A stretch of DNA of 64,000 nt from Verrucomicrobiota bacterium (GTDB taxonomy: Bacteria; Verrucomicrobiota; Verrucomicrobiia; Limisphaerales; JADLHS01): contig JAKQDQ010000093.1 of NCBI GenBank assembly GCA_029573725.1, positions 204,963 to 268,962 on the forward strand, written 5' to 3'. The position numbers and the translations under genes are program-made. Under the pieces are notes generated by a model, which ran no database searches, was not told the origin of the DNA, and saw nothing but the letters and a program-made list of their open reading frames with translations. Position 1 is the stretch's first letter. Every line of letters begins with the position of its first letter. This document shows positions 1 to 64,000 of this stretch, one piece after another.

Positions 1-1
1 C

Positions 2-556
2 GTCGAAGCGCCCTCGCAAATGTTGGAGAATTGGGTCTGGGACCGGCGCGTGCTGGACAGCTTCGCCGCCGATTATCGTGATTCCTCGCGCAAAATCCCA
101 TCCGACATTCTGGATCAATTGAAAGCCGCCAAATACGCGACTTATGCCTGTCACTATCGGCGTCAGCTTTCCTTTGGGTTGATGGATTTGATGCTGCACA
201 CGCGGATTACCGGACAAAATCCGGGAGAAGCGCTGCCGCTCGCCAACCAGGTCCTCAGCGCGACTTTTCTGCCCGTGCCCGCCGACACGGATTTCATCTG
301 CTACTTCGGCCACTTCACCGGCTACGACGCCGGCTACTACGGTTACGCCTGGGCGGATGCGATCGCGGCGGACATGGCGACGGTTTTTGAAAAAGCGCCG
401 GACGGTTATTTTGACGCCGCCGTCGGCCGCAGAATGCGCACGGAAATTTATGCCACCGGGGATTCGCGCGACGTCAACGTCAGCATCGAGAAATTTCTGG
501 GCCGCCCGCGCTCCCTCGAACCGTTCCTGAAGAAAATCGGGGCCCGACCGGAATGA
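2..556 (+). CDS. M3-family zinc metallopeptidase, C-terminal part (oligopeptidase A / Dcp-like)
   Basis: This is the 3' end of a gene that begins before the window: the frame is open from base 2, and the first codons read VEAPSQ followed by MLENW, a block typical of M3 peptidases (thimet oligopeptidase, OpdA, Dcp). These enzymes cut short peptides with a zinc held by an HExxH motif, which must lie upstream and is not visible. The stretch YDAGYYGY at about bases 325-350 matches the tyrosine-rich substrate-binding segment of the family. The ATG at base 20 is internal and not the real start. The stop overlaps the next start by 4 nt (ATGA), so the downstream thioesterase is probably translationally coupled. 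Confidence 0.9.
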   Translation, partial: VEAPSQMLENWVWDRRVLDSFAADYRDSSRKIPSDILDQLKAAKYATYACHYRRQLSFGLMDLMLHTRITGQNPGEALPLANQVLSATFLPVPADTDFICYFGHFTGYDAGYYGYAWADAIAADMATVFEKAPDGYFDAAVGRRMRTEIYATGDSRDVNVSIEKFLGRPRSLEPFLKKIGARPE

Positions 557-1017
557 AAGAACTGCCGCACACTCACTCGTGCTTTGTCTGCGGCGACCGC
601 AATCCGCACGGCTTGCAACTGCGCTTCCACACCGATGGCCAGGAGGTGACGACGCGCTTCCGGCCCAGCTCCGCGCACGTGGGATTCAAGGGAGTGGTGC
701 ATGGCGGCCTGGCCGCGACCGTGCTGGATGAGATCATGGTGTGGGCGTGCGTCGTCGCCACCAGACGATTTGCGTATTGCGCCGAATTGACCGTGCGTTA
801 CCTGCAGCCCCTGCAGCCGGACCAGGAGGTGTGGGTCACCGCCGCACTGACCGCCAATCGCAAGGGCAGACTTTTTGAAGCGGCCGCGGCCATCAAGGAT
901 CAGGCGGGCGATGTGCTGGTGACGGCCACCGGCAAGTACGTGCCCATTCCGGCGGCGGCGCTGGCCGGCATGGAGGCGGATCTGGTGGGCGACCGTGGGA
1001 TGATGGCATTTCTTTGA
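553..1017 (+). CDS. PaaI-type hotdog-fold thioesterase
   Basis: A 154-residue protein with the hallmarks of the PaaI/YbgC-like hotdog superfamily: an N-terminal CxxC-type segment (SCFVCGDRNPHGL, residues 9-21) and the active-site helix VVHGG...VLDE (HGG at 50-52, D59/E60), which supplies the acidic residue that activates water on an acyl-CoA thioester. The rest alternates strands as expected for a single hotdog domain. The substrate cannot be read from sequence. The start overlaps the M3 peptidase stop by 4 nt. Length is normal for the family. Confidence 0.82.
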   Translation: MKELPHTHSCFVCGDRNPHGLQLRFHTDGQEVTTRFRPSSAHVGFKGVVHGGLAATVLDEIMVWACVVATRRFAYCAELTVRYLQPLQPDQEVWVTAALTANRKGRLFEAAAAIKDQAGDVLVTATGKYVPIPAAALAGMEADLVGDRGMMAFL

Positions 1018-1199
1018 CCGCAGCCCGCCCCCCAAAGTCCGGTTGCCACCACGTCCAGGAACGGTGGGGAGACACCTCCCGACAGCCCCGGGCGTTCCCG
1101 GCCAATGAAATGGAGTGGGCTGGAGGCGGGGGGGCACCGGAGACGATTGCCGCGCCAGAAGGATTGGATGTTCGTTGAACGAACCGACCCCGGCACGAC

Positions 1200-1571
1200 A
1201 TGAATTGGGACCATTTACAAAATCTCGCGCGGAGGGAACTCGACGCCACGCTGGCTGAACTGCCCGCGCCGTTGCGCGAGCGGGCCCGGCAAATTCCCAT
1301 CGCCTTGGACCGCCAGCCCGGCGCGGAATTCGTCGCTGATGGCATTGGCCCGGAAACGCTCGGACTATTTACCGGGCCGGCGTTTGGGGATGCCGATCAC
1401 GCAGCGTCCCCCGTCCCGGCGCAAATTTTCCTGTTTTTGGCCAACCTGTGGAACTACGTGGGCGGCAATGAAACCGCCTATCGCGCGGAAGTCCGTACCA
1501 CCTACCTGCACGAACTGGGTCACTACCTCGGGTTGGATGAGGACGAGCTGACGGATCGCGGTCTGGGCTGA
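1200..1571 (+). CDS. Small zincin-like metallopeptidase
   Basis: A 123-residue protein ending in TYLHELGHYLGLDEDEL, an HExxH zinc motif at residues 104-108 followed by the acidic run typical of the small PF06262-type zincin-like family. No signal peptide is visible, so it is probably cytoplasmic. Substrates of this family are unknown. It lies 182 nt after the thioesterase and 90 nt before lysA. ATG at 1200 is the only start that keeps the whole helical N-terminus. Confidence 0.78.
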   Translation: MNWDHLQNLARRELDATLAELPAPLRERARQIPIALDRQPGAEFVADGIGPETLGLFTGPAFGDADHAASPVPAQIFLFLANLWNYVGGNETAYRAEVRTTYLHELGHYLGLDEDELTDRGLG

Positions 1572-1573
1572 GC

Positions 1574-1591
1574 CGCGGCGGCGCCGCCGCG
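1574..1591 (+). terminator. GC-rich palindrome after the zincin gene, possible terminator
   Basis: A perfect 18-nt palindrome (CGCGGCGGC then GCCGCCGCG) starts three bases after the zincin stop codon. It would form a stable but very tight hairpin. No T-run follows, so termination is inference. Confidence 0.3.
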
Positions 1592-1661
1592 CGCATCCCG
1601 GTTGCCCCGGAAGCGTTTGCGGCGCTTGCACTTTGATGCGCGCGCTCTACACTTTCGCGCC

Positions 1662-2957
1662 ATGCATGATTTTCATTATCAAGGCAGCCAGCTCCACGTC
1701 GAAGGGATGAGTGTGGCGGCGCTGGCGCGAAAGTACGGCACGCCGCTTTACATCTATTCGCAAGCCACGCTGACCCGGCGGCACCGGGAATTGAATCAGG
1801 CGATGGCCCCGGTCGAGCACCTGGTGTGCTTTGCGGTCAAATCCAATTCCAATCAATCCGTCCTGCGCTTGCTGGCCGGGTTGGGCAGCGGATTCGACAT
1901 CGTCAGCGGCGGCGAACTGCAGCGGGTGCTGGCCGCGGGCGGCGACCCGCGCCGCTGCGTTTTTGCCGGGGTCGGCAAGACCGAGGCGGAGATCCAATTC
2001 GCCCTGCAACAAGGGGTGTATTCGTTCAACGTAGAAAGCGAACCGGAATTGCAGCGCATCAATGCGGTGGCGCGCCGGTTGAAGAAAATTGCGCCGGTGG
2101 CAGTGCGGTTGAATCCAAATGTGGACGCCAGGACGCACGCCAAAATCACGACGGGCACCTACGAAAACAAGTTCGGGGTGGCATTTGAGGAGATTCCCGG
2201 CGTGTATGGGCGCGCCGCCCGGTTGCCGCATCTCCGTTTGCGTGGCGTGCAGATGCACATTGGCTCGCAACTGACGGAAGTGGCGCCGTTCGCGCAGGCG
2301 GTGAAAAAAGTGGCGCCGCTGGTGGCGCAGCTGCAGGCGCGCCACGGCATCGAATTTTTCAGCATCGGCGGCGGCATCGGGATTGTGTACCGGGACGCGC
2401 TGGCCAGCGGCCAGCCGGCCTGGTGGCGCGGCGCCGGCAAAAAATTCATCACCCCGCAGCAATACGCCGCCGCCCTGCTGCCCGCGCTGCGTTCGTTGGG
2501 CGTCAAAATTCTGATGGAACCCGGCCGCTACATTTCCGGCAATGCCGGCATCCTGGTGACCCGGGTGGAGTACGTGAAACGCACCGGCCACAAGAATTTT
2601 GTCATCGTGGATGGCGCGATGAACGACCTGATTCGTCCGGCCTTTTATGACGCCTACCATGAAATTGTGCCCGTCACGAAACTGGGCGGCGCACGGATCG
2701 CCTCGGACGTGGTGGGGCCGGTTTGCGAATCGGGCGATTATTTCTGCCAGGACCGCCCGTTGCCCCGGGTGCGGGAAGGCGATTATCTGGCGCTGTTGAG
2801 CGCGGGCGCTTACGGCTTCGTGATGGCGTCGAATTACAATACCCGCGCGCTGGCAGCCGAAGTGATGGTTCACGGGCGGAAGGCGGCGCTGGTCCGCGCC
2901 CGCCAACCGATCCCCGCGATTTGGTCGGGCGAGACGGTCGCGCCCTGGTTGAAATAA
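1662..2957 (+). CDS. lysA: Diaminopimelate decarboxylase
   Basis: A 431-residue fold-III PLP decarboxylase that converts meso-diaminopimelate to L-lysine, the last lysine step. Visible motifs are FAVKSN with the PLP lysine at K60, the GGGIG phosphate-binding loop near 236, EPGRY at 286-290, GPVCESGDY with the cross-subunit Cys at 355, and AGAYG near 381. The frame continues 20 codons upstream, but ATG 1662 begins the conserved N-terminus (FHYQG...LHVEGM) and was chosen. ESGD after the Cys favours DAP over ornithine/arginine decarboxylases. No other lysine gene is adjacent. Confidence 0.95.
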   Translation: MHDFHYQGSQLHVEGMSVAALARKYGTPLYIYSQATLTRRHRELNQAMAPVEHLVCFAVKSNSNQSVLRLLAGLGSGFDIVSGGELQRVLAAGGDPRRCVFAGVGKTEAEIQFALQQGVYSFNVESEPELQRINAVARRLKKIAPVAVRLNPNVDARTHAKITTGTYENKFGVAFEEIPGVYGRAARLPHLRLRGVQMHIGSQLTEVAPFAQAVKKVAPLVAQLQARHGIEFFSIGGGIGIVYRDALASGQPAWWRGAGKKFITPQQYAAALLPALRSLGVKILMEPGRYISGNAGILVTRVEYVKRTGHKNFVIVDGAMNDLIRPAFYDAYHEIVPVTKLGGARIASDVVGPVCESGDYFCQDRPLPRVREGDYLALLSAGAYGFVMASNYNTRALAAEVMVHGRKAALVRARQPIPAIWSGETVAPWLK

Positions 2958-3124
2958 TCCGCACCCGGCAATCGCCATCCGCACGGACCGGGTCGGGCGA
3001 CCGCCAATCCAAAAGCGGGCCGGGAACGAAAAATCCGCGCTAAAATCGCGCGATGACCGCAGGGTTTCCTCGATTTCAAACTTGCCTTTCCGAGGGGGGA
3101 ACGGAAGACTAGCGCGCCTGAAGT

Positions 3125-3841
3125 ATGGATTTGGATATCACTGAAAGCCCGGAGGTGCTGAAAGCCTGGGCCTGGGCGGAAAAGCATTTAAAGCAGTTGA
3201 TTACGGCAGCGGTGGTGGTGGTGGTGGCCGGTCTGATTATTGGCTTCACCCTCTGGTCGCGGGCCAATCGCCGTGAAGCCGCGAGATTCGCGCTGGCGGA
3301 GGCGTTTTATGCAGCCACCCAAATGACGCCTGCGGCCAGCGAATCCGGTTTCGCCAAGGTGGCGACCGAATACGGGGGCACTCCCGCTGGAGCACAGGCG
3401 GGTTTGTTCGCCGCGGCGGCGCTGTTCGATGCCGGCCAGTTCCGCGAAGCGCAGGCCGCCTTTGAGCAGTTCGCGAACGAGCATTTCTCCAGTCCGCTGG
3501 TGGCGCAGGCGCTCTATGGCAAAGCGGCGGCGTTGAGCGCGCAAGGGAAGACGGCGGAGGCTGCGGACGCTTACAAAAGTGTGGTGGATCAATTCCCGCA
3601 GTCGCCGCTCATTTCCCAGGCGCGGTACTCGCTCGCCAGCGCGCGCGCGCAACAAGGCGATTTGAATGAGGCCATTTCGCTTTATGAAGAAGTGGCCCGG
3701 GATGCGGCGCGGAGTTCCCTCGGGGCGGAAGCCTCCCTGCGGGCGGATGAGTTGCAGGCCCGGCTGCCGGCCCCGGTGATCGTGCCCCCGGCGGCAACCA
3801 CCAACGCACCCGCCGTCCCCGCATCGTCCGCAACCAACTGA
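3125..3841 (+). CDS. Membrane-anchored TPR protein (YfgM/YbgF-like)
   Basis: A 238-residue protein with a short cytoplasmic N-terminus, one strong membrane segment at about residues 27-45 (valine-rich, encoded by a run of GTG codons) and then helical tetratricopeptide-like repeats from about 50 to 215 (for example the repeats around AAALFDAGQFREAQAAFEQF and AISLYEEVA). A proline/alanine/threonine-rich tail closes it. The layout resembles YfgM, a periplasmic-facing TPR protein tied to translocon and chaperone work, but the similarity is architectural only. It precedes ugd by 149 nt. Confidence 0.72.
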   Translation: MDLDITESPEVLKAWAWAEKHLKQLITAAVVVVVAGLIIGFTLWSRANRREAARFALAEAFYAATQMTPAASESGFAKVATEYGGTPAGAQAGLFAAAALFDAGQFREAQAAFEQFANEHFSSPLVAQALYGKAAALSAQGKTAEAADAYKSVVDQFPQSPLISQARYSLASARAQQGDLNEAISLYEEVARDAARSSLGAEASLRADELQARLPAPVIVPPAATTNAPAVPASSATN

Positions 3842-3990
3842 ACCCCACCTTGCCCGTGGTGCGTTCCCGCCGACAACTCCGCCCGGACGGCCTTCGTGGC
3901 CGGGGGGCGGGCGCGGCGGGCATGGCCGGATGGCACCCACTGCGGGCCGGGCAAGCATTGGCGGTCCACCGGACGAATTTTCCCTAGCAC

Positions 3991-5280
3991 ATGAAACTGG
4001 CGATCATTGGTACTGGCTACGTGGGTTTGGTGACGGGTGCGTGCTTCGCGGATGTCGGACACCAGGTGACCTGCGTGGACAACGACACCCAGAAGGTGGC
4101 GCTGTTGCAGGCGGGCGGCATTCCCATCTATGAACCGGGGCTGGCGGAGTTGGTGCGGAAAAACGTGGCGGCCGGCCGGCTGCGGTTTACCACCAGCATC
4201 GCGGAGGGCGTCGCCGCATCAGAGATTATTTTCATCGCCGTGCCCACGCCGCCGCAACCGGACGGTTCGGTGGACATGAGTTTCATCGAGAAGGTGGCGC
4301 GCGAAATCGCCGGCGCGCTGACGAGCTACAAGATCGTGGTGGACAAGAGCACCGTGCCGGTGAAAACCGGAGACAAGGTGGCCGAGACGATTGAACGGTA
4401 TTCCAGGAGCCGGGTGGATTTTGACGTGGTCAGCAATCCCGAGTTTCTGCGGGAGGGGTTTGCCGTGGAGGATTTGATGCACCCGGATCGCATTGTGGTG
4501 GGCGTGCGCTCCCCGCGGCCGGTGCCGGCCATGAAGGCGGTCTATGCGCCGTTCCAGGCGCCCATCATTGTCACCGACATCAATTCGGCGGAGTTGATCA
4601 AGCACGCCTCCAATTCGTTTCTGGCGCTGAAAATTTCCTACATCAACGCGGTCTCCGCAATCTGCGAAGCCACCGGCGCGAACGTGCAACAGGTGGCCAA
4701 CGGCATGGGACTGGACGCGCGGATCGGGCGGCGCTTCCTGAATGCGGGCCTCGGCTTCGGCGGCAGCTGCTTCCCGAAGGACCTGAGCGCGTTCATCAAG
4801 ATTTCCGAGCAGGTGGGTTACGATTTCCGTCTGCTCAAGGAGGTTCAGCGCATCAATGTCGAACAAATGGAGCGGTTCGTGAAAAAGATCACGGAAACCT
4901 TGTGGGTGTTGAAGGACAAGACCATCGGCGTGCTGGGGCTGGCCTTCAAGCAGAACACCGACGATGTGCGCTCCTCGCCCGCCATTGACCTGTGCCAGCG
5001 CCTGCTGGGCGGCGGCGCGCGACTGCGCGTGCACGATCCCAAGGCGATGGACAAGGCGCGCGCCCTCCTGCCCAACGTCACCTACGTGGACGACATGAAC
5101 GAGGTCGCAGCGGGCTGTGACGCCCTGGTGATCGCCACCGAATGGGACGAGTTCAAGCAACTGGATCTGGCCCGCGCCCGCGATCAGCTCTCCGCGCCGA
5201 TCCTGTTCGACGGGCGGAACCTGTTCGATCCCGACGAAATGGCCCAGCTGGGCTGGATCTACAAAAGCGTCGGACGTTGA
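3991..5280 (+). CDS. ugd: UDP-glucose 6-dehydrogenase
   Basis: A 429-residue enzyme that oxidises UDP-glucose twice with NAD+ to UDP-glucuronate, a precursor of acidic exopolysaccharide and lipopolysaccharide sugars. The N-terminus has the Rossmann motif GTGYVG (7-12), the middle has the VDKST and NPEFLREG signatures, and the catalytic cysteine lies in GFGGSCFPKD (C260). The C-terminal UDP-binding domain carries GLAFKQNTDDVRSSP. Length is normal. It overlaps the Nudix gene by one base (TGATG), which suggests coupled translation. Confidence 0.95.
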   Translation: MKLAIIGTGYVGLVTGACFADVGHQVTCVDNDTQKVALLQAGGIPIYEPGLAELVRKNVAAGRLRFTTSIAEGVAASEIIFIAVPTPPQPDGSVDMSFIEKVAREIAGALTSYKIVVDKSTVPVKTGDKVAETIERYSRSRVDFDVVSNPEFLREGFAVEDLMHPDRIVVGVRSPRPVPAMKAVYAPFQAPIIVTDINSAELIKHASNSFLALKISYINAVSAICEATGANVQQVANGMGLDARIGRRFLNAGLGFGGSCFPKDLSAFIKISEQVGYDFRLLKEVQRINVEQMERFVKKITETLWVLKDKTIGVLGLAFKQNTDDVRSSPAIDLCQRLLGGGARLRVHDPKAMDKARALLPNVTYVDDMNEVAAGCDALVIATEWDEFKQLDLARARDQLSAPILFDGRNLFDPDEMAQLGWIYKSVGR

Positions 5281-5702
5281 TGGGAACGCCCACCCTCGAA
5301 GTTGCCGCCGGGCTGGTCTTTCGCGCCGGGAAATTATTGATCACGCGCCGCAAGGCGGACGCCCACCTGGGCGGGCTCTGGGAATTTCCGGGAGGTAAAC
5401 GCGAAGCCCACGAGACACTGGCACAGTGCCTGGTCCGCGAGCTGCACGAGGAACTTGGTGTAACCGTGGCGGTGGGCGAATTGTTTGCCAGCGTGCGCCA
5501 CGCCTACCCGGGGCGCCGGGTGTTGTTGAATTTTTTCCTGTGCCAACTGATCCGGGGCGAACCGCAACCGTTGGACTGCGCCGCCGTGCAGTGGGTTTCC
5601 CGGACGGAATTACGCGAATACGCTTTTCCTGCCGCCGACGCACAACTGCTGACGAAGTTGCAGGCAGCCGGAGCGCTGTGGAGTGAACCACCCGCGGGGT
5701 GA
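5280..5702 (+). CDS. mutT: MutT-type Nudix hydrolase (8-oxo-dGTP diphosphatase)
   Basis: A 140-residue Nudix protein with the box GGKREAHETLAQCLVRELHEELG (core REL-HEELG near residues 53-60), preceded by WEFPGGK. The motif WEFPGGK with HLGGLW is typical of MutT proteins that remove 8-oxo-dGTP. The frame runs further upstream inside ugd, but the ATG at 5280 sits on the ugd stop and begins the family-typical beta strand (LEVAAGLVF). It is the last gene of the ugd transcription unit. Substrate assignment is by motif only. Confidence 0.85.
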   Translation: MGTPTLEVAAGLVFRAGKLLITRRKADAHLGGLWEFPGGKREAHETLAQCLVRELHEELGVTVAVGELFASVRHAYPGRRVLLNFFLCQLIRGEPQPLDCAAVQWVSRTELREYAFPAADAQLLTKLQAAGALWSEPPAG

Positions 5703-5829
5703 ATGGCCGGCCACGGATGGCCGCCAGGCGCGGTGCTGGAGCGACGGGATCGGGCGGCGGCGGGCGCGCGCCGTGCTTCCACATTGTCAGCAGCCGCCGG
5801 CTCGCCTACCCTGAACGCCCTGGTTGCTC

Positions 5830-8685
5830 ATGACGCCGACACAACAACACGCGATGCTTTCGGCCACGTCTTGTGAGGTCGCCTTCGATAATCAGACGCG
5901 GCAGCTTTACGCCACCGATGCGTCGCATTACCAGATCGAGCCGATGGCGGTGGCCTTCCCGCGCGACGCCAGGCAGGCGAGCCAGATCATCCAGGCGGCG
6001 GCGCAGGCGGGCGTGTCGGTCATTCCGCGCGGGGCGGGCACGGGGCTGGTGGGCGGCGCGATCGGCGAGGGCCTGGTGATTGATTTTTCCCGGTACACCC
6101 GGTGGATCATGAATTTCCACCGGGAGAGCCAGACCGTGCGCGTCGGCGCGGGAGTCGTGCTGGATCAGCTCAATAACTTTCTGCGCCCGGAAGGGTTCGC
6201 CTTCGGCCCGGACGTGGCCACGAGCTCGCGCGCCACGATTGGCGGGATGATTGCGAACAATTCCTCCGGCGCGCGCACCGCGTTTTACGGCACCACGCTG
6301 GATCACCTGGTCGAACTGGAAGTGGTGCTGGCGGACGGGCGGATCCTGCAGGTCGGACCGGATCGCGGCACGCTGCCGGTGCAGCGGGAGCTTCTGGAAA
6401 ACCTGGCGATGCTCAATGCGTTGCAGATCAACGAACGTTTTGCCCCGGGTTTGTTGAAGCGCTGGCCAGGCTACGCCCTGGACCGGGTGGTGCAGGCGCC
6501 GGGGAATCTGATCAACGTGCTGGCGGGCAGCGAGGGCACGCTGGCGGCCATCCTCTCCGCCAAGGTGAAGGTGGTGCGCACCCCCGATGAAATCGGAGTG
6601 GGACTGATCTTCTTCGACTCCGTTGCGGAAGCCATGCAGGCGACGGTCGAACTGGCCGCCTTGCAGCCGGTGGCGATTGAATTCATTGACCGCCTGCTGC
6701 TGGATCAGACGCGCGGACAATTGGAATTTCAAGCGGCGCGGGATCTGTTGGAGCTCGACGCCAAACCGGCGGAGGGCGTGCTGATCGTGGAGTTTTATGC
6801 CGCAGTCGAGGAACGGCTGGAAGCCTTCGAACGATTGCCCCTCGGGCGGCGCAAAAAGATCATGCACACCCTGGCGCAGATCAATCTGGTCTGGGCCTTG
6901 CGCAAACAAGGCCTGTCGCTGCTGACCGGCCGGAAAGGCCCGGCCAAGCCGGTGACCTGCATCGAGGACACGGCAGTGCGCCCGAAGGATTTGCCGGCGT
7001 ACCATCGCGAACTGGCCCGCCTGATGCACGGGCTGGGCCTGGAAGCCTCCTTTTACGGGCATGCCGCCTCGGGTCTGTTGCACGTCCGGCCGGTGCTGAA
7101 TCTGCACGACGCCGGCGACTTGAAAAAATTCCGGCAGATCACCACCGAGGTGGCGGCCCTGGTCCGCCAGTTCAAGGGTTCCTTTTGCGCCGAACACGGC
7201 GTGGGTCTGGGGCGCACGGAATTTCTGCAGGAACAGGTGGGGGAAGACCTCTACCTGCTGATGCGGCAGATCAAGAAATCGTTTGACCCGCACAACCTCT
7301 TCAATCCGGGCAAGCTGATCGGGGACGGGCGCTACCATCTGGATGAACAGCTGCGGCCGCCGGTGGCCGGCAAAACCCCGCTGCCCTTCACGCCTCAACT
7401 GGCGTTCGCGGCGCGGGACGGTTCGTTCGCCGCGAACCTGGCGCAGTGCAACGGTTGCGGCGGATGCCGCAAGGAAACCCCCACGATGTGCCCGACCTTT
7501 CTGGCAACCGGCGAGGAACTGATGTCCACACGCGGACGGGCCAACTTGATCCGCGCGGTGCTGGCCGGCCGCGGATCCCACAAGCGGAGCGATCCCCTGC
7601 GGGCCCCCGAACTGGAGGCGGCTCTGAGCAACTGCCTTTCCTGCAAAGCCTGCACCAAGGAATGCCCGTCCAACGTGAACATGGCCCTGTTGAAGGCGGA
7701 GCTGATGTGGGCGCGCATCCGGCGCGACGGCCTGTCGTGGAAGGAGCGCGTGTTCAGCTCGGTGGATATGCTGGGGCGCCTGGGCTGCCGGTTTCCGCGG
7801 CTGGCGAATGACCTGCTGGGCTCGCGGGTCATCCGCCGGCTGCTGGCCCAAACGCTGGGAATCTCCGAGGAACGCGCGCTGCCACGCTATGCGCACCAAC
7901 GGTTTGACCGCTGGTTCCGCAAACGTCCCGCCAGCGGCGGCGGAAAGCGCGGGCGGGTGATTTTGTGGGACGACACTTTCGTGCGGTACTACGATCCGCA
8001 CATTGGGATCGCCGCGGTCACCGTCCTGGAAGCGGCAGGTTATGAAGTGTTGCTGCCGGACGGGCGCCAGTGCTGCGGGCGGCCGGCCTTCAGCCAGGGC
8101 AACCTGGGTCTGGCCCGCAAGTGGGGGGCGCACAATCTGGCATTGTTGAGCCAGACCGCCGGGGAGATTCCCATCATTTTTCTGGAGCCCTCCTGTTTCT
8201 CGATGTTCTTTGAGGATTACCGCGAACTGGGACTGCCGGAGGCGGAGCAGATTGCGCGCCGCAGCGTCCTGTTTGAACAGTTCCTGGATGGACTGCTGAG
8301 CGCCGAACCAGAAGCGCTGCATTTCCATTCCCACCCGGCCACCGTGGCGATTCATGTGCATTGCCACGCGAAGTCGCTGACCAATCCGGCGTACATGCAC
8401 CGGCTGGCGGCGCGGCTGCCCGGTTGCAAAGTGCAGTATCTGGACACCGGCTGCTGCGGCATGGCCGGCACGTTCGGCCTGATGGAATCCAAGTACGAGC
8501 TGTCGCTGCAAATCGCGCGACCGCTGATCGAGAAGATCCGTGAGCTGCCCTACGGCAGCACGGTGGTGGCCTCCGGCACGAGTTGCCGGCAACAGATTGA
8601 TCACCTGGCCATCGTCCGCTCGCGCCACATGGCGGAGGTGCTGGCCGCCGCGCTGTCGGCGGAAATCACACCGCCAGCAACTTAG
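5830..8685 (+). CDS. Fused FAD-linked oxidase and Fe-S oxidoreductase (D-lactate / 2-hydroxyacid dehydrogenase, YdiJ-like)
   Basis: A 951-residue fusion. The N-terminal half (about 30-490) is a GlcD-type FAD-binding_4 oxidase with RGAGTGLVGG and a C-terminal FAD-oxidase part containing EHGVGLGR. It is followed by two 4Fe-4S ferredoxin clusters (CNGCGGC...CP near residue 540 and CLSCKACTKECP near 600) and two CCG cysteine-rich domains (CCGRP near 747, GCCGMAGTFG near 873). Such fusions oxidise a 2-hydroxyacid such as D-lactate or glycolate and pass electrons to the quinone pool. A TTG lies two codons upstream, but the ATG at 5830 is preferred. It converges with the next gene and overlaps it by 20 nt. 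Confidence 0.88.
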   Translation: MTPTQQHAMLSATSCEVAFDNQTRQLYATDASHYQIEPMAVAFPRDARQASQIIQAAAQAGVSVIPRGAGTGLVGGAIGEGLVIDFSRYTRWIMNFHRESQTVRVGAGVVLDQLNNFLRPEGFAFGPDVATSSRATIGGMIANNSSGARTAFYGTTLDHLVELEVVLADGRILQVGPDRGTLPVQRELLENLAMLNALQINERFAPGLLKRWPGYALDRVVQAPGNLINVLAGSEGTLAAILSAKVKVVRTPDEIGVGLIFFDSVAEAMQATVELAALQPVAIEFIDRLLLDQTRGQLEFQAARDLLELDAKPAEGVLIVEFYAAVEERLEAFERLPLGRRKKIMHTLAQINLVWALRKQGLSLLTGRKGPAKPVTCIEDTAVRPKDLPAYHRELARLMHGLGLEASFYGHAASGLLHVRPVLNLHDAGDLKKFRQITTEVAALVRQFKGSFCAEHGVGLGRTEFLQEQVGEDLYLLMRQIKKSFDPHNLFNPGKLIGDGRYHLDEQLRPPVAGKTPLPFTPQLAFAARDGSFAANLAQCNGCGGCRKETPTMCPTFLATGEELMSTRGRANLIRAVLAGRGSHKRSDPLRAPELEAALSNCLSCKACTKECPSNVNMALLKAELMWARIRRDGLSWKERVFSSVDMLGRLGCRFPRLANDLLGSRVIRRLLAQTLGISEERALPRYAHQRFDRWFRKRPASGGGKRGRVILWDDTFVRYYDPHIGIAAVTVLEAAGYEVLLPDGRQCCGRPAFSQGNLGLARKWGAHNLALLSQTAGEIPIIFLEPSCFSMFFEDYRELGLPEAEQIARRSVLFEQFLDGLLSAEPEALHFHSHPATVAIHVHCHAKSLTNPAYMHRLAARLPGCKVQYLDTGCCGMAGTFGLMESKYELSLQIARPLIEKIRELPYGSTVVASGTSCRQQIDHLAIVRSRHMAEVLAAALSAEITPPAT

Positions 8686-9031
8686 CCGCGGCGCTGAGAT
8701 TTTTGCAGGTCAGGATGCGCGGACGATGCTTGTAGTGAAACAACGTGAGAATGCTCATCCCGATGTCCTTGTGCGGATCCGGAATGACGCGAACCACCAA
8801 ACTTACTTCGTGGCGATCCAGCAATTCCATTCCAAAGCCGATTTCCTCCGCGCACTGCACCGCCATGCGATCCAGATGCGTGAAATCAACCAACACCCGC
8901 AGGCCGGCCCGCAGGCCGGCGGCCAGAGTTTCCAGATCCGGGCGGCGGCGCCTTAACTCCTCCGGCGTGACGTCACCCGCATAAGCCAGAAAGAGCAGTT
9001 GCAACCCCGGATTCGACGTCACCAAAAACAT
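8666..9031 (-). CDS. STAS/SpoIIAA-like protein
   Basis: A 121-residue soluble protein. A beta-alpha pattern (GDVTPEEL, an LAAGLRAGLRVLVDFTHL strand-turn-strand, then an AEEIGFGMEL helix) resembles the STAS or SpoIIAA-like fold of anti-sigma antagonists and lipid-binding adaptors. The late block VIPDPHKDIGMSILTLFHY looks conserved, but I cannot name the family with certainty. It lies 75 nt downstream of psd on the same strand, so it may be the last gene of the kinase-psd unit. It overlaps the end of the convergent FAD/Fe-S gene by 20 nt. Confidence 0.55.
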   Translation of the reverse strand: MFLVTSNPGLQLLFLAYAGDVTPEELRRRRPDLETLAAGLRAGLRVLVDFTHLDRMAVQCAEEIGFGMELLDRHEVSLVVRVIPDPHKDIGMSILTLFHYKHRPRILTCKNLSAAAKLLAV

Positions 9032-9106
9032 GCGCCCATTCTAGTGGAGCACCCGCGCGACGGCAAACAGCAGGGATCGTCGCGGCGGCCACACCCCGCA
9101 CGCGGA

Positions 9107-10006
9107 TCAACAGGCCATCCCCAACCGATCGCCCATGCGCGCGTAGAGTTCACGGGACAATTGGCTCTGCGCGAGGAGATCGGCCGCCAGTTGCACGCGT
9201 CCGGGTTCAAAAAGCAGCATTGTGGAACTGCCGCCAAAGGCGAAATAGCCTTTCTCAGCGCCTTTCAGGACCACGCCCGGTTGATAGGTTTGCTGAATCG
9301 AACCCACATTGGTCGCGCCTATTTCCAGCATGATCACCGTGCCCAAATGCGCGGTGGCGATGAACGTGATCACGCGCCGGTTTTCCCAGAGATAAGCCAG
9401 ATTGCGGCGTAACGCGATGGGACTGACGGAGTAAAGGCGTCCCGCGATCAGGCGCGGGGCGCCGGCCTGTCCGGCCAGCGGGAAATGAAACCGGTGGTAA
9501 TCCACCGGACAGAGGCGGGACAGCACCACCGTGCCATTGGCATAGCGCGCCGCCAGCGCGTCATCCTGAAGCAGGCGGGCCAGTTCGAAGCGCTGGCCTT
9601 TGACGAAGACACCCGTGATTTTTGAAGCGTCGGGGAACCCCAGATGGCGGGCGTCCGCCGGAAAGCTCACGGCGCGGGGCTCCGGATCAATCGGGCGCAC
9701 CCCGGGTTTGAGCCGGCGAAAGAAAAACTCGTTGAAAGTGCGGAAAGTCTCCGGGGGGTCCGCAAATTCCTCCACCGCCACGTTATAGGTGTGGATGAAT
9801 GGCCGGATCTTGCTCCGGCTGCGCGGACGATTCATGCGCCAGCCGTACCAGCGCGAGAAAATCACCCGCCTGATCAGCAGCGCGAGGGCGAGCCGGCCAA
9901 CGGGATTTTGATAGGCCCAGCGCAACCAGGCGGCGCCATACACCTGCTCCACCTCGACGCGTTGCGTGTAACGGTTGAAATACTGGATCGCGCCTGGCCC
10001 GGTCAT
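9107..10006 (-). CDS. psd: Phosphatidylserine decarboxylase proenzyme
   Basis: A 299-residue proenzyme that decarboxylates phosphatidylserine to phosphatidylethanolamine at the inner membrane and self-cleaves to give a pyruvoyl prosthetic group. The autocleavage site is visible as FGGSST with G259-S260 (the LGST-type motif in its FGGS variant). The supporting acid/base residues are in FPADARH (D118) and DYHRFHFP (H171, H174). Length and the FGGS variant fit the longer Psd subfamily seen in clostridia and chlamydiae. No phosphatidylserine synthase is in view. It lies 57 nt after the ATP-cone kinase. Confidence 0.92.
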   Translation of the reverse strand: MTGPGAIQYFNRYTQRVEVEQVYGAAWLRWAYQNPVGRLALALLIRRVIFSRWYGWRMNRPRSRSKIRPFIHTYNVAVEEFADPPETFRTFNEFFFRRLKPGVRPIDPEPRAVSFPADARHLGFPDASKITGVFVKGQRFELARLLQDDALAARYANGTVVLSRLCPVDYHRFHFPLAGQAGAPRLIAGRLYSVSPIALRRNLAYLWENRRVITFIATAHLGTVIMLEIGATNVGSIQQTYQPGVVLKGAEKGYFAFGGSSTMLLFEPGRVQLAADLLAQSQLSRELYARMGDRLGMAC

Positions 10007-10063
10007 GATTCCCGTGCCAGCTTAAGGCGCGGGCCGCCGCGCCGCGAGACTTTTGCGGTGGCG

Positions 10064-11524
10064 TCATTCATTGTGGGGAATGCGGATGGTGCTGCCGCCC
10101 ACAAATTCGCGGATCACTGCGTCCCCGGGAATGAAACGGGCCTCCGCCACTTCCGCCCGGGTGAAACCCGCGACCGAATCCAGCAACGCGCGCACCCGGT
10201 CATACCGCAGCCGGGCATCAAGAAACCCGCCGTAACTGTCAAAATCCTCCGCCCGCGGCATGAGGCTCTGCTCCCCCGAAAAGAAGGGTTTCAGCGCGGG
10301 CAGGTCAAAGGGGAAACCGCCGTTGATCACGTGGTCGGCCAGGCCCTGCAGCGGAATGATGCTGAAGAGTTCCCCGGCACGGACATAATGCCAGTGCAGC
10401 ATCGTCTTGAGCGGACTGTGATTGCGGTGCAGCGCGTCACGCAACATGCGTCGGATCAGCCGCACGTCGGTGAACTTTGTCAACCGCTGCGAACGGCCGT
10501 CACCTTCGTAGAGCACGTTTCGGGCTTCAATATAAACCCGGAACTGCAGGCGGGCGGGAATGCCCTCGGTGATGGGGGGATACAACCCGTGCAGGCAGTC
10601 CAGCAACAGGATCTGGTCGGGCAACAACTGCACGGGTTTGGTGCCGATCCGCCGCCCTTCTTTGAAACTGTAAATGGGTTTTTGCACGGTCCGGCCCTCC
10701 AGCAACTCCATCAGGTGCTGATTGAGCAGCTGAATGTCCAGCGCTTCCGGCGTTTCGTAGTTGCGATCGTTGATCCAGTCGGTGGGATGCTCCACGAGCG
10801 ACCAGAAATAGTCGTCGAGGTTCAGCATGAGGAACTTGAGCCCCTGCTGTTCCAGTCGTTGGGTGAGTTTGACCGTGGTGGTGGTTTTGCCGGAGGAGCT
10901 GGGCCCGCTCACCCAGAGCAGGCGCAGCGGATCGCCACGTTCCCGTCGGCGGCGGATCTTGGCGGCGGCCGCGTCGAGGGACGCTTCGTATCCGGCGATG
11001 GATTCGGCAATGACCGAGCGGATGCGCCCCGAACGGATGGTTTCATTGAGCGCCGTCACGGTGTGGACCTGCCGGGCGCGGTTCCACGCGAGTTGTTCCT
11101 CGAGGCGCGCCGCGGGGAAGCCGTTGCCCATGAAAAGGTCCGGCGTCAACGCCCCTTCGCGCAGCCAATGCCGGCCCCAGCGATAACATGCGTACGCGTC
11201 GGCGGTATTTTGAAACCCGTAGCTGCGCAGCACGTGCAGCACCTCTTCCTGGATCATCTCAATGGTGGGCGGAAAGTTCGAGATGAGATGCCGGGGGTCG
11301 CCATTCAGACAGACCGTGACGATGTCGCTGAGAAAATTCGCGAGCTGTTCGTCGCTCTGCGTGAGGCGGAACAGGCGTTCGTTGATGTCGGGCAGAAAAT
11401 CCTGCTGGAACCCGCCGATCGAGGAGGCGGCGCGCAAAATGGCCTTGCTGATGCGCGCCGCGTCATACCGCACCAAAGCCCGGTTTCGCTTCTGAACTTT
11501 GACGATGCGGTTTTGTACTGCCAT
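10064..11524 (-). CDS. ATP-cone domain fused to a uridine kinase / phosphoribulokinase-like P-loop kinase
   Basis: A 486-residue two-domain protein. Residues about 6-115 form an ATP-cone-like module (IVKVQKRN...RYDAARISKAIL, ending in AYACYRWGRHW), the nucleotide-sensing domain best known from NrdR and ribonucleotide reductase. Residues about 195-420 are a uridine-kinase/PRK-type kinase with Walker A GPSSSGKTTTT (207-217), followed by LNLDDYF and DCLHGLYP. The combination suggests a kinase controlled by nucleotide level; the phosphate acceptor is unknown. The frame extends 12 codons upstream, but ATG 11524 directly precedes the ATP-cone. It is divergent from the aminotransferase gene (101 nt between). 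Confidence 0.8.
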   Translation of the reverse strand: MAVQNRIVKVQKRNRALVRYDAARISKAILRAASSIGGFQQDFLPDINERLFRLTQSDEQLANFLSDIVTVCLNGDPRHLISNFPPTIEMIQEEVLHVLRSYGFQNTADAYACYRWGRHWLREGALTPDLFMGNGFPAARLEEQLAWNRARQVHTVTALNETIRSGRIRSVIAESIAGYEASLDAAAAKIRRRRERGDPLRLLWVSGPSSSGKTTTTVKLTQRLEQQGLKFLMLNLDDYFWSLVEHPTDWINDRNYETPEALDIQLLNQHLMELLEGRTVQKPIYSFKEGRRIGTKPVQLLPDQILLLDCLHGLYPPITEGIPARLQFRVYIEARNVLYEGDGRSQRLTKFTDVRLIRRMLRDALHRNHSPLKTMLHWHYVRAGELFSIIPLQGLADHVINGGFPFDLPALKPFFSGEQSLMPRAEDFDSYGGFLDARLRYDRVRALLDSVAGFTRAEVAEARFIPGDAVIREFVGGSTIRIPHNE

Positions 11525-11625
11525 GGCCCGGATGATGCCAGCCGGCGGGGTTGCCGACAACCTGCTTCCACACCCGCTTTCCCACTTGCGAAATGGAGGC
11601 CGCTTCCCAATGCTTTTGGGGCTTT

Positions 11626-12801
11626 ATGAATTATCGAATTTCGCAGCGCGCGGCCTCCCTCACCCCCTCTCTCACCCTGGCGATTGATGCCAAAGCCAAG
11701 GCCATGAAGGCGGCGGGCGAGGATGTGGTCGGTTTTGGCGCGGGGGAACCGGACTTCGACACGCCGCAGCACATCAAGGACGCCGCAGCCCAGGCGCTGG
11801 CGCAGGGCTTCACCAAATACACTCCGGCCGCAGGCATCCCGGAACTGCGCCAGGCCATTGCGGACAAGCACCAGCGCGAGAACGGTCTGAGCTACAAACC
11901 GGGTCAGATCATTGTCTCCTGCGGGGGCAAGCACTCCTGTTTCAACGTCATCTTCGCGACGTGCCAGGATGGCGACGAGGTCATCATCCCGTCACCCTAC
12001 TGGTTGAGTTATCCCGAAATGGTAAAGCTTGCGGGCGCCAGACCGGTGATCCTGCCCACCAGCGACGCGACAGAGTTTAAAATCTCGCCTGCGCAATTGC
12101 GCGCCGCCATCACCCCGCGCACCCGCTTGTTGATCCTGAACTCCCCCAGCAACCCGACCGGTGCCGTCTACACGCCCGCGGAAGTGAAGGCGCTGGGGGA
12201 TGTGTGCGTCGAGAAAGGCGTGCTCATCATGAGTGACGAGATCTACGAACACCTGCTCTACGACGGCGCGGCAGTGAAAAGCGTGGCCAGTTTTTCCACC
12301 GCGCACCAGGAACAGACAATCATTGTGCATGGCTTTGCCAAAGCCTGGAGCATGACCGGGTGGCGCCTCGGCTGGTGCGCGGCGCCCGAGCCCATTGCCA
12401 AAGCCATCAACGCCATCCAGAGCCACAGCACCAGCAACCCGACCAGCTTTGCGCAAAAAGGCGCGGTGGCCGCGCTGACCGGCCCGCAGGATCATTTGCC
12501 GCGCTGGCGGACGGAATTTGCCCGGCGCCGCGCCTACGCACTCGAACAACTCCAGACCATTCCCGGCCTCACTTGCGTGAAGCCGCACGGCGCCTTCTAT
12601 CTGTTCCCCAACATTGCCGGTACCGGGCTTAAATCATCCGATTTTTGCGCGCAACTGCTCGAACAGGAAAAAGTGGCCGCCGTTCCCGGGATCGCGTTCG
12701 GTGCCGACGATTACATCCGTCTCAGTTACGCCACCAGCCTGGCAAACCTCGAGAAAGGCCTTGCGCGAATCGGGAATTTCTGCCGCCGCTTGCGCGCGTA
12801 G
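11626..12801 (+). CDS. aspC: Class I PLP aminotransferase (aspartate aminotransferase, type I-beta-like)
   Basis: A 391-residue aminotransferase that swaps the amino group between aspartate and 2-oxoglutarate, or a related pair. Motifs: GAGEPDFDTP (38-47), the substrate-loop YTPAAG, NSPSNPTGAVY, SDEIYEHLLYDG, and the PLP lysine K239 in FAKAWSMTGWRLGW. The framework matches thermophilic/Rhizobium-type I-beta enzymes, some of which also take prephenate or other amino acids. The frame extends upstream, but ATG 11626 begins the family's normal N-terminus (ISQRAASLTPSLTLAI). Confidence 0.9.
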   Translation: MNYRISQRAASLTPSLTLAIDAKAKAMKAAGEDVVGFGAGEPDFDTPQHIKDAAAQALAQGFTKYTPAAGIPELRQAIADKHQRENGLSYKPGQIIVSCGGKHSCFNVIFATCQDGDEVIIPSPYWLSYPEMVKLAGARPVILPTSDATEFKISPAQLRAAITPRTRLLILNSPSNPTGAVYTPAEVKALGDVCVEKGVLIMSDEIYEHLLYDGAAVKSVASFSTAHQEQTIIVHGFAKAWSMTGWRLGWCAAPEPIAKAINAIQSHSTSNPTSFAQKGAVAALTGPQDHLPRWRTEFARRRAYALEQLQTIPGLTCVKPHGAFYLFPNIAGTGLKSSDFCAQLLEQEKVAAVPGIAFGADDYIRLSYATSLANLEKGLARIGNFCRRLRA

Positions 12802-13634
12802 CGGGCCCCGGTCCAAAATGCCTTGCACCGACCGGGCGCCTCGGGCGGTTCGGCGGCGACGGAAAACGGTTAAATTGTGCCTGCCGACCCCGGGTGGCGC
12901 TCCCTGGGCATGGTGCCGTTGCTGGCGACTGATTGAATCCGAACGTCACCCCGGAACATCACTCCGTCACAAGCACGTCTGGCTTCCAAACCCACTCGCG
13001 GGCTGGCCCGCCCCCCCTCCATCCTCCAACCCATCTTCATGAAATTCAGAACTTTCACACGGTCGGTTGCGCCCGGGATCTGGCGGGTGGTCGCGCGGCC
13101 ACATTAACAGGGACCAGCAATGCAAGCGGAAGCCGGCACAAGCCGGAAAATCGGCGTCCCAACCAAACTCCAGGAGCGGCGGATGCGGTGATGTTCGATC
13201 ACCATGCGACCGTCCCGGGGACCAATGACGTGGCGGTTGCAGAATGGCACTTCAGCAGCCCGGGCAACGTCAACGGTCGCGGCCGGGTGGTGGTGCAACA
13301 GCAGCGCCTGCTGGAAGCCTTCCCTGGCGCGAATGTTCAGTGGCTCGTCACCCGCCGTCTCGCACCGCCGGTGATTTGGGAGGCGCTGCCGGGGTTATAG
13401 CTGACGAATGTGTTCGTCCTCCGGAGTTGCCGACCACGAATGATCAGAGTTTTTATCGTCTCGAGGAGCTGCCCCGGCGGTAATTCCATGCCTGCGGATC
13501 GTCTTGCCCGGATCGGGGCGGATCAATCCGATGGGTCGCGCTTTGACCGGCCGCGCGCGGTTTTAGGGAAGTGCGAGAAACTATTCGTGCTTCGTTCTTG
13601 ACCGGGGCCGGGCTTTGTATTGCACTGATTGGGC
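12802..13634. other. 833-nt gap with no convincing gene
   Basis: Between the aminotransferase and the first lipoprotein gene no open frame has a recognisable protein family. A weak stem (12807-12813 with 12830-12836, 16-nt loop) lies just after the aminotransferase stop and could be its terminator. The only protein-like stretch is a 69-codon frame at 13191-13400, listed separately. Base composition is like that of the neighbouring genes, so this could be eroded coding DNA. No clear -35/-10 pair stands out before 13635. Confidence 0.5.
13191..13400 (+). CDS. Possible small or relic open reading frame
   Basis: A 69-codon frame beginning MFDHHATVPGTNDVAVAEWHF. The frame is also open upstream to 12933, but the upstream translation looks non-coding (proline, histidine and arginine runs). 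The C-terminal part (GRVVVQQQRLLEAFPGANVQWLV) looks like an amphipathic helix and a beta strand. A 6-bp hairpin (13403-13418, loop TGTG) follows the stop. I do not recognise a family; it may be the tail of a decayed gene. Confidence 0.22.
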   Translation: MFDHHATVPGTNDVAVAEWHFSSPGNVNGRGRVVVQQQRLLEAFPGANVQWLVTRRLAPPVIWEALPGL

Positions 13635-14033
13635 ATGAAAAACGGTGTTTTTGCTCTTTTTGTGGCGGCCGCGCTGCTGCCATTGACCGGCTGTGTCAAT
13701 ACGGTTTCGGAACAGAAGACGCCCGGGGTAAAACTTTCCACGGATCGCGTGGAGAACCACTATGAAGTGCCGCTCAACCAGGCGCTGGAAGCCGCCAAGA
13801 AGGCGTTGAAGAATTTCGGCGCCTTAACCCGTGAATCCACGCTGCTGGAATCCACCAACCAAGTGCGCGCCTTGGAAGGCATGGCCAATGGCCGCAACGT
13901 GTGGGTCCGGGTGGAAGCTTTGGAGCCGCGCCTGACCGCGGTGACGGTGCAGGCCCGGGGCACCTGGGCGGGCAGCGACGTGCAAACGGCGCACGAGCTG
14001 GCCACACGCATCGCTTTGGAACTGTCGAAGTGA
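13635..14033 (+). CDS. DUF3568-type lipoprotein, first copy
   Basis: A 132-residue predicted lipoprotein. The signal peptide ends in the lipobox LTGC with the lipidated Cys at 20. The mature part has a long amphipathic helix (LNQALEAAKKALKNFG) and a two-strand region (NVWVRVEALEPRLTAVTVQARGTWAGSD) that end in a helix, the pattern of DUF3568 lipoproteins. The next gene is a clear paralogue, and both share CVNTV straight after the Cys. The frame starts two codons earlier at a TTG, but ATG 13635 gives a proper signal peptide. Function unknown; envelope location inferred. Confidence 0.72.
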   Translation: MKNGVFALFVAAALLPLTGCVNTVSEQKTPGVKLSTDRVENHYEVPLNQALEAAKKALKNFGALTRESTLLESTNQVRALEGMANGRNVWVRVEALEPRLTAVTVQARGTWAGSDVQTAHELATRIALELSK

Positions 14034-14079
14034 AGCAAACCCCGTTGTTGCCCGGCTGAAGGAACGTATTGAATCTGGT

Positions 14080-14472
14080 ATGAAAAATTTGAAAAGCCTC
14101 CTGCTGCTGACGGCATTGGTGAGCATGGTCGGATGTGTCAACACGGTGACCCGGAATGACCAGGGCATCATGCCCGCATACCAGGATTGGCAGGAGGGCC
14201 GCTATCCGCAACCCATTGAGCCGGTCTTTGAGGCCGCCAAGCGGGCCATCAACAGTTTTGGCAACACCACCCGGGAGGGTACGGATGTCTCCGGCGCCAA
14301 TCCGGTGCGCCTGGTGGAAGGCTGGATTAATCAACGCGCCATTTACGTGCGCCTGGAGCAGGTGCAGCCCCAGGAAACCGTGGCGCGCGTCCAGGTGCGC
14401 ACCCGCTGGGGCGGCACGGACCTCAGCACCGCCCGGGAAGTGGTGGAGCGCATCGCGGTGGAGTTGCAGTAA
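14080..14472 (+). CDS. DUF3568-type lipoprotein, second copy
   Basis: A 130-residue paralogue of the preceding lipoprotein, 46 nt downstream and surely in the same unit. The signal peptide is cut before C19 (lipobox MVGC) and is again followed by VNTV. The mature domain keeps the same plan: VFEAAKRAINSFGNTTRE helix, the AIYVRLEQVQPQETVARVQVRTRWGG strands and a final EVVERIAVEL helix. Sequence between the two copies has diverged strongly outside these blocks, so the duplication is old. Likely an envelope structural or assembly factor; this is inference. Confidence 0.72.
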   Translation: MKNLKSLLLLTALVSMVGCVNTVTRNDQGIMPAYQDWQEGRYPQPIEPVFEAAKRAINSFGNTTREGTDVSGANPVRLVEGWINQRAIYVRLEQVQPQETVARVQVRTRWGGTDLSTAREVVERIAVELQ

Positions 14473-14503
14473 CCGGCCCGGCGTTTCCGTCTTTGCAGAA
14501 TCC

Positions 14504-15760
14504 TCAACGGCCGGTGCCGGGACGGCCGTGTTTCAAACCGAGATTCGATTCGTACGTTCCCAGCCGGACGGTGCGCGGAGCAGCCTTGGCCTTCAGCTCC
14601 AGGGCCATCAAGTCCAGCCGGTTGCGCGCCAGTTCTGCGGCGGCGTGATTCGGGAAGCGCTCGATGATTCGTCGCAGGGTGTCCTGAATCATTTCGCCGG
14701 GAGCGTTCCCACGCACCTGCAAATCCGCCAGCAAATTCAGCCACCGGATGACCGCCCGCGCCGGCTGGTTGGGCTGGTTGATCAACTGCTCCAGTTGATC
14801 GGTGGCCAGGTCCAGTCGCTGGTAATGGCGCGCATATAAAATTGCCAGCTGCTCGCGCGCCTCTGCATCCTGCGGGTGGGCTTCCAGTTGTTTGACCAGC
14901 GCGCTGGTTTGGGCGGACGGCTCCTCCGGTGGCGCGGCCAGATGCCTTGATGAGGACAGCAATCCGACATTCTCGATGCCCTTGGTCACCCGCAGCTGCG
15001 GGCGGTCGTGCGACTCGAGCAGATACGCGCGGCTGGGCAGATGGCTGAGCCGCTGTTGCGCCAGCACCGCCTGTTCCGTATCGGGCAGTAATGCCGTGAT
15101 TTGCTCCAGGTTCACGCGCGCGGCTTCCGGATCCTGGTGGTATTTGAGCTCCCAATCCGCAAGCGAGTTGAGGGCGTGCGCGATGTTCCGCGGGGTGTGG
15201 CCGGGTTGCTGCAGCATGCGCTGGATGGTGATGGCGGCGGCGGGCAGATCATTCAGATTTTCAGCCAGAATTTCGGCCCGGAGCATCTGGCCGGTGAAAT
15301 CCGTCGGGAATTTTTCGAGCTGCTGCCGGATATCCGCCAGCGCCCCGGTGAAATCCGCGCGGCGGCGCCTGGCCATGGCGCGGGAGTAGTGCGCCTCCGG
15401 ATCCGGTTCGACATTGCCACCGTCGAACAGATTCCCGAACGGACGCGCGGCGAGTTCGACCAGCGCCGGCGTCCAGATGAGGGCAAAGAACAAACCCAAA
15501 ACCGCCAGACAAAGCACACCAAAAATCGCGCCGCCGGGATTCCAGCCTTTGCCGAGAATCCCGTGTATGTAAACGGCCACCGCCACCAACCCGACCAGAC
15601 CGGCAGCGGTCAGGATCCACTTGAAAATCAGCCGGACCGGATCCGGAGATTTTTTGAGGGCCCGCCACATCACCCAGCCCAAGCCCACGCCCAGCAACAC
15701 GAGCGGAATGAGCCCCAGCAGATAACCTCCCACCGGACGATCGGGTGCCACAGTGGTCAT
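14504..15760 (-). CDS. Three-TM membrane protein with TPR-like soluble domain
   Basis: A 418-residue protein with three hydrophobic segments near residues 12-32, 46-67 and 76-97. From about 120 on it is helical with tetratricopeptide-like repeats (for example AMARRRRADFTGALADIRQQLEKFPTD and ILYARHYQRLDLATDQLEQLINQP). The repeats around 120-220 and 290-390 are separated by a less ordered linker. The soluble part probably faces one side of the inner membrane as a scaffold. I do not recognise a named family. It lies 155 nt downstream of the LolA-like gene and faces the lipoprotein pair tail to tail. Confidence 0.65.
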   Translation of the reverse strand: MTTVAPDRPVGGYLLGLIPLVLLGVGLGWVMWRALKKSPDPVRLIFKWILTAAGLVGLVAVAVYIHGILGKGWNPGGAIFGVLCLAVLGLFFALIWTPALVELAARPFGNLFDGGNVEPDPEAHYSRAMARRRRADFTGALADIRQQLEKFPTDFTGQMLRAEILAENLNDLPAAAITIQRMLQQPGHTPRNIAHALNSLADWELKYHQDPEAARVNLEQITALLPDTEQAVLAQQRLSHLPSRAYLLESHDRPQLRVTKGIENVGLLSSSRHLAAPPEEPSAQTSALVKQLEAHPQDAEAREQLAILYARHYQRLDLATDQLEQLINQPNQPARAVIRWLNLLADLQVRGNAPGEMIQDTLRRIIERFPNHAAAELARNRLDLMALELKAKAAPRTVRLGTYESNLGLKHGRPGTGR

Positions 15761-15915
15761 TACGGGAGACTCTGCCCCGGAAATTCCGGTCGTTCAAGCA
15801 ATTTTCCCTCCGGAGGCAACGGCCCGATGCACTCCGTCTTGCCCGCCCGGAGAATCAGCGTAATCAGCCGGCGCAACCGGTTGGAGACGATGCGGCGGCG
15901 GCGGGTGGCCGGAAG

Positions 15916-16749
15916 TTACAGATCAAATTCCAAGCGGGTTTTGGAACCAGTCTGGGAATTTTCGATCATCATTTCCTTCAGTTCATGTTGCCCGTTGATC
16001 TTTTCCAACTCCGTGGGGCGGAATTCCTTGAGCAGTTTGCCGCGCGCGTCATAGGCTTCCGCCCGGACAATCCCGCTCGAATCATCCTGAATCCAGGTGA
16101 CTACGCGGGAATAACCATTGGCCGCGGGCGCGGGATTTTTGCTTTCCAACACTTTGCAACCGATGCTGCGGGTCATTTCCCAGCGATTCACCCGCTGCTC
16201 GGGCCAGTGCAGAAACTCCAAACCCAGATCCGAGAGCCAGAAATCCGAACCAGCAAACGGAACGTCGAGCTGGCTTGCGGTAAGCAGCGCGCCGGAATCA
16301 TCGCGATACAGATTGGGCTGCTGCGGACGATGCTCGACGGAGAAGCCGGCCAGGCGGGTGCCGTCACTTTGGGCCGAGTAGTAGCTGGTCCAGTTCGTCG
16401 GAGTGACCTCGACGCGACAGGTATAGGCCACTTTTTTCAACGGTTGGCGGCGGGCCTTGATATAGAGCGAACCGGAATTGGTAAACCCCCGTTCCGGCAT
16501 CGCGCCACGCAGTTGCGACACCAATTCACGACCAAGTTCAATGGCCTTGGCTGGATCATAAACCACCTGCCCCGCCGCATGGGCGTGGTTGTCCGCCCAG
16601 CTGAATCCAAGCAGCGCCAAGAGCAGCCAGCGGCGCAGCCGGACCGGAGCGCCGCCTCCCCAAAACAACGCCACCGCTGCACCAGTGGCCCGCACCCTCC
16701 AACCGCCACTGAGCAGATGACGCCGCAGATTAGCACCGAACCCCTTCAT
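15916..16749 (-). CDS. Outer-membrane lipoprotein-sorting (LolA-like) protein
   Basis: A 277-residue secreted protein. A hydrophobic signal segment (LRRWLLLALLGFSW, about residues 38-51) with a likely cut after HAHA lies unusually far from the first Met. The mature part is rich in beta strands (SLYIKARR, YTCRVEVTPTNWTSYY), with FAGSDFWLSDLGLEFLHWP, which matches the PF17131-type lipoprotein-sorting family. These proteins are thought to carry lipoproteins or lipids across the periplasm. The start overlaps the lon stop by 4 nt, so translation is coupled to lon. Confidence 0.68.
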   Translation of the reverse strand: MKGFGANLRRHLLSGGWRVRATGAAVALFWGGGAPVRLRRWLLLALLGFSWADNHAHAAGQVVYDPAKAIELGRELVSQLRGAMPERGFTNSGSLYIKARRQPLKKVAYTCRVEVTPTNWTSYYSAQSDGTRLAGFSVEHRPQQPNLYRDDSGALLTASQLDVPFAGSDFWLSDLGLEFLHWPEQRVNRWEMTRSIGCKVLESKNPAPAANGYSRVVTWIQDDSSGIVRAEAYDARGKLLKEFRPTELEKINGQHELKEMMIENSQTGSKTRLEFDL

Positions 16750-19142
16750 TTCTTTTCCAGCGCGATGTCAACCACCTCGGAAATCCGGCTCACGAAGTGA
16801 ACCTTCAACTTATGCCGGACCTCCGCCGGGACCTCCTCCCAATCCGGCTTGTTCGCCGCGGGCAAAATCACGTGTTTCACCCCGAAACGAACGGCGGCCA
16901 GCACCTTTTCCTTCACCCCGCCGATTCGCAACACGCGGCCCCGCAGGCTGATTTCACCCGTCATGGCGGTGTCCGAACGCACGCGGCGTCGCGCCAGCAA
17001 CGAAGCCAGTGCGGCCACAATCGTCACCCCGGCGCTTGGTCCATCCTTGGGCGTGGCGCCCGCCGGCACATGAATGTGGAAATCAAACTTGGCCGCATCC
17101 TTGAAGTCGAGCCCCAAGCTGTCGGCCTGGCTGCGCAGGTAGCTGAAGGCGGTCTGCGCGCTTTCCTTCATCACCTCGCCCAGGGAACCAGTGAGCAGAA
17201 AGCTCCCCTTTCCCGGCATCCGCGAGACTTCAATGAACAGCACCTCCCCCCCCACCGGAGTCCAGGCCAGCCCCGTGGCGATGCCGAACTCCTTGATTTT
17301 CTCCGCAGTTTCGTGGACGTACGGTGCCTGGCCCAATTCAGCTTTCAACGCCGCGGGCGCCAGCTTGAGGGAGTGCGACCGGTTGTTGGCACTGATTAAC
17401 TTGCGGGCGGCCTTGCGCGACAACGCGGCGATTTGACGCTCCAACTGCCGCACGCCCGCCTCCCGCGTATAATCCCGGATCAAACACCGTAACGTGGCGT
17501 CGGGCAGCACCAGTTCCGTCCTGTTCAAACCATGCTCCTCCAGCTGGCGCGGCACGAGGAATCGCTTGGCGATCTGCAGTTTCTCGGATTCGGTGTAACT
17601 GGGCAGTTCAATGACTTCCAGGCGATCCCGCAAGGCGGCGTGAATGGGATCGAGCCAGTTGGCGGTGGCGATGAACAGCACCCGTGACAGATCATACGGG
17701 AGGTCCAGATAATGGTCGGTGAAGGTGTGGTTCTGCGCGGGATCAAGCACCTCCAACAGGGCGGCCGCAGGATCACCACGAAAATCAGACCCGATCTTAT
17801 CCAATTCATCCAGCAGGATCACCGGATTATTGCTCTCGACCCGGCGCAAGGTCTGGATGATGCGCCCCGGCATCGCCCCCACATAAGTGCGCCGATGACC
17901 GCGGATCTCGGCCTCGTCCCGAATTCCTCCCAGAGCCATGCGCGCGAATTTGCGCCCCAGGGCATCCGCAATGCTTTTTCCCAGCGAGGTTTTGCCCACG
18001 CCCGGCGGGCCGACCAAACAAAGGATCGGCCCCTTGATGACCTGTTTCCGTTTGATGACGGCGAGGAATTCCAGCAGCCGATCCTTGACCCGACCCAAAC
18101 CGTAGTGTTGCTGGTTCAAAATCCTTTCCGCCGCTTTGAGGTCGATCTTGTCCGCCGTGGCCTGCCCCCACGGCAGGCCGAGAATCCAGTCGAGATAGTT
18201 GCGCGTGACCGGATATTCGGCGGCGGCGGGCTGCATCTGCTGCAACCGCTCCAGCTCCTGGGTGGCCACCTTCCGGGCTTCATCGGAGAGCGGCGTTTTC
18301 TCAATCTTCTCACGCAGCGCCTTGATCTCGTTGGAGTTGGGGTCGCTTTCCCCCAGCTCCCGTTGAATGGCGCGGAGTTGTTCACGCAGAAAAAAATCGC
18401 GTTGCGTTTTGGCGATGGAACTGGCCACGTCCGTCTGGATCTTGGAACTGAGCGTCAACACTTCATGCTCGCGATTCAACATCGGCAGCAGTTTCGTGAG
18501 GCGTTCCTTGACGGAAGCGGTTTCCAGCAGCATCTGCCGGTCCTCCAGCGACAGGTTCAGATTGGCGGCAATGAGATCGGTGAAGTGGGCCGGATCTTCG
18601 ATGTTGGCGGCGGCCACCTTAATTTGCTCCGAAAGCGCCGGGGACAGTTTGATGATCTCCTGGAACTGCGTTTGGGCCGTGCGCAGCATCGCGGAGACCT
18701 CGATGGACTCGTCGCGCTGCTCGTGAATCAATGCGTACCGGGCGCGGAGATACGGCGAGGTGCTGGTGTATTCCTTGAGGCCGATGCGCCAGAGGCCCTC
18801 AACCAACACCCGCACCGTGTTGTCGGGAAATTTCACCATCTTGGCCAGACGCACCACGCACCCGACGCCGTAGAGATCTTCCGGCGCGGGATCAGCCACA
18901 TCCGCCCGTTTCTGCAGGACCGCCCCCATCAACCGGTTGCCCGCAACCACTTCGTCAATCAACTGGATGCTGGGACCAGTTTCCACCAGCAATGGCGCAA
19001 TGGCCCCCGGGAAAATCACAATATCCGACAACCCCAGCACGGGCAGCGTCTCGGGCAGCGAACGGGATGAAATGCGGGCGCCCTCCTCGGCAGCACCGGG
19101 CGGGCTCATGATGCTGACAAATTCTGTGTCGGCTGGCGTCAT
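16746..19142 (-). CDS. lon: ATP-dependent Lon protease
   Basis: A full-length 798-residue LonA. The N-terminal substrate-binding domain (about 30-230) is followed by a coiled coil, the AAA+ module with Walker A GPPGVGKT (378-385) and Walker B VILLDELDK (441-449), and the protease domain with the Ser-Lys dyad: S703 in DGPSAGVT and K746 in GGVKEKVLAA. It degrades damaged and regulatory proteins in the cytoplasm. Hsp20 lies 65 nt upstream on the same strand and the LolA-like gene overlaps its end, so the three look like one stress-related operon. No CIRCE element is visible upstream. Confidence 0.97.
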   Translation of the reverse strand: MTPADTEFVSIMSPPGAAEEGARISSRSLPETLPVLGLSDIVIFPGAIAPLLVETGPSIQLIDEVVAGNRLMGAVLQKRADVADPAPEDLYGVGCVVRLAKMVKFPDNTVRVLVEGLWRIGLKEYTSTSPYLRARYALIHEQRDESIEVSAMLRTAQTQFQEIIKLSPALSEQIKVAAANIEDPAHFTDLIAANLNLSLEDRQMLLETASVKERLTKLLPMLNREHEVLTLSSKIQTDVASSIAKTQRDFFLREQLRAIQRELGESDPNSNEIKALREKIEKTPLSDEARKVATQELERLQQMQPAAAEYPVTRNYLDWILGLPWGQATADKIDLKAAERILNQQHYGLGRVKDRLLEFLAVIKRKQVIKGPILCLVGPPGVGKTSLGKSIADALGRKFARMALGGIRDEAEIRGHRRTYVGAMPGRIIQTLRRVESNNPVILLDELDKIGSDFRGDPAAALLEVLDPAQNHTFTDHYLDLPYDLSRVLFIATANWLDPIHAALRDRLEVIELPSYTESEKLQIAKRFLVPRQLEEHGLNRTELVLPDATLRCLIRDYTREAGVRQLERQIAALSRKAARKLISANNRSHSLKLAPAALKAELGQAPYVHETAEKIKEFGIATGLAWTPVGGEVLFIEVSRMPGKGSFLLTGSLGEVMKESAQTAFSYLRSQADSLGLDFKDAAKFDFHIHVPAGATPKDGPSAGVTIVAALASLLARRRVRSDTAMTGEISLRGRVLRIGGVKEKVLAAVRFGVKHVILPAANKPDWEEVPAEVRHKLKVHFVSRISEVVDIALEKK

Positions 19143-19207
19143 CGCGGTATCAACTCACCGGAGCATTAGAGCGGAAATTCCGACAGCAATTCAAGCAAAC
19201 CCGCCGA

Positions 19208-19633
19208 TTATCTGCCGTCGGAGATGGTCAGCCTGGTGCTCTTGGGAGGGGATGCCGCGGCGATGAGCGGCACATCGATGCGCAGAAATCCGTTGAGGTA
19301 GGAAGCCTTGGCCTGGCCGAGGTCGTATCCGGATGGTAGTTCCAGAATGCTTTCGAACGGACCGTAATTGATCTCCATCACCAGAAAACTCGCCTTTTGC
19401 GCGCGGCACGTGTCCGGCCGGTCGCCACTGATGCGCAGCCGGTTGCCCTCCACCGTGATCTCCAGGTTCTCACTGCGCATTCCGGCCAGTTCAACCTTGA
19501 TCACAAGTCCGGTGCTCGTGGCATACACGTCGGTGTTGGGCACCCAATGTCCGTTGACGGCCGAATCACGTCCGCTGATGGTGGAGGCGCGGGTAACGAA
19601 TTCCGTGGAAAGGCTGACTTTGGTGATCGCCAT
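19208..19633 (-). CDS. Hsp20 / alpha-crystallin small heat-shock protein
   Basis: A 141-residue small heat-shock protein. The alpha-crystallin domain (about residues 30-128) shows PNTDVYATSTGLVIKVELAGM, the LEITVEGNRLRISGDR strand pair and the late FLRIDVPL strand. It binds unfolding proteins without ATP and can hand them to Lon. A 27-nt gap separates it from the upstream small membrane protein, and 65 nt separate it from lon. The C-terminal IXI-type tail motif is weak. Confidence 0.88.
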   Translation of the reverse strand: MAITKVSLSTEFVTRASTISGRDSAVNGHWVPNTDVYATSTGLVIKVELAGMRSENLEITVEGNRLRISGDRPDTCRAQKASFLVMEINYGPFESILELPSGYDLGQAKASYLNGFLRIDVPLIAAASPPKSTRLTISDGR

Positions 19634-19660
19634 GCGGTTTCAAGCTATCGCACGCACGGC

Positions 19661-19903
19661 TTACGCGCAAGTGCTGCTTCGGCCCGATCCGGGTTTCGTT
19701 TTCACAATGACCTGCGGGCGCTCGCCTTTGCGCACGTGAAAAACGATGGAGGAATGGGTGGTGGAACGCTTGGGCCGGACGTAGCCGCAGTGCGTGTCGC
19801 GCTCAAAACTGAACTTGCGCTTGCGCAATTTGGGCCCGAGCAGCCCGATCACTGCCAGCGCCACGATGACCAGCGCCACCGCAGTCTGCCAGTCCGAATT
19901 CAT
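19661..19903 (-). CDS. Small single-TM protein, unknown
   Basis: An 80-residue protein. One hydrophobic segment (AVALVIVALAVIGLLG, about residues 8-23) is followed by a basic stretch (KLRKRKFSFERD) and a soluble tail with a possible beta strand (STTHSSIVFHVRKGERPQVIV). The pattern is a bitopic inner-membrane protein with the tail in the cytoplasm. It heads the minus-strand unit with Hsp20 and lon (27-nt gap), so a membrane-stress role is possible but not shown. No family recognised. Confidence 0.55.
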   Translation of the reverse strand: MNSDWQTAVALVIVALAVIGLLGPKLRKRKFSFERDTHCGYVRPKRSTTHSSIVFHVRKGERPQVIVKTKPGSGRSSTCA

Positions 19904-20000
19904 GCGCTCAACATAGGCCGCCCCCCCGGCGGAGCAATGAAAATTTTACCCGGACACTTCACCGTTGAGCCCCGCCCTGGTTCATTCCTAAGCTGTTGGA

Positions 20001-20420
20001 GTGAGCGACCAGCGTTTTGTCCACCCGTACCGCGTCACCTACCGGGACTGCACCCTCGGAAACCACGTCTATTACGCCAACTACCTCGGCATCCTGGAGG
20101 CGGCCCGGGGAGAGTTTTTTCGCCAGCTGGGCGCCCCCCTGCTCCAATGGCAGGAGGCCGGCCTCATGTTCCCCGTGGTGGAAGCCCGCCTGCAATACCT
20201 GGCGCCGGCACGGTACGATGACCTGCTGAACACCGAGGTCTGGCTGACCCGGGTGGAGCGGGTGCGATTCACCTTCGGCTACCAGGTAACCAATCACCGC
20301 CGCACCCGCATCCTCCGCGCTGAAACGGGGCACGCCTGCCTGTCGCTGGAGGAGAAACTCAAACGCCTGCCGGAATCATTGGTCGCGGCCCTGCAATCCC
20401 ACCTTCGCGCCGGGGACTGA
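20001..20420 (+). CDS. YbgC/FadM-type acyl-CoA thioesterase (hotdog)
   Basis: A 139-residue hotdog protein with the 4-hydroxybenzoyl-CoA thioesterase signature: RVTYRDCTLGNHVYYANYLG, in which D16 is the catalytic aspartate. YbgC-like proteins hydrolyse short or medium acyl-CoAs, and some are tied to the Tol-Pal system. The start is a GTG at 20001. It is divergent from the small membrane protein and stands alone; no tol gene is near. Confidence 0.82.
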   Translation: MSDQRFVHPYRVTYRDCTLGNHVYYANYLGILEAARGEFFRQLGAPLLQWQEAGLMFPVVEARLQYLAPARYDDLLNTEVWLTRVERVRFTFGYQVTNHRRTRILRAETGHACLSLEEKLKRLPESLVAALQSHLRAGD

Positions 20421-20446
20421 CGCCGTGCCGTCGGTCGTCTCCGACA

Positions 20447-20740
20447 TCAAGCAATGCCTTCCCAAAGTTTGATCTGTGGCGGGTTGGCGCAAAGTTCGGT
20501 CGCGCGCGGTAAAACCGCCTGCAGATGGGCCGATTGCAGGTGCGTGTCCAAGGCTTCCTTCGTCGTCCAGGTCTCGTGAAACAGAAACAGCGCGGGCGAC
20601 TCCGTCGCCACGTGCAAATCGTAATTCAGACAGCCCGGCTCCCGGCGTGTGGGAGAAACCAGGCTGGTCAGCAAATGCCGCAACTCGGATTCCTTGCCGG
20701 GGCGCGCTTCAAACGTGGCGGTGACTATGACATGGTGCAT
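20447..20740 (-). CDS. Antibiotic-biosynthesis-monooxygenase-fold protein (YgiN-like putative quinol monooxygenase)
   Basis: A 97-residue ABM-domain protein: HHVIVTATFEARPGKESEL opens the ferredoxin-like fold, EPGCLNYDLH is the typical second block, and FHETWTTKEALDTHLQSAH the third. YgiN-type members oxidise quinols or act on small reactive compounds. It lies 14 nt after pyrF on the same strand, so the two are probably co-transcribed, although I see no metabolic link. Substrate unknown. Confidence 0.82.
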   Translation of the reverse strand: MHHVIVTATFEARPGKESELRHLLTSLVSPTRREPGCLNYDLHVATESPALFLFHETWTTKEALDTHLQSAHLQAVLPRATELCANPPQIKLWEGIA

Positions 20741-20754
20741 AACAGCAAACTTGG

Positions 20755-21459
20755 TTAAGCGAGGGAACTGAGAATGTGCTCCGCCGCGGCGCGCGGTTGC
20801 GCCGCCGCGTAAATGGGCCGCCCAATCACCAGCCAGTTGGCCCCCGCTTCCATGGCTTCGCGCGGGGTCAAGGTGCGCTTCTGATCATCGCCCGGCTCCG
20901 TGCCGAGGCGAATACCGGGAGTGACCAGTTGCATGGCAGCAGGCAGGATTTTCCGCAAGGCCGTGATTTCCAAGGGCGAACACACCAAGCCGCGCAATCC
21001 GGACGCCGCAGCCAAGGTGGCCAGGCGTTCCACTTGTTTGCCCACGTTGGCTTCCCAACCCAGTTCGGCCAGTCCCCTTGCATCCAGGCTCGTCAACACC
21101 GTAACCCCCAAAACCAGCGGCGCGTTCTTCCCGGCTTGCAGCGCGGTTTGTTGCGCCGCTTGCTCGGCGGCACGCATCATCTCACCGCCGCCGCTGGTAT
21201 GGATGGTGAGCATCTGCGCGTCCAGACGCACCGCCGCCGCCACGGCTTTCGCCACCGTGTTGGGGATGTCATGAAATTTGAGGTCGAGAAAAACCTGCGC
21301 GCCCGTGTCGCGCACCCGCTTGACGATCTCCGGCCCGGCACTCGTGAACAGCTCCTTGCCAATTTTGAACGCCCCGACAGCGGGCGCAATTTCCTGCGCC
21401 AGTTTCAGCGCCTGTTCGGCCGTCGCCACGTCCAGCGCGGCAATGATCGGATTGTGCAT
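20755..21459 (-). CDS. pyrF: Orotidine 5'-phosphate decarboxylase
   Basis: A 234-residue TIM-barrel enzyme that makes UMP from OMP, the last step of de novo pyrimidine synthesis. The catalytic block DLKFHDIPNTV (K61, D64) and the FKIGKELF strand with its lysines are intact. The end has the phosphate-loop region ANWLVIGRPIY. A possible in-frame start lies four codons upstream (21471), but ATG 21459 begins the canonical N-terminus (PIIAALDV). The ABM protein follows at 14 nt. Confidence 0.95.
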   Translation of the reverse strand: MHNPIIAALDVATAEQALKLAQEIAPAVGAFKIGKELFTSAGPEIVKRVRDTGAQVFLDLKFHDIPNTVAKAVAAAVRLDAQMLTIHTSGGGEMMRAAEQAAQQTALQAGKNAPLVLGVTVLTSLDARGLAELGWEANVGKQVERLATLAAASGLRGLVCSPLEITALRKILPAAMQLVTPGIRLGTEPGDDQKRTLTPREAMEAGANWLVIGRPIYAAAQPRAAAEHILSSLA

Positions 21460-21584
21460 CCCTAAAATCATCCGTGGCCCGACAGAGGATGAAAAGGCAA
21501 AACTGCGTCACGATCAAGTGTGCCGCCGTCAACTTTGGTTTGGTGCCGGCCGGGTTTCCCACCATCATCAAACCTGTGCGGCAC

Positions 21585-23522
21585 ATGTTCACTCTGACAG
21601 CAAGGCGATCACATTCCGGAGGCCGGGTTTCCCCCGTCCTCCGACCGGGATACGGCCAACGGTGGCGCGGTCTGACTCTAGGGATCGCCGCCACGCTTTG
21701 CAGCGCGGCGCTCACGACGGCGGCGCTCCCGCCCGAACGGATTCATCTGCTGGATCTGCGCACCCTCAAACAACGCGATGTGAGCCAGTCCGCGGTTGCG
21801 ACCGGGGTCTGGGAGACGATGCACGCGGCGGCCGCATTGCAAGGCATTGTGAATCGCCACACTCCCCGATTCTACCTGCTTTACTGTGCGGATTTCGGGG
21901 TGGAGACCGATCAATTCTGGCTGGACTGGCTGCGCCACGAAGATGGCTGGTTGCAGTCAGCCCGTATGGTGCCGCTGCGTTCGCTGGAGGAGGCGGTGCG
22001 CACCTTTCAACCACAAATCAAAGGCGTGGTGGTGTACGACCCGGCCGTGCCGGCCACTGCCTGCCTGGCCTCGACGGTTGCGGGCTGCGAGGACGTGCTG
22101 CCCGTCCGTTTCAGTCGCGCCACCAATTCGCTGTACGCGCGGCTCGTTGGCTCGGGGCAATTGCCGGTAAAGGTCTGGCTCGTCAATCCCGACGGCACTT
22201 CCAAGTTCACCGGTCGCGGGCAGTTGCCCGATGCCAATGAAGCCTCTTCGGGCAGCGCGAAGGTGGATGTTTATCGCTGGGGTCTGCAACATTACCTGCC
22301 CAAGTGCGACGCCCGGTTCGCGGCCTATTATCTGGACGCCTTTTGGCTGCAGCGTCCGCGCAACGGTCCGCCGGACCTGCACACCCTTTCCAATCATGAT
22401 TATTTCATTGCGCAACGCGCGTTTTTCTTTGATCTCTCGCCGTGGGGAGACGAGTCACCGGTGGATGATCCGGCACAGCGATTGGGCCTGGACCGGGAAA
22501 CCTTGCTCGCGATTCTGGCGGGACTGCAAGCGCAGGTGCCCGGCGAGATCATCAAGATCGGCGGATTCCCCCCCTGGCCGTTCAAGTACACCACGCACGG
22601 TCACGCCGGCCGGCATGAGGGCGTGCCGACCGAATGGGAATTCACCCGGCTGATTTCGCAATTCAACGCTTATCACGAAGCCGATGCTGCGGGCTTCGGC
22701 GGCATGGCCAACGCCTCTTTTTTCGCGCACTACCCGTTACGCGAGCGCTACGCGCAACCCAATCGGAAACCCGCGGCCGCGGACTGGCAGCGCGCCGGCT
22801 GGTTGACGGAGCAAGGCAAAGTGTCATCCCGGCTCTACGTGGGACATTACGTTGGCGATTATGACTCGCCTTCCTGGTTGTATAAGGCCGTGCCCAGTTT
22901 TTTCCGGGATCCGGAACGCGGGCAGGTGCCCTTGAACTGGGCGTTCGATCCGAATCTTGCCGACCGCGCGCCGCACGTGTTTGCCTATGTGTATCGCCAC
23001 GCCAGTTCCAACGACTTCTTCATCGCCGGTGATTCGGGCGCAGGTTATTTGAATCCACGCGGATTGACGCACCGGCCCGATTCCGGGTTGCCTTCAGGTT
23101 TGACGTCCTGGACGACGCACAACCAGCGCTACTTCACCCAATGGGACATGTCCATCACGGGCTTCATGCTGGATGGCAGCAGTGGGGCGTCCACCGCGCG
23201 GGAATTTGCAGCCTACCGCCAGTTCAGTCCGGACGGGTGCGGCACGCATTTTGAAAAAGGCCCACGCCTGATTGCCGGGGTAGCCACCTGTCCAGAACGT
23301 GACCTGCCCGACTCCGCGGCAGAGGCGGCGCAACTTATTGCCGACCTTGCCAAATCGGTGCGCAACGAACCCCAGTTTCTCTGGGCGCGGAGCATTCTGA
23401 AATCGCCCACCTGGTACGCCCAGGTGTCCCGGCTGCTCAAAGAGAAATATCCGGACGCTCCGGTCGCCGTCGTGGATGCCTACACCTTTTTTGGGCTGAT
23501 CCGGCAGCGGCATGGCCCGTAG
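21585..23522 (+). CDS. Secreted GxGYxYP-family protein
   Basis: About 645 residues with a signal-peptide-like start (basic N-terminus, then LTLGIAATLCSAALTTAA). The protein has the two-part GxGYxYP architecture: an N-terminal domain (ALQGIVNRHTPRFYLLY near residues 50-70) and a C-terminal domain with the signature GAGYLNP near residue 485. The fold is thought to belong to carbohydrate-active or related secreted proteins, and no activity is proven. The frame is open to 21474, but that start would leave two bases to the divergent pyrF, so ATG 21585 is preferred. It opens the accessory block. Confidence 0.78.
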   Translation: MFTLTARRSHSGGRVSPVLRPGYGQRWRGLTLGIAATLCSAALTTAALPPERIHLLDLRTLKQRDVSQSAVATGVWETMHAAAALQGIVNRHTPRFYLLYCADFGVETDQFWLDWLRHEDGWLQSARMVPLRSLEEAVRTFQPQIKGVVVYDPAVPATACLASTVAGCEDVLPVRFSRATNSLYARLVGSGQLPVKVWLVNPDGTSKFTGRGQLPDANEASSGSAKVDVYRWGLQHYLPKCDARFAAYYLDAFWLQRPRNGPPDLHTLSNHDYFIAQRAFFFDLSPWGDESPVDDPAQRLGLDRETLLAILAGLQAQVPGEIIKIGGFPPWPFKYTTHGHAGRHEGVPTEWEFTRLISQFNAYHEADAAGFGGMANASFFAHYPLRERYAQPNRKPAAADWQRAGWLTEQGKVSSRLYVGHYVGDYDSPSWLYKAVPSFFRDPERGQVPLNWAFDPNLADRAPHVFAYVYRHASSNDFFIAGDSGAGYLNPRGLTHRPDSGLPSGLTSWTTHNQRYFTQWDMSITGFMLDGSSGASTAREFAAYRQFSPDGCGTHFEKGPRLIAGVATCPERDLPDSAAEAAQLIADLAKSVRNEPQFLWARSILKSPTWYAQVSRLLKEKYPDAPVAVVDAYTFFGLIRQRHGP

Positions 23523-23594
23523 CCCGCGACCAGCGCGAACAGGCCGGCGACGCGGCATGCTGCGTCTGAAGGCCAGTGGATTCCGGAAACCAAA

Positions 23595-23627
23595 CCTGCG
23601 CGACCGGAACGGTTCCGGTCGCGCAGG
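23595..23627. terminator. Strong perfect inverted repeat between convergent genes
   Basis: Two 16-nt arms (23595-23610 and 23612-23627) are perfect reverse complements with a single G between them; the folded form would be a 14-bp stem with a 5-nt loop. It lies 72 nt after the GxGYxYP stop and 13 nt after the end of the minus-strand Ig/LamG gene. It has no long T-run, but the position between converging genes fits a bidirectional terminator. Confidence 0.7.
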
Positions 23628-23639
23628 ATCAACACGCCC

Positions 23640-26600
23640 TTATGGAGTAGTCAGGCGCGCGCGGAAGAATTGGGTGGCTCCGGGAATGTGCAGATAGGGG
23701 CTGTTCCCCACGTCCGAGTAACTGCCATTGGCCGTTGCCGAGCCCTGGATCGTGGTGTCCACGGGCGACGTGACCAGGCGATAACCGGAAGCGGGTGCGG
23801 CATCGAAGTTCAACCGCAGCACCAGCGCATTGGCATCCACAACCGCTCCGGTGGCCAGTTGCGCGACTTCCTGATCGTTGAGGATCCGATCGTAAAACCG
23901 CACATCGTCCAGGCTGCCGTGCAATTTTTTCCAGTAACCATCCCGTGATTTGCCGAGCAGCACCGTGAGGTCGCCGGGCCACCACCACGCCAGGTTGTTG
24001 GCCTGGGCGGCATCCAAATTCCCGTCAATATAGATGGTGACGACTTCGTATTGAGCCTGACTATAGGTGACGGCGACGTGATGCCAGTTGCCGTCGTTCA
24101 CCGTGGTGCCGGAGGAGAAGGGATTGGCTCCGGAGGGGTTGGCCTGGAAAAAGATCGTGCCCGCCGGCGCGTACAGGCCGTCGTTGATGCCGATCACGGT
24201 GCCACTGCCGCTCCCGCCGGTGTTTCGGCGGTCGAGGACGATGGCGGATTCACTGCCCGTGGCGGGGAACTCATTCACGCGCACCCAGAAACTGATCGTG
24301 CCGACGGTGGAGTTCAGCTGGGGATATCCGCGGACCACAATCTGGTTTCCATTGGTGGCATCGAATTGCATGACCCCCGAGCGGCCCGCATCGGAGGCCA
24401 GCCAGGTGGCGCCGAAATTTTGGCCGTTGACAGGCGCTCCCGCCGGGGCGGCATTGACGACGATGTCGGACGCGGCAGTCATGCTGATGCGCAGCGGGGT
24501 GCCGCTCAAGGTATGCTGCGACACCTGGGCGGGCGAGAGCGCATAATTGTAGAACGCAACTTCGTCCACCAAGCCGTTCCACGGACGGGCCAGCCCAGTG
24601 GGCGCGCCGATGCGCAGTGGCTGGGTTTGGTTGGGATCAAAGTTCCCGCTCAAAGCCACCGGGCCGAATTGGACTCCATTGACAAAGAGGCTGGCGTTGC
24701 CCGCACCGTCATACACGCCCACAATGTGCTGCCAGTCGGTGGTGGTGGTTCCGCCGGCCACATTCGCCACGTAGGCTCCGCCCGCATTGCCGAGCCGGAA
24801 TTGCCATCCCGAGCCGCCGTTCAAGTAAAACAGGAAACCCGAACGGCCAGCATTCAAATCCAGCGCGGCCAGCGGACTGAACAGATCGGCCGGAATGCTG
24901 GAAATCTTGCTCCAAAACTCGATTGAAAATGCGCCCGCCGGATTGAGGGCGGCGGTGTAAGGCACTTCCACATAGGTGGAAGGATTATCCAGCACCCAGC
25001 CGGAGTTCGGGAAATTCACGCTCACATCGCCTGCGGTGAATCCCGGCTGACTGTAACCCACACTCCCCACGTAGGTCCCGTCGCGTCCCCCCAGGGAATC
25101 ATAGGCCATCGGCCCGCCGCCTTCTTCCAGGCGCCAGAGGGAAATGGGCGCATCCGCGAGCACCGCGCCCAAATATCCGTCCACCGGAACGGGCAATACC
25201 GTCAGATGCGCGTTATCGCTGGTCACCAAACCGGCTGGATTGCTGATGGTAACGCTGTAATCGGCTTCATCGGCCGCACTCACGCCAGTCAGCGTCAGCA
25301 CGGTGCCGGTGGCGCCGCTGATTGGCGTCCCGTTCTTGTTCCATTGGTAGCTGAGCTGGCCGCCGTAGCCCTCGACGTAGAATCTGGCCACGCCACCGTC
25401 ATACACCGCGTGGGCCACCGGCTGACGGGTGACCGTGGGCTGAATGGCGGCCACAACCGTGATCGGCACCGGGAGGCTGACGGCCGCGCCATAGGTGTTG
25501 GTGATCAACAAATCGTAAACCCCCGTGTCACCCACCACGGAGCTGGCAATCGAAAAACTCGGACTGGTGGCGCCGGAGATGGGCACCCCGTCCTTGCGCC
25601 ACTGGTAAACCAGGGTCGGCACACCGTAGGCCTCGGCACTCAAATTGATCGGCTCCCCGTTGAAGACCACGCCCACGGGCCCGATTGGCTGCGTCAGGAG
25701 GACCGGCTTGTCGGTAATCATGAATCCCGCCAGACAACCGCGCGTCTGCGTGTCCGGCAGCCGCATCGAGGTCAGGGTAATGTAATCACTGGTGAGCACC
25801 GTGCTGATGCTGCTCAGTGCCGCCCGTCCGGTGCTGTTGCTGGTGGCCGGAACCAACGCGCCATAGGTGAGATCCTGCGAGGTGCTTGTGGAATTATCGG
25901 TCAGGGTCACCGTGTTGAAATTCGTCGCGTTGTCGGAGGCGGCAACGGTGCGGATGACGTACTCATTAAAACCGACGGCGCTGATCAGGCCGCTAATGTC
26001 CACACTGTACCCGCTGCCTCCGTCATCCAGATAGGCAAAGTTGACCTGTTCATTGCCCGGAACCAGGTCCTGGGGATTGTCGCCGCCGACCCACCAGGTG
26101 TTCGCCGCCGACCAGCTCACCGAATACTGGCCGTTGCCGGCATCAATGCCCTCGGCCCCCACGGGGGTCATGGGCGCCACGTGCCAACGGGTGGGATGCA
26201 CACCGTAGGCGGTCGCCGTGACGTCCGGATTGAATGGATAACCTGAATAGCTGTGCGAGAAGCTTACGCCGAGGGAAATGCTGGCGCCTCCTCCCAGCCT
26301 CGGATTCACCACCAACGCACAGCCCGTGCTGGTGGTGGACCCGGCACTGGTGGTCGCAGTGACAGTGTAGTTGCCGGAATCGGCGGTGGTTAAGCCCGTC
26401 AGCTGCAAAGTCGTTCCGGTCTGACCGCCAAGCGCGACCCCGTCCTTGTTCCATTGATAGGTGACGCTGCAGCCCAACGCGGCGGCGGTCAAGGTGGCCG
26501 ATTCGCCCACCGCGCGTTCCATGGAAGGCACTGGTTGCACGGTGAACACCGGCGTCGTTATGGTCGTCACGCTGAAGGAAACATCCGCCGTCTCACCCCA

Positions 26601-27140
26601 ACCACTGCTATGGCCATATCGGAAGATGACGTACTTGCCTGCGTTTTCCGGAGCAACGGCGTAGGTCAGGGATTCGATCTGGTCTTTCGCCGGAGGGGTC
26701 CACCAGGTGGCCCAGGGGCCCAGCGCGTGGCCCACCGCATTGAGCGTGGCCACCGTTTCCCGTGTGGCCGGATTTGATCCATCCCACAGAATGATTTCAC
26801 GCAAATACGAATACCCTTCAAAGCGGGTGCAATTGACGTCAATGCTGATCAGGTCCCCGCAATTGACCGGCGCCCCGGCGTAATTGAATTCGAGGTAGGC
26901 GTTGTTCCCCCACAGCACGCTTTCGGTGGTGCCGCCGCCGTTGCCGGAAATGGACACCCCGATGTTCCCGGGATCCGCTTCGACCGTTGTCCAGCCCTTG
27001 GCCATCAGCTCCGCCGGAGTCCCGCCGCCGGGATAATCGGCCAGATCGAAATTGTCGGTGAAAACGACCGCGGCCTGGCTGGAAGCGCCGAGCGCCGCCA
27101 CGGCCAGCAGCCCGAGCATGCGAAGGTTAGTCTTGTTCAT
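23640..27140 (-). CDS. Large secreted Ig-like / LamG-domain protein
   Basis: A 1166-residue secreted protein (signal peptide MNKTNLRMLGLLAVAALGA, cut after SSQA). Order: a beta-rich N-terminal domain (about 24-185), one Ig-like domain (VGESATLTAAALG...YQWNKDG), a central beta-rich region of about 195 residues of unknown family, two more Ig-like domains (YQWRKDG and YQWNKNG), then two LamG/concanavalin-like domains (WHHVAVTY and DDVRFYDRILNDQEV). The C-terminus ends in FFRARL and shows no PEP-CTERM or membrane anchor. The frame extends 87 codons upstream without protein character; ATG 27140 fits the signal peptide. Probably surface-bound or released for polysaccharide binding. Confidence 0.85.
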   Translation of the reverse strand: MNKTNLRMLGLLAVAALGASSQAAVVFTDNFDLADYPGGGTPAELMAKGWTTVEADPGNIGVSISGNGGGTTESVLWGNNAYLEFNYAGAPVNCGDLISIDVNCTRFEGYSYLREIILWDGSNPATRETVATLNAVGHALGPWATWWTPPAKDQIESLTYAVAPENAGKYVIFRYGHSSGWGETADVSFSVTTITTPVFTVQPVPSMERAVGESATLTAAALGCSVTYQWNKDGVALGGQTGTTLQLTGLTTADSGNYTVTATTSAGSTTSTGCALVVNPRLGGGASISLGVSFSHSYSGYPFNPDVTATAYGVHPTRWHVAPMTPVGAEGIDAGNGQYSVSWSAANTWWVGGDNPQDLVPGNEQVNFAYLDDGGSGYSVDISGLISAVGFNEYVIRTVAASDNATNFNTVTLTDNSTSTSQDLTYGALVPATSNSTGRAALSSISTVLTSDYITLTSMRLPDTQTRGCLAGFMITDKPVLLTQPIGPVGVVFNGEPINLSAEAYGVPTLVYQWRKDGVPISGATSPSFSIASSVVGDTGVYDLLITNTYGAAVSLPVPITVVAAIQPTVTRQPVAHAVYDGGVARFYVEGYGGQLSYQWNKNGTPISGATGTVLTLTGVSAADEADYSVTISNPAGLVTSDNAHLTVLPVPVDGYLGAVLADAPISLWRLEEGGGPMAYDSLGGRDGTYVGSVGYSQPGFTAGDVSVNFPNSGWVLDNPSTYVEVPYTAALNPAGAFSIEFWSKISSIPADLFSPLAALDLNAGRSGFLFYLNGGSGWQFRLGNAGGAYVANVAGGTTTTDWQHIVGVYDGAGNASLFVNGVQFGPVALSGNFDPNQTQPLRIGAPTGLARPWNGLVDEVAFYNYALSPAQVSQHTLSGTPLRISMTAASDIVVNAAPAGAPVNGQNFGATWLASDAGRSGVMQFDATNGNQIVVRGYPQLNSTVGTISFWVRVNEFPATGSESAIVLDRRNTGGSGSGTVIGINDGLYAPAGTIFFQANPSGANPFSSGTTVNDGNWHHVAVTYSQAQYEVVTIYIDGNLDAAQANNLAWWWPGDLTVLLGKSRDGYWKKLHGSLDDVRFYDRILNDQEVAQLATGAVVDANALVLRLNFDAAPASGYRLVTSPVDTTIQGSATANGSYSDVGNSPYLHIPGATQFFRARLTTP

Positions 27141-27294
27141 GATGGAGTTCACGATGTGCGTTGATGGTTTGGTGATGACATGGCGTTGTTGTTCCCGGCC
27201 CGTCCGCGCCGACACCCGACGGCAGCCGCCAACTCCGGAAACACATGGCGCGACATATTTGCAGGCGACTCTACCTGCGCGGCCCGGAGCCGGG

Positions 27295-27314
27295 AAGCGC
27301 ATGTTTGTGCGCTT
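27295..27314 (-). terminator. Hairpin at the end of the response regulator gene, possible terminator
   Basis: A 7-bp stem (AAGCGCA with TGCGCTT, 6-nt loop) overlaps the stop codon of the minus-strand response regulator and sits between it and the Ig/LamG gene. There is no T-run, so it may only attenuate read-through. Confidence 0.3.
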
Positions 27315-27966
27315 AACGCCCCAAGTATTTGACGACCGCCTCGGTGCGGGAATGCACCTGCAGCTTCTCATAAATGCGGCGGACGTAGCTGCGGACGGCA
27401 TCCATGGAAATTCCGAGGTTGTCGGCGATTTCCTTGTAACGGTAGCCCTGGGCGAGTTGTTCGAGGAAGACCCGCTGGTGATCGGTCAATTCCTCCAGCT
27501 GCCGGGCTGTGTCCGCGGGGCGGGTTTCCTGATAATGCTGCACCACCCGGCGCGCAATCTGCGGCGTCATGGGAGATCCACCGGCGTGCAGATCGTAAAT
27601 GGCTTGAACAATCTCCGCCGGCGAGGCCCGTTTCAGCAGATAACCCGTGGCGCCGGCGAGAAGGGAACAAAACAGCCGGTCGTTATCCTCGTACACGGTG
27701 AGCATCATGAACTGCGTCCGGGGCAGGAGCGGTTTGAGACGCCGCACACATTCCACGCCGTCCATTCCGGGCAGATTGATGTCCATCAGCACCACATCGG
27801 GTTTCAGACCGGGCAATTCCTCCAGGGCGGCCTCCGCCGCGCCCTGCGTTCCCGCCAGGGTCAACCCGGGCCAGCGACGGATCAGGCCCGCCAGATCCTC
27901 GCGCAGTCCTTGATCATCATCCACGATCGCCACCCGGATGGTGGCTGTTGTGACGCCGTCACTCAT
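27313..27966 (-). CDS. LuxR/NarL-type response regulator
   Basis: A 217-residue two-domain regulator. The receiver has VAIVDDD (acidic pocket near 16-18), the phospho-accepting D62 in LMDINLPGMDG, and K112 in YLLKRAS. The C-terminal LuxR-type HTH (about 155-214) includes GYRYKEIADNLGISMDAVRSYVRRIYEKL. It lies 141 nt after the sensor kinase gene on the same strand and is most likely its cognate regulator. The frame runs on upstream (to 28107), but ATG 27966 starts the receiver. Targets may include the Ig/LamG gene downstream, but I see no operator. Confidence 0.9.
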   Translation of the reverse strand: MSDGVTTATIRVAIVDDDQGLREDLAGLIRRWPGLTLAGTQGAAEAALEELPGLKPDVVLMDINLPGMDGVECVRRLKPLLPRTQFMMLTVYEDNDRLFCSLLAGATGYLLKRASPAEIVQAIYDLHAGGSPMTPQIARRVVQHYQETRPADTARQLEELTDHQRVFLEQLAQGYRYKEIADNLGISMDAVRSYVRRIYEKLQVHSRTEAVVKYLGR

Positions 27967-28107
27967 CGCAGTGGCAGCCTGCCGTGATGATCCCGGTTTC
28001 TTCAAGCGCATGATTGTGTCAGTGGCACCGTCGTCGTAATGCGGACCGGGCCGGGCGACGGCACCGGGGCGGCCGCCCGGTGGTTGGCCTCGAATGAACG
28101 GCCGCAT

Positions 28108-31100
28108 TCATGCGTTCGCCTCGGTGATTTCCGGTTGATTCAATCTGACGGTGAAGGAAATCGTCGTGCCGTGTCCCGGCGCCGTGCGACACGCAAACAC
28201 ACCGCCGATGCTTTCGATCCGCCGCCGCAGATTGCTCAGCCCCTGCCCAACGCGCCGCGTAGCCTCCACCGGGGTGGAGAACCCGCGCCCATTGTCCTCC
28301 ACCAGCAAATGCAGCCGCCCGCCCGCCACGGAAACACAGATCCGCACCTGGCTGGCGGCGGCATGTTTGAGGACGTTGTGCAAGGCCTCTTTGACCGCCA
28401 GAAACAGGTTGTGGCGCGTCTCAGAGGGCAACGGCACCGCCGGCAGATTGGACGGCATCTCCAGGCGGCACCGGACCGTCGTGGGCGCGAAACATTCGTG
28501 GGCGTAGTGGGTGAGATACTGCGCCAGACTCTGCAACGAGTCGTTGCGAGGGTTCACCGCCCAAACAATCTCATCCAGGGCACGGATCGTTTGCCGGGCG
28601 CACTCGGTAATCCGGCGCGCGTGCGCTTCGATCCGTTCGGGCGAGGCCTTGTCCGTGGCCGACAGCTCTCCGAGCCACACAATCCGCGTCAAATTGGCCC
28701 CGAGGTCATCATGAATATCCTGGGCGATGCGGGAGCGTTCCCGTTCCAGCGCATTGAGGTGCTCCAATTGCGCGATGCGCAGGCGGTGCCGCCGCCGCAC
28801 CGCCAGGGCCACCCCGCCTGCCAACCCTCCCGCCACCGCCACGAGGGCCAGTCCCCGAAACCACAGGGTCTGCCAAAAATAGGGCGGCACCGAAAACGCC
28901 AGCGTGGCACCTGCGTCACTCCAGAGTTCCCCCTCATTGCGGGCGGCCACGTTGAATTGATAATCGCCCGGAGGCAGGTAATGATACCGGACCACGCGCT
29001 CGAACCCCGTGTCCACAACGGCCTGGTCCAGGCCGTGCAGTTGATAACGGAATTGCACTTGATTCGCGGCGGCGGCCGCCCCGAGCGCGGTGTAAACAAT
29101 GTCCAGCTGGCCCACCCCGGGAGGCAGCCTCAAGCCGGCCGGCGATCGGCTCGGTGTTGCGGGCGGCACCGGCAAGGAGTGTGGGGTGGCCTCATCCCGG
29201 CCGGTAAAGAGGATTGCTTCAATGACGGCCCGGGGCGGGGCACGGCGTTTGATGACCCGCCGCGGATCCACCACCGCGATTCCATGGGCGGTGGGGAACC
29301 AAATTCGTCCGTCCCGCGCGCGCACTCCCGAGCCGCTGCATTCGTTACTCGGCAACCCGTCAGCCTTCGAAAACCGCCGCCACGACAAAACCGGTTGCTC
29401 GCCCCGGGCCATCCGGTGCAGTTGCTGCTTTTCCAGGCGCACAACGCCGTCTCGGGTGCCGCACCACAAATAGCCAATCCCATCGTCGGTAATCTGGCTC
29501 ACGTTATCGCCCAACAACGCCGACGTGGATGCCATCGTCCAAAAGCGATCCCCCAACCGGAGCACCAGCCCCGCGCCCGCCACTGCGCCCCACAAATGGC
29601 CGTCGTCATCCACATGCAGGGTACTGATCGAGCCGGGCGGCAACCCCTGATTCGTGCCGTAGAACGTGAATTGATCGTGCCTCCAGCAAATCAGACCGTC
29701 CTCGGCGGTCGCAAACCACAGGCCGCCATCCGGGGTTTCCGCGATCCCCCGCACCTCAATGCCTGGCGCGCTTCCCGGCACGGAATAAATCCGGTGTTGC
29801 GCTCCCTGCAACACCTCAATCTGACGGGACTGCGGCAGTCGCTGTCCCGTCCATATCGTTCCCTGTGCATCCTCATGCAGAGCCAACACCACGGGCAGCG
29901 CGCCATACTCGCTGCGCGTATCCACAAAACGGTGCCCATTCCAACGAAACAACCCCCCGCCCCAGGTACCGGCCCAGACCGTCCCATCGCGGGAGCAGTG
30001 CAACGACCAAACGAAAGGATTCGTCAAACCCTCCGCCCGATCGTAACGTTTGACCTCCCCATCGCCAAGGCAATACACCCCTTCGCCGTTCGTGCCGACC
30101 CAAATCCGGCCCGCCGCATCTTCCTCGGCACACAAGGCCGTTTCCACCAGCATCCCTTGATCGCCGGTGTAGCTCAAAAAGGTCGCGCGCCGGATGCAGA
30201 TCAGCCCCCGCCCCTCCGTTCCCGCCCACAAATTTCCCTCGTGATCGGCAAACAGGCAACGCACGAGATCCGTGGGCAGTCCTTGCATCCGGTTCAGGGT
30301 CCGACACTCCCCCGCTGTATCGCAAACGAACAATCCGTCGCCGTAGGTGGCGACCCACACGTTTCCGTCGTGATCTTCGACCAGGGCCGATATCGGCGAG
30401 GTGCGCTGTGTAGGCAACGGACGGGATTCCCGGAATTGCCCGGCGTCAAACCGTCGCACCTGGTCACGGGTGGCCAGCCAGCATCCTCCCGTTTGCGCCG
30501 CCGCCAGCGCTTCCAGCTTGAATTCCGGCTGGTTGGTGACCAATGCCAGCGGCGTCAACTGTCCGCTTTCAACCTGGAACACTTCCGTGCCGGTGGCCGC
30601 CCACACCCGCTGCCGGGCGTCGGCCACCAGCGTCTTGAGTTCCGGCCGCACCGTGATTTTTTGGAACTCCCCGCCACTCAACCGGCTGAGGACGCCTTCG
30701 AAATTAAGCATCCACAGCGCACCATCGCGCGCTTCCACGATCCGCCGCAAAGGCTGGTCCGTCGTCGCCTGCGTCGGCGGCATGCGGCGCACGCCTTCCA
30801 CGCGGTTGTACCGCACCAAACTGCCGTCGCCCGCACCAATCCACAGAACGCCCTGCGAATCCGTGGCCAGCGAAGTGATGAGCGGATCCGTCAGCCCCGC
30901 GAGCCGGCGAAGGTCCACCTTTACAAAGCGCACGCCATCGAACCGGGCCAGCCCGCCAAAAGTGCCCACCCACAGGTAGCCCTCGGGAGTCTGGGCGATT
31001 GCCGTCACCGTGTTCGCCGGCAAACCATCTTCCCGCGTCCAGTTGCGGTTGATGAACTCGCGCGGAGCGGCACCAAAACCGGTCGCCGTCGCCAGCCAAG

Positions 31101-31164
31101 CAGCCAGCCAGAAGCCCCAGACCCGACCACTGGGCGGATAGAAATGCGCAGGGATTCGCAACAT
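28108..31164 (-). CDS. Two-component-propeller sensor histidine kinase (Reg_prop, Y_Y_Y, HisKA_3, HATPase)
   Basis: A 1018-residue sensor with a signal peptide. The N-terminal two thirds (about 25-700) are Reg_prop beta-propeller repeats (many GxLWVGTxxGLxRFDG-type blades, such as GYLWVGTFGGLARFDG). These are followed by a Y_Y_Y-type domain (YHYLPPGDYQFNVAARN), one membrane segment (ALVAVAGGLAGGVALAV), and a HisKA_3 dimerisation domain with the phospho-acceptor His in IAQDIHDDLG near residue 816. The HATPase_c domain has KEALHNVLKHA and EDNGRGF. Such sensors bind periplasmic polysaccharide fragments in Bacteroidetes and PVC bacteria. The partner regulator is the next gene. ATG 31164 gives the signal peptide. 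Confidence 0.9.
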   Translation of the reverse strand: MLRIPAHFYPPSGRVWGFWLAAWLATATGFGAAPREFINRNWTREDGLPANTVTAIAQTPEGYLWVGTFGGLARFDGVRFVKVDLRRLAGLTDPLITSLATDSQGVLWIGAGDGSLVRYNRVEGVRRMPPTQATTDQPLRRIVEARDGALWMLNFEGVLSRLSGGEFQKITVRPELKTLVADARQRVWAATGTEVFQVESGQLTPLALVTNQPEFKLEALAAAQTGGCWLATRDQVRRFDAGQFRESRPLPTQRTSPISALVEDHDGNVWVATYGDGLFVCDTAGECRTLNRMQGLPTDLVRCLFADHEGNLWAGTEGRGLICIRRATFLSYTGDQGMLVETALCAEEDAAGRIWVGTNGEGVYCLGDGEVKRYDRAEGLTNPFVWSLHCSRDGTVWAGTWGGGLFRWNGHRFVDTRSEYGALPVVLALHEDAQGTIWTGQRLPQSRQIEVLQGAQHRIYSVPGSAPGIEVRGIAETPDGGLWFATAEDGLICWRHDQFTFYGTNQGLPPGSISTLHVDDDGHLWGAVAGAGLVLRLGDRFWTMASTSALLGDNVSQITDDGIGYLWCGTRDGVVRLEKQQLHRMARGEQPVLSWRRFSKADGLPSNECSGSGVRARDGRIWFPTAHGIAVVDPRRVIKRRAPPRAVIEAILFTGRDEATPHSLPVPPATPSRSPAGLRLPPGVGQLDIVYTALGAAAAANQVQFRYQLHGLDQAVVDTGFERVVRYHYLPPGDYQFNVAARNEGELWSDAGATLAFSVPPYFWQTLWFRGLALVAVAGGLAGGVALAVRRRHRLRIAQLEHLNALERERSRIAQDIHDDLGANLTRIVWLGELSATDKASPERIEAHARRITECARQTIRALDEIVWAVNPRNDSLQSLAQYLTHYAHECFAPTTVRCRLEMPSNLPAVPLPSETRHNLFLAVKEALHNVLKHAAASQVRICVSVAGGRLHLLVEDNGRGFSTPVEATRRVGQGLSNLRRRIESIGGVFACRTAPGHGTTISFTVRLNQPEITEANA

Positions 31165-31338
31165 GGCTGGTTCAAAATTGTCCCAGCATTTTCTCCCGTC
31201 CTCTCCGCCCGTCAACCGGAATCCCGGCTCCATTTCCAGCAGCCCGCACCACCGGCCCGCTCGCGGCCCCGCCCTGAAATCTCAGGCACGGTTGTCCCCC
31301 CATCCGCTGGCGGCCCGGTTTCAGCTTGATCATCGGCC

Positions 31339-31358
31339 GCCCCGGTGCTGCCCGGGGC
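31339..31358 (-). terminator. GC-rich hairpin after the GH106-like gene, possible terminator
   Basis: A stem of GCCCCGG with CCGGGGC (31339-31345 with 31352-31358, 6-nt loop) lies 3 nt past the stop of the minus-strand glycosidase. It has no T-run, so confidence is low. Confidence 0.35.
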
Positions 31359-31361
31359 AAT

Positions 31362-34300
31362 TCAAGGACCGGCAGGGGCGTGGGTCAGCACCCTTACCGG
31401 CCCCAATAATCCTGAAGGCATCAACTCCGTGGCAGAGGTCAGCTTGCGGATGTTGGTGCGGGTGCGCCGCTGTTCCAACGGGAGTGCCGCGTCGCCAATG
31501 AGGCGATTGGGCCAGAAATTCACCACGTCAATGGTCACTTCATTCCGTCCGGGCCTGGCGGCGCTGGTAATGTCCACGCGAAATGGCGGCGCCCAGGTAA
31601 TGCCACATGACTGGCCGTTCACGCGCACCTCGGCAAGTTCGCGCACCTCGCCCAGGTCCAGAAACAACGGCCTGGCGGTGGCGTTCCCGGTTGCTGCCGG
31701 GAGATCAAATGCTTTCACGTACGTGGCCGTGCCGGAATAAAACCGGACCCCGGGCTCGGAGTGCCGGGACCAACTCAGCAAGCGATCAAACTGGATGGTG
31801 GCCGGACCGCCCCAGACGGGATCAAACTTCACGGTCCAGCCGCCGGTGAGTTCTGTCAGCGTTTGGAAAGCTGGCTGGTTGGGCCGGCCCGTGGGCGGGT
31901 GGGCGGCAGCCGGCTGGCGGAAAACCACCAGCCAGGATCCGTACGGCGCGAAGGTCAACGGCACCGTCGTGCGTCCGTTGGTTTCGGAATAGGTGGTCGC
32001 AAAGCGGCGCGAACCTGAAACCGCATCCCACAATTCCGGCGCGCGTCCGGACACCCGGAACGTGGCCGTCACGTGCTCCGTCCGATTCGAGCGATTGGCC
32101 ACAAAGTAAATTTCCGTCGCCCCATCGCGCCGATGAATATAGTCCATCCGGGCGTCCGGACGTTCCGCACGATATTCAAAATCCGGCAGCACGCCGTGGT
32201 CCCGGAGGACGGCGCGCGCGTCCCGGTCGGCAAGGACACGTCCCGGCCCGGCCGCGGCGTCCTCCGCCCAGAGTGCCTTGGCCAACCTGGCGACTTCCGC
32301 GTCGGCACGGGGATAAGCCGTGAGCGATTGTTCGCGACCCGGTCGGGGCCCGATCACCGTGGCACCGGCGGCCACCAGCGCCTGGAGCTTTCGCAGCACC
32401 GGCAGCGAGATGGCGTCGCGCGGCGGCAGCACGAGCAGCCGGTAGCTCAGGCCATCGGGCAACACCAGACGACCTTCCTTTACCGACAGCCGCTCCAAAA
32501 TAACTTCGCTGGTCACGATGTCGTAATCGTAGCCGGGCAGGACTTTCGCCGGATCACTGCCTTTGAGCTGGGCGAAATTGGGCACGTGGTCGCCGTAATA
32601 ATACGCCACGTCGGCGACGAACCGGCCTTGTTGCAGCATGAACTGGCAGCGATTCAAGTAGTCGAAAAAAGGCGCGGACTTGTCCCACCACGTCACGAGC
32701 GGGTTGAGGTGCGTACCGGCAAAGTATTGTTGCCCCGGCACGCCTTCGCTGTCCGGCGAACAGACGAACGCATGCCAGACGAGCAGGTTCAACCCCTCGC
32801 ACAACGCTTGATCAAATGACGGTTTGAGATTGTCCCAAAGCGTTTCCTGCCAGTGCGGACCAATGGTGGTGAACCCTTCGGCAAGCACCAGAGAATGGCC
32901 GTACGTGTGCGCGGCGGAAGCGGGTTGCTTGACAAAAAAGCGGTTGGCGTCACCCACGCGATGGCGCCAGGACCAGGCCCAAAATTCGCTCATGGGCGCG
33001 TCGCTGTACCCCAGGCATTGTTGCGCGTCAATCGGCACGGCGTGCGGCCCGCCGCTCTCCGGATGTATCAACAGGCCGTGGCGGTGCGCGTTCGCTTTGA
33101 ACAACCGATAGTGATGGTCAATCGCCAGATCACCCATCGTGCGCCGGAAGTCATGCAGGAAGCGGTTGCTCTCCTCGCGGCTGTTCACCAGCCGGCCGGT
33201 GATGACGGGCAGCCACGGCAACAAATCGTAGCGGCGGCGACGACGAAATTCCTTGCGCAAGGTCGGCGTCCAGTTCGCCACCTCCACCTCCCAGCTGTCC
33301 GTGTGCAGATACTTCAACGTGTTGCCCGCCAGCGGGCCGGCATCGGCAATCAGCGGTTCGACCACCGCATTCCAATAACGGTTGAACGCTTCGGCATCAA
33401 ACGGATCCACGGCATAACCGTCCCAACCTTCGCTGCACGTGGAAACGCGGCAATGATCATTCAACGTGCAACCCAAGCGCAACACCTGCCACTGGCCCGC
33501 CGGCGGATTCCACTGCAGACGCCCGTCGGCATCCAGGTTCGCGGTCAAATCCAATACGTCGGAAACGTGGAGGTCCGCTTCATTGGGCTGACCGGGATGC
33601 TCTTGAAACAACGGCGTGGAATCCGGAGCGGAAAATGGTACCAACGGTTTGAGCAACGCTTTCTCCGGCCAGTTCTGTAATGGCAGACGTTGGTTAGTTT
33701 CGTTCGGTGGCCAGGTGCCGTCCGGTCCACGCAACCGCACTTCCGCAATTTGCACGTTGCGCGGCGTGTCGGGAAAACGCGGATCATAAGCGCTTTGGCA
33801 GACGATGCGGAAATGACGGGCGCGCACTGCGGCGAAGCTGATGCGCCCCTCCCCGGCCGCAGCCAAAGTGAACTCCTTGACACGTCGGAATTGTCGTCCG
33901 TCGTCGGACGATTGCACCTCGCCCTGACGCGGACCGTAATTGGGTCGCGGCGTCAGGATCAATTCATTGACTCGAACCGGCGCGGCAAAATCGAACTGCA
34001 ACCACTCGGGCCGCGTGGCTGTGGGGCCGCTTCCCGGAACGCTGTTGCTCGAAACCCAAAAAGTGTCCGCGCTCAGATCAATCGCCCGGGCGGCCGGATG
34101 TTCCGGTTGTTGCGAACTGGCGACAATTGCGAGCAGTGCGCGATCGGACGCAGGTCCAGCTTTGAGCGGATAAGCGAGTACGAACAGGTCGCGATAGTAA
34201 TTGTCGCGATGAGCCGGCTGCGGGAGTTGCCAGCTCCCATTCGTTCCACCCGTGATGCGGATTTCGCTCCAAACCAGTTTCTTGGGCGCATCGTCCGGCG

Positions 34301-34703
34301 TCACCATCGGCCCGCCCAGATTCCAGCCGCTCTGGATGTTAAGACTCATCTCCAGACCCAGCCGGTTCGCCTCGTCCAACGCGTGGCGATAAAGCGCGCG
34401 CCATTCCGGACTGAAGAACGTGGGGCCGTGCGGCACGCGCGTGTTGCCATCCTGACTGGAGCCATCGGCATCACAAATCAGCGCGCCACCAAAACCCTTG
34501 GCCTTCATGGCCTCCAGATCGCGCGTGATGGAATTGGAGGTCACATTGCCGTTCAACCACCACCAATACGCGCGCAACCGGGCGGACTGCGGGGGGCTGG
34601 TCCAACCCCTGTCCAAGGTTGCCGCGAAGGCCGGTTGCGCCCCTGCGCCTGCAAGCCACCCGCCCATGCCCAGGTAGAAAATTATGTCCCGAAATCTCTT
34701 CAT
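31362..34703 (-). CDS. GH106-like glycoside hydrolase (alpha-L-rhamnosidase family)
   Basis: A 1113-residue secreted enzyme (signal peptide MKRFRDIIFYLGMGGWLAGA, cut near AFA). The N-terminal catalytic part contains YWWWLNGNVTSNSITRDLEAMKAKGFGGALI and GLEMSLNIQSGWNLGG, which are characteristic of the GH106/PF17132 alpha-L-rhamnosidase-like family. A discoidin-like (F5/8 type C) insert lies near residues 215-340. The C-terminal third has the RYWNAVVEPL and ATVIGPRPGREQSL blocks and ends in a galactose-binding-like beta domain. It probably acts on rhamnose-containing or related polysaccharides. The frame begins seven codons earlier, but ATG 34703 starts the signal peptide. It precedes the sensor kinase by 197 nt. 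Confidence 0.83.
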   Translation of the reverse strand: MKRFRDIIFYLGMGGWLAGAGAQPAFAATLDRGWTSPPQSARLRAYWWWLNGNVTSNSITRDLEAMKAKGFGGALICDADGSSQDGNTRVPHGPTFFSPEWRALYRHALDEANRLGLEMSLNIQSGWNLGGPMVTPDDAPKKLVWSEIRITGGTNGSWQLPQPAHRDNYYRDLFVLAYPLKAGPASDRALLAIVASSQQPEHPAARAIDLSADTFWVSSNSVPGSGPTATRPEWLQFDFAAPVRVNELILTPRPNYGPRQGEVQSSDDGRQFRRVKEFTLAAAGEGRISFAAVRARHFRIVCQSAYDPRFPDTPRNVQIAEVRLRGPDGTWPPNETNQRLPLQNWPEKALLKPLVPFSAPDSTPLFQEHPGQPNEADLHVSDVLDLTANLDADGRLQWNPPAGQWQVLRLGCTLNDHCRVSTCSEGWDGYAVDPFDAEAFNRYWNAVVEPLIADAGPLAGNTLKYLHTDSWEVEVANWTPTLRKEFRRRRRYDLLPWLPVITGRLVNSREESNRFLHDFRRTMGDLAIDHHYRLFKANAHRHGLLIHPESGGPHAVPIDAQQCLGYSDAPMSEFWAWSWRHRVGDANRFFVKQPASAAHTYGHSLVLAEGFTTIGPHWQETLWDNLKPSFDQALCEGLNLLVWHAFVCSPDSEGVPGQQYFAGTHLNPLVTWWDKSAPFFDYLNRCQFMLQQGRFVADVAYYYGDHVPNFAQLKGSDPAKVLPGYDYDIVTSEVILERLSVKEGRLVLPDGLSYRLLVLPPRDAISLPVLRKLQALVAAGATVIGPRPGREQSLTAYPRADAEVARLAKALWAEDAAAGPGRVLADRDARAVLRDHGVLPDFEYRAERPDARMDYIHRRDGATEIYFVANRSNRTEHVTATFRVSGRAPELWDAVSGSRRFATTYSETNGRTTVPLTFAPYGSWLVVFRQPAAAHPPTGRPNQPAFQTLTELTGGWTVKFDPVWGGPATIQFDRLLSWSRHSEPGVRFYSGTATYVKAFDLPAATGNATARPLFLDLGEVRELAEVRVNGQSCGITWAPPFRVDITSAARPGRNEVTIDVVNFWPNRLIGDAALPLEQRRTRTNIRKLTSATELMPSGLLGPVRVLTHAPAGP

Positions 34704-34912
34704 GTTTTGACGTTCTGCGGCCACCTGTTGATCGCGGTCTCCGCCCCGCGTGGGCTCGGCGCCTGCAGATCGTCCGGTCTGGTCATCATGATTACGGTCG
34801 GAATCAGACCATACTGGCAGGCCGCCGGCTCGTCCACCCTCCGCTGCGGGAAGAAATGGCCGCCGAAAAATCCAGGCGTGAAAATTCCGGCTGCATCTGT
34901 CATGCTCCGGCC

Positions 34913-35425
34913 ATGCCGATTTACGAATTCGGGTGTCCTCGATGTCGAAGGATTTTCAGCTTCCTCTCGAAGCGGTTGAATCCCGGTCGCCTGCCTGTTT
35001 GTCCCAAGTGTGGTTGTAAAACGTTGAGCAAGGAAATCAGCCGGTTCGCCTTGACGCGGGGATTGAAAGAATCCCCGCCCGGCCCCAATTCCACGGCGGC
35101 GGCGGGCGAACCCGGGGGGGCCAACTGGGAGGATCCGCGCCTGGAACGGGCGATGATGGAGATGGAACGGGACCTGTCCCATCTGGACGAGCACAACCCC
35201 AGGCACCTCGCGCATTTGATGCGCAGAATGAAGGATTTGATGCCGGCGGACGCCGTGCCCAAGGAGATGGAGGTGGTACTGAAACGGCTCGAATCCGGTG
35301 AAGACCCGGAAAAAATCGAAGCTGACATGGGCGACATCCTGGAAGATTTCGTGGGCGGTCCGGGGTCCCGGGGCGGCGGTGGCAACGGTGGTTACGTGAA
35401 GGATCCCGGACTGTATGATTATTAA
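34913..35425 (+). CDS. FmdB-type zinc-ribbon protein with extended C-terminus
   Basis: A 170-residue protein. The N-terminal FmdB-like zinc ribbon has two cysteine pairs (C8/C11 and C30/C33, with C35 near by) starting at MPIYEF. The remainder is acidic and helical (EDPRLERAMMEMERD, EDPEKIEADMGDILEDF), followed by a glycine-rich tail ending DPGLYDY. It could act in regulatory or RNA-related contexts; no role is proven. The frame extends upstream into non-coding-looking translation; ATG 34913 begins the zinc ribbon. The window carries a second, shorter FmdB protein at 39.5 kb. Confidence 0.78.
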   Translation: MPIYEFGCPRCRRIFSFLSKRLNPGRLPVCPKCGCKTLSKEISRFALTRGLKESPPGPNSTAAAGEPGGANWEDPRLERAMMEMERDLSHLDEHNPRHLAHLMRRMKDLMPADAVPKEMEVVLKRLESGEDPEKIEADMGDILEDFVGGPGSRGGGGNGGYVKDPGLYDY

Positions 35426-35505
35426 CTTTTCCCCACCGGCTGGCGCTTCCGAGAATGACCTCGTCCGGACGAACGAGCCGGCCGGCAAAGGGAGGTCTGG
35501 AGCGC

Positions 35506-35970
35506 ATGCCGCACATTCACGATAAAATTGACTTTACGGTCGCCATCTTTGTGGTGCAGGACCGGCAGGTTCTGCTGGTGCATCACCGGAAATTGAATCA
35601 GTGGCTGCCGTTGGGCGGGCACATTGAACTGGATGAGGATCCCGAACAGGCGGCGCGGCGCGAAGCCCGCGAGGAGAGCGGCCTGGAAGTGGAGCTGCTC
35701 GGAGAGCGCCCGCCAACGACCGGCCCCGGGACCCGCGCGCTCATCAACGCCCGCTACCTGGATATCCATCGGATTCACGCGACCCACGAACACATCGGCA
35801 TGATTTATTGGGCGCGGCCGATCAGTGGTGTGACGACGCTGGCGGCAACCGAGCATTACGCCCTCCGGTGGTGTGCGCTGGCGGATTTGGAGCAACTGCA
35901 ACCGCCGCTGAGTCCGGCCGTCAAATGGTATTGTCAAAAGGCGATCGCTGAAATTTCCGCGCACCCTTGA
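35506..35970 (+). CDS. Nudix hydrolase
   Basis: A 154-residue Nudix protein with the box GGHIELDEDPEQAARREAREESG (core REAREESG). The family cleaves nucleoside diphosphates linked to another group; this member has no sub-family mark that I can read (the region before the box is VHHRKLNQWLPLGGH). The frame begins 17 codons upstream, but ATG 35506 has a good ribosome-binding site (GGGAGG, about 10 nt before it) and a family-like start. Sits between the zinc-ribbon gene and the sigma factor gene. Confidence 0.84.
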   Translation: MPHIHDKIDFTVAIFVVQDRQVLLVHHRKLNQWLPLGGHIELDEDPEQAARREAREESGLEVELLGERPPTTGPGTRALINARYLDIHRIHATHEHIGMIYWARPISGVTTLAATEHYALRWCALADLEQLQPPLSPAVKWYCQKAIAEISAHP

Positions 35971-36006
35971 GCGCGGCCGGGGGTTCGCCTAGGCTGGCCG
36001 CAGGTC

Positions 36007-36624
36007 ATGCCCGGTGATTTGGATCCAGATGCGGTCTTGATGCTGCGCGTCAAACGTGGCGATACGGCGGCTTTCAGTGTCCTGGTCGAGAAATACAAGC
36101 AACCGGTCCTGAACCTGGCCTGGCGCCTTCTGACAGATCAAACGGAGGCCGAAGACCTCGCGCAAAATGTGTTCGTTCAGGTGTGGAAATCGGCCGGCCG
36201 CTATCAGGCCACCGCCAAATTTTCCACCTGGCTGTTCACCATCACGCGCAATCTTTGCTGGAATGAAATCCGCCGCCGCGCCCGCCATCCCGCCGAGTCA
36301 CTGGAGCAGGCCCGCGCGCCCGACGGTGCGCCTGGCGGGAGCCAGATCAAAGACAGGGCTCAGGCGGGCGTTCCGGAACAGTTGCTGCGCCGCGAACTGG
36401 AACGCAAGGTGACGGAAGCCCTGGCCGACCTGCCGGCCAAGCAACGCCTTGCCCTCGCATTATGTCAGCAGGAGGAACTGAGTTATGACGAAATCGCCAC
36501 CGTGCTGGGATGTTCCCTGTCGGCGACAAAATCGCTGATTTTTCGCGCGCGCGAAACCCTCAAGGCGCGCCTGAAGCCCTATCTGCAAACCGGGGCCTGG
36601 CCGGAAAAAACCGGGCAACTTTAA
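36007..36624 (+). CDS. ECF-type sigma factor (sigma-70 family)
   Basis: A 205-residue sigma factor. Region 2 runs from about 20 to 95 (LVEKYKQPVLNLAWRLLTD, then EDLAQNVFVQVWKS and FSTWLFTITRNLCWNEIRRR) and region 4 from about 130 to 190 (LPAKQRLALALCQQEELSYDEIATVLGCS and the recognition helix SATKSLIFRARETL). The linker in between is proline- and glutamine-rich. It directs RNA polymerase to a small regulon, probably including its own gene. The anti-sigma-like gene starts 33 nt downstream, and a DUF3106 gene overlaps that one by 4 nt, a typical operon. Confidence 0.93.
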   Translation: MPGDLDPDAVLMLRVKRGDTAAFSVLVEKYKQPVLNLAWRLLTDQTEAEDLAQNVFVQVWKSAGRYQATAKFSTWLFTITRNLCWNEIRRRARHPAESLEQARAPDGAPGGSQIKDRAQAGVPEQLLRRELERKVTEALADLPAKQRLALALCQQEELSYDEIATVLGCSLSATKSLIFRARETLKARLKPYLQTGAWPEKTGQL

Positions 36625-36657
36625 CCCGGTCCCGGGGTTTAATCCACGAATCGAATC

Positions 36658-37167
36658 ATGAAGTCCGATCCGGTTTATCAGCAACTTCAGGAAACCCTGT
36701 GGCGCCGGCCGTTGACGGCGCAGGAGGCGGCCGCACGGCGGGCGTATCTGGCACAACATCCGGAATTGCAGGCGGACGCCGCTGCGGAAGCCGCGCTGAG
36801 CGCGATCCTGGCGCAGCAACCCTCCGCCGCCATGCCGTCCAACTTCACCGCGCGGGTCCTGCGCGTGGTGGCGGCGGAACGTCAGTCGAGCCCACCCGGG
36901 TGGCGCTCCGCCTGGCGCCGATGGCGGCCGCGCCTGGCGATTGCCGCCACGGTGCTGGCCACGGGCTGGGTGGTGCAGCAACAACGCTTGAAGCACCAGC
37001 AACAAGCGCTGGCCCTGGCCGCGCAGGAAATGATTCGGACGCCGGCGTTGACCGATCCGCAAACGCTTGCGGATTTTGAAATCATCCGCCAGCTGCCGCA
37101 ACCGACGGTGGTCGCGGATGAAAAACTGCTCGCCTTGAGCGATGAATTGCTGGCCCTGACACCATGA
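36658..37167 (+). CDS. Probable single-TM anti-sigma factor
   Basis: A 169-residue protein with a cytoplasmic N-terminal part (about 1-80), one hydrophobic segment near 95-107 (LAIAATVLATGWVV), then a short periplasmic tail. The N-terminal part is helical (LWRRPLTAQEAAARRAYLAQHPEL) and probably binds the sigma factor encoded just upstream. No zinc-binding HxxxCxxC motif is visible, so it is not of the ZAS type. It is coupled to the DUF3106 gene by an ATGA overlap. Confidence 0.68.
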   Translation: MKSDPVYQQLQETLWRRPLTAQEAAARRAYLAQHPELQADAAAEAALSAILAQQPSAAMPSNFTARVLRVVAAERQSSPPGWRSAWRRWRPRLAIAATVLATGWVVQQQRLKHQQQALALAAQEMIRTPALTDPQTLADFEIIRQLPQPTVVADEKLLALSDELLALTP

Positions 37168-38051
37168 ACGGCATCCGCCGCCATTTGAGCTGGATGGGAT
37201 TCGGGCTGGCCATGGTGCTGCCGGGCTTCGGTGCCGGGACCAACCACGGCGCCGCGCGACCTCCCGTGCCTCCGCTCATCATGCGTTCGCCGGTTGCATC
37301 GTTCCGCGCGCTCCTGGTGATGCCTGCGGCCGACCGCAACGCCCAACTCGCCGCGCAGCCACCGGAAATCCGCGAGCGGTTGTGGGAACGTATTCGTGCC
37401 TATCAGGCGTTGACCCCGGAGGAGCGCGACCTGCGCCTGCAGGTGACGGAGCTGCAATGGTATTTCAAGCTGTTCGCGCGAATGCCGGCCACCAACCGGA
37501 CGGTGCATCTGCGCACCCTGCCGGAGGACATGCGCCAACTGGTCGCCGTCCGGCTGCAACAATGGGACGCCATGCCGGCGAACCTGCAGCAGTTCCTGCT
37601 GACCAACGCCGCCGGCTCCGAATATCTCACGCCCAATCGGCGCACGGATTTTCCGCCCAATCCCATCACCTCCCAGTTGATCGCGCGCTACCATCGCCTG
37701 TTCGAACTGAGCGACCGGGAGAAGGAACAGATCTGGACCACGCTCTCGGCGGCGGAACAGCGGCAGATGGAAAAGACCCTGGAGGCCTACGCGCAGCTCA
37801 CGCCGGCCCAGCGCGCGCATTGCCTCCGTTCCATGGCGGCCTTTGCCACATTGAATGCGACGGAACGCGAGGCCTTTCTGAAGAACGCCGCGCGCTGGGC
37901 CGGGATGAAACCATCCGAGCGGCAAACCTGGCGCGAACTGGTGAGCACGGCCGCAAAAATTCCCCCGCTTCCACTCCCGCCCCGGCCCGTGCCACCGCTG
38001 CCAACCGAGGCGCGGCCTCCCGCAGTTGGAGTTGCCACAAATGGGGGTTAA
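37164..38051 (+). CDS. DUF3106-type protein
   Basis: A 295-residue secreted protein with a weak signal peptide (MNGIRRHLSWMGFGLAMVLPG). The mature part is a series of helical repeats, each containing an L-x-x-x-E/Q-R-x-x pattern (LTPEERDLRL, LSAAEQRQM, LTPAQRAHCL, LNATEREAFL, MKPSERQTW), the DUF3106-like arrangement. In other bacteria DUF3106 genes follow sigma/anti-sigma-like genes, as here. The tail is proline-rich. Function unknown; periplasmic location inferred. It overlaps the end of the convergent ispE by 4 nt. Confidence 0.7.
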   Translation: MNGIRRHLSWMGFGLAMVLPGFGAGTNHGAARPPVPPLIMRSPVASFRALLVMPAADRNAQLAAQPPEIRERLWERIRAYQALTPEERDLRLQVTELQWYFKLFARMPATNRTVHLRTLPEDMRQLVAVRLQQWDAMPANLQQFLLTNAAGSEYLTPNRRTDFPPNPITSQLIARYHRLFELSDREKEQIWTTLSAAEQRQMEKTLEAYAQLTPAQRAHCLRSMAAFATLNATEREAFLKNAARWAGMKPSERQTWRELVSTAAKIPPLPLPPRPVPPLPTEARPPAVGVATNGG

Positions 38052-38923
38052 ACCGGCACGGCCGCGAGCCAGCCGGACCGGCCGAATTGGGCGGGGAACG
38101 CTTCGAGCATGGCCTCGGCCTGATTTAGCCGGGAAAAAAGGGCAAAGGTGGTCGAACCACTGCCGGACATCAACGTGGCCTGTGCACCCTGCGCGCGGAA
38201 AAACTCCTGATACAGCGCCAGGACGGGGTATTTTTCCAGCACGGGAGCTTCCAGCGAATTGTAAAATTCCCGTCCTGCCGCCGCCAGGTCCCCCGCCTGC
38301 AACAAGGCGATCAACCGGCGGGCACGTCCCGGCCGGCCGTTTTGTGCATCGGGAAACCGCGCCAGCGCTTGATACGCCCAAGGGGTGGAAACGCCAAAGC
38401 CGGGGTGGACCAGGAAAAAGGCGGCCGCGCGCAAAAGCGGAAACCCGGGCAGCGGTTCGATTTTTTCCCCGCGTCCCGTGGCCAGTGCCGGCTGCGGTTG
38501 CAGGAAAAAGTTTACATCCGACCCCAGCGTTGCCGCCAGCGCGTGCAGTTGATCGGGAGCCAGGGGATGGTCAAACAATTCATTCAGGCCCGCCAACGTC
38601 ACCGCGGCGTTGCTGCTGCCGCCGCCCAATCCGGCCGCCAGGGGCAGATGCTTTTCCAGATGAATCCGCACGCCGTCCGTGATCCGGGTCGCCGCAAAAA
38701 ATGCCGTGGCGGCGCGGTGGATCAGATTGCTGCGGTCCGTGGGCAAATCCACGCGGTTACAGGTGAGCTGCACCCCCGTGCCATGGCGGGACAGCGTCAA
38801 CTCATCAAAACACCGGATGGAATGAAAGATGGTTTCCAGTTCGTGGAAGCCATCAGGGCGTTTGCCGAGAATGTTCAACAGCAGGTTGACCTTGCCGGGC
38901 GATTTTTTTTCCAGCGTCCGCAT
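38048..38923 (-). CDS. ispE: 4-diphosphocytidyl-2-C-methyl-D-erythritol kinase
   Basis: A 291-residue GHMP kinase of the non-mevalonate isoprenoid pathway; it phosphorylates CDP-methyl-erythritol. It shows KVNLLLNILGKRPDGFHEL at the N-terminus, the ATP-binding loop PLAAGLGGGSSNAA near 90-103, and a C-terminal GSG loop (LMSGSGSTTFALF). The frame extends to a TTG at 38959, but ATG 38923 is the conserved start. It stands as a single gene behind a strong terminator and meets the DUF3106 gene tail to tail. Confidence 0.94.
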   Translation of the reverse strand: MRTLEKKSPGKVNLLLNILGKRPDGFHELETIFHSIRCFDELTLSRHGTGVQLTCNRVDLPTDRSNLIHRAATAFFAATRITDGVRIHLEKHLPLAAGLGGGSSNAAVTLAGLNELFDHPLAPDQLHALAATLGSDVNFFLQPQPALATGRGEKIEPLPGFPLLRAAAFFLVHPGFGVSTPWAYQALARFPDAQNGRPGRARRLIALLQAGDLAAAGREFYNSLEAPVLEKYPVLALYQEFFRAQGAQATLMSGSGSTTFALFSRLNQAEAMLEAFPAQFGRSGWLAAVPV

Positions 38924-38965
38924 CGTGATTCTGATCGCGTCAAAGACTGTCCCGGTCAACTGCAG

Positions 38966-38994
38966 AAAAAACGCGCCAACCCGGGTTGGCGCGT
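38966..38994 (-). terminator. Intrinsic terminator of the TIGR04073-type lipoprotein gene
   Basis: A perfect 24-nt palindrome (38971-38994, ACGCGCCAACCC then GGGTTGGCGCGT). On the minus strand it is followed directly by a run of six T (38971-38966). It lies 25 nt past the stop of the minus-strand lipoprotein gene, upstream of ispE. Stem plus T-run is a textbook Rho-independent terminator and the best one in the window. Confidence 0.88.
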
Positions 38995-39019
38995 GACGAA
39001 AGACGGAAGGCTTCCAGGC

Positions 39020-39460
39020 CTAATTGTCAAAAACCCGGAACCGGCTGCCCGGCAGAAACGGCGCCACATCGCCACCACTGAAACCAATGTCCGTATCGGT
39101 CGCAAACACGGAGTCGGAGATGATGCCCGGCCGGTAGCTGTCCGGATACTGGGGTGTCGGGGCGAGGTAATTGGTGAACACCGGATCGTAGGGCGGGAAT
39201 GGGAAGGTGATGATTTCGTAAAGGCCCACGCCGGCCCGCGCCATGGTTTTGTTGAAGCCCTTGATGATCCCGGTGTTGTAATTGCGTTCCTCCGGCAGCG
39301 CGAACGAGGTTTGTTCCACGCTGCGGCGCCATTCCGCCAGGCGGACGGGCTCGTAGAAGTTGTTGATCCCACGCCCGAGTTTGTTCTCCGGTCCCGCACA
39401 ACCGGTGATCAGGGTGGCGGCCACCACAATTCCGCCCAGAATGGAAAGTCGTTTTATCAT
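39020..39460 (-). CDS. TIGR04073-type exosortase-associated lipoprotein
   Basis: A 146-residue lipoprotein. Lipobox ITGC follows the hydrophobic core (ILGGIVVAATLITGC, Cys near 20). The mature part has KLGRGINNFYEPVRLAEW and TMARAGVGLYEIITFPF, which resemble the exosortase-associated TIGR04073 family. These proteins tend to occur in genomes with the PEP-CTERM/exosortase sorting system; no exosortase is in this window. The frame extends upstream inside the FmdB gene, but ATG 39460 starts the signal peptide. Function unknown. Confidence 0.68.
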   Translation of the reverse strand: MIKRLSILGGIVVAATLITGCAGPENKLGRGINNFYEPVRLAEWRRSVEQTSFALPEERNYNTGIIKGFNKTMARAGVGLYEIITFPFPPYDPVFTNYLAPTPQYPDSYRPGIISDSVFATDTDIGFSGGDVAPFLPGSRFRVFDN

Positions 39461-39536
39461 AACAGAGATAGTTCTTGGGTGCAGGTTACTGTGGGGAGCG
39501 AACTTGTAAAGCCTGATTTCCGGGCCGCGCCGGGTT

Positions 39537-39782
39537 TCATTGCCGCTCGTATTCGCCCTTGCCCAACCGCTTGAACACGCTGAAGCCGGCCTTTTTGGCA
39601 TCGGTCACGGAAAGTGGCTTGAGCTTATGCGGCGTGCTGAAACTGGAGTACACCTTGCGCACCGGTCGCTTGCACGCCGGACATTGTGTCAACGGCTTGG
39701 CGGACAGCGGACGGTTCAACGTGAAGTGGCCGCCACACACCTGGCAGTTGCCGTCGCACAATTCGTATTCGTAAAGAGGCAT
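39537..39782 (-). CDS. Short FmdB-family zinc-ribbon protein
   Basis: An 81-residue zinc ribbon (MPLYEYELCDGNCQVCGGHF). Cysteines at about 9, 13, 16, 34 and 37 form the CxxxCxxC...CPAC pattern of FmdB-type proteins. The C-terminus (KVYSSFSTPHKLKPL, then FSVFKRLGKGEYERQ) is basic. It lies 76 nt upstream of the lipoprotein gene and 15 nt after the RNase H-fold gene, so the three may form one unit. Role unknown. Confidence 0.8.
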   Translation of the reverse strand: MPLYEYELCDGNCQVCGGHFTLNRPLSAKPLTQCPACKRPVRKVYSSFSTPHKLKPLSVTDAKKAGFSVFKRLGKGEYERQ

Positions 39783-39797
39783 ACGCAGTTTCAACCC

Positions 39798-40385
39798 TCA
39801 ACCGTTGGCCGCAACCGTCAACCGGGGCTCATCCCCGTCCGCGGGGATCGCCCATTTCACCGGGACGACCAGTTTTTTGCCGAACCGGTTGTGATAATAC
39901 AGCTGGTGCCGCGCCGCGCCGTATTCATGCACCAGTCTGGTGATTTTCACGTCGTAACAACAATATTCCGCAATCTCCAGCAGCCGGCCCTGCTTGTACC
40001 ATTCGATCGCCTGCAGGCCCTCGGCGGTTTTCTCCACGCCAAAGGTGGCGGTGGCGATGGCGTCCAGCGACAGCCGGTGCTGCAGGGTGTTTTGCAAATC
40101 CACCAGCATGTCCAGCGTGGGCAGCTGGGTTAAATCGAATGCCGTGTAGCCGTGCAGCACCTCGTAATCGAAGCGCAGGATGTTGAAGCCCACGACCAGG
40201 TCGGCACGTTGCAGTTCCGTCAGCAGCGCGTTGACCTGCTTTTCGCCGTAAATCCGGTAGTCACCGCGCGCCGTGCTGTAAGTCACCCCCACGCTTAACC
40301 CCATCCGATTGATATGGCGCCAGCCGCCCACTTCGTCCGCGGATTTCTGGGTTTCGAGATCAAAATAAACAATGTTCTTCGCCAT
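39798..40385 (-). CDS. RNase H-fold 3'-5' exonuclease-like protein (YprB type)
   Basis: A 195-residue protein with DnaQ-like exonuclease motifs: DLET at residues 9-12 (exo I), VVGFNILRFDYEVL in the middle (exo II) and YDVKITRLVHEY near the end (exo III). The arrangement resembles the YprB/PF13482-type RNase H-like domain, usually a single-strand nuclease. The exo acidic residues are present, so it may be active. The frame begins 13 codons earlier in arginine-rich junk; ATG 40385 was chosen. Upstream 131 nt are AT-richer but show no firm promoter. Confidence 0.7.
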   Translation of the reverse strand: MAKNIVYFDLETQKSADEVGGWRHINRMGLSVGVTYSTARGDYRIYGEKQVNALLTELQRADLVVGFNILRFDYEVLHGYTAFDLTQLPTLDMLVDLQNTLQHRLSLDAIATATFGVEKTAEGLQAIEWYKQGRLLEIAEYCCYDVKITRLVHEYGAARHQLYYHNRFGKKLVVPVKWAIPADGDEPRLTVAANG

Positions 40386-40555
40386 TTGCCTTCGTCCGGT
40401 TCGCCGCCCGGGCCGCGCGATCAACCCGGATGCGGGACGCGCCGGGACCGGAAGATTAGGCGAAAGACGATTCCCTCGTAATCAAATAAATGAGAAAAAT
40501 TGGTCCACGGTCGGCCGCGGTCGGCGGCGGGCGAAATCAACGGGGAAACCATCAT

Positions 40556-41914
40556 TCAAACCTCAAAACCCTGCTCGCGGAATCGTTGCAATTTGTACAA
40601 TAAGGCACGCCGGCTGATTCCCAGGGCGCGCGCGGTTTCCGTCCGGTTCTCCTGGTGTTCGCGCAGGGCCTGAAAAATGGCCTGTCGCTCGATTTCCTCC
40701 AGCCGCTGTGCATCCGGCAGCGCGGCGGGAGCGGCTTGCTCAACCACGGCGCGCACCCGGGCCGGCAGATGTTCGGGCAGGATCATTTCCCCGCGCGACA
40801 ACAACGCGGCCCGCTCCATCGCGTTGCCCAACTCGCGCACATTGCCCGGCCAGGCATAGCGGGTCAGGCCTTCAGTGACTGCGGCGGAAAAACGGGCCCG
40901 ACCCTGGGTGAATTTGCCGATGAAGTGGGCGGCCAGGGGCAGAATGTCCTCGGGCCGCTCCCGCAGGGGCGGCACGTTCAGTTCCACGACATTGAGCCGA
41001 TAAAACAGGTCCTCGCGAAACGCGCCCGCGCGCACCCGTTCTTCAAGGTTTTTATTGGTGGCGGCCAGCAGGCGGGCGTTGGTCTGCCGTTCCTGATTGG
41101 AGCCGACACGGCTGAAGCTGCCGTTCTGCGTCACCCGCAACAGCTTGGCCTGCAGTGGCGCGGTCATGTCGCCGATTTCATCCAGAAAAATCGTGCCGTC
41201 GTGCGCTTCCTCAAACCGGCCGATGCGCTGGGCGATCGCGCTTGTGAAAGCGCCCTTTTCGTGCCCGAACAATTCGGATTCCAGCAAATTTTCCGGAATG
41301 GCGGCGCAGTTCACTTTGACCAGAATCCCTGCGCTGCGCCGGCTCCACGCATGCAGCACATCCGCCAGGATTTCCTTGCCCACCCCGCTTTCCCCCGTAA
41401 TCAGGATTCGCGTGTCGGAGGGCGCCACCAGTGCGGCATCGCGGAACACCGTTTGCATCAGCGGACTTTGGGCAATGACCCCGACCGGCAGCGGCGGGAG
41501 CGTGATGGCCGGGGCGGGGGGACGGACGGTGCCGGTGGCCTTTTGAATGATCGCCAGCAATTCATCCAGATCAATCGGCTTGGCAAGGTAATTGACCGCC
41601 CCGTCACGCATGGCCCCGACCGCATCGCGAATGTCGGTGTACGCCGTCACCAACAAAACCGGGAGTGCGGTGTTGTGTTCGCGCGCGCGGCGCAGGGTTT
41701 CCAGTCCCGAAATGCCGGGCATGCGCACGTCGGACACCATCATGCTGAACTCGGTCTCGCGCAACAGGGCGAGGGCGCGCTCCCCCGAGTCCACGGCCAC
41801 CGGATCGTACCCCTGGGACTGCAAAAATGAACTCAAGAGACTGCGCTGGCCGGCGTCGTCATCCACGATCAGGATGCGCGGGGACCTGGACCATTTGCGC
41901 GTATCGGCGGACAC
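40556..41914 (-). CDS. Sigma-54-dependent response regulator (NtrC/AtoC family, GAFTSA variant)
   Basis: A 452-residue enhancer-binding protein. Receiver domain: acidic pocket D18-D20, phospho-acceptor D62, K112. AAA+ domain: Walker A GESGVGKE (174-181), sigma-54 contact loop GAFTSA (221-226, in place of GAFTGA), Walker B TIFLDE (241-246). The C-terminal Fis-type HTH includes RTETARALGISRRALLYKLQRF. No histidine kinase gene is adjacent. A -24/-12-like site lies about 1.1 kb away in front of the pilus ATPase operon, a plausible target. It lies 54 nt downstream of the secreted hydrolase gene. Confidence 0.93.
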   Translation of the reverse strand: MSADTRKWSRSPRILIVDDDAGQRSLLSSFLQSQGYDPVAVDSGERALALLRETEFSMMVSDVRMPGISGLETLRRAREHNTALPVLLVTAYTDIRDAVGAMRDGAVNYLAKPIDLDELLAIIQKATGTVRPPAPAITLPPLPVGVIAQSPLMQTVFRDAALVAPSDTRILITGESGVGKEILADVLHAWSRRSAGILVKVNCAAIPENLLESELFGHEKGAFTSAIAQRIGRFEEAHDGTIFLDEIGDMTAPLQAKLLRVTQNGSFSRVGSNQERQTNARLLAATNKNLEERVRAGAFREDLFYRLNVVELNVPPLRERPEDILPLAAHFIGKFTQGRARFSAAVTEGLTRYAWPGNVRELGNAMERAALLSRGEMILPEHLPARVRAVVEQAAPAALPDAQRLEEIERQAIFQALREHQENRTETARALGISRRALLYKLQRFREQGFEV

Positions 41915-41968
41915 GCAAGCACTCTAACGGTTTTCTGATTCACGTTTCAAGCCGGGGCTGTCCATGGC

Positions 41969-42868
41969 TCAAGATCCGGCGGCCGGAGCAAGCGAACTGC
42001 TCTCCAGAAACCGCTGGAAGGTCCTGTGCCCGGCCAGCACCTCATTATGCCCCAGGTCGGTCGTCAGAAAGATGAATTGGTTGGTGCGCAGTTGCGCGGT
42101 GGAAACGCGCGTATCCGGAGCGAGCAAAAAGGGGAGTTTCTGCCGCTGCAACGTGTCCATCAATTCCTCCGAACGCTGCTTGGTGCCTCCGGTTTCCGTG
42201 AAGATGTCGAGCAGCCGTCCACCGGTGCGCTCCGCCCAGTGCAAAAAGCGTGGTGTCTGGGCGTAAAGCGCATCAAACAGCCATACCTCCTTGATGTGCT
42301 CCTCCAAACCGCCCTGCGCCACGATGGCGGACATTACCCGATAACCGCCACTGTGGCCGGAGAGGAGGATGGTGCCCGGGGCGGCGTTCGTGGCAATGAT
42401 GCGGTTTGTTTGCAGCACGGACATGGCTTCCGTCATGAAGCGGCGAAACCCGCCTTCGTCCTCCAGCCGGCCGCCGCCAGAATCGGGGGCATCGGTCGGC
42501 CCCTGGGGCACGATCAGAATGGCGTTCCGGCCACTGGCCACCAGTTGTTCGATCAATTGGTAATGCTCCAGCACTCCGGCCAGCCGGCCGCGCCACCCAT
42601 GAAAATGCACGACGAAATCCACCGCGCTTCCAGCCCGGAACCGGCGCGGAATGAACAACGCCACGGTATTGTCCTGGTAATGCTCCGCAGCGGAATAATG
42701 TTTCCCCTGGTAGGTGTATCCCGCCGCCCGGCTGGGGTGCGGAAAGGGCGCGGAGGCAAAGGGAGCCAGGATCAATTTTCCCTGCGCGGCATAGCTTGCC
42801 GGAGACGGCTCATCGGCATCCGCCCGGCAGCAAAGCAGGACCAAACCCAGGAGCAGATAGCGTTTCAT
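41969..42868 (-). CDS. Secreted alpha/beta hydrolase
   Basis: A 299-residue protein with a signal peptide (MKRYLLLGLVLLCCRADA). The catalytic triad is visible: S173 in the nucleophile elbow GHSGGYRV, D199 in WLFDA and H274 in DLGHNEV. The block DFVVHFHGWRGRL near 84-96 is the usual oxyanion strand-loop. It probably hydrolyses an ester or similar bond in the periplasm; the substrate is unknown. It is followed by the sigma-54 regulator gene 54 nt downstream on the same strand. Confidence 0.8.
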   Translation of the reverse strand: MKRYLLLGLVLLCCRADADEPSPASYAAQGKLILAPFASAPFPHPSRAAGYTYQGKHYSAAEHYQDNTVALFIPRRFRAGSAVDFVVHFHGWRGRLAGVLEHYQLIEQLVASGRNAILIVPQGPTDAPDSGGGRLEDEGGFRRFMTEAMSVLQTNRIIATNAAPGTILLSGHSGGYRVMSAIVAQGGLEEHIKEVWLFDALYAQTPRFLHWAERTGGRLLDIFTETGGTKQRSEELMDTLQRQKLPFLLAPDTRVSTAQLRTNQFIFLTTDLGHNEVLAGHRTFQRFLESSSLAPAAGS

Positions 42869-43013
42869 GTGGACAGCATGGTGAAAAATCCGCCGGAAGG
42901 GAGAAAATTCGGGCGAAACAGTGTGCGGCAGCCGTGCCGGAACGAGACACGGGTGTCTCCGGACAGGGAGGAAAAGCGGCGAAATTCCGGCGATTTGCTT
43001 TCGGATTGGGCCT

Positions 43014-43029
43014 TGGCCAGCGGATTGCT
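43014..43029 (+). promoter_or_regulatory. Candidate sigma-54 (-24/-12) promoter of the MshEN-pilB operon
   Basis: TGGCCAG, four bases, TTGCT: compared with the consensus TGGCACG-N4-TTGCW, the invariant GG and GC and 10 of 12 defined positions match (C/A and A/C are swapped at positions 5-6), with exact spacing. It ends 66 nt before the ATG at 43095, so the transcript would start near 43040. A sigma-54 activator is encoded nearby. The match is by eye. Confidence 0.6.
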
Positions 43030-43094
43030 TTTACCGGATTGCCCGGCATGAAGTCGTACCAAAAAGCAAAACATGTCGGGCGGGTTTGACTCAA

Positions 43095-43943
43095 ATGGCC
43101 ACGACTTTAACGCAGAGCGAAGAAGCCCAATTTATCCAGACGATTGAGATGTTTGAGGTCATCACCCAGTCTCAACCTAACGACTATCAGTCGCTGGAAA
43201 TTCTCAAGGAGGCGTACACCAAATTGGGACGTGAAGCCGAGGTGGTCAGCACTGCCAAACGCATCGCCCAAGCCTATGTCCTGACCGGTCAGTTTTCCTC
43301 GGCCATTCTCGAATATGAGACCATCCTGCAGCAGCATCCGAACGACCCGGAGGCCCAGCAGGGACTCCGGGAGATCGAAGCCAAATCGGCCACGACGACC
43401 ACTTCTCCCTACGGCGAGGAAACAACCCTGTTCCGGCGGCCTGAAGAAAGCGTGGATTCAGCGCGGCACGCCGCCATCCCCACCACAGACGGGCTGGACG
43501 ATGGACGCAAGCAGATGCACAAGGTGTTCGTCAAAAGCAAGCTCATCGCGGAGGCGGATTTCGACATCTGCTGGCCCGAGGTGGATTTGACCGCCCCACC
43601 CACCGAGGTTTGCACGCCGTTCCTCCAGGTCATCACGGACAAGGCGCTGGTCGCGACCGAGGTGGCGCTGAAGTTGATCAGCGATCGAACCCGGCTGCCC
43701 TGTCTGCCGTTGGAACGCTACGAGGTGGATTTTGAGCTGGCGCGCTCGTTTCCCGCCGCCCTCTGTCGCCGTTGGTGCATCCTACCGTTCGACCGGATGA
43801 GCAAGTCCGTGCTCCTCGCCACCACGAACCCATTCAATCAGCAGGTGATCAGGGAACTGCAAGCCGTCACCAACGACCGGCTGCTGTGGTACCTGGCGTC
43901 GCCCGCTGAAATCGCGAAGAACCTGCAGAAAATTTTCCGCTGA
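43095..43943 (+). CDS. TPR plus MshEN-like protein, partner of the pilus/secretion ATPase
   Basis: A 282-residue protein. Residues about 10-95 form TPR-like helices (DYQSLEILKEAYTKLGREAE, then FSSAILEYETILQQHPND). From about 115 on there is a degenerate MshEN/GspE-N-like domain (MHKVFVKSKLIAEADFD, LLATTNPFNQQVIREL), the module that sits in front of GspE/PilB ATPases and in some binds cyclic di-GMP. The start was set at ATG 43095; the longer upstream frame is not coding-like. It is separated from pilB by one base. Confidence 0.72.
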   Translation: MATTLTQSEEAQFIQTIEMFEVITQSQPNDYQSLEILKEAYTKLGREAEVVSTAKRIAQAYVLTGQFSSAILEYETILQQHPNDPEAQQGLREIEAKSATTTTSPYGEETTLFRRPEESVDSARHAAIPTTDGLDDGRKQMHKVFVKSKLIAEADFDICWPEVDLTAPPTEVCTPFLQVITDKALVATEVALKLISDRTRLPCLPLERYEVDFELARSFPAALCRRWCILPFDRMSKSVLLATTNPFNQQVIRELQAVTNDRLLWYLASPAEIAKNLQKIFR

Positions 43944-43944
43944 T

Positions 43945-45678
43945 ATGCGCCCCGTAAAGTCATTTGGCGAACGAATTGCCGACGCGCTGGTCGAGGATGG
44001 TCTGTTGTCGAGCCAGCAGGTGGAGGAGTTGCTGGAACAGCAAAAAACCGAAGGCGCCCGCTTCGTTAAACTGGTCACCGAGAAGGCCTACGTCAGCGAG
44101 CAAGACCTGACCGTCTGCATGGGGCGGGTATTGAACGTGCCCCCCGTCAACCTGGCGCGCCTGTCCATCCCGGTGGAAGTCGCCGAGCTGTTGCCGCGCG
44201 AAGTGGCGCACAACCATCGCGTGCTGCCGGTTTCGCGGGTGGACAACAAGCTGTTTCTGGCGATGGCCGATCCGTTGAACGTGCTGGCCATTGACGACGT
44301 CAAGCGCATCACCCGGCTGGAGGTCTTTCCCCTGATCGCGTGCGACAAGGCGATTGCCGAGAAATTCAACGCCCTGGACGCCGCCAAGAGCGGCAGCATG
44401 GAGGAGATCCTCCAGGACGCCGCGAACCAGGGCGTGGATGCCGACGGGGAATTTGAAACGGTCCAGGAATCGGTGGAGGAGGTCAATCTCGACCAGCTCG
44501 CCGCCTCCAGTGAAGAAGCGCCGGTCATCAAGCTGGCCAACATCATCGTCATGCAGGCCATCAAGGACCGCGCCAGCGACATCCACATCGAACCCTTCGA
44601 GAAGGTGCTGCGCCTGCGCTACCGCATTGACGGGTCGCTGGTGGATGCCACGCCGCCGCCCAAGAGCATGCAATTGGCGCTGGCCTCGCGTTTCAAAATC
44701 ATGGCGAGCCTGGACATCGCCGAACGCCGCCTGCCCCAGGACGGCCGCATGCGGGTGCGCGTCGGCGGCAAGGATTACGATCTGCGCGTTTCCATCATGC
44801 CCACCGTCCACGGGGAAAAGATTGTGTTGCGCGTGCTGGACAAGAGCAATCTCTCCGCCAGTCTCGACCGGCTGGGATTGGACCCCGACACCTTCACCCA
44901 GTTCAAGCAAGCGGTGGATGCACCGCACGGCCTCATCCTGGTCACGGGACCGACCGGTTCGGGCAAGACCACCACCCTTTACTCGGCGTTGAATGAACTG
45001 AACAGCCCCATCTTCAACATCGTCACGGTGGAAGATCCGGTGGAATTCCAGATTCCCGGCATCAACCAGGTCCCGGTCAAAAAGGAAATCGGCCTCACCT
45101 TCGCCAACGCCCTGCGCTCCATTCTGCGCCAGGACCCGGACATTGTGATGATCGGCGAAATTCGCGACATGGAAACGGCGGAAATCGCCATCGAAGCCTC
45201 CCTGACCGGCCACCAGGTGCTCTCCACGATGCACTGCAATGACGCGCCCGGCGCGATCGCGCGTCTGGACGACATGGGCATCGCCCCGTTCCTGATTTCC
45301 TCCTCGGTGATCTTGTCCTGCGCGCAACGCCTGTTGCGTCGCATCTGCCCGCATTGCAAGGAGCCGGTGACTTATCCCGCCAAGATGTTCAATGACCTGC
45401 AAATGGACCCCAGCGCCTTCGACGGAGTGACACTGTACCGTGGCCGCGGATGTGATCGGTGCAAGAACACCGGGTATGCCGGCCGGCTGGCGATCATCGA
45501 GGCCATGACCGTCACCGACGAGATCCGCAAACTGATCATTGCGCGGGCGAATTCGCGCGAGATCAGCAAGGTGGCCATCAGCCAGGGCATGAAGACGCTG
45601 CGCATGGTGGCGCTGGACCGGGCGCGGGAAGGCGCTTCCACCCTCGAACAGGTCATGTTGATGACGTCGGCCCACTGA
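43945..45678 (+). CDS. pilB: Type IV pilus / type II secretion assembly ATPase (PilB/GspE family)
   Basis: A 577-residue traffic ATPase. N-terminal MshEN domain (about 1-135, FGERIADALVEDGLLSSQQ); the GspE core has Walker A GPTGSGKTTTLY near 335, the Asp box, and Walker B with VMIGEIRDMETAEIA, followed by the His box (LTGHQVLSTMH). A zinc tetracysteine motif lies near 467-505 (CPHC...CDRC). It polymerises pilin or pseudopilin from the inner membrane. No other pil or gsp gene is present, so pilus versus secretion cannot be separated. It is coupled to the MshEN partner gene, possibly under sigma-54. Confidence 0.93.
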   Translation: MRPVKSFGERIADALVEDGLLSSQQVEELLEQQKTEGARFVKLVTEKAYVSEQDLTVCMGRVLNVPPVNLARLSIPVEVAELLPREVAHNHRVLPVSRVDNKLFLAMADPLNVLAIDDVKRITRLEVFPLIACDKAIAEKFNALDAAKSGSMEEILQDAANQGVDADGEFETVQESVEEVNLDQLAASSEEAPVIKLANIIVMQAIKDRASDIHIEPFEKVLRLRYRIDGSLVDATPPPKSMQLALASRFKIMASLDIAERRLPQDGRMRVRVGGKDYDLRVSIMPTVHGEKIVLRVLDKSNLSASLDRLGLDPDTFTQFKQAVDAPHGLILVTGPTGSGKTTTLYSALNELNSPIFNIVTVEDPVEFQIPGINQVPVKKEIGLTFANALRSILRQDPDIVMIGEIRDMETAEIAIEASLTGHQVLSTMHCNDAPGAIARLDDMGIAPFLISSSVILSCAQRLLRRICPHCKEPVTYPAKMFNDLQMDPSAFDGVTLYRGRGCDRCKNTGYAGRLAIIEAMTVTDEIRKLIIARANSREISKVAISQGMKTLRMVALDRAREGASTLEQVMLMTSAH

Positions 45679-45713
45679 GCGCCCGACCGCGCCAGATCCG
45701 GGCCGGCGTTTGC

Positions 45714-47573
45714 CTACGCGGCAGCTTCGGACGAGGAAGCGGGAGCGGCGGGCGGAACGTAAGCCTCGATTTTTTCGATGCGATACCGGTGCCTCACCCC
45801 GTCCACTTCCACCTCGGTGGCGTCGCCGACCTTCCGGTTGAGCAGGGCCTGGCCGACCGGGGTCAGGTAGCTGATGATGTTCCGGGTCACATCAAAATCC
45901 CACGCCCCAAGCACCGTGAACGCTTCCAGGGCATTGGTGTTCAAATCGGTCACCCGCACCAGCGTGCCGATGTTGACCACGTCCGTCTGGACGTTGCTGA
46001 AGTCCGTGCCCTGCGCCCGCGCCAACTGGGCCTCCAACTCCCCCTTTCGGCGCATGAGGATTTTCTGCATTTCCTTGGCGGATTTGTACTCATGGTTTTC
46101 GCGCAGATCGCCATAGCTGCGGGCGACGGCAATCTCCTTGGAATTGGCCGGGATCTTCTTCTGCACCAGTTCGGCGTATTCCGCGCGCCGCCGCTCCAGA
46201 CTCTCCCAGGACACGTAGAGCACCCCCTCCTGCTTGTTCGCGGGTTCGCCGGTGATGAGCGATTGCACCGACGGGTGGCGCTTCACAATGCGCGCCAGAA
46301 GCGAGCGTTTGTCCATGTCCTCAAACGCGGGTGAAAATTGCAATGCGCGGGTCAGATCCTTGACGACCTCGATGTCGGCCGTGCCCGTCAAATCTGCAAT
46401 CAATTCCTGATCCGACAGCATGAAGTCGCGCAGGCGGTTGGAGCGCTTCTCGTTGAACTGATCGTGTTCAATGGCGGTCAGCATGGCGCGGAACACTTCC
46501 GGGCCGAGAATGTCCGCGTAATCATCGCTGCGTTCCTTGCCGAGCCAGAGCAACAGCTCACTGCCGGCGGCGTGCTGACTGATGAGGCGCGCCAGTGTCT
46601 CCTTCAACTCCGGCAGTTGGTTGTTGTGCGCCAGGATGCTGGCAAATTCCTTGCACAGGCGCGCCGGCACCATGTTGAACGCGGTCAGCAGCGTTTCGAT
46701 CCAACGATCCGGTTGCGCGTCCTTGAAGGATTCCAGGGTCCGGCGGTGCTTGGCCGCCGGCGTCGCCTCCATGACGGCGCCGAATTTGACGCCCTCCTGG
46801 TTCCACAGTTGGGTGGCGGTAATTTCATCCGCGGCCGGGGTCAACCCGGCCATCGCCGCCACGTCTTCGCGCACGAAAATGGCCTCCAAAGCCACCGCCG
46901 TTTGCGCGCGCAGGTACGCTGGAATGTCAGCGTTCAAGGCGGCGATGATTTCCCGGGCCACCGCGGCCTTATCCTGCAAATCCGCCGCGTTTTTTACCAC
47001 TTCCGTGGCGGCGGCCAGCCGCGCCTTCAAGCCTTTGGCCGCCTGGAAATCCGCCAGCAGCCGGTCCTGCAGGGAGGTTTCCTGCTCGGTATACACAATC
47101 GGCTCGCTCTTCTTGGTGGGCACAATGAAATGGCCGTCCTTCTTCATCTCGGCGCGCACCGTTTCCCACCATTTTTTCCAGTCGTCACGAATGACCTCCG
47201 GGACGAGCGCCTGTTGAATCTGGGCCACCGTGGCCTTGCCGTCATAGCTGTTGAGCACAATGCGGATCAGATCCAGATGGTTGAGCGCGGCGATCTTTTG
47301 CAACCCCTCCAGGTCCACGGATTTCCGCGCCAAAATGTGGTCTTTCGGAATCGGCTTGAGCGTCTCGGCGGCAAAGGAAAGATTCATCGCGTGGTCGGGC
47401 TTGCCCGCAAAATCAATGGTGAAACGCGCGAAAACCGTGTCCACCGTCTTGATCCGGCCGAACCCCCAACTGCGGTGCTCGCAAAACCCGCTGGTGGTCA
47501 ACCGCACCAGCGGCTCAATCTGACGCCCTTCGATTTTTCCCGCCGCCGCCAACTTCTCAAATTCTTCTTTCAT
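45714..47573 (-). CDS. greA: GreA/GreB-type transcript cleavage factor with large N-terminal region
   Basis: A 619-residue fusion. Residues about 450-606 are a full Gre domain: a coiled coil with GDLRENHEYKSAKE (the acidic tip that reaches into RNA polymerase to restart stalled complexes) and a C-terminal FKBP-like part with PVGQALL. Residues 1-440 are an extra region with an SH3-like start (SWGFGRIKTVDTVFARFTIDF) and helical repeats. Such long fusions are known in chlamydiae and other PVC bacteria. The role of the extension is unknown. It is divergent from rsmB (51 nt). Confidence 0.88.
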   Translation of the reverse strand: MKEEFEKLAAAGKIEGRQIEPLVRLTTSGFCEHRSWGFGRIKTVDTVFARFTIDFAGKPDHAMNLSFAAETLKPIPKDHILARKSVDLEGLQKIAALNHLDLIRIVLNSYDGKATVAQIQQALVPEVIRDDWKKWWETVRAEMKKDGHFIVPTKKSEPIVYTEQETSLQDRLLADFQAAKGLKARLAAATEVVKNAADLQDKAAVAREIIAALNADIPAYLRAQTAVALEAIFVREDVAAMAGLTPAADEITATQLWNQEGVKFGAVMEATPAAKHRRTLESFKDAQPDRWIETLLTAFNMVPARLCKEFASILAHNNQLPELKETLARLISQHAAGSELLLWLGKERSDDYADILGPEVFRAMLTAIEHDQFNEKRSNRLRDFMLSDQELIADLTGTADIEVVKDLTRALQFSPAFEDMDKRSLLARIVKRHPSVQSLITGEPANKQEGVLYVSWESLERRRAEYAELVQKKIPANSKEIAVARSYGDLRENHEYKSAKEMQKILMRRKGELEAQLARAQGTDFSNVQTDVVNIGTLVRVTDLNTNALEAFTVLGAWDFDVTRNIISYLTPVGQALLNRKVGDATEVEVDGVRHRYRIEKIEAYVPPAAPASSSEAAA

Positions 47574-47624
47574 AGTTCGCTTCTTCCTCGCCTGAGTCCC
47601 GTTTACCCGCCAACATTAAAAGCC

Positions 47625-49016
47625 GTGACTGGCCAAAAACCAAGAGAAATTGCGGTTCGCGTCCTCGGTGAACGCCGCCACAGTGCGGATTACACGGAGA
47701 AATTGCTCGACCGGGCCCTGGCCCGGACAAAGCTCTCCCCCGCCGATCGGGGTCTGGCTCAGGAACTCGTCGCCGGCATCGTCCGCTGGCAATCCACGCT
47801 GGACTGGCTGATTGCCGGCAAGACCCAGGAACGCCAGCAAAAGCCCGGTCTCCAGGATCTGCTGCGCCTGGGTTTGTATCAAATTTTCTGGCTGGACCGC
47901 ATTCCGGATCATGCCGCCGTCCACGAGACGGTGGCACTGGCACGGCAGCGGGGTTACGGTCGCCAGGCCGGTTTCATCAATGCGGTCTTGCGCAGTTACC
48001 TGCGCGCCGCCGCCACCACCCGCGACCGCCTGGCGGAATTGAAAATCCGGAATCCCGCCGTGGGGCTTTCTCACCCCCAATGGCTCGTCACCCGTTGGGA
48101 AAAGCAGTTCGGCGCGGACGCCACGCGCCGCCTCCTGGAACTCCACAACACCCCGCCCAGATCCTACGCCCGGATCAACAGCTTGAATTTCGGGCGGGTC
48201 CGCGCCACGGCGGGCAGGCCGGCGGACATTGCCACGATCGCTGATTTCCTGGCGCTCTGGCGGGAGGAAAACGTGCAGTACCGTTTTTTCACCCGCGACT
48301 GGACTGGGGAAAATCTGGTTTTTGAGCTCCAAGCCCATCCGCCCCTTCCCACCCTCGGCAGCTTTCAGCAAGGCTGGTTCTACATTCAGGACCCCAGCAC
48401 GCTGCTGGCCGTGCGCGAGTTGGAGCCGCAGCCGGGGGAAACCGTTCTCGACCTGTGCGCCGCCCCGGGCGGCAAAACCACCTACGTCGCCCAGTTGATG
48501 AATAACACGGGGCGGATCGTTGCCGCGGATGCCGTCCCCGCGCGCTTGAAACTGGTGGCGGAAAATTGCCGGCGCCTCGGCATAACCTGCTGCGTTGCCT
48601 CCTCCCCGGAGGAGGCGCTGGCCGGCCCGTCCCCGGTTTACGATCGCATTCTGGTTGATGCGCCCTGTTCCAACACCGGCGTGTTGCGGCGGCGCGTGGA
48701 TTTGCGCTGGCGGGTGCGCGCTGCCGAAATCAGCCGCTTGAGCCACCAGCAGAAAACCCTGTTGAGACAAGCCGCGACACATTTGAAATCCGGCGGCCTG
48801 CTGGTGTACAGCACCTGCAGTCTCGAACCGGAGGAAAACACGCAGGTTGTCCGGCACTTTCTGAGGACACACCCGGAGTTCAAACTGGAACGCGAACGGC
48901 AGTTGCTGCCCTTCGCTGACGGCACGGATGGCGCCTACGTGGCGCGGTTGCGGAAAGGAGGCTCCGCCCCGGGCGACGCGCGCGCCGGACGTCTCCCCGT
49001 CACTGCGTCACATTGA
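47625..49016 (+). CDS. rsmB: 16S rRNA (cytosine-967-C5) methyltransferase
   Basis: A 463-residue RsmB/Sun protein. The N-terminal NusB-like domain (about 5-135) is followed by the RsmF/NOL1-type Rossmann domain: SAM motif VLDLCAAPGGKTTY near 275, DAPCSNTG near 345 and the catalytic Cys in YSTCSLEPEEN near 399. It methylates C967 of 16S rRNA. The longer upstream frame is antisense to greA; the only sensible start is GTG 47625, which begins the NusB-like domain (TGQKPREIAVRVL). It overlaps the convergent cytochrome gene by 17 nt. Confidence 0.92.
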   Translation: MTGQKPREIAVRVLGERRHSADYTEKLLDRALARTKLSPADRGLAQELVAGIVRWQSTLDWLIAGKTQERQQKPGLQDLLRLGLYQIFWLDRIPDHAAVHETVALARQRGYGRQAGFINAVLRSYLRAAATTRDRLAELKIRNPAVGLSHPQWLVTRWEKQFGADATRRLLELHNTPPRSYARINSLNFGRVRATAGRPADIATIADFLALWREENVQYRFFTRDWTGENLVFELQAHPPLPTLGSFQQGWFYIQDPSTLLAVRELEPQPGETVLDLCAAPGGKTTYVAQLMNNTGRIVAADAVPARLKLVAENCRRLGITCCVASSPEEALAGPSPVYDRILVDAPCSNTGVLRRRVDLRWRVRAAEISRLSHQQKTLLRQAATHLKSGGLLVYSTCSLEPEENTQVVRHFLRTHPEFKLERERQLLPFADGTDGAYVARLRKGGSAPGDARAGRLPVTASH

Positions 49017-51969
49017 CGAGGAATTCCAGCAAATCCGCCATGGCCTGCGGCGTGAGCCCGGCTTCCAAGCCCTCCGGCATGATGGATTGTCCCTGACTCT
49101 GCATCTTCACAATGTTGGCGCGCGGCAGCACCATTTCCTTTCCGTACGGCAGGTGCAGCGTCAGACTGCCGGCGGTCTGATTCGCCACCAGCCCCAGCCA
49201 GCTTTCATCGTCCCTGGTCTCCACCAGGTATGCCGTATATTCCGGGCGCACCTCGGCATTGGGATCAATGATGTTCGTCAGCAGCTTCTCCTTGCCGGTG
49301 GTTTTGACCGTGACCAAATCCGGTCCCAGCATAAAGCCCTCACCACTGGCGCGATGGCACGAGCTGCACAGCTGTTCGTAAATTTGGCGGCCATGCCCCG
49401 CGTCGCCGGGCAGCGTGAGCGCCGCGGCAAACGCCTCAATCGCCTGCTGCCGGCTCGATTCCTGAGCGGCATGGAGGACGCGTTGCGCGACCTCGCGCAC
49501 GGCCGGGTCGCGATGTTCCCGCAATTGTTTGACTTGCGGACTGCTGAGCAGCGTGGCGGAAACTGTCCCGGCACTGATCGCCTGGAGCAGGGCCTGCGCG
49601 CGCGCGCTCCGGGCGAGCAGGGTCGTGATGGCCTCGGCGCGCACGCGCGCCGGGAGCGTGTTCAGCTTGGACAGCAAATCCATGGCCACCTCCGGGGCGG
49701 AAAATTCCCCCAGCGTGTCCACGGCGGCCACCTGGACGGCCAGTGGCTGCCGGGCCTCCAGCAGGCCCGTCAGGAGGGGCCTGGCTTGATCATAACCGAG
49801 GTGTACCAGCAACTGGATGGCCGGGACGCGCGTCTCCTCGGCCAGGGTGTGATTGGTGGCGGCACGCCCGGCCAGCGCGAGCAATTGCACAGCCGCCGCC
49901 CCGCCGCGCTCGAAGGCCATCCTGGCCCGCGCCATCCCCTCACCCAACGCCTGGGCCATCGCAAACTGCAACGCCGGGTGATCGAGATTCTGAAGAAAGG
50001 TCAGCACGGCCTCAATTTCCTGCGGTTGCGCCTGCGCCCCGACGATGCCGGCCAGTTGCCGCAGAAAATCCTGCCCGGCGGCCGCCTGCCGGAACTCCGG
50101 GCTGGCCGAAAGGACGGTAAACATTTTTCCGGCGCCCTGCGCCAGCGAAGACAAAACGGCGGCGCGGGTCCAACTGCTGGCCAGATCGCGTCGGACAATC
50201 TTCGCAAGCGGCGGCACCTTACCTTCCCCCTTGATTTCGCCCAGCGTGAAAGCCAGTTGATAGCGCACCCGCGCGTCGGGGTCGTCCGCCAGGGCCAGGA
50301 ACCGCGCCGTCAGCGCGGCGGAGGGCGTGCCCTGGACGAAGAGTGTTTCCGCCAGCTTCAAGCCGTGCTCGCGCACGCCCGGCGCGGGGTCGTCCAGCGC
50401 CGCCAGCACGTCACGCTCCTGCAACGCGTGCAATCCCGCCAACGCATACAACGCGTGCAGCCGGGCCAGGGGAAACGCGGCGTGTTGCAGCTCGCGCAAC
50501 TGCGGCACCGCGGCGGCATCCTGGCGCTCGTAGAGCAGGCGGGAGGCGGTCTCGCGATGCCACGCGTTCGAGTGATTGAGGGTGGCGACCAGTTGCGCCG
50601 TGGTGGCGTTGCCGAGCTGCGGCAGCGCGCGCGGAACGAAATGCTCCGGCGCGATGCGATAGATGCGTCCGCGGTCGTTGCCCGAGTTCAGATCGAGCAG
50701 TTTTTTGATCGGCTCGGGAATGGACCAGGGATGCTCGATGACCTCGCGGGACATGTCGCACACATACAGACACCCGTCCGGCGCGTTGACGATTTCGACC
50801 GGCCGGAACCACAGGTCGGTGGAGGCAATAAATTCTGTCTGCTGCTCGTCCGCCGGCCGTTCCGCGACCAATCCGACTCCGTCGGGTCGCACCTTTTTGC
50901 GATGGATCAAATTACTGCCCACGTCCGCAATAAACGCGTCGCCGCGAAACTCCGCCGGCCATGCATCGCCGCGATAAATGGAGATTCCCGTTGCGGAGGT
51001 GAAATAACCGGCGCTGCGCCCGCCCCCTTCGATCACGCCCGGAGTGACGCCGGTCACCCGCCATTGCGTCCGGATGACCCGCCATGCCTCTTCGGGACTG
51101 CGCCGGTAAACTTCCGCCGCCGGCCCGTCCACCGGAATATCCACCAACGCGCCCGGCAGGTGGTAGAACGGATTGCGGTCCGCATATTTGGCGTCATACA
51201 TGAACGTCATGATGTGCCGCGAATTGCTGCAGGCAAACTTGCGGCCGTAATCGTCAAAGCACATGCCGTACTGGCCGCCGCCGTTTTCGGGGACCATGGC
51301 CAGTGTTCGCGGATCAAAATTAAAATCACGGCCGCGCAGTTCCAGACCGGCCGCACCGCTGTCGTCGCCGCGTTTCACCAATCCGCCGTTGCTGCTGGTT
51401 TGGCCGTGGATGCGATTGTCCAGCCCCCAGCGCAGGCAATTCACCAGCGCCTGCACATTCAGTTTTTGGGTCTCCGCCCCATAGCCCGTGAACACGACCT
51501 GCCGCACATCCGCCCGGCCGTCGCCATCCGTGTCCTTCAGATAATAGAGGTTGGGCGTGGCGGCCACGAACAGACCGCCGCCATACCAAAACGCCGCCGT
51601 TGGCCACGGCAGATCGTCCGCGAAAATTGTGGCTTGATCGTAGCTCCCGTCCCCGTTGGTGTCGGTCAGCATCCGCACCCGTCCCAGGTGCGGCACCACG
51701 TCCCGCATCTCCGAGTAATCGCGCATTTCCACGACAAACAGGCGGCCGTTTTCATCAAAGCAGATCTCGATGGGGTCCACCACCAGCGGCTCGGCGGCGA
51801 CCAGTTGCAGTTCAAATCCCGGCTTCACCTGGAAGGTCCGGCCGGCGTCTTCCGGCGCCACCGGTGGGACGCGCGGCAGATCTTCCGGTTTCAACTCGGG
51901 CGGGGCGGCCGGAACCACCAGGGACAACCGGCCCACCATCACGGCAACCAATACGGCGGTGCATCGCAT
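49000..51969 (-). CDS. PVC-type membrane-bound dehydrogenase / c-type cytochrome with HEAT-like repeats
   Basis: A 989-residue exported protein with a signal peptide. Order: a beta-propeller dehydrogenase-like domain (about 40-440, with EICFDENGRLFVVEMRDY and CLYVCDMSREVIEHP), HEAT/armadillo-like helical repeats (about 450-840), and a C-terminal cytochrome c domain with one haem motif CSSCH near residue 870, followed by LGPDL. The PVC-type pattern of these proteins is common in Planctomycetes and Verrucomicrobia, with an unknown electron donor. The amidohydrolase gene is divergent (169 nt between). Confidence 0.88.
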   Translation of the reverse strand: MRCTAVLVAVMVGRLSLVVPAAPPELKPEDLPRVPPVAPEDAGRTFQVKPGFELQLVAAEPLVVDPIEICFDENGRLFVVEMRDYSEMRDVVPHLGRVRMLTDTNGDGSYDQATIFADDLPWPTAAFWYGGGLFVAATPNLYYLKDTDGDGRADVRQVVFTGYGAETQKLNVQALVNCLRWGLDNRIHGQTSSNGGLVKRGDDSGAAGLELRGRDFNFDPRTLAMVPENGGGQYGMCFDDYGRKFACSNSRHIMTFMYDAKYADRNPFYHLPGALVDIPVDGPAAEVYRRSPEEAWRVIRTQWRVTGVTPGVIEGGGRSAGYFTSATGISIYRGDAWPAEFRGDAFIADVGSNLIHRKKVRPDGVGLVAERPADEQQTEFIASTDLWFRPVEIVNAPDGCLYVCDMSREVIEHPWSIPEPIKKLLDLNSGNDRGRIYRIAPEHFVPRALPQLGNATTAQLVATLNHSNAWHRETASRLLYERQDAAAVPQLRELQHAAFPLARLHALYALAGLHALQERDVLAALDDPAPGVREHGLKLAETLFVQGTPSAALTARFLALADDPDARVRYQLAFTLGEIKGEGKVPPLAKIVRRDLASSWTRAAVLSSLAQGAGKMFTVLSASPEFRQAAAGQDFLRQLAGIVGAQAQPQEIEAVLTFLQNLDHPALQFAMAQALGEGMARARMAFERGGAAAVQLLALAGRAATNHTLAEETRVPAIQLLVHLGYDQARPLLTGLLEARQPLAVQVAAVDTLGEFSAPEVAMDLLSKLNTLPARVRAEAITTLLARSARAQALLQAISAGTVSATLLSSPQVKQLREHRDPAVREVAQRVLHAAQESSRQQAIEAFAAALTLPGDAGHGRQIYEQLCSSCHRASGEGFMLGPDLVTVKTTGKEKLLTNIIDPNAEVRPEYTAYLVETRDDESWLGLVANQTAGSLTLHLPYGKEMVLPRANIVKMQSQGQSIMPEGLEAGLTPQAMADLLEFLVNVTQ

Positions 51970-52138
51970 GCCCGCGAAGCTACTATTCCCAACGATGGCA
52001 GCTCAACTGCAAAACCTTCCAGAAAGCGGCGGGCGGTCCGCTTCCCGCAACCTCCCGGCCGCGGACGGTGGCGTAAAAACTTGCCCGAACCGGCAAAAGA
52101 GGATTGCGCGGCGCGGGCTTCTCCCGTTTGCTGGACTC

Positions 52139-53095
52139 ATGAACGACCACTGTTCCCGCCGCGAGTTTCTCGCCACCTCCGTCCTGGCGTTGACTGGTGC
52201 GGCACTGACGGGTTGCGCCACGGGCGCCACCGCCGCCGCCGCCGGACGGATCATTGACATCCACCAACACGCCAGTTACTGGGGGCGGCCCGACGCGGTA
52301 CTGCTGCAGCACCAGCGCAACATGGGAGTGACGCAAACCATTCTGCTGCCGGCCGGGCGTCCGGTAAATTCGGCCGCGACCCACGGCGGCAAATCCAACG
52401 GCCTGCAGGCCGGGTGCGCCGGCAACGAAGCCTGTTACCAGATCGCAAAAGCCCACCCGGGCGCCTATTGGTTCGCAGCCAACGAGGTGCCGGACCTTCC
52501 GGAAGCCACGGCGGAAATTGAAGCGTACCTGAAACGCGGCGGGGTGATGATTGCCGAGTCCAAGTTCGGCGTGGACTGTGATTCCTCCGCCATGCAGCGG
52601 ATCTACCAGCTCGCGCAGCACTACGACGTGCCCGTGCTCATGCATTGGCAGTTCAAAATGTACAACTACGGTTTTGAACGCTTCTACAAAATGCTGGAGA
52701 AATACCCGCGCGTGAACTTCATCGGTCACGCGCAAACCTGGTGGGCCAACGTGGACAAAAATCATCACGACCAATCAGTGCTGTATCCCAAAGGGCCGAT
52801 CACGCCCGGCGGCCTCACGGAAAGGTACCTGGCGGATTATCCCAACATGTACGGCGATCTTTCGGCCGGCTCCGGATTGAACGCCTTGACTCGCGACCCC
52901 GACTTCACGCCTGGATTTTTCCAGCGACACCAGGACAAGCTGCTTTACGGCAGCGATTGCAAGGATCACGCCGGCCAGGGGGAGGAATGCCAGGGCGCGC
53001 AAACGCTCGCCACCATCCGGAAATATGCGCCCAGCCGGAAAATCGAGCGCAAATTGCTCTACGACAACGCGCAGCGCCTGCTCCGGCTCCGCTAA
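52139..53095 (+). CDS. Tat-exported lipoprotein, amidohydrolase family
   Basis: A 318-residue amidohydrolase_2-type TIM barrel. The N-terminus has a twin-arginine motif SRREFLATS followed by lipobox LTGC (C26), so it is probably folded in the cytoplasm, exported by Tat and lipidated. Metal-binding residues: DIHQH (H42/H44), later LMHWQF, FIGHAQ and LYGSDCKD. Many family members are decarboxylases or lactonases; the substrate cannot be called. It is divergent from the PVC cytochrome and convergent with trpB (4-nt overlap). Confidence 0.84.
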
Positions 53096-54336
53096 ACCGG
53101 CGGCCCGGAGGGAGGCGGCACCGCGGACGGCAGCCGCAACCCCATTCGGTCCGCCACCTGCGTCACGTCCTTGTCGCCGCGGCCCGAAAGATTGACGATG
53201 ATGATTTTATCCGCCGCCAGTTGCGGCGCCTGCACCAGACACTCGGCTACGGCATGCGCGCTTTCCAACGCAGGGATGACGCCTTCGAGCCGGGCCAGTT
53301 TCATGAACGCTTCGAGCGCCTGATCATCCGTGGCGTACCCATACGTCACGCGGTTTTGGTCGTGCAGCCAGGCGTGTTCCGGTCCGACTGCGGCGTAATC
53401 CAGACCGGCGCTCACACTGTGGGTGAGTTGAATCTGACCGTGATCGTCCTGTAAAATGTAACTGCGCGTGCCTTGCAGGACGCCGAGCGAGCCACCGTGA
53501 AACCGCGCCGCGTGTTGTTCCGGTTTAATGCCCCGACCACCCGCTTCCACCCCGATCATTTTAACGCCGGCGTCTCCGAGGAACGGATAAAACAGGCCGA
53601 TGGCATTCGAACCGCCGCCAACACAGGCGATGAGCAAATCGGGCAACCGTTTTTCCTTTTCGAGGATTTGCGCGCGGGCTTCGTCGCCAATGACGCGTTG
53701 AAAGTTCCGCACCATGACGGGATACGGATGCGCGCCGTAAGCCGTGCCGAGGATGTAATGCGTGTGGCGAATGTTGGTCACCCAATCGCGCATGGCCTCA
53801 TTCACTGCTTCTTTCAGGGTCTTCTGGCCGGCGTGGACGGGCACCACTTCCGCGCCGAGCATCTGCATGCGATACACGTTGAGGCGTTGCCGTTCACAAT
53901 CCACGGCGCCCATGTAAATGACGCATTGCAGCCCGAACATGGCGGCCACCGTGGCGGTGGCAACGCCATGTTGGCCCGCACCGGTTTCCGCGATGATCCG
54001 GGTCTTGCCCATGCGCCGGGCCAGCAGCACCTGCCCCATCGCGTTGTTGATTTTGTGGGCGCCGGTGTGATTGAGGTCCTCGCGCTTCAGATAAATTTTT
54101 GCGCCGCGCAGTTCGCGGGTGAGCCGTTCGGCGAAATACAGCGGTGACGGACGACCGATAAAATCCGTGAGGTAATAGGCAAGCTCGCGCTGAAAATCTG
54201 GATCATGTTGGGCACGAAAGTATTCGGCTTCCAGCTCCTGCAACGGGTGCATCAACGTCTCGGGCACGTACCGACCGCCATAAGGACCAAAATGGCCCTG
54301 GGCGTCGGGTAAATTATCGGCGACAACAGCGCTCAT
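53092..54336 (-). CDS. trpB: Tryptophan synthase beta chain
   Basis: A 414-residue PLP enzyme that joins indole and serine. The PLP lysine K95 is in [14 protein letters not shown], the phosphate loop GGGSNAIG is present, and ETGAGQHG is the typical active-site block. The first in-frame start is a GTG five codons upstream (54351), but ATG 54336 is preferred. No trpA is next to it, so the alpha chain must be encoded elsewhere. It converges with the amidohydrolase gene. Confidence 0.95.
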
Positions 54337-54351
54337 GACGGCAATTCTCAC

Positions 54352-54679
54352 GCAACGGAGCAGAGAGGCAAAGGGAATTATTTTCTGAAAGCTCCTGTGC
54401 CATGCACCACATCGCCGGTTTCGCGTTCAACGGGCTGGTGATGGATGCTCTGTCTCTCCCCGCCGGGTGGGGGGGCCGGCAGGCCGGGAGGCGGCGCTAC
54501 TTCATCTGCGCTTGGCGTGGTAAACCGGACTGCGCTGGTCGGCAGGTTGGCCGTTCCTCCCAAACCCGAGGAGGTCGCCCGCTCCCGGTCACAGCGGCCG
54601 ACCACCGCTTTCAGGTGGAAAAACGGGCAAGTTTAGAATCGCCAGCGCGGTGCGTACCGCGCAAAGTATCGTCGTGCCC
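54352..54679. other. Non-coding gap with no clear element
   Basis: Short overlapping frames on both strands in this 328-nt stretch have no recognisable protein and look non-coding (glycine- and proline-rich). It presumably carries the promoters of trpB (minus) and the serine hydrolase (plus), but no convincing -35/-10 pair was found. The GC-rich segment at 54460-54500 could be a dispersed repeat; this is not testable here. Confidence 0.5.
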
Positions 54680-55774
54680 GTGAAATTCATCAGGCAATGG
54701 TTGATCTCAGCGGTTGTCATGTTTTCAATTGCCCATGCAAAACCGGAGTTGTCGGCGGATCAAACCGCCCAGGTGGACGCGATCTTTGCGCCGTTTAATC
54801 AGAAAGCCGGTCCGGGCGCCAGTGTGGGAATCGTGCGCGCGGGCCGGATGGTATTCGCCAAGGGTTATGGCCTGGCGGATTTGACATTGCGCACGCCCAA
54901 CACGCCCGAAACCAACTTCCGCCTCGCCTCGGTCAGCAAACAATTCACGGCACTGGCCGTGCTGATGTTGCGCGAGCGTGGCAAGCTGACGCTTGGGGAA
55001 ACCCTGCCCGCTTTTTTTGCAGAATTCCCCGCGTTTGGCCAGGCGATTACCGTGCGCCAACTGTTAACGCACAGCTCGGGATTGTTGGACTATGAAGATC
55101 TGATTCCGCCGGGCACGACGCTGCCGGTGCTGGATCAGGACGTCTTGCGCCTCATCATTCAAGACGGGCGGACGAATCGCGTGCCGACCTATTTCCCGCC
55201 CGGAACGCAATACCGCTACAGCAACACAGCGTATTCGCTGTTGGCGTTGATCGTGCAGGCGCGGTCGGGGCAGACGTTCGCGCGGTTTTTGCGCGATAAC
55301 ATTTTTCAACCGTTGGGCATGAGCAACACGCTGGCCTACGAAGCCGGCAGTTCACGCGTATCGCAGCGGGCCTTCGGACATCGGTGGGACGGGACGAACT
55401 GGGAACGCGCGGATCAAAGCCTGACCAGTTCGGTGCTGGGCGATGGCGGCATTTATTCCTCGCTCCAGGACTTGTTCAAATGGGATCAGGCGCTTTATAC
55501 GACGAACCTGGTCAGCGCCGCCACGCGTGAGGAAGCGTTCACGCCGCATATCGCCACGGATAAACCGGGCAAGAGCTACGGGTATGGCTGGTATTTGACG
55601 GAATACCGCGGCAGCAAACAAATCTGGCACAGCGGCGAAACCATTGGTTTTCGCACGCGTTTGGTGCGGATACCGGAACAGCAATTGACCGTAATTATTT
55701 TGAGCAACCGCTCGGATCAGCAACTGGCGCCGTATGCCGACAAAGTCATTGACCTGATGCTCTCGAACCCCTGA
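54680..55774 (+). CDS. Secreted serine hydrolase (beta-lactamase / class C PBP fold)
   Basis: A 364-residue PF00144-type protein. Signal peptide MKFIRQWLISAVVMFSIAHA is followed by the active-site motifs SVSK (S84, K87), YSN (Y180, N182) and HSGETIGF (H-x-G box near 320). The family includes class C beta-lactamases, DD-peptidases and esterases. Start: the frame is open to a GTG at 54650, but the GTG at 54680 gives a clean signal peptide. The 5' region has no strong ribosome-binding site. Confidence 0.85.
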   Translation: MKFIRQWLISAVVMFSIAHAKPELSADQTAQVDAIFAPFNQKAGPGASVGIVRAGRMVFAKGYGLADLTLRTPNTPETNFRLASVSKQFTALAVLMLRERGKLTLGETLPAFFAEFPAFGQAITVRQLLTHSSGLLDYEDLIPPGTTLPVLDQDVLRLIIQDGRTNRVPTYFPPGTQYRYSNTAYSLLALIVQARSGQTFARFLRDNIFQPLGMSNTLAYEAGSSRVSQRAFGHRWDGTNWERADQSLTSSVLGDGGIYSSLQDLFKWDQALYTTNLVSAATREEAFTPHIATDKPGKSYGYGWYLTEYRGSKQIWHSGETIGFRTRLVRIPEQQLTVIILSNRSDQQLAPYADKVIDLMLSNP

Positions 55775-55835
55775 AATGGAGGGCGCAATTTTAATTTCCG
55801 CTCCGACACCCGCGTTCCTCATGAACCGTTGACGC

Positions 55836-56855
55836 ATGAAAAACCTCGTCATTGGCATCCTGCTGGCCGCGTTGCTGGCCACGGCCGGGCTGCTGTTCCA
55901 GGCGCGCCGCCAGGTCAAACAAGGGGAGGACCGGCTGAGCCGGCTGCAGCACGAAGCGGCCGCCGCCACCGCCGCTGCGGCGGAAGCGGAGGCGCACAGC
56001 CGCCACCTGGGACAATCCCTGGAACAGGCACAACAGGAGTCCCTCGCCAATGCCAGCGCCGCCGCGCGGTTGATGCGGGAACTGACCAATCGGACGGAGA
56101 CTGAAACCGCAGCGACAGAAGCGCCGGCCCCGGAGTCCACCAACCAATTCGCCAGTGCGATTGGGGATATGTTGAAAAATTCGGAGACGCGCGATTTGAT
56201 CAGGAGCCACCAAAAGGCAGTCATGGGCAGCCTGGTGGACAAGAGCTACGCCGAATTCTTCAAAAGCATGAATCTCACCCCGGAACAGGCCGGCACCCTG
56301 AAGGACTTGATTCTGAACAAAATGCTGGCCGGAGCGGAGCTGGGTCTGCAATCGCTCAGTGGTGAAATGACGCCAGCGGAGCGCACCGCGCAAGCCCAAC
56401 GGCTCCAGGAGGACCAGGCGGCGATCAACGAACAAATCAAGACGCTGCTGGGTGAGGACAATTATGCGGTCTTTCAGGATTACGAAAAATCCATTCCCGA
56501 CCGCATGGCCGTGGACCAGTTCAAGGCGCAGTTGGGCGATGCGCAGGCGCTGAATCCCGGTCAGGAGCAGCTGCTGATGGCGGCCCTGACCGAGGAGCGG
56601 CGCAACTTCCACTTCACCACGGATTTCAACGACCAGAACAACTATTCCGAGGACCTTCTGACCAAATTCAACGAGGCGAACGTGAATCAATATGTTTCCG
56701 AATTGGACCAGCTCAACCAGCGTTACCTGGAGCGCGCGCAAAGCATCCTCTCCCCGGCGCAGTTCGAAGCCTACGCCAGCTCCCTCAAGGCCCAGCGGGA
56801 AATGACGCGCCTGGGACTGCAGATGGCCGTCCAGATGTTCGGTCGAAAACCCTGA
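55836..56855 (+). CDS. Single-TM coiled-coil protein, unknown
   Basis: A 339-residue protein with an N-terminal membrane anchor (LVIGILLAALLATAGLLF) followed by a coiled coil of alternating charged and alanine residues (QGEDRLSRLQHEAAAATAAA to about 85). The rest is helical, with a conserved-looking centre (LTPEQAGTLKDLILNKMLAGAEL and YAVFQDYEKSIPDRM). It probably projects from the inner membrane. I cannot name a family. It lies 61 nt after the serine hydrolase gene, on the same strand. Confidence 0.62.
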   Translation: MKNLVIGILLAALLATAGLLFQARRQVKQGEDRLSRLQHEAAAATAAAAEAEAHSRHLGQSLEQAQQESLANASAAARLMRELTNRTETETAATEAPAPESTNQFASAIGDMLKNSETRDLIRSHQKAVMGSLVDKSYAEFFKSMNLTPEQAGTLKDLILNKMLAGAELGLQSLSGEMTPAERTAQAQRLQEDQAAINEQIKTLLGEDNYAVFQDYEKSIPDRMAVDQFKAQLGDAQALNPGQEQLLMAALTEERRNFHFTTDFNDQNNYSEDLLTKFNEANVNQYVSELDQLNQRYLERAQSILSPAQFEAYASSLKAQREMTRLGLQMAVQMFGRKP

Positions 56856-56860
56856 CGCTT

Positions 56861-57487
56861 TCAGCGCGGCGGCGGCACGCGCACATCCAGCAGCGGATAG
56901 TCCCGCCAGTTCACGTCGTCAAAGTGCCACCACTCCGTGGACAAACCGCTGAAACCGTGCCGCGTCATTACCTGTTCCAGCAATGCGCGGTTGGCCCGCA
57001 GGCCGGCCGGCAGGTCGGTGAAATGGCGATGCGCCCGCTCCGTAAAGTCGTCAAACGGCGTGGGCATGGGCAGTTCCGCCCCGTCGGCCAGGCGGATCAG
57101 CGTGAGGTCCACGGCGGCGCCGCGATTGTGGCGCGAGCCTTTCCGCGGATCCGCCACGTAGTCGGGGTCGGGATACACGGCCCACATTTGGCGCTGCACG
57201 GAGAGCGGGCGGTAAGCATCAAAGATTTTCAGGCCGTATCCCAGCGGGGCCAGCTCGGCCTGCACCGCCTTCAGCTTGGCCACCACGGATCGCCGCAAAT
57301 AAGCGCCGGCCGTCGGATACAAGACCTGTCCGGTGAAATTGTTGGTCGTCGCGTAGCGGATGTCCAAAACGATGTCGGGAATGGCTTGTTGCACATCGAC
57401 CAGATCGGCGGGTGCCAGGGGGGTGACGCAACCGGCCCCCATCAACCCGAGGCCCAGCAACGGAACGATCAGGCGGTGAAACTTCAT
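56861..57487 (-). CDS. D-alanyl-D-alanine dipeptidase-like lipoprotein (VanX/DdpX, M15 family)
   Basis: A 208-residue lipoprotein: signal peptide ending in lipobox GAGC (C20). The zinc site is intact: SRHNRGAAVD (H120, D127) and the glutamate/histidine pair in EWWH (E185, H188), with R93 nearby in AYRPLS. VanX-type enzymes cleave D-Ala-D-Ala or other D-dipeptides; as a lipoprotein this one probably acts in the periplasm on peptidoglycan turnover, not vancomycin resistance. It lies 19 nt downstream of uvrC. Confidence 0.85.
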   Translation of the reverse strand: MKFHRLIVPLLGLGLMGAGCVTPLAPADLVDVQQAIPDIVLDIRYATTNNFTGQVLYPTAGAYLRRSVVAKLKAVQAELAPLGYGLKIFDAYRPLSVQRQMWAVYPDPDYVADPRKGSRHNRGAAVDLTLIRLADGAELPMPTPFDDFTERAHRHFTDLPAGLRANRALLEQVMTRHGFSGLSTEWWHFDDVNWRDYPLLDVRVPPPR

Positions 57488-57506
57488 GCGCGGCCCGCAG
57501 TCAAAT

Positions 57507-59228
57507 TCAGGCGCCGGCCGGCGGCGCGCCGGCGGGAGCGGCCGATCCCGGTCCGGGTGGCAGCACGGAGCGGGCGGCCAGAAACGCCTTCAGTTCCGCC
57601 GCCGCTTTGCCGCCGAACCCGGGCACGGCGGCGATCTGCTCCACGGTCGCAATTCTGAGCCGCTGCACCGAACCGAATTTTTTCAGCAGCGCCGCTTTGC
57701 GTTGTTCGCCGATGCCGGGGAATTCATCGAGCAGGCTCTCGGAAATTTTTTTGAGCCGCAGCTGGGCATTGTAGGAATTGGCGACCCGATGTGATTCATC
57801 CCGGATGCGTTGCAGCAGCTTCACGGCGGGATGATCCAGCCCGAGCCGCAACGGAAGGGTTTCGCCGGGCCGGTAAATGTCCTCGAACTCCTTGGCCAGA
57901 CCGATGATCGGAATGTGCGGCAGCCCGAGCTTCACCAGTTCCTGCGTGGCCGCGTGCAACTGGCCCTTGCCCCCGTCCACCAGGATCAAATCCGGCAGGG
58001 TCGCGGCGGGTGCGGACGGATGGTCCGGCGATGTTTCCGCAGGCGGCTGGTTGGCCGCCGCCCGGCGCGGGGTGCGGAGCTGCCGTTTCACCCGGCGACT
58101 GGTCGCCGCCACCAGTTGCTGCAGTTCGGCAACAATCCGGACGCCACCCTCGGCCTCGGCGCCCTCTGGCGGCGCGGCGGGCGGGTGCGGGCGGGCCTCG
58201 TCGAGGAGCCGTTTGTAGCGCCGGCGAATCACCTCGGCCATGCTGGCAAAATCGTCCTGTCCCACGACCGATTTGATTTTGAAGCGCCGGTAATTTGCGC
58301 GATCGGGGCGGCCGTTTTTGAAACTGACCAGCGAAGCCACCTTGAACGTGCCGCTGATGTTGGAAATGTCGAACCCTTCGATCCGCTGCGGCGGCCGGGG
58401 CAGCCCCAGCACCCGGGCGAGCGCCTGCAAATCCGCCTCGGGTTGGAGGGCCAGCGGCAGCGAGTAGGGCACGCGGGCAAACGACTTCCCCGGCTTCGTT
58501 GTGCGTTCGAGGTCCTGGAGCAGATCGCGCAACTCCGCCGCGCGCTCGAACTCCTGCGCCAGCGCGGCCCGCCGCATCCCCGCCTCCAGCTCCGCCTTCA
58601 TGTCCGCGCACTGGCCCGCCAGAAAATCACACGCGGCGCGCACCTGTTCGAGATACTGCTCGCGCGTGACGTTCCCGACGCACGGCGCGGTGCAGTATTT
58701 CAAATGGGCATACAGGCAATGCTTGTAGTCCGCGGCGTCCGGCGTGAACGCCCGGCAGCCGCGCAGATTAAATTGCCGCCGCACCAGCGCCAGCGTGTTG
58801 CGCGCCGCGGTCGAATTGACAAAGGGACCGAAGTAGCGCGCGCCGTCGTCCTTTTTCAAACGCGTGAACACGAAATTGGGAATCGGATCGTTGAGGTTCA
58901 CCTTCAGCAGCAGAAAGTGCTTGTCATCGCGCAGGCTGACGTTGAAGCGCGGATGAAACTCCTTGATGAGCTTGCTTTCCAACAACAGCGCCTCGGGCTC
59001 GCTGCGCACCACGTGCACGTCAAAGTCATGAATGGCCTCCACCAGCGCGTTGAATTTCAAATCCCAGCCCAGCCGGCGCGAGGGATGAAAATACTGGCCG
59101 ACACGCCGGCGCAGGTCGCGCGCCTTGCCCACATAAATCACCGTGCCGAACCGATCCTTGTGCAGATACACGCCCGGGCGATGCGGCACCTGGCGGAGTT
59201 TGCTGCGGATGTGTTCGGAAACCTGCAC
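57507..59228 (-). CDS. uvrC: Excinuclease ABC subunit C
   Basis: A 573-residue nuclease of nucleotide excision repair. GIY-YIG domain at the N-terminus (GVYLHKDRFG, YVGKARDLRRRV), four cysteines of an iron-sulfur cluster (C158, C171, C179, C183), a UVR motif near 215-240 (UvrB contact), an RNase H-like domain with D287, D418 and H480, and a C-terminal helix-hairpin-helix pair (515-560). An extra, low-complexity insert of about 65 residues lies between 345 and 410. It is in a minus-strand row with aguA and the VanX-like gene. Confidence 0.95.
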   Translation of the reverse strand: MQVSEHIRSKLRQVPHRPGVYLHKDRFGTVIYVGKARDLRRRVGQYFHPSRRLGWDLKFNALVEAIHDFDVHVVRSEPEALLLESKLIKEFHPRFNVSLRDDKHFLLLKVNLNDPIPNFVFTRLKKDDGARYFGPFVNSTAARNTLALVRRQFNLRGCRAFTPDAADYKHCLYAHLKYCTAPCVGNVTREQYLEQVRAACDFLAGQCADMKAELEAGMRRAALAQEFERAAELRDLLQDLERTTKPGKSFARVPYSLPLALQPEADLQALARVLGLPRPPQRIEGFDISNISGTFKVASLVSFKNGRPDRANYRRFKIKSVVGQDDFASMAEVIRRRYKRLLDEARPHPPAAPPEGAEAEGGVRIVAELQQLVAATSRRVKRQLRTPRRAAANQPPAETSPDHPSAPAATLPDLILVDGGKGQLHAATQELVKLGLPHIPIIGLAKEFEDIYRPGETLPLRLGLDHPAVKLLQRIRDESHRVANSYNAQLRLKKISESLLDEFPGIGEQRKAALLKKFGSVQRLRIATVEQIAAVPGFGGKAAAELKAFLAARSVLPPGPGSAAPAGAPPAGA

Positions 59229-59289
59229 GCCCAGAAATTAGAAGCGGAACCCCCGGCTGACAAGGCCGCGTCCCCGTCCGCCGGCCCGG

Positions 59290-60375
59290 TCACGCCGGCT
59301 CCTGCTGCGTCAAACAATGCAGCGAGCCAAAGCCCCAGACCAGGTCCACCGCATGAATCCCGACCACCGGACGATCCTTGAACAGCTCCCCCAGAATCCC
59401 CAGCGCCACGCGATCCTGCGGATCGTTGAACGTCGGCACGAGGACTTGCGCATTGCTGATGTAAAAATTCGCGTAGCTCGCCGGCAGCCGCACCCCGTCG
59501 CACCACAACGGCGCCGGCATGGGCAGCGCCACCACCTCGGGCCTCGTTCCGTCCTCCAGCCGGAATTCCTGCACGCGCTCCCAATTCTCCGCCAGCGGCC
59601 GGTAGTTTTCATCGCGGCGGTTGGTTTCCCGGATCAACACCAGCGTCCTCCGATCCGTGAACCGGCAGATGTCGTCAATGTGGCCGTGCGTGTCGTCGCC
59701 CACCGGACCGCGCCGCAACCACAGCACGTTGGACACGCCCAGATACTTCCGGAACGTCGCCGCGTAATCCGCCCGGGTCATGCCCGGATTGCGCACCTGG
59801 ATCGTCGGATGCTGATAACACTCCTCGGTGGTGATCAGCGTGCCCGCACCGTTCAATTCGATGCCGCCCCCCTCCATCACGAACGGCCGCCCCTGCCAGC
59901 GCGCGTCAAAGAGCGGACGCTTCAGGAACGTGGCCGCCGTCTCGGGCACGCGCGTGTCCAGCTTCCAATTGTTGTATTTGGCCCAGCCGTTGAAATGAAA
60001 ATGCACGATGGCTTTGTCCCGCCGCCGCCCGCGCCGGCGCACCACGTGAATCGGACCACTGTCCCGCGTCCATCCGCGATTGGTCCGGTGCATGACAAAG
60101 TGGACGCGTTTCAAATCGGCATGGGCACGCCGCAGGTGGCTCGTGGCGTATTCCGCCTCGGCCGGGTGCCGCACCAGAATGCACACCGCCTCGCCAGCCG
60201 TGAGCTTGCGCACCATCTCGCCATACACCCAGCGGACCGCCCCGATTTTGCCCGGCCAATCCGAGGCGTTGTGCGGCCACCCGATCCAGGTGGCGCGGTG
60301 CGGCGTCCATTCCGCCGGCATGAAATAACCCAGCTCGTGCGGCGTGGGTGATGATGAGGGCTGCGTGACTGCCAT
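59290..60375 (-). CDS. aguA: Agmatine deiminase
   Basis: A 361-residue guanidino-group-modifying enzyme that converts agmatine to N-carbamoylputrescine, a step to putrescine. Motifs: WTRDSGP (102-108), EGGGIELNGAGT (E168 onwards, third position G instead of the usual S), GHIDD (H232, D234) and the catalytic Cys C354 in GSLHCLTQQ. The frame begins 13 codons upstream; ATG 60375 was chosen. It lies 61 nt upstream of uvrC. No neighbouring carbamoylputrescine hydrolase is in view. Confidence 0.93.
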   Translation of the reverse strand: MAVTQPSSSPTPHELGYFMPAEWTPHRATWIGWPHNASDWPGKIGAVRWVYGEMVRKLTAGEAVCILVRHPAEAEYATSHLRRAHADLKRVHFVMHRTNRGWTRDSGPIHVVRRRGRRRDKAIVHFHFNGWAKYNNWKLDTRVPETAATFLKRPLFDARWQGRPFVMEGGGIELNGAGTLITTEECYQHPTIQVRNPGMTRADYAATFRKYLGVSNVLWLRRGPVGDDTHGHIDDICRFTDRRTLVLIRETNRRDENYRPLAENWERVQEFRLEDGTRPEVVALPMPAPLWCDGVRLPASYANFYISNAQVLVPTFNDPQDRVALGILGELFKDRPVVGIHAVDLVWGFGSLHCLTQQEPA

Positions 60376-60519
60376 AGCGTTGCGCAGGATAGGCCATGCG
60401 GCCCGGTTGTCCAAGCGCTACTCGCCCGCCACCGCGCTCCTGCATGGACCGCGGCCGCCCGGCAGACACCCCCCGCCTTTCCCCGTGACGTCCGGCGGAA
60501 GTTTTGGCATCTATGGGGC

Positions 60520-60795
60520 GTGGACAAGCTCACGGCAGCCGAAATCAACGCCGCGGTTCGGACGGTTCCGGATTGGACCAGACGGGGGGCGCGCCTCTCC
60601 CGAACATTTGTTTTCCGGGACTTCCGCGGGGCCATGCAGTTTGTCCGCGCCGTCGCCCGCCGCGCCGAGCAGGCGGCGCATCATCCGGACATTCTGATCC
60701 GCTGGAACAAGGTGCGGCTCACACTGACCACCCACGATGCGGGAGGTTTGACGCGGAAAGATTTTGCGCTGGCCCGGAAACTTGACCGGCTTTGA
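60520..60795 (+). CDS. phhB: Pterin-4-alpha-carbinolamine dehydratase
   Basis: A 91-residue PCD/DCoH protein with HHPD (core of the dehydratase active site, with QAAHHPDILIRW) and the WNKVRLTLTTHDAGGLTRKDFALA tail. In bacteria it regenerates tetrahydrobiopterin or acts as a DCoH-like accessory factor. The start is a GTG. It precedes galK by 3 nt, so it is co-transcribed with it, although no phenylalanine hydroxylase gene is near. Confidence 0.86.
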   Translation: MDKLTAAEINAAVRTVPDWTRRGARLSRTFVFRDFRGAMQFVRAVARRAEQAAHHPDILIRWNKVRLTLTTHDAGGLTRKDFALARKLDRL

Positions 60796-60798
60796 TCC

Positions 60799-61992
60799 AT
60801 GCCCGCCGACGTCCAGGCCCTCTTCAAAAAGCACTTCGGCCAGGCGCCCACGCACCTCGTCCAGGCGCCCGGCCGCCTGGAGGTGCTGGGCAACCACACG
60901 GACTACAACCACGGCCTCGTCCTGTCCGTGGCGGTGGACAAATACATCTTTCTGGCGGCCTCCCCGCGCACGGACGGCAAGGTGGCACTGGTGTCCTCCG
61001 CGTTTGCCCGGCCGGAACTCTTTTCCCTCAGCGACATCCGCCCCGATCCGGCGGCCGCGTGGGCGAACTATGTGAAAGGCGTGCTGGTGCAGCTCCAGAA
61101 GCGCCGCGTCAATTTTTCAGGCTTCAACGCCGCCATTCACAGTACCCTGCCGATGGGCGCGGGCTTGAGCAGTTCGGCGGCGCTCGAGGTGGCCACGGCC
61201 CTTGCCGTGCGGCGGCTGTCGCCGTTTACGTTGACCGCCACCGGGCTGGGCCCGCCGCCCCGGCCGGACCCGCGGGGGCAGTTGCCCCCGTTGACGCCGG
61301 CCGAACGGATGGCTCTGGCGCAACTGTGCCGCGCCGCCGAGAATGAGTTCGTCGGCGTGCCCTGCGGCATTCTTGATCAAGTCTCCTCGCTGTGCGGCAA
61401 ACCGGCGCAGGTGATGGAAATTGATTGCGCGGCGCTCACCGTCGGGTACGCGCCGGTGCCGGGCGCGGTGCTGGTGGTGTGCCCATCCCTGACGCAACAC
61501 GCGCTGGCCGGCGGTGAGTACAAGGAATTGCGCGAACAGTGCGCGGCGGCGGCGCGCCAGCTGGGGGCAAAATTCCTGCGCACGGTGGAATTGAAGCAGG
61601 TGCAGGCGAACAAAGCGCGGCTGACCCAGCGCGAGTTCGAGTGCGCGCACCATGTGGTGGGAGAAATCGCGCGGGTGGTGGCCGCGGAACGGGCCTTGCG
61701 CGCCGGCGACCTGGAACAATTCGGACAATACCTGTTCCAGAGTCACGAAAGTTCGCGCGATTTTCTGCGCAACAGCACCCCGGAACTCGATCTGCTCGTG
61801 CGCCTGGCGCGGCACCATCCCGCCTGCCTCGGCGCGCGGTTGACCGGCGGCGGCTTTGGCGGCGCGACCATCAATCTCGTGCAGCATCACGCCGTTGCCG
61901 GTTTCATGGCCCACATGATGGCGCAGTACGAAAAATCCACCGGATTAAAAATGACCCCGCTGGTTTGCCAGGTGGTGGGCGGGGCGAACTGA
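60799..61992 (+). CDS. galK: Galactokinase family protein (GHMP kinase)
   Basis: A 397-residue GHMP kinase. Motif 1 is APGRLEVLGNHTDYN (residues 23-37; N32 takes the place of the Glu of E-H-T-D), motif 2 is LPMGAGLSSSAA, CGILDQVSS is the catalytic-Asp block, and motif 3 is TGGGFGGA. The protein phosphorylates galactose or a related sugar at C1. The non-standard N32 and a proline-rich insert (about 140-170) make the substrate uncertain. It lies between phhB (3 nt) and the YkgJ gene (9 nt). Confidence 0.82.
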   Translation: MPADVQALFKKHFGQAPTHLVQAPGRLEVLGNHTDYNHGLVLSVAVDKYIFLAASPRTDGKVALVSSAFARPELFSLSDIRPDPAAAWANYVKGVLVQLQKRRVNFSGFNAAIHSTLPMGAGLSSSAALEVATALAVRRLSPFTLTATGLGPPPRPDPRGQLPPLTPAERMALAQLCRAAENEFVGVPCGILDQVSSLCGKPAQVMEIDCAALTVGYAPVPGAVLVVCPSLTQHALAGGEYKELREQCAAAARQLGAKFLRTVELKQVQANKARLTQREFECAHHVVGEIARVVAAERALRAGDLEQFGQYLFQSHESSRDFLRNSTPELDLLVRLARHHPACLGARLTGGGFGGATINLVQHHAVAGFMAHMMAQYEKSTGLKMTPLVCQVVGGAN

Positions 61993-62001
61993 TCTGAAAC
62001 G

Positions 62002-62421
62002 ATGCCCATTTTTCGCGAGTGCCAACGTTGCGCCGCCTGCTGCCGCTGGCCGGGACAAGTGCGCCTGACCGGGGAGGAAATCACGCGCATCGCCGCCTTC
62101 CTGAAACTCGCCCCCGACGAGTTCATCCAGCGCCACACCCGGTTGCGCTCCGACCGCCGCGGGCTGGTCCTGGAGGAAAAGCCGGACGGCGCGTGCATTT
62201 TTCTCGAGGACGGGGCCTGCGCCATTCAGCCGGTCAAGCCCCAGCAATGCCGCGATTTTCCCAACCTCTGGCAGTACCCGGGCGCCGACCAGTTCTGTCA
62301 CGCGATTCCGCGCGAGGTGGAGGAGGCGGAATACGTGCGGCTGGTGGCCGCCGCCACCCGGCGCCCTCCGGCGGAGGTGCGCGCATGGCTGCAACGTCAG
62401 GCCCGCGCCGCCGCCGGCTAA
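62002..62421 (+). CDS. YkgJ-type cysteine cluster protein
   Basis: A 139-residue protein with the YkgJ pattern: C7, C10, C13 and C14 at the N-terminus (CQRCAACC), and later ACIFLEDGACAIQPVKPQQCRDF. The cysteines probably bind zinc or iron-sulfur; the function is not established. It ends the phhB-galK unit (9-nt gap) and overlaps fmt tail to tail by 4 nt. Confidence 0.83.
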   Translation: MPIFRECQRCAACCRWPGQVRLTGEEITRIAAFLKLAPDEFIQRHTRLRSDRRGLVLEEKPDGACIFLEDGACAIQPVKPQQCRDFPNLWQYPGADQFCHAIPREVEEAEYVRLVAAATRRPPAEVRAWLQRQARAAAG

Positions 62422-63389
62422 CCTCCGGCCCGCGCCGGTCGTGACACAAGGATCATCCCCGTGGTCAGCGGATGGCCGGCAAGGAATTGCGCCGCGCTCA
62501 TGCGGCGGCCGCCCTCGCGTTGAAGTTCGGTGATGCGCAAGGCCTCCGCGCCGCAACCGATCACCAGGCCGTTGCGATCCGCCGCGAGCACCGCTCCGGG
62601 GGCGCCCGGTTGCCGCACCACTTCCGCCCGCCATAGTTTCAACAGCATCGGGGCCGCCCCCGTCGGAAGGTGGGTGAAGGCGCCCGGCCAGGGGGTGAAG
62701 GCGCGAATGCGGTTCCAGAGGACGCGCGCCGGTTGCGTCCAGTCCAGACGGCCGTCCTCCTTTTTGATCCGGGTGCAGTGCGTGGCCAGTTCGTGCTGCT
62801 GCGGACGCAACGGGATGCTTCCGGCAACGTAGCCCGGAATCGTTTCCACCAGCAACTCCGCGCCCAGTTGCGCCAGGCGCGCCTGCAACGTCGCCGCATC
62901 GTCCCCGGGATGAATCGGCGTCGCGCGCTGGGTCAGAATATCGCCCGTGTCCAGTCCGGCATCCATTTTCATGATGGTCACGCCCGTCTCGGTTTCGTCG
63001 TTCAACAGCGCGGATTGGATCGGTGCCGCGCCCCGGTACCGGGGCAGCAGGGAAGTATGCACGTTCAGACAACCGAAGCGCGGCAGCGCGAGGATGGCCG
63101 GGGGGAGGAGCTGTCCAAACGCCGCCACGACGATCAGGTCCGGAGCCGCCTCCCGGAGCTGCGCGAGAAAGGCGGCCTCCCGCACCCGATCGGGCTGGCG
63201 CACCGGCACCTGCGCGGACAACGCCAGGGCCTTGACGGGTGACGCCTGGAGTTTCAGCGTCCGCCCCTTGGGGCGGTCGGGTTGCGTCACCACGGCCACG
63301 AGTTGGAATTCCGGCTCTTGCAACAGCGCCGCCAGGCTGGTGGCCGCCAGTTCCGGCGTGCCCATGAAAATGATGCGTAACGAGGCCAT
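62418..63389 (-). CDS. fmt: Methionyl-tRNA formyltransferase
   Basis: A 323-residue enzyme that puts a formyl group from 10-formyl-THF on initiator Met-tRNA. The N-terminal formyltransferase domain has GCLNVHTSLLPRYRGAAP (catalytic H in NVHTSLLP) and the DTGDIL block near 150, with the C-terminal domain from about 205 (LDWTQPARVLWNRIRAFTPWPGA). It follows adk by 19 nt on the minus strand. Confidence 0.95.
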   Translation of the reverse strand: MASLRIIFMGTPELAATSLAALLQEPEFQLVAVVTQPDRPKGRTLKLQASPVKALALSAQVPVRQPDRVREAAFLAQLREAAPDLIVVAAFGQLLPPAILALPRFGCLNVHTSLLPRYRGAAPIQSALLNDETETGVTIMKMDAGLDTGDILTQRATPIHPGDDAATLQARLAQLGAELLVETIPGYVAGSIPLRPQQHELATHCTRIKKEDGRLDWTQPARVLWNRIRAFTPWPGAFTHLPTGAAPMLLKLWRAEVVRQPGAPGAVLAADRNGLVIGCGAEALRITELQREGGRRMSAAQFLAGHPLTTGMILVSRPARAGG

Positions 63390-63408
63390 GGCCGCGTCCG
63401 TCCGCCGC

Positions 63409-63996
63409 TTACTTCATGACCCGGTCAATGCGCGCCAGAATATCACGCAGCACCTTGGTCGGCGGCTGGGTGGAGTCAATGCGATGAATCTTCTTCGCTC
63501 CGTAGTACTTCAGCACCGGCTTGGTTTCGCGCTCATACACCTTGAGCCGGTGGCGGATGACATCCAGGTTCGCATCGTCGAGCCGGTTTTCCTTGAGGGC
63601 GCGGCGTTGCAGCCGCTGCACCAGCCGGTCGAAATTGGCGCAATGCAGATAAAGGATTGCCCGCACCTCCAACGTCGTGTCGAGCATCTCCGCCTGCGGC
63701 AAATTTCGCGGGATCCCGTCCAGAACCAGGACGTCGTTCCCGGGGTTGAACCGCCCGATGCGCTCGCTGTTCTGGATGAACTGCCGCCACAATTTGACGG
63801 TGGGTTCGTCCGGCACCAGCTGGCCGCGGCTGGTGTACTCGATGAACACCCTGGCGAGCGGGTTGGCCGCGCTGAGCGAACGGAAGACGTCACCGCAGGC
63901 GCAGTGAAAAAAATTGGGGATGGTCCCGAGAATCTTGCCTTGCGTGCCTTTGCCGGACCCGGGCGCGCCGAACAACAGAATGGTCTGGTATTTCAT
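63409..63996 (-). CDS. adk: Adenylate kinase-type nucleoside monophosphate kinase
   Basis: A 195-residue P-loop kinase with GAPGSGKGT (10-18), the nucleotide-binding DGIPRN (93-98, in place of DGFPR) and a short lid (RRALKENRLDD). It interconverts AMP and ATP to ADP. The short lid fits the small adenylate kinase class that lacks the zinc/INSERT lid. The start at 63996 is near the window edge. It heads the minus-strand unit with fmt. Confidence 0.9.
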   Translation of the reverse strand: MKYQTILLFGAPGSGKGTQGKILGTIPNFFHCACGDVFRSLSAANPLARVFIEYTSRGQLVPDEPTVKLWRQFIQNSERIGRFNPGNDVLVLDGIPRNLPQAEMLDTTLEVRAILYLHCANFDRLVQRLQRRALKENRLDDANLDVIRHRLKVYERETKPVLKYYGAKKIHRIDSTQPPTKVLRDILARIDRVMK

Positions 63997-64000
63997 GATG

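Follow-up and report, generated by a model that had tools for sequence, protein, structure and literature searches.

A probable sigma-54 promoter with a candidate enhancer in front of a TPR-MshEN-pilB operon in a Limisphaerales bacterium

Organisation of the locus

Within the window, i.e. the whole stretch of 64,000 nucleotides which was analysed, a gene for a TPR-MshEN protein is followed by the gene of a PilB/GspE-type assembly ATPase (Table 1), an arrangement which recurs in all relatives as pilB lies directly 3' of the TPR-MshEN gene in 80 out of 80. The first protein carries its MshEN domain at the C-terminus, with TPR-like repeats besides, and its start codon at 43095 is fixed by the conserved N-terminus MATTLTxxEEAQ seen in an alignment of 26 relatives. 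For the ATPase, the best match in NCBIfam is type_IV_pilB with 651 bits, which is below the cut-off of 676. Divergent from this pair is a gene whose product has no match in Pfam or NCBIfam and which was matched near the pilus pair in seven relatives. As the only gene in between, it separates the pair from that of a sigma-54 activator, likewise on the opposite strand and 1.1 kb away from the promoter element described below. Convergent with pilB, positions 45714-47573 encode a protein of 619 aa in which a GreA/GreB domain is joined to a long N-terminal extension.

Table 1. Coordinates of the features at the locus (positions within the window).
Feature	Position	Strand	Remarks
Response regulator-AAA+-Fis HTH sigma-54 activator, GAFTSA variant	40556..41914	-	full RR-AAA+-HTH architecture; proposed earlier as cognate activator, judged unlikely
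Gene without recognised family, divergent from the pilus pair	41969..42868	-	serine-hydrolase-like sequence by eye
Perfect palindrome, candidate enhancer (UAS)	42944..42959	.	centre at about -89 from the predicted start 43040
Very probable -24/-12 sigma-54 promoter TGGCCAG-CGGA-TTGCT	43014..43029	+	TGGC/TGCT invariant, spacer variable in relatives
Predicted transcription start (43040) and 55-nt 5' leader	43040..43094	+	derived from standard -12 geometry
TPR-MshEN protein, 282 aa, first of pair	43095..43943	+	Pfam MshEN 5.6e-15, TPR
PilB/GspE-type assembly ATPase, 577 aa, second of pair	43945..45678	+	T2SSE 6e-137, own MshEN domain

The sigma-54 element and its chance level

On the forward strand, positions 43014-43029 read TGGCCAGCGGATTGCT, in which the GG and GC dinucleotides are ten bases apart and thus at canonical -24/-12 spacing. 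This is the site which the initial annotation had described as TGGCCAG-N4-TTGCT with both invariant dinucleotides and exact spacing, and that description holds. Its placement in front of the gene pair is likewise correct, but the distance given as 66 nt has to be amended to the 65 nt which we count up to the ATG of the TPR-MshEN gene. An rpoN-dependent start is expected 12 nt after the GC, by which transcription would begin at about 43040. A scan of positions 42700-43200 for sigma-70-like promoters and terminators found none.

Taken by itself, the sequence match is not above chance in the window. Exact TGGCN7TTGCW is present five times in these 64 kb as opposed to 2.0 times expected from shuffled sequence, a count of five being reached by 7 of 100 shuffles, and the annotation was right in cautioning that an exact match cannot count as proof. 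Genome-wide, the exact matches number 149 versus 71 for the reversed control pattern (the narrower TGGCN7TTGCT, counted separately, occurs at 71 sites). Counting exact matches, be it in the window or in the genome, was discarded as evidence, being uninformative.

Conservation in front of orthologous genes

Relatives were collected by searching whole genomes and by screening public species genomes (80 loci), giving a total of 81 orthologous loci; the titles of the relatives' records name Limisphaerales, Verrucomicrobia subdivision 3 and Pedosphaera. At each locus, the 200 nt upstream of the TPR-MshEN gene were scanned. Strict TGGC-N7-TTGCW is found in 41 and relaxed TGGY-N7-YTGCW in 46 of these 81 regions, compared to 0-1 loci for each of the other spacers (3-6 and 8-12) and a mean of 0.76 in a Markov control. 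A search of related genomes for the site before the same gene pair, which the annotation had suggested as a check, finds it kept at about half of the loci, with a spacer of seven only; placement and conservation together lift the site far above chance. Alignment of 45 sites near the gene reveals TGGC and TGCT to be invariant and the bases between them to vary. In the protein tree, sites are found in both halves of the family, and the window protein falls into a clade of five, supported at 99/100, whose members all possess the site. As judged from sequence comparison, a promoter maintained by selection in an order of soil and freshwater bacteria would look like this. Since 36 of the 81 loci, including one clade of 16, are without a recognisable site, sigma-54 control of the operon is not universal among the relatives.

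The genome encodes one rpoN (contig C30, match 1e-57) and, among its enhancer-binding proteins, nine clear sigma-54 activators. In the relatives, rpoN was found in 53 of 56 genomes, and in 37 of the 37 with a completeness of at least 90% and a contamination of at most 5%. Relating loss of the site to loss of rpoN was discarded as a test without power, rpoN being near-universal.

In one part of the tree (L089, L092, L096, L099, L100, L108-L111, L113, L114, L116, L117, L123, L137, L140 and L143) the putative promoter is located merely 10-20 nt before the ATG. The predicted RNA start would there coincide with the start codon or precede it by up to about 10 nt, rendering these transcripts leaderless or nearly so.

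Further elements in front of pilus and secretion genes

Two of the 71 TGGCN7TTGCT sites fall in one pilus cluster of this genome. Its own pilM is preceded by a sigma-54 site 87 nt upstream, and the minor-pilin operon, a gene run starting with two N-methylated pilin-like proteins, by one at a distance of 27 nt. Among upstream regions of pilM from relatives the element is present in 16 of 30, with other spacers yielding 0-1. In addition, the consensus-like TGGCACG-AACT-TTGCA (L280:340-355, identical to G000:C71:294045-294060) lies 79 nt before a gene for a small secreted protein which is followed by gspE-like and gspF-like genes. Altogether the genome contains six ATPase genes of the PilB/GspE type and four of the PilT type; strict TGGCN7TTGCW shortly before the operon is seen for two of the six PilB/GspE genes, namely the window pilB and that of the gspE-gspF operon. 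Because such sites precede, besides the TPR-MshEN-pilB operon, also pilM, the minor-pilin operon and the second gspE-gspF operon, we interpret these predicted promoters as a sigma-54 pilus/secretion regulon.

Some further features of these upstream regions may be recorded here. In several relatives (L219, L222, L226, L230, L237, L245 and others) CTTGCAA recurs about 40 nt before the start of pilM and is often followed 17-18 nt further on by TAA-rich sequence, which looks like a second promoter of the housekeeping type. In our genome and two others of the same genus (L218, L220, L221), an inverted repeat CCGGGG...CCCCGG is situated just 5' of the -24 element of pilM. Sigma-54-like sites are also present upstream of a histidine-ammonia-lyase-like gene (L169:1963-1978, at a distance of 58 nt) and of the gene of a PEP-CTERM-looking product (L161:1958-1973, at 72 nt).

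A palindrome upstream of the element

Upstream of the element, between the two divergent genes, lies the perfect palindrome GAGACACGGGTGTCTC (Table 1). Among the words most enriched within 160 nt upstream of the sites are AGACAC (13 of 45 versus 1.6 expected) and GAGACA (12 of 45 versus 1.8 expected). The enriched GTGTCT/AGACAC contains GTCT, a candidate half-site of the PilR type. As GTCT elements have been described as hallmarks of the sites bound by Pseudomonas aeruginosa PilR (PMC6058289), a PilR-like mode of binding at the palindrome appears plausible by analogy. Without mismatch, RGACA-N4-TGTCY is present at eight of the 45 loci with a site and at none of the 36 loci lacking one. At all eight loci, some of which are related to each other, its start lies 69-90 nt 5' of the -24 element; two more relatives have kept one half-site at the position of the palindrome. 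The same palindrome precedes pilM in G029, G033 and G016; the pilM promoter element itself is present by the definition used in the former two and only in a looser form in G016. Upstream of the genome's own pilM the palindrome occurs in a version with a spacer longer by one base, while the minor-pilin genes are preceded by loose half-sites only. In the genome, an exact match to RGACACNNGTGTCY exists only in the window palindrome, and copies with one mismatch are not more frequent than in the control; a genome-wide list of palindromes was accordingly rejected as a list of regulon members.

From its position and recurrence we consider the palindrome to be probably the enhancer of the sigma-54 promoter. 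It could instead be the operator of an unrelated repressor or regulator controlling the divergent gene 41969-42868, given that about 76 nt separate it from the beginning of that gene and that many regulators bind palindromes. This is unlikely, as the palindrome keeps a fixed distance from the -24 element, is absent from loci without the site, is retained in L082, L086 and L101 where the divergent gene is not adjacent, and recurs before pilM.

Candidates for the activator

The initial annotation had proposed that the operon is driven from its sigma-54 promoter by the activator encoded nearby at 40.6-41.9 kb. The promoter half of this proposal is upheld by conservation, spacing, the presence of rpoN and the sites before other pilus operons, whereas the half concerning the nearby activator, which is unlinked in relatives, is not supported. 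Apart from one weak partial match, the window activator is beside the gene pair in none of the 80 relatives. About two in three relatives, both with and without the site, have an orthologue of it (at least 59% identity). These orthologues sit in other neighbourhoods; in at least one of these (L257) a probable kinase gene is located just upstream. In a count made by hand, an orthologue is present in 14 of 16 genomes with the site compared to 9 of 14 without (one-sided hypergeometric p ~0.14), so the activator does not follow the distribution of the site. No orthologue was found in G029 and G050, whose assemblies are incomplete (89% and 86%), but both possess the promoter and the half-sites. A link of the neighbour to the operon by synteny or by presence and absence was thus sought with negative outcome.

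The window activator contains GAFTSA in place of GAFTGA. Of the orthologues compared (L248-L259), those from the same genus and that of G036 share this variant, while the remaining ones show GAFTGA or GSFTGA. Because NorR with a serine at this loop position remained active under looser control (PMC2941729), the exchange would not seem to disqualify the protein, and the window activator may work on other targets. That it nonetheless serves the promoter is quite improbable, though it may act in trans. Its distance from the element, its complete domain architecture, its frequency in site-bearing relatives and the fact that activator genes are often near their targets (PMC2725144) speak in its favour; against it stand the separation from the gene pair in relatives, its apparent absence from the two promoter-bearing genomes, its frequency in genomes lacking the site, which is hardly lower, and the probable kinase gene preceding an orthologue in at least one relative.

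Five activators are encoded by G029, four of which have orthologues in our genome (at C71:7 kb, C71:526 kb, C87:243 kb and C73:43.5 kb), and all four are also represented in G050. Provided that promoter and activator are passed on together, the activator is most likely to be sought among these four unlinked, conserved proteins and not in the neighbour. As a best guess, tentative and intended as a lead only, we name the histidine kinase-response regulator pair at C73:42-45 kb. The last helix of its regulator reads SRHALRYRMQRLN, which we take to resemble PilR. The kinase was considered as PilS, for which Pfam provides no support: even at E<=1 only HisKA/HATPase were found. Hardly any genome lacks the C73 activator, and it occurs also where this pilus is missing. 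In the PilS-PilR arrangement a six-helix PilS kinase is paired with PilR beside pilus genes; a location within a pilus cluster was found neither for the window activator in relatives nor for the C73 pair in our genome.

Proposed mechanism

On the evidence described, positions 43014-43029 very probably constitute the sigma-54 promoter of the TPR-MshEN-pilB operon. RNA polymerase containing the single RpoN would bind there as a closed complex, while an NtrC-family activator would bind the palindrome as a multimer and, by looping, open the promoter at the expense of ATP so that RNA synthesis starts. The same control, exerted on the unlinked pilM, minor-pilin and second gspE-gspF operons, would switch on parts of the pilus and secretion machinery together. 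A mere chance match, with the operon read from a housekeeping promoter, is extremely improbable: the match counts in window and genome are in keeping with it, but spacer-specific conservation at 41-46 of 81 loci and the lack of a sigma-70-like promoter in the region scanned are not.

Going further, we put forward, as a possibility slightly short of an even chance, a sigma-54 regulon of pilus and secretion genes extending across the order Limisphaerales, operated through a fixed-distance RGACA-N4-TGTCY enhancer and an unlinked activator, with the promoter of one sub-clade having come to lie 10-20 nt upstream of the ATG. The transcripts of that sub-clade would then be leaderless or have leaders of only a few nucleotides.

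For a phylum in which few promoters have been mapped, the element is one of the better supported among sigma-54 promoters proposed from sequence. What had been a guess at a single site becomes a testable regulon with a candidate enhancer and an activator narrowed to a short list, and the case warns against always taking the nearest activator gene for the cognate one.

Comparison with known systems

A search of the open literature, subscription papers being outside its scope, found no paper on sigma-54 pilus promoters in Verrucomicrobiota, and lineage, enhancer and extent of the regulon appear to be unreported in the literature searched. COG2804 and COG4972 presumably correspond to PilB/GspE and PilM, respectively. 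Precisely these two are among the T2SS/T4P genes for which sigma-54 control has been predicted in Myxococcia (PMC12316311). The same gene classes thus have predicted sigma-54 promoters there and here; unlike the present analysis, that survey mentions Opitutia and Verrucomicrobiia with no enrichment of pilus ATPases, and no Limisphaerales. A general link of sigma-54 to flagella and pili, and to control of the cell exterior, has been described (PMC3162934); our case shares this control of the cell exterior, while no Verrucomicrobia are named in the text of that paper.

A close parallel is pilA with PilS-PilR in Pseudomonas aeruginosa and Geobacter sulfurreducens, where, as here, a sigma-54 promoter of a pilus gene is combined with an upstream enhancer (a candidate in our case); the RpoN promoter of G. 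sulfurreducens pilA has been mapped by 5'-RACE (PMC2725144). In contrast to pilA, the targets proposed here include an assembly-ATPase operon and pilM, the candidate enhancer is a palindrome of 14-16 bp, and Pfam recognises no PilS-type kinase. Whereas pilR adjoins pilA in Geobacter, the activator is here probably unlinked. Systems of this kind have been described before (PMC3162934, PMC2725144, PMC12316311); the theme of sigma-54 and pili is extended to a lineage for which no report was found, the mechanism not being new.
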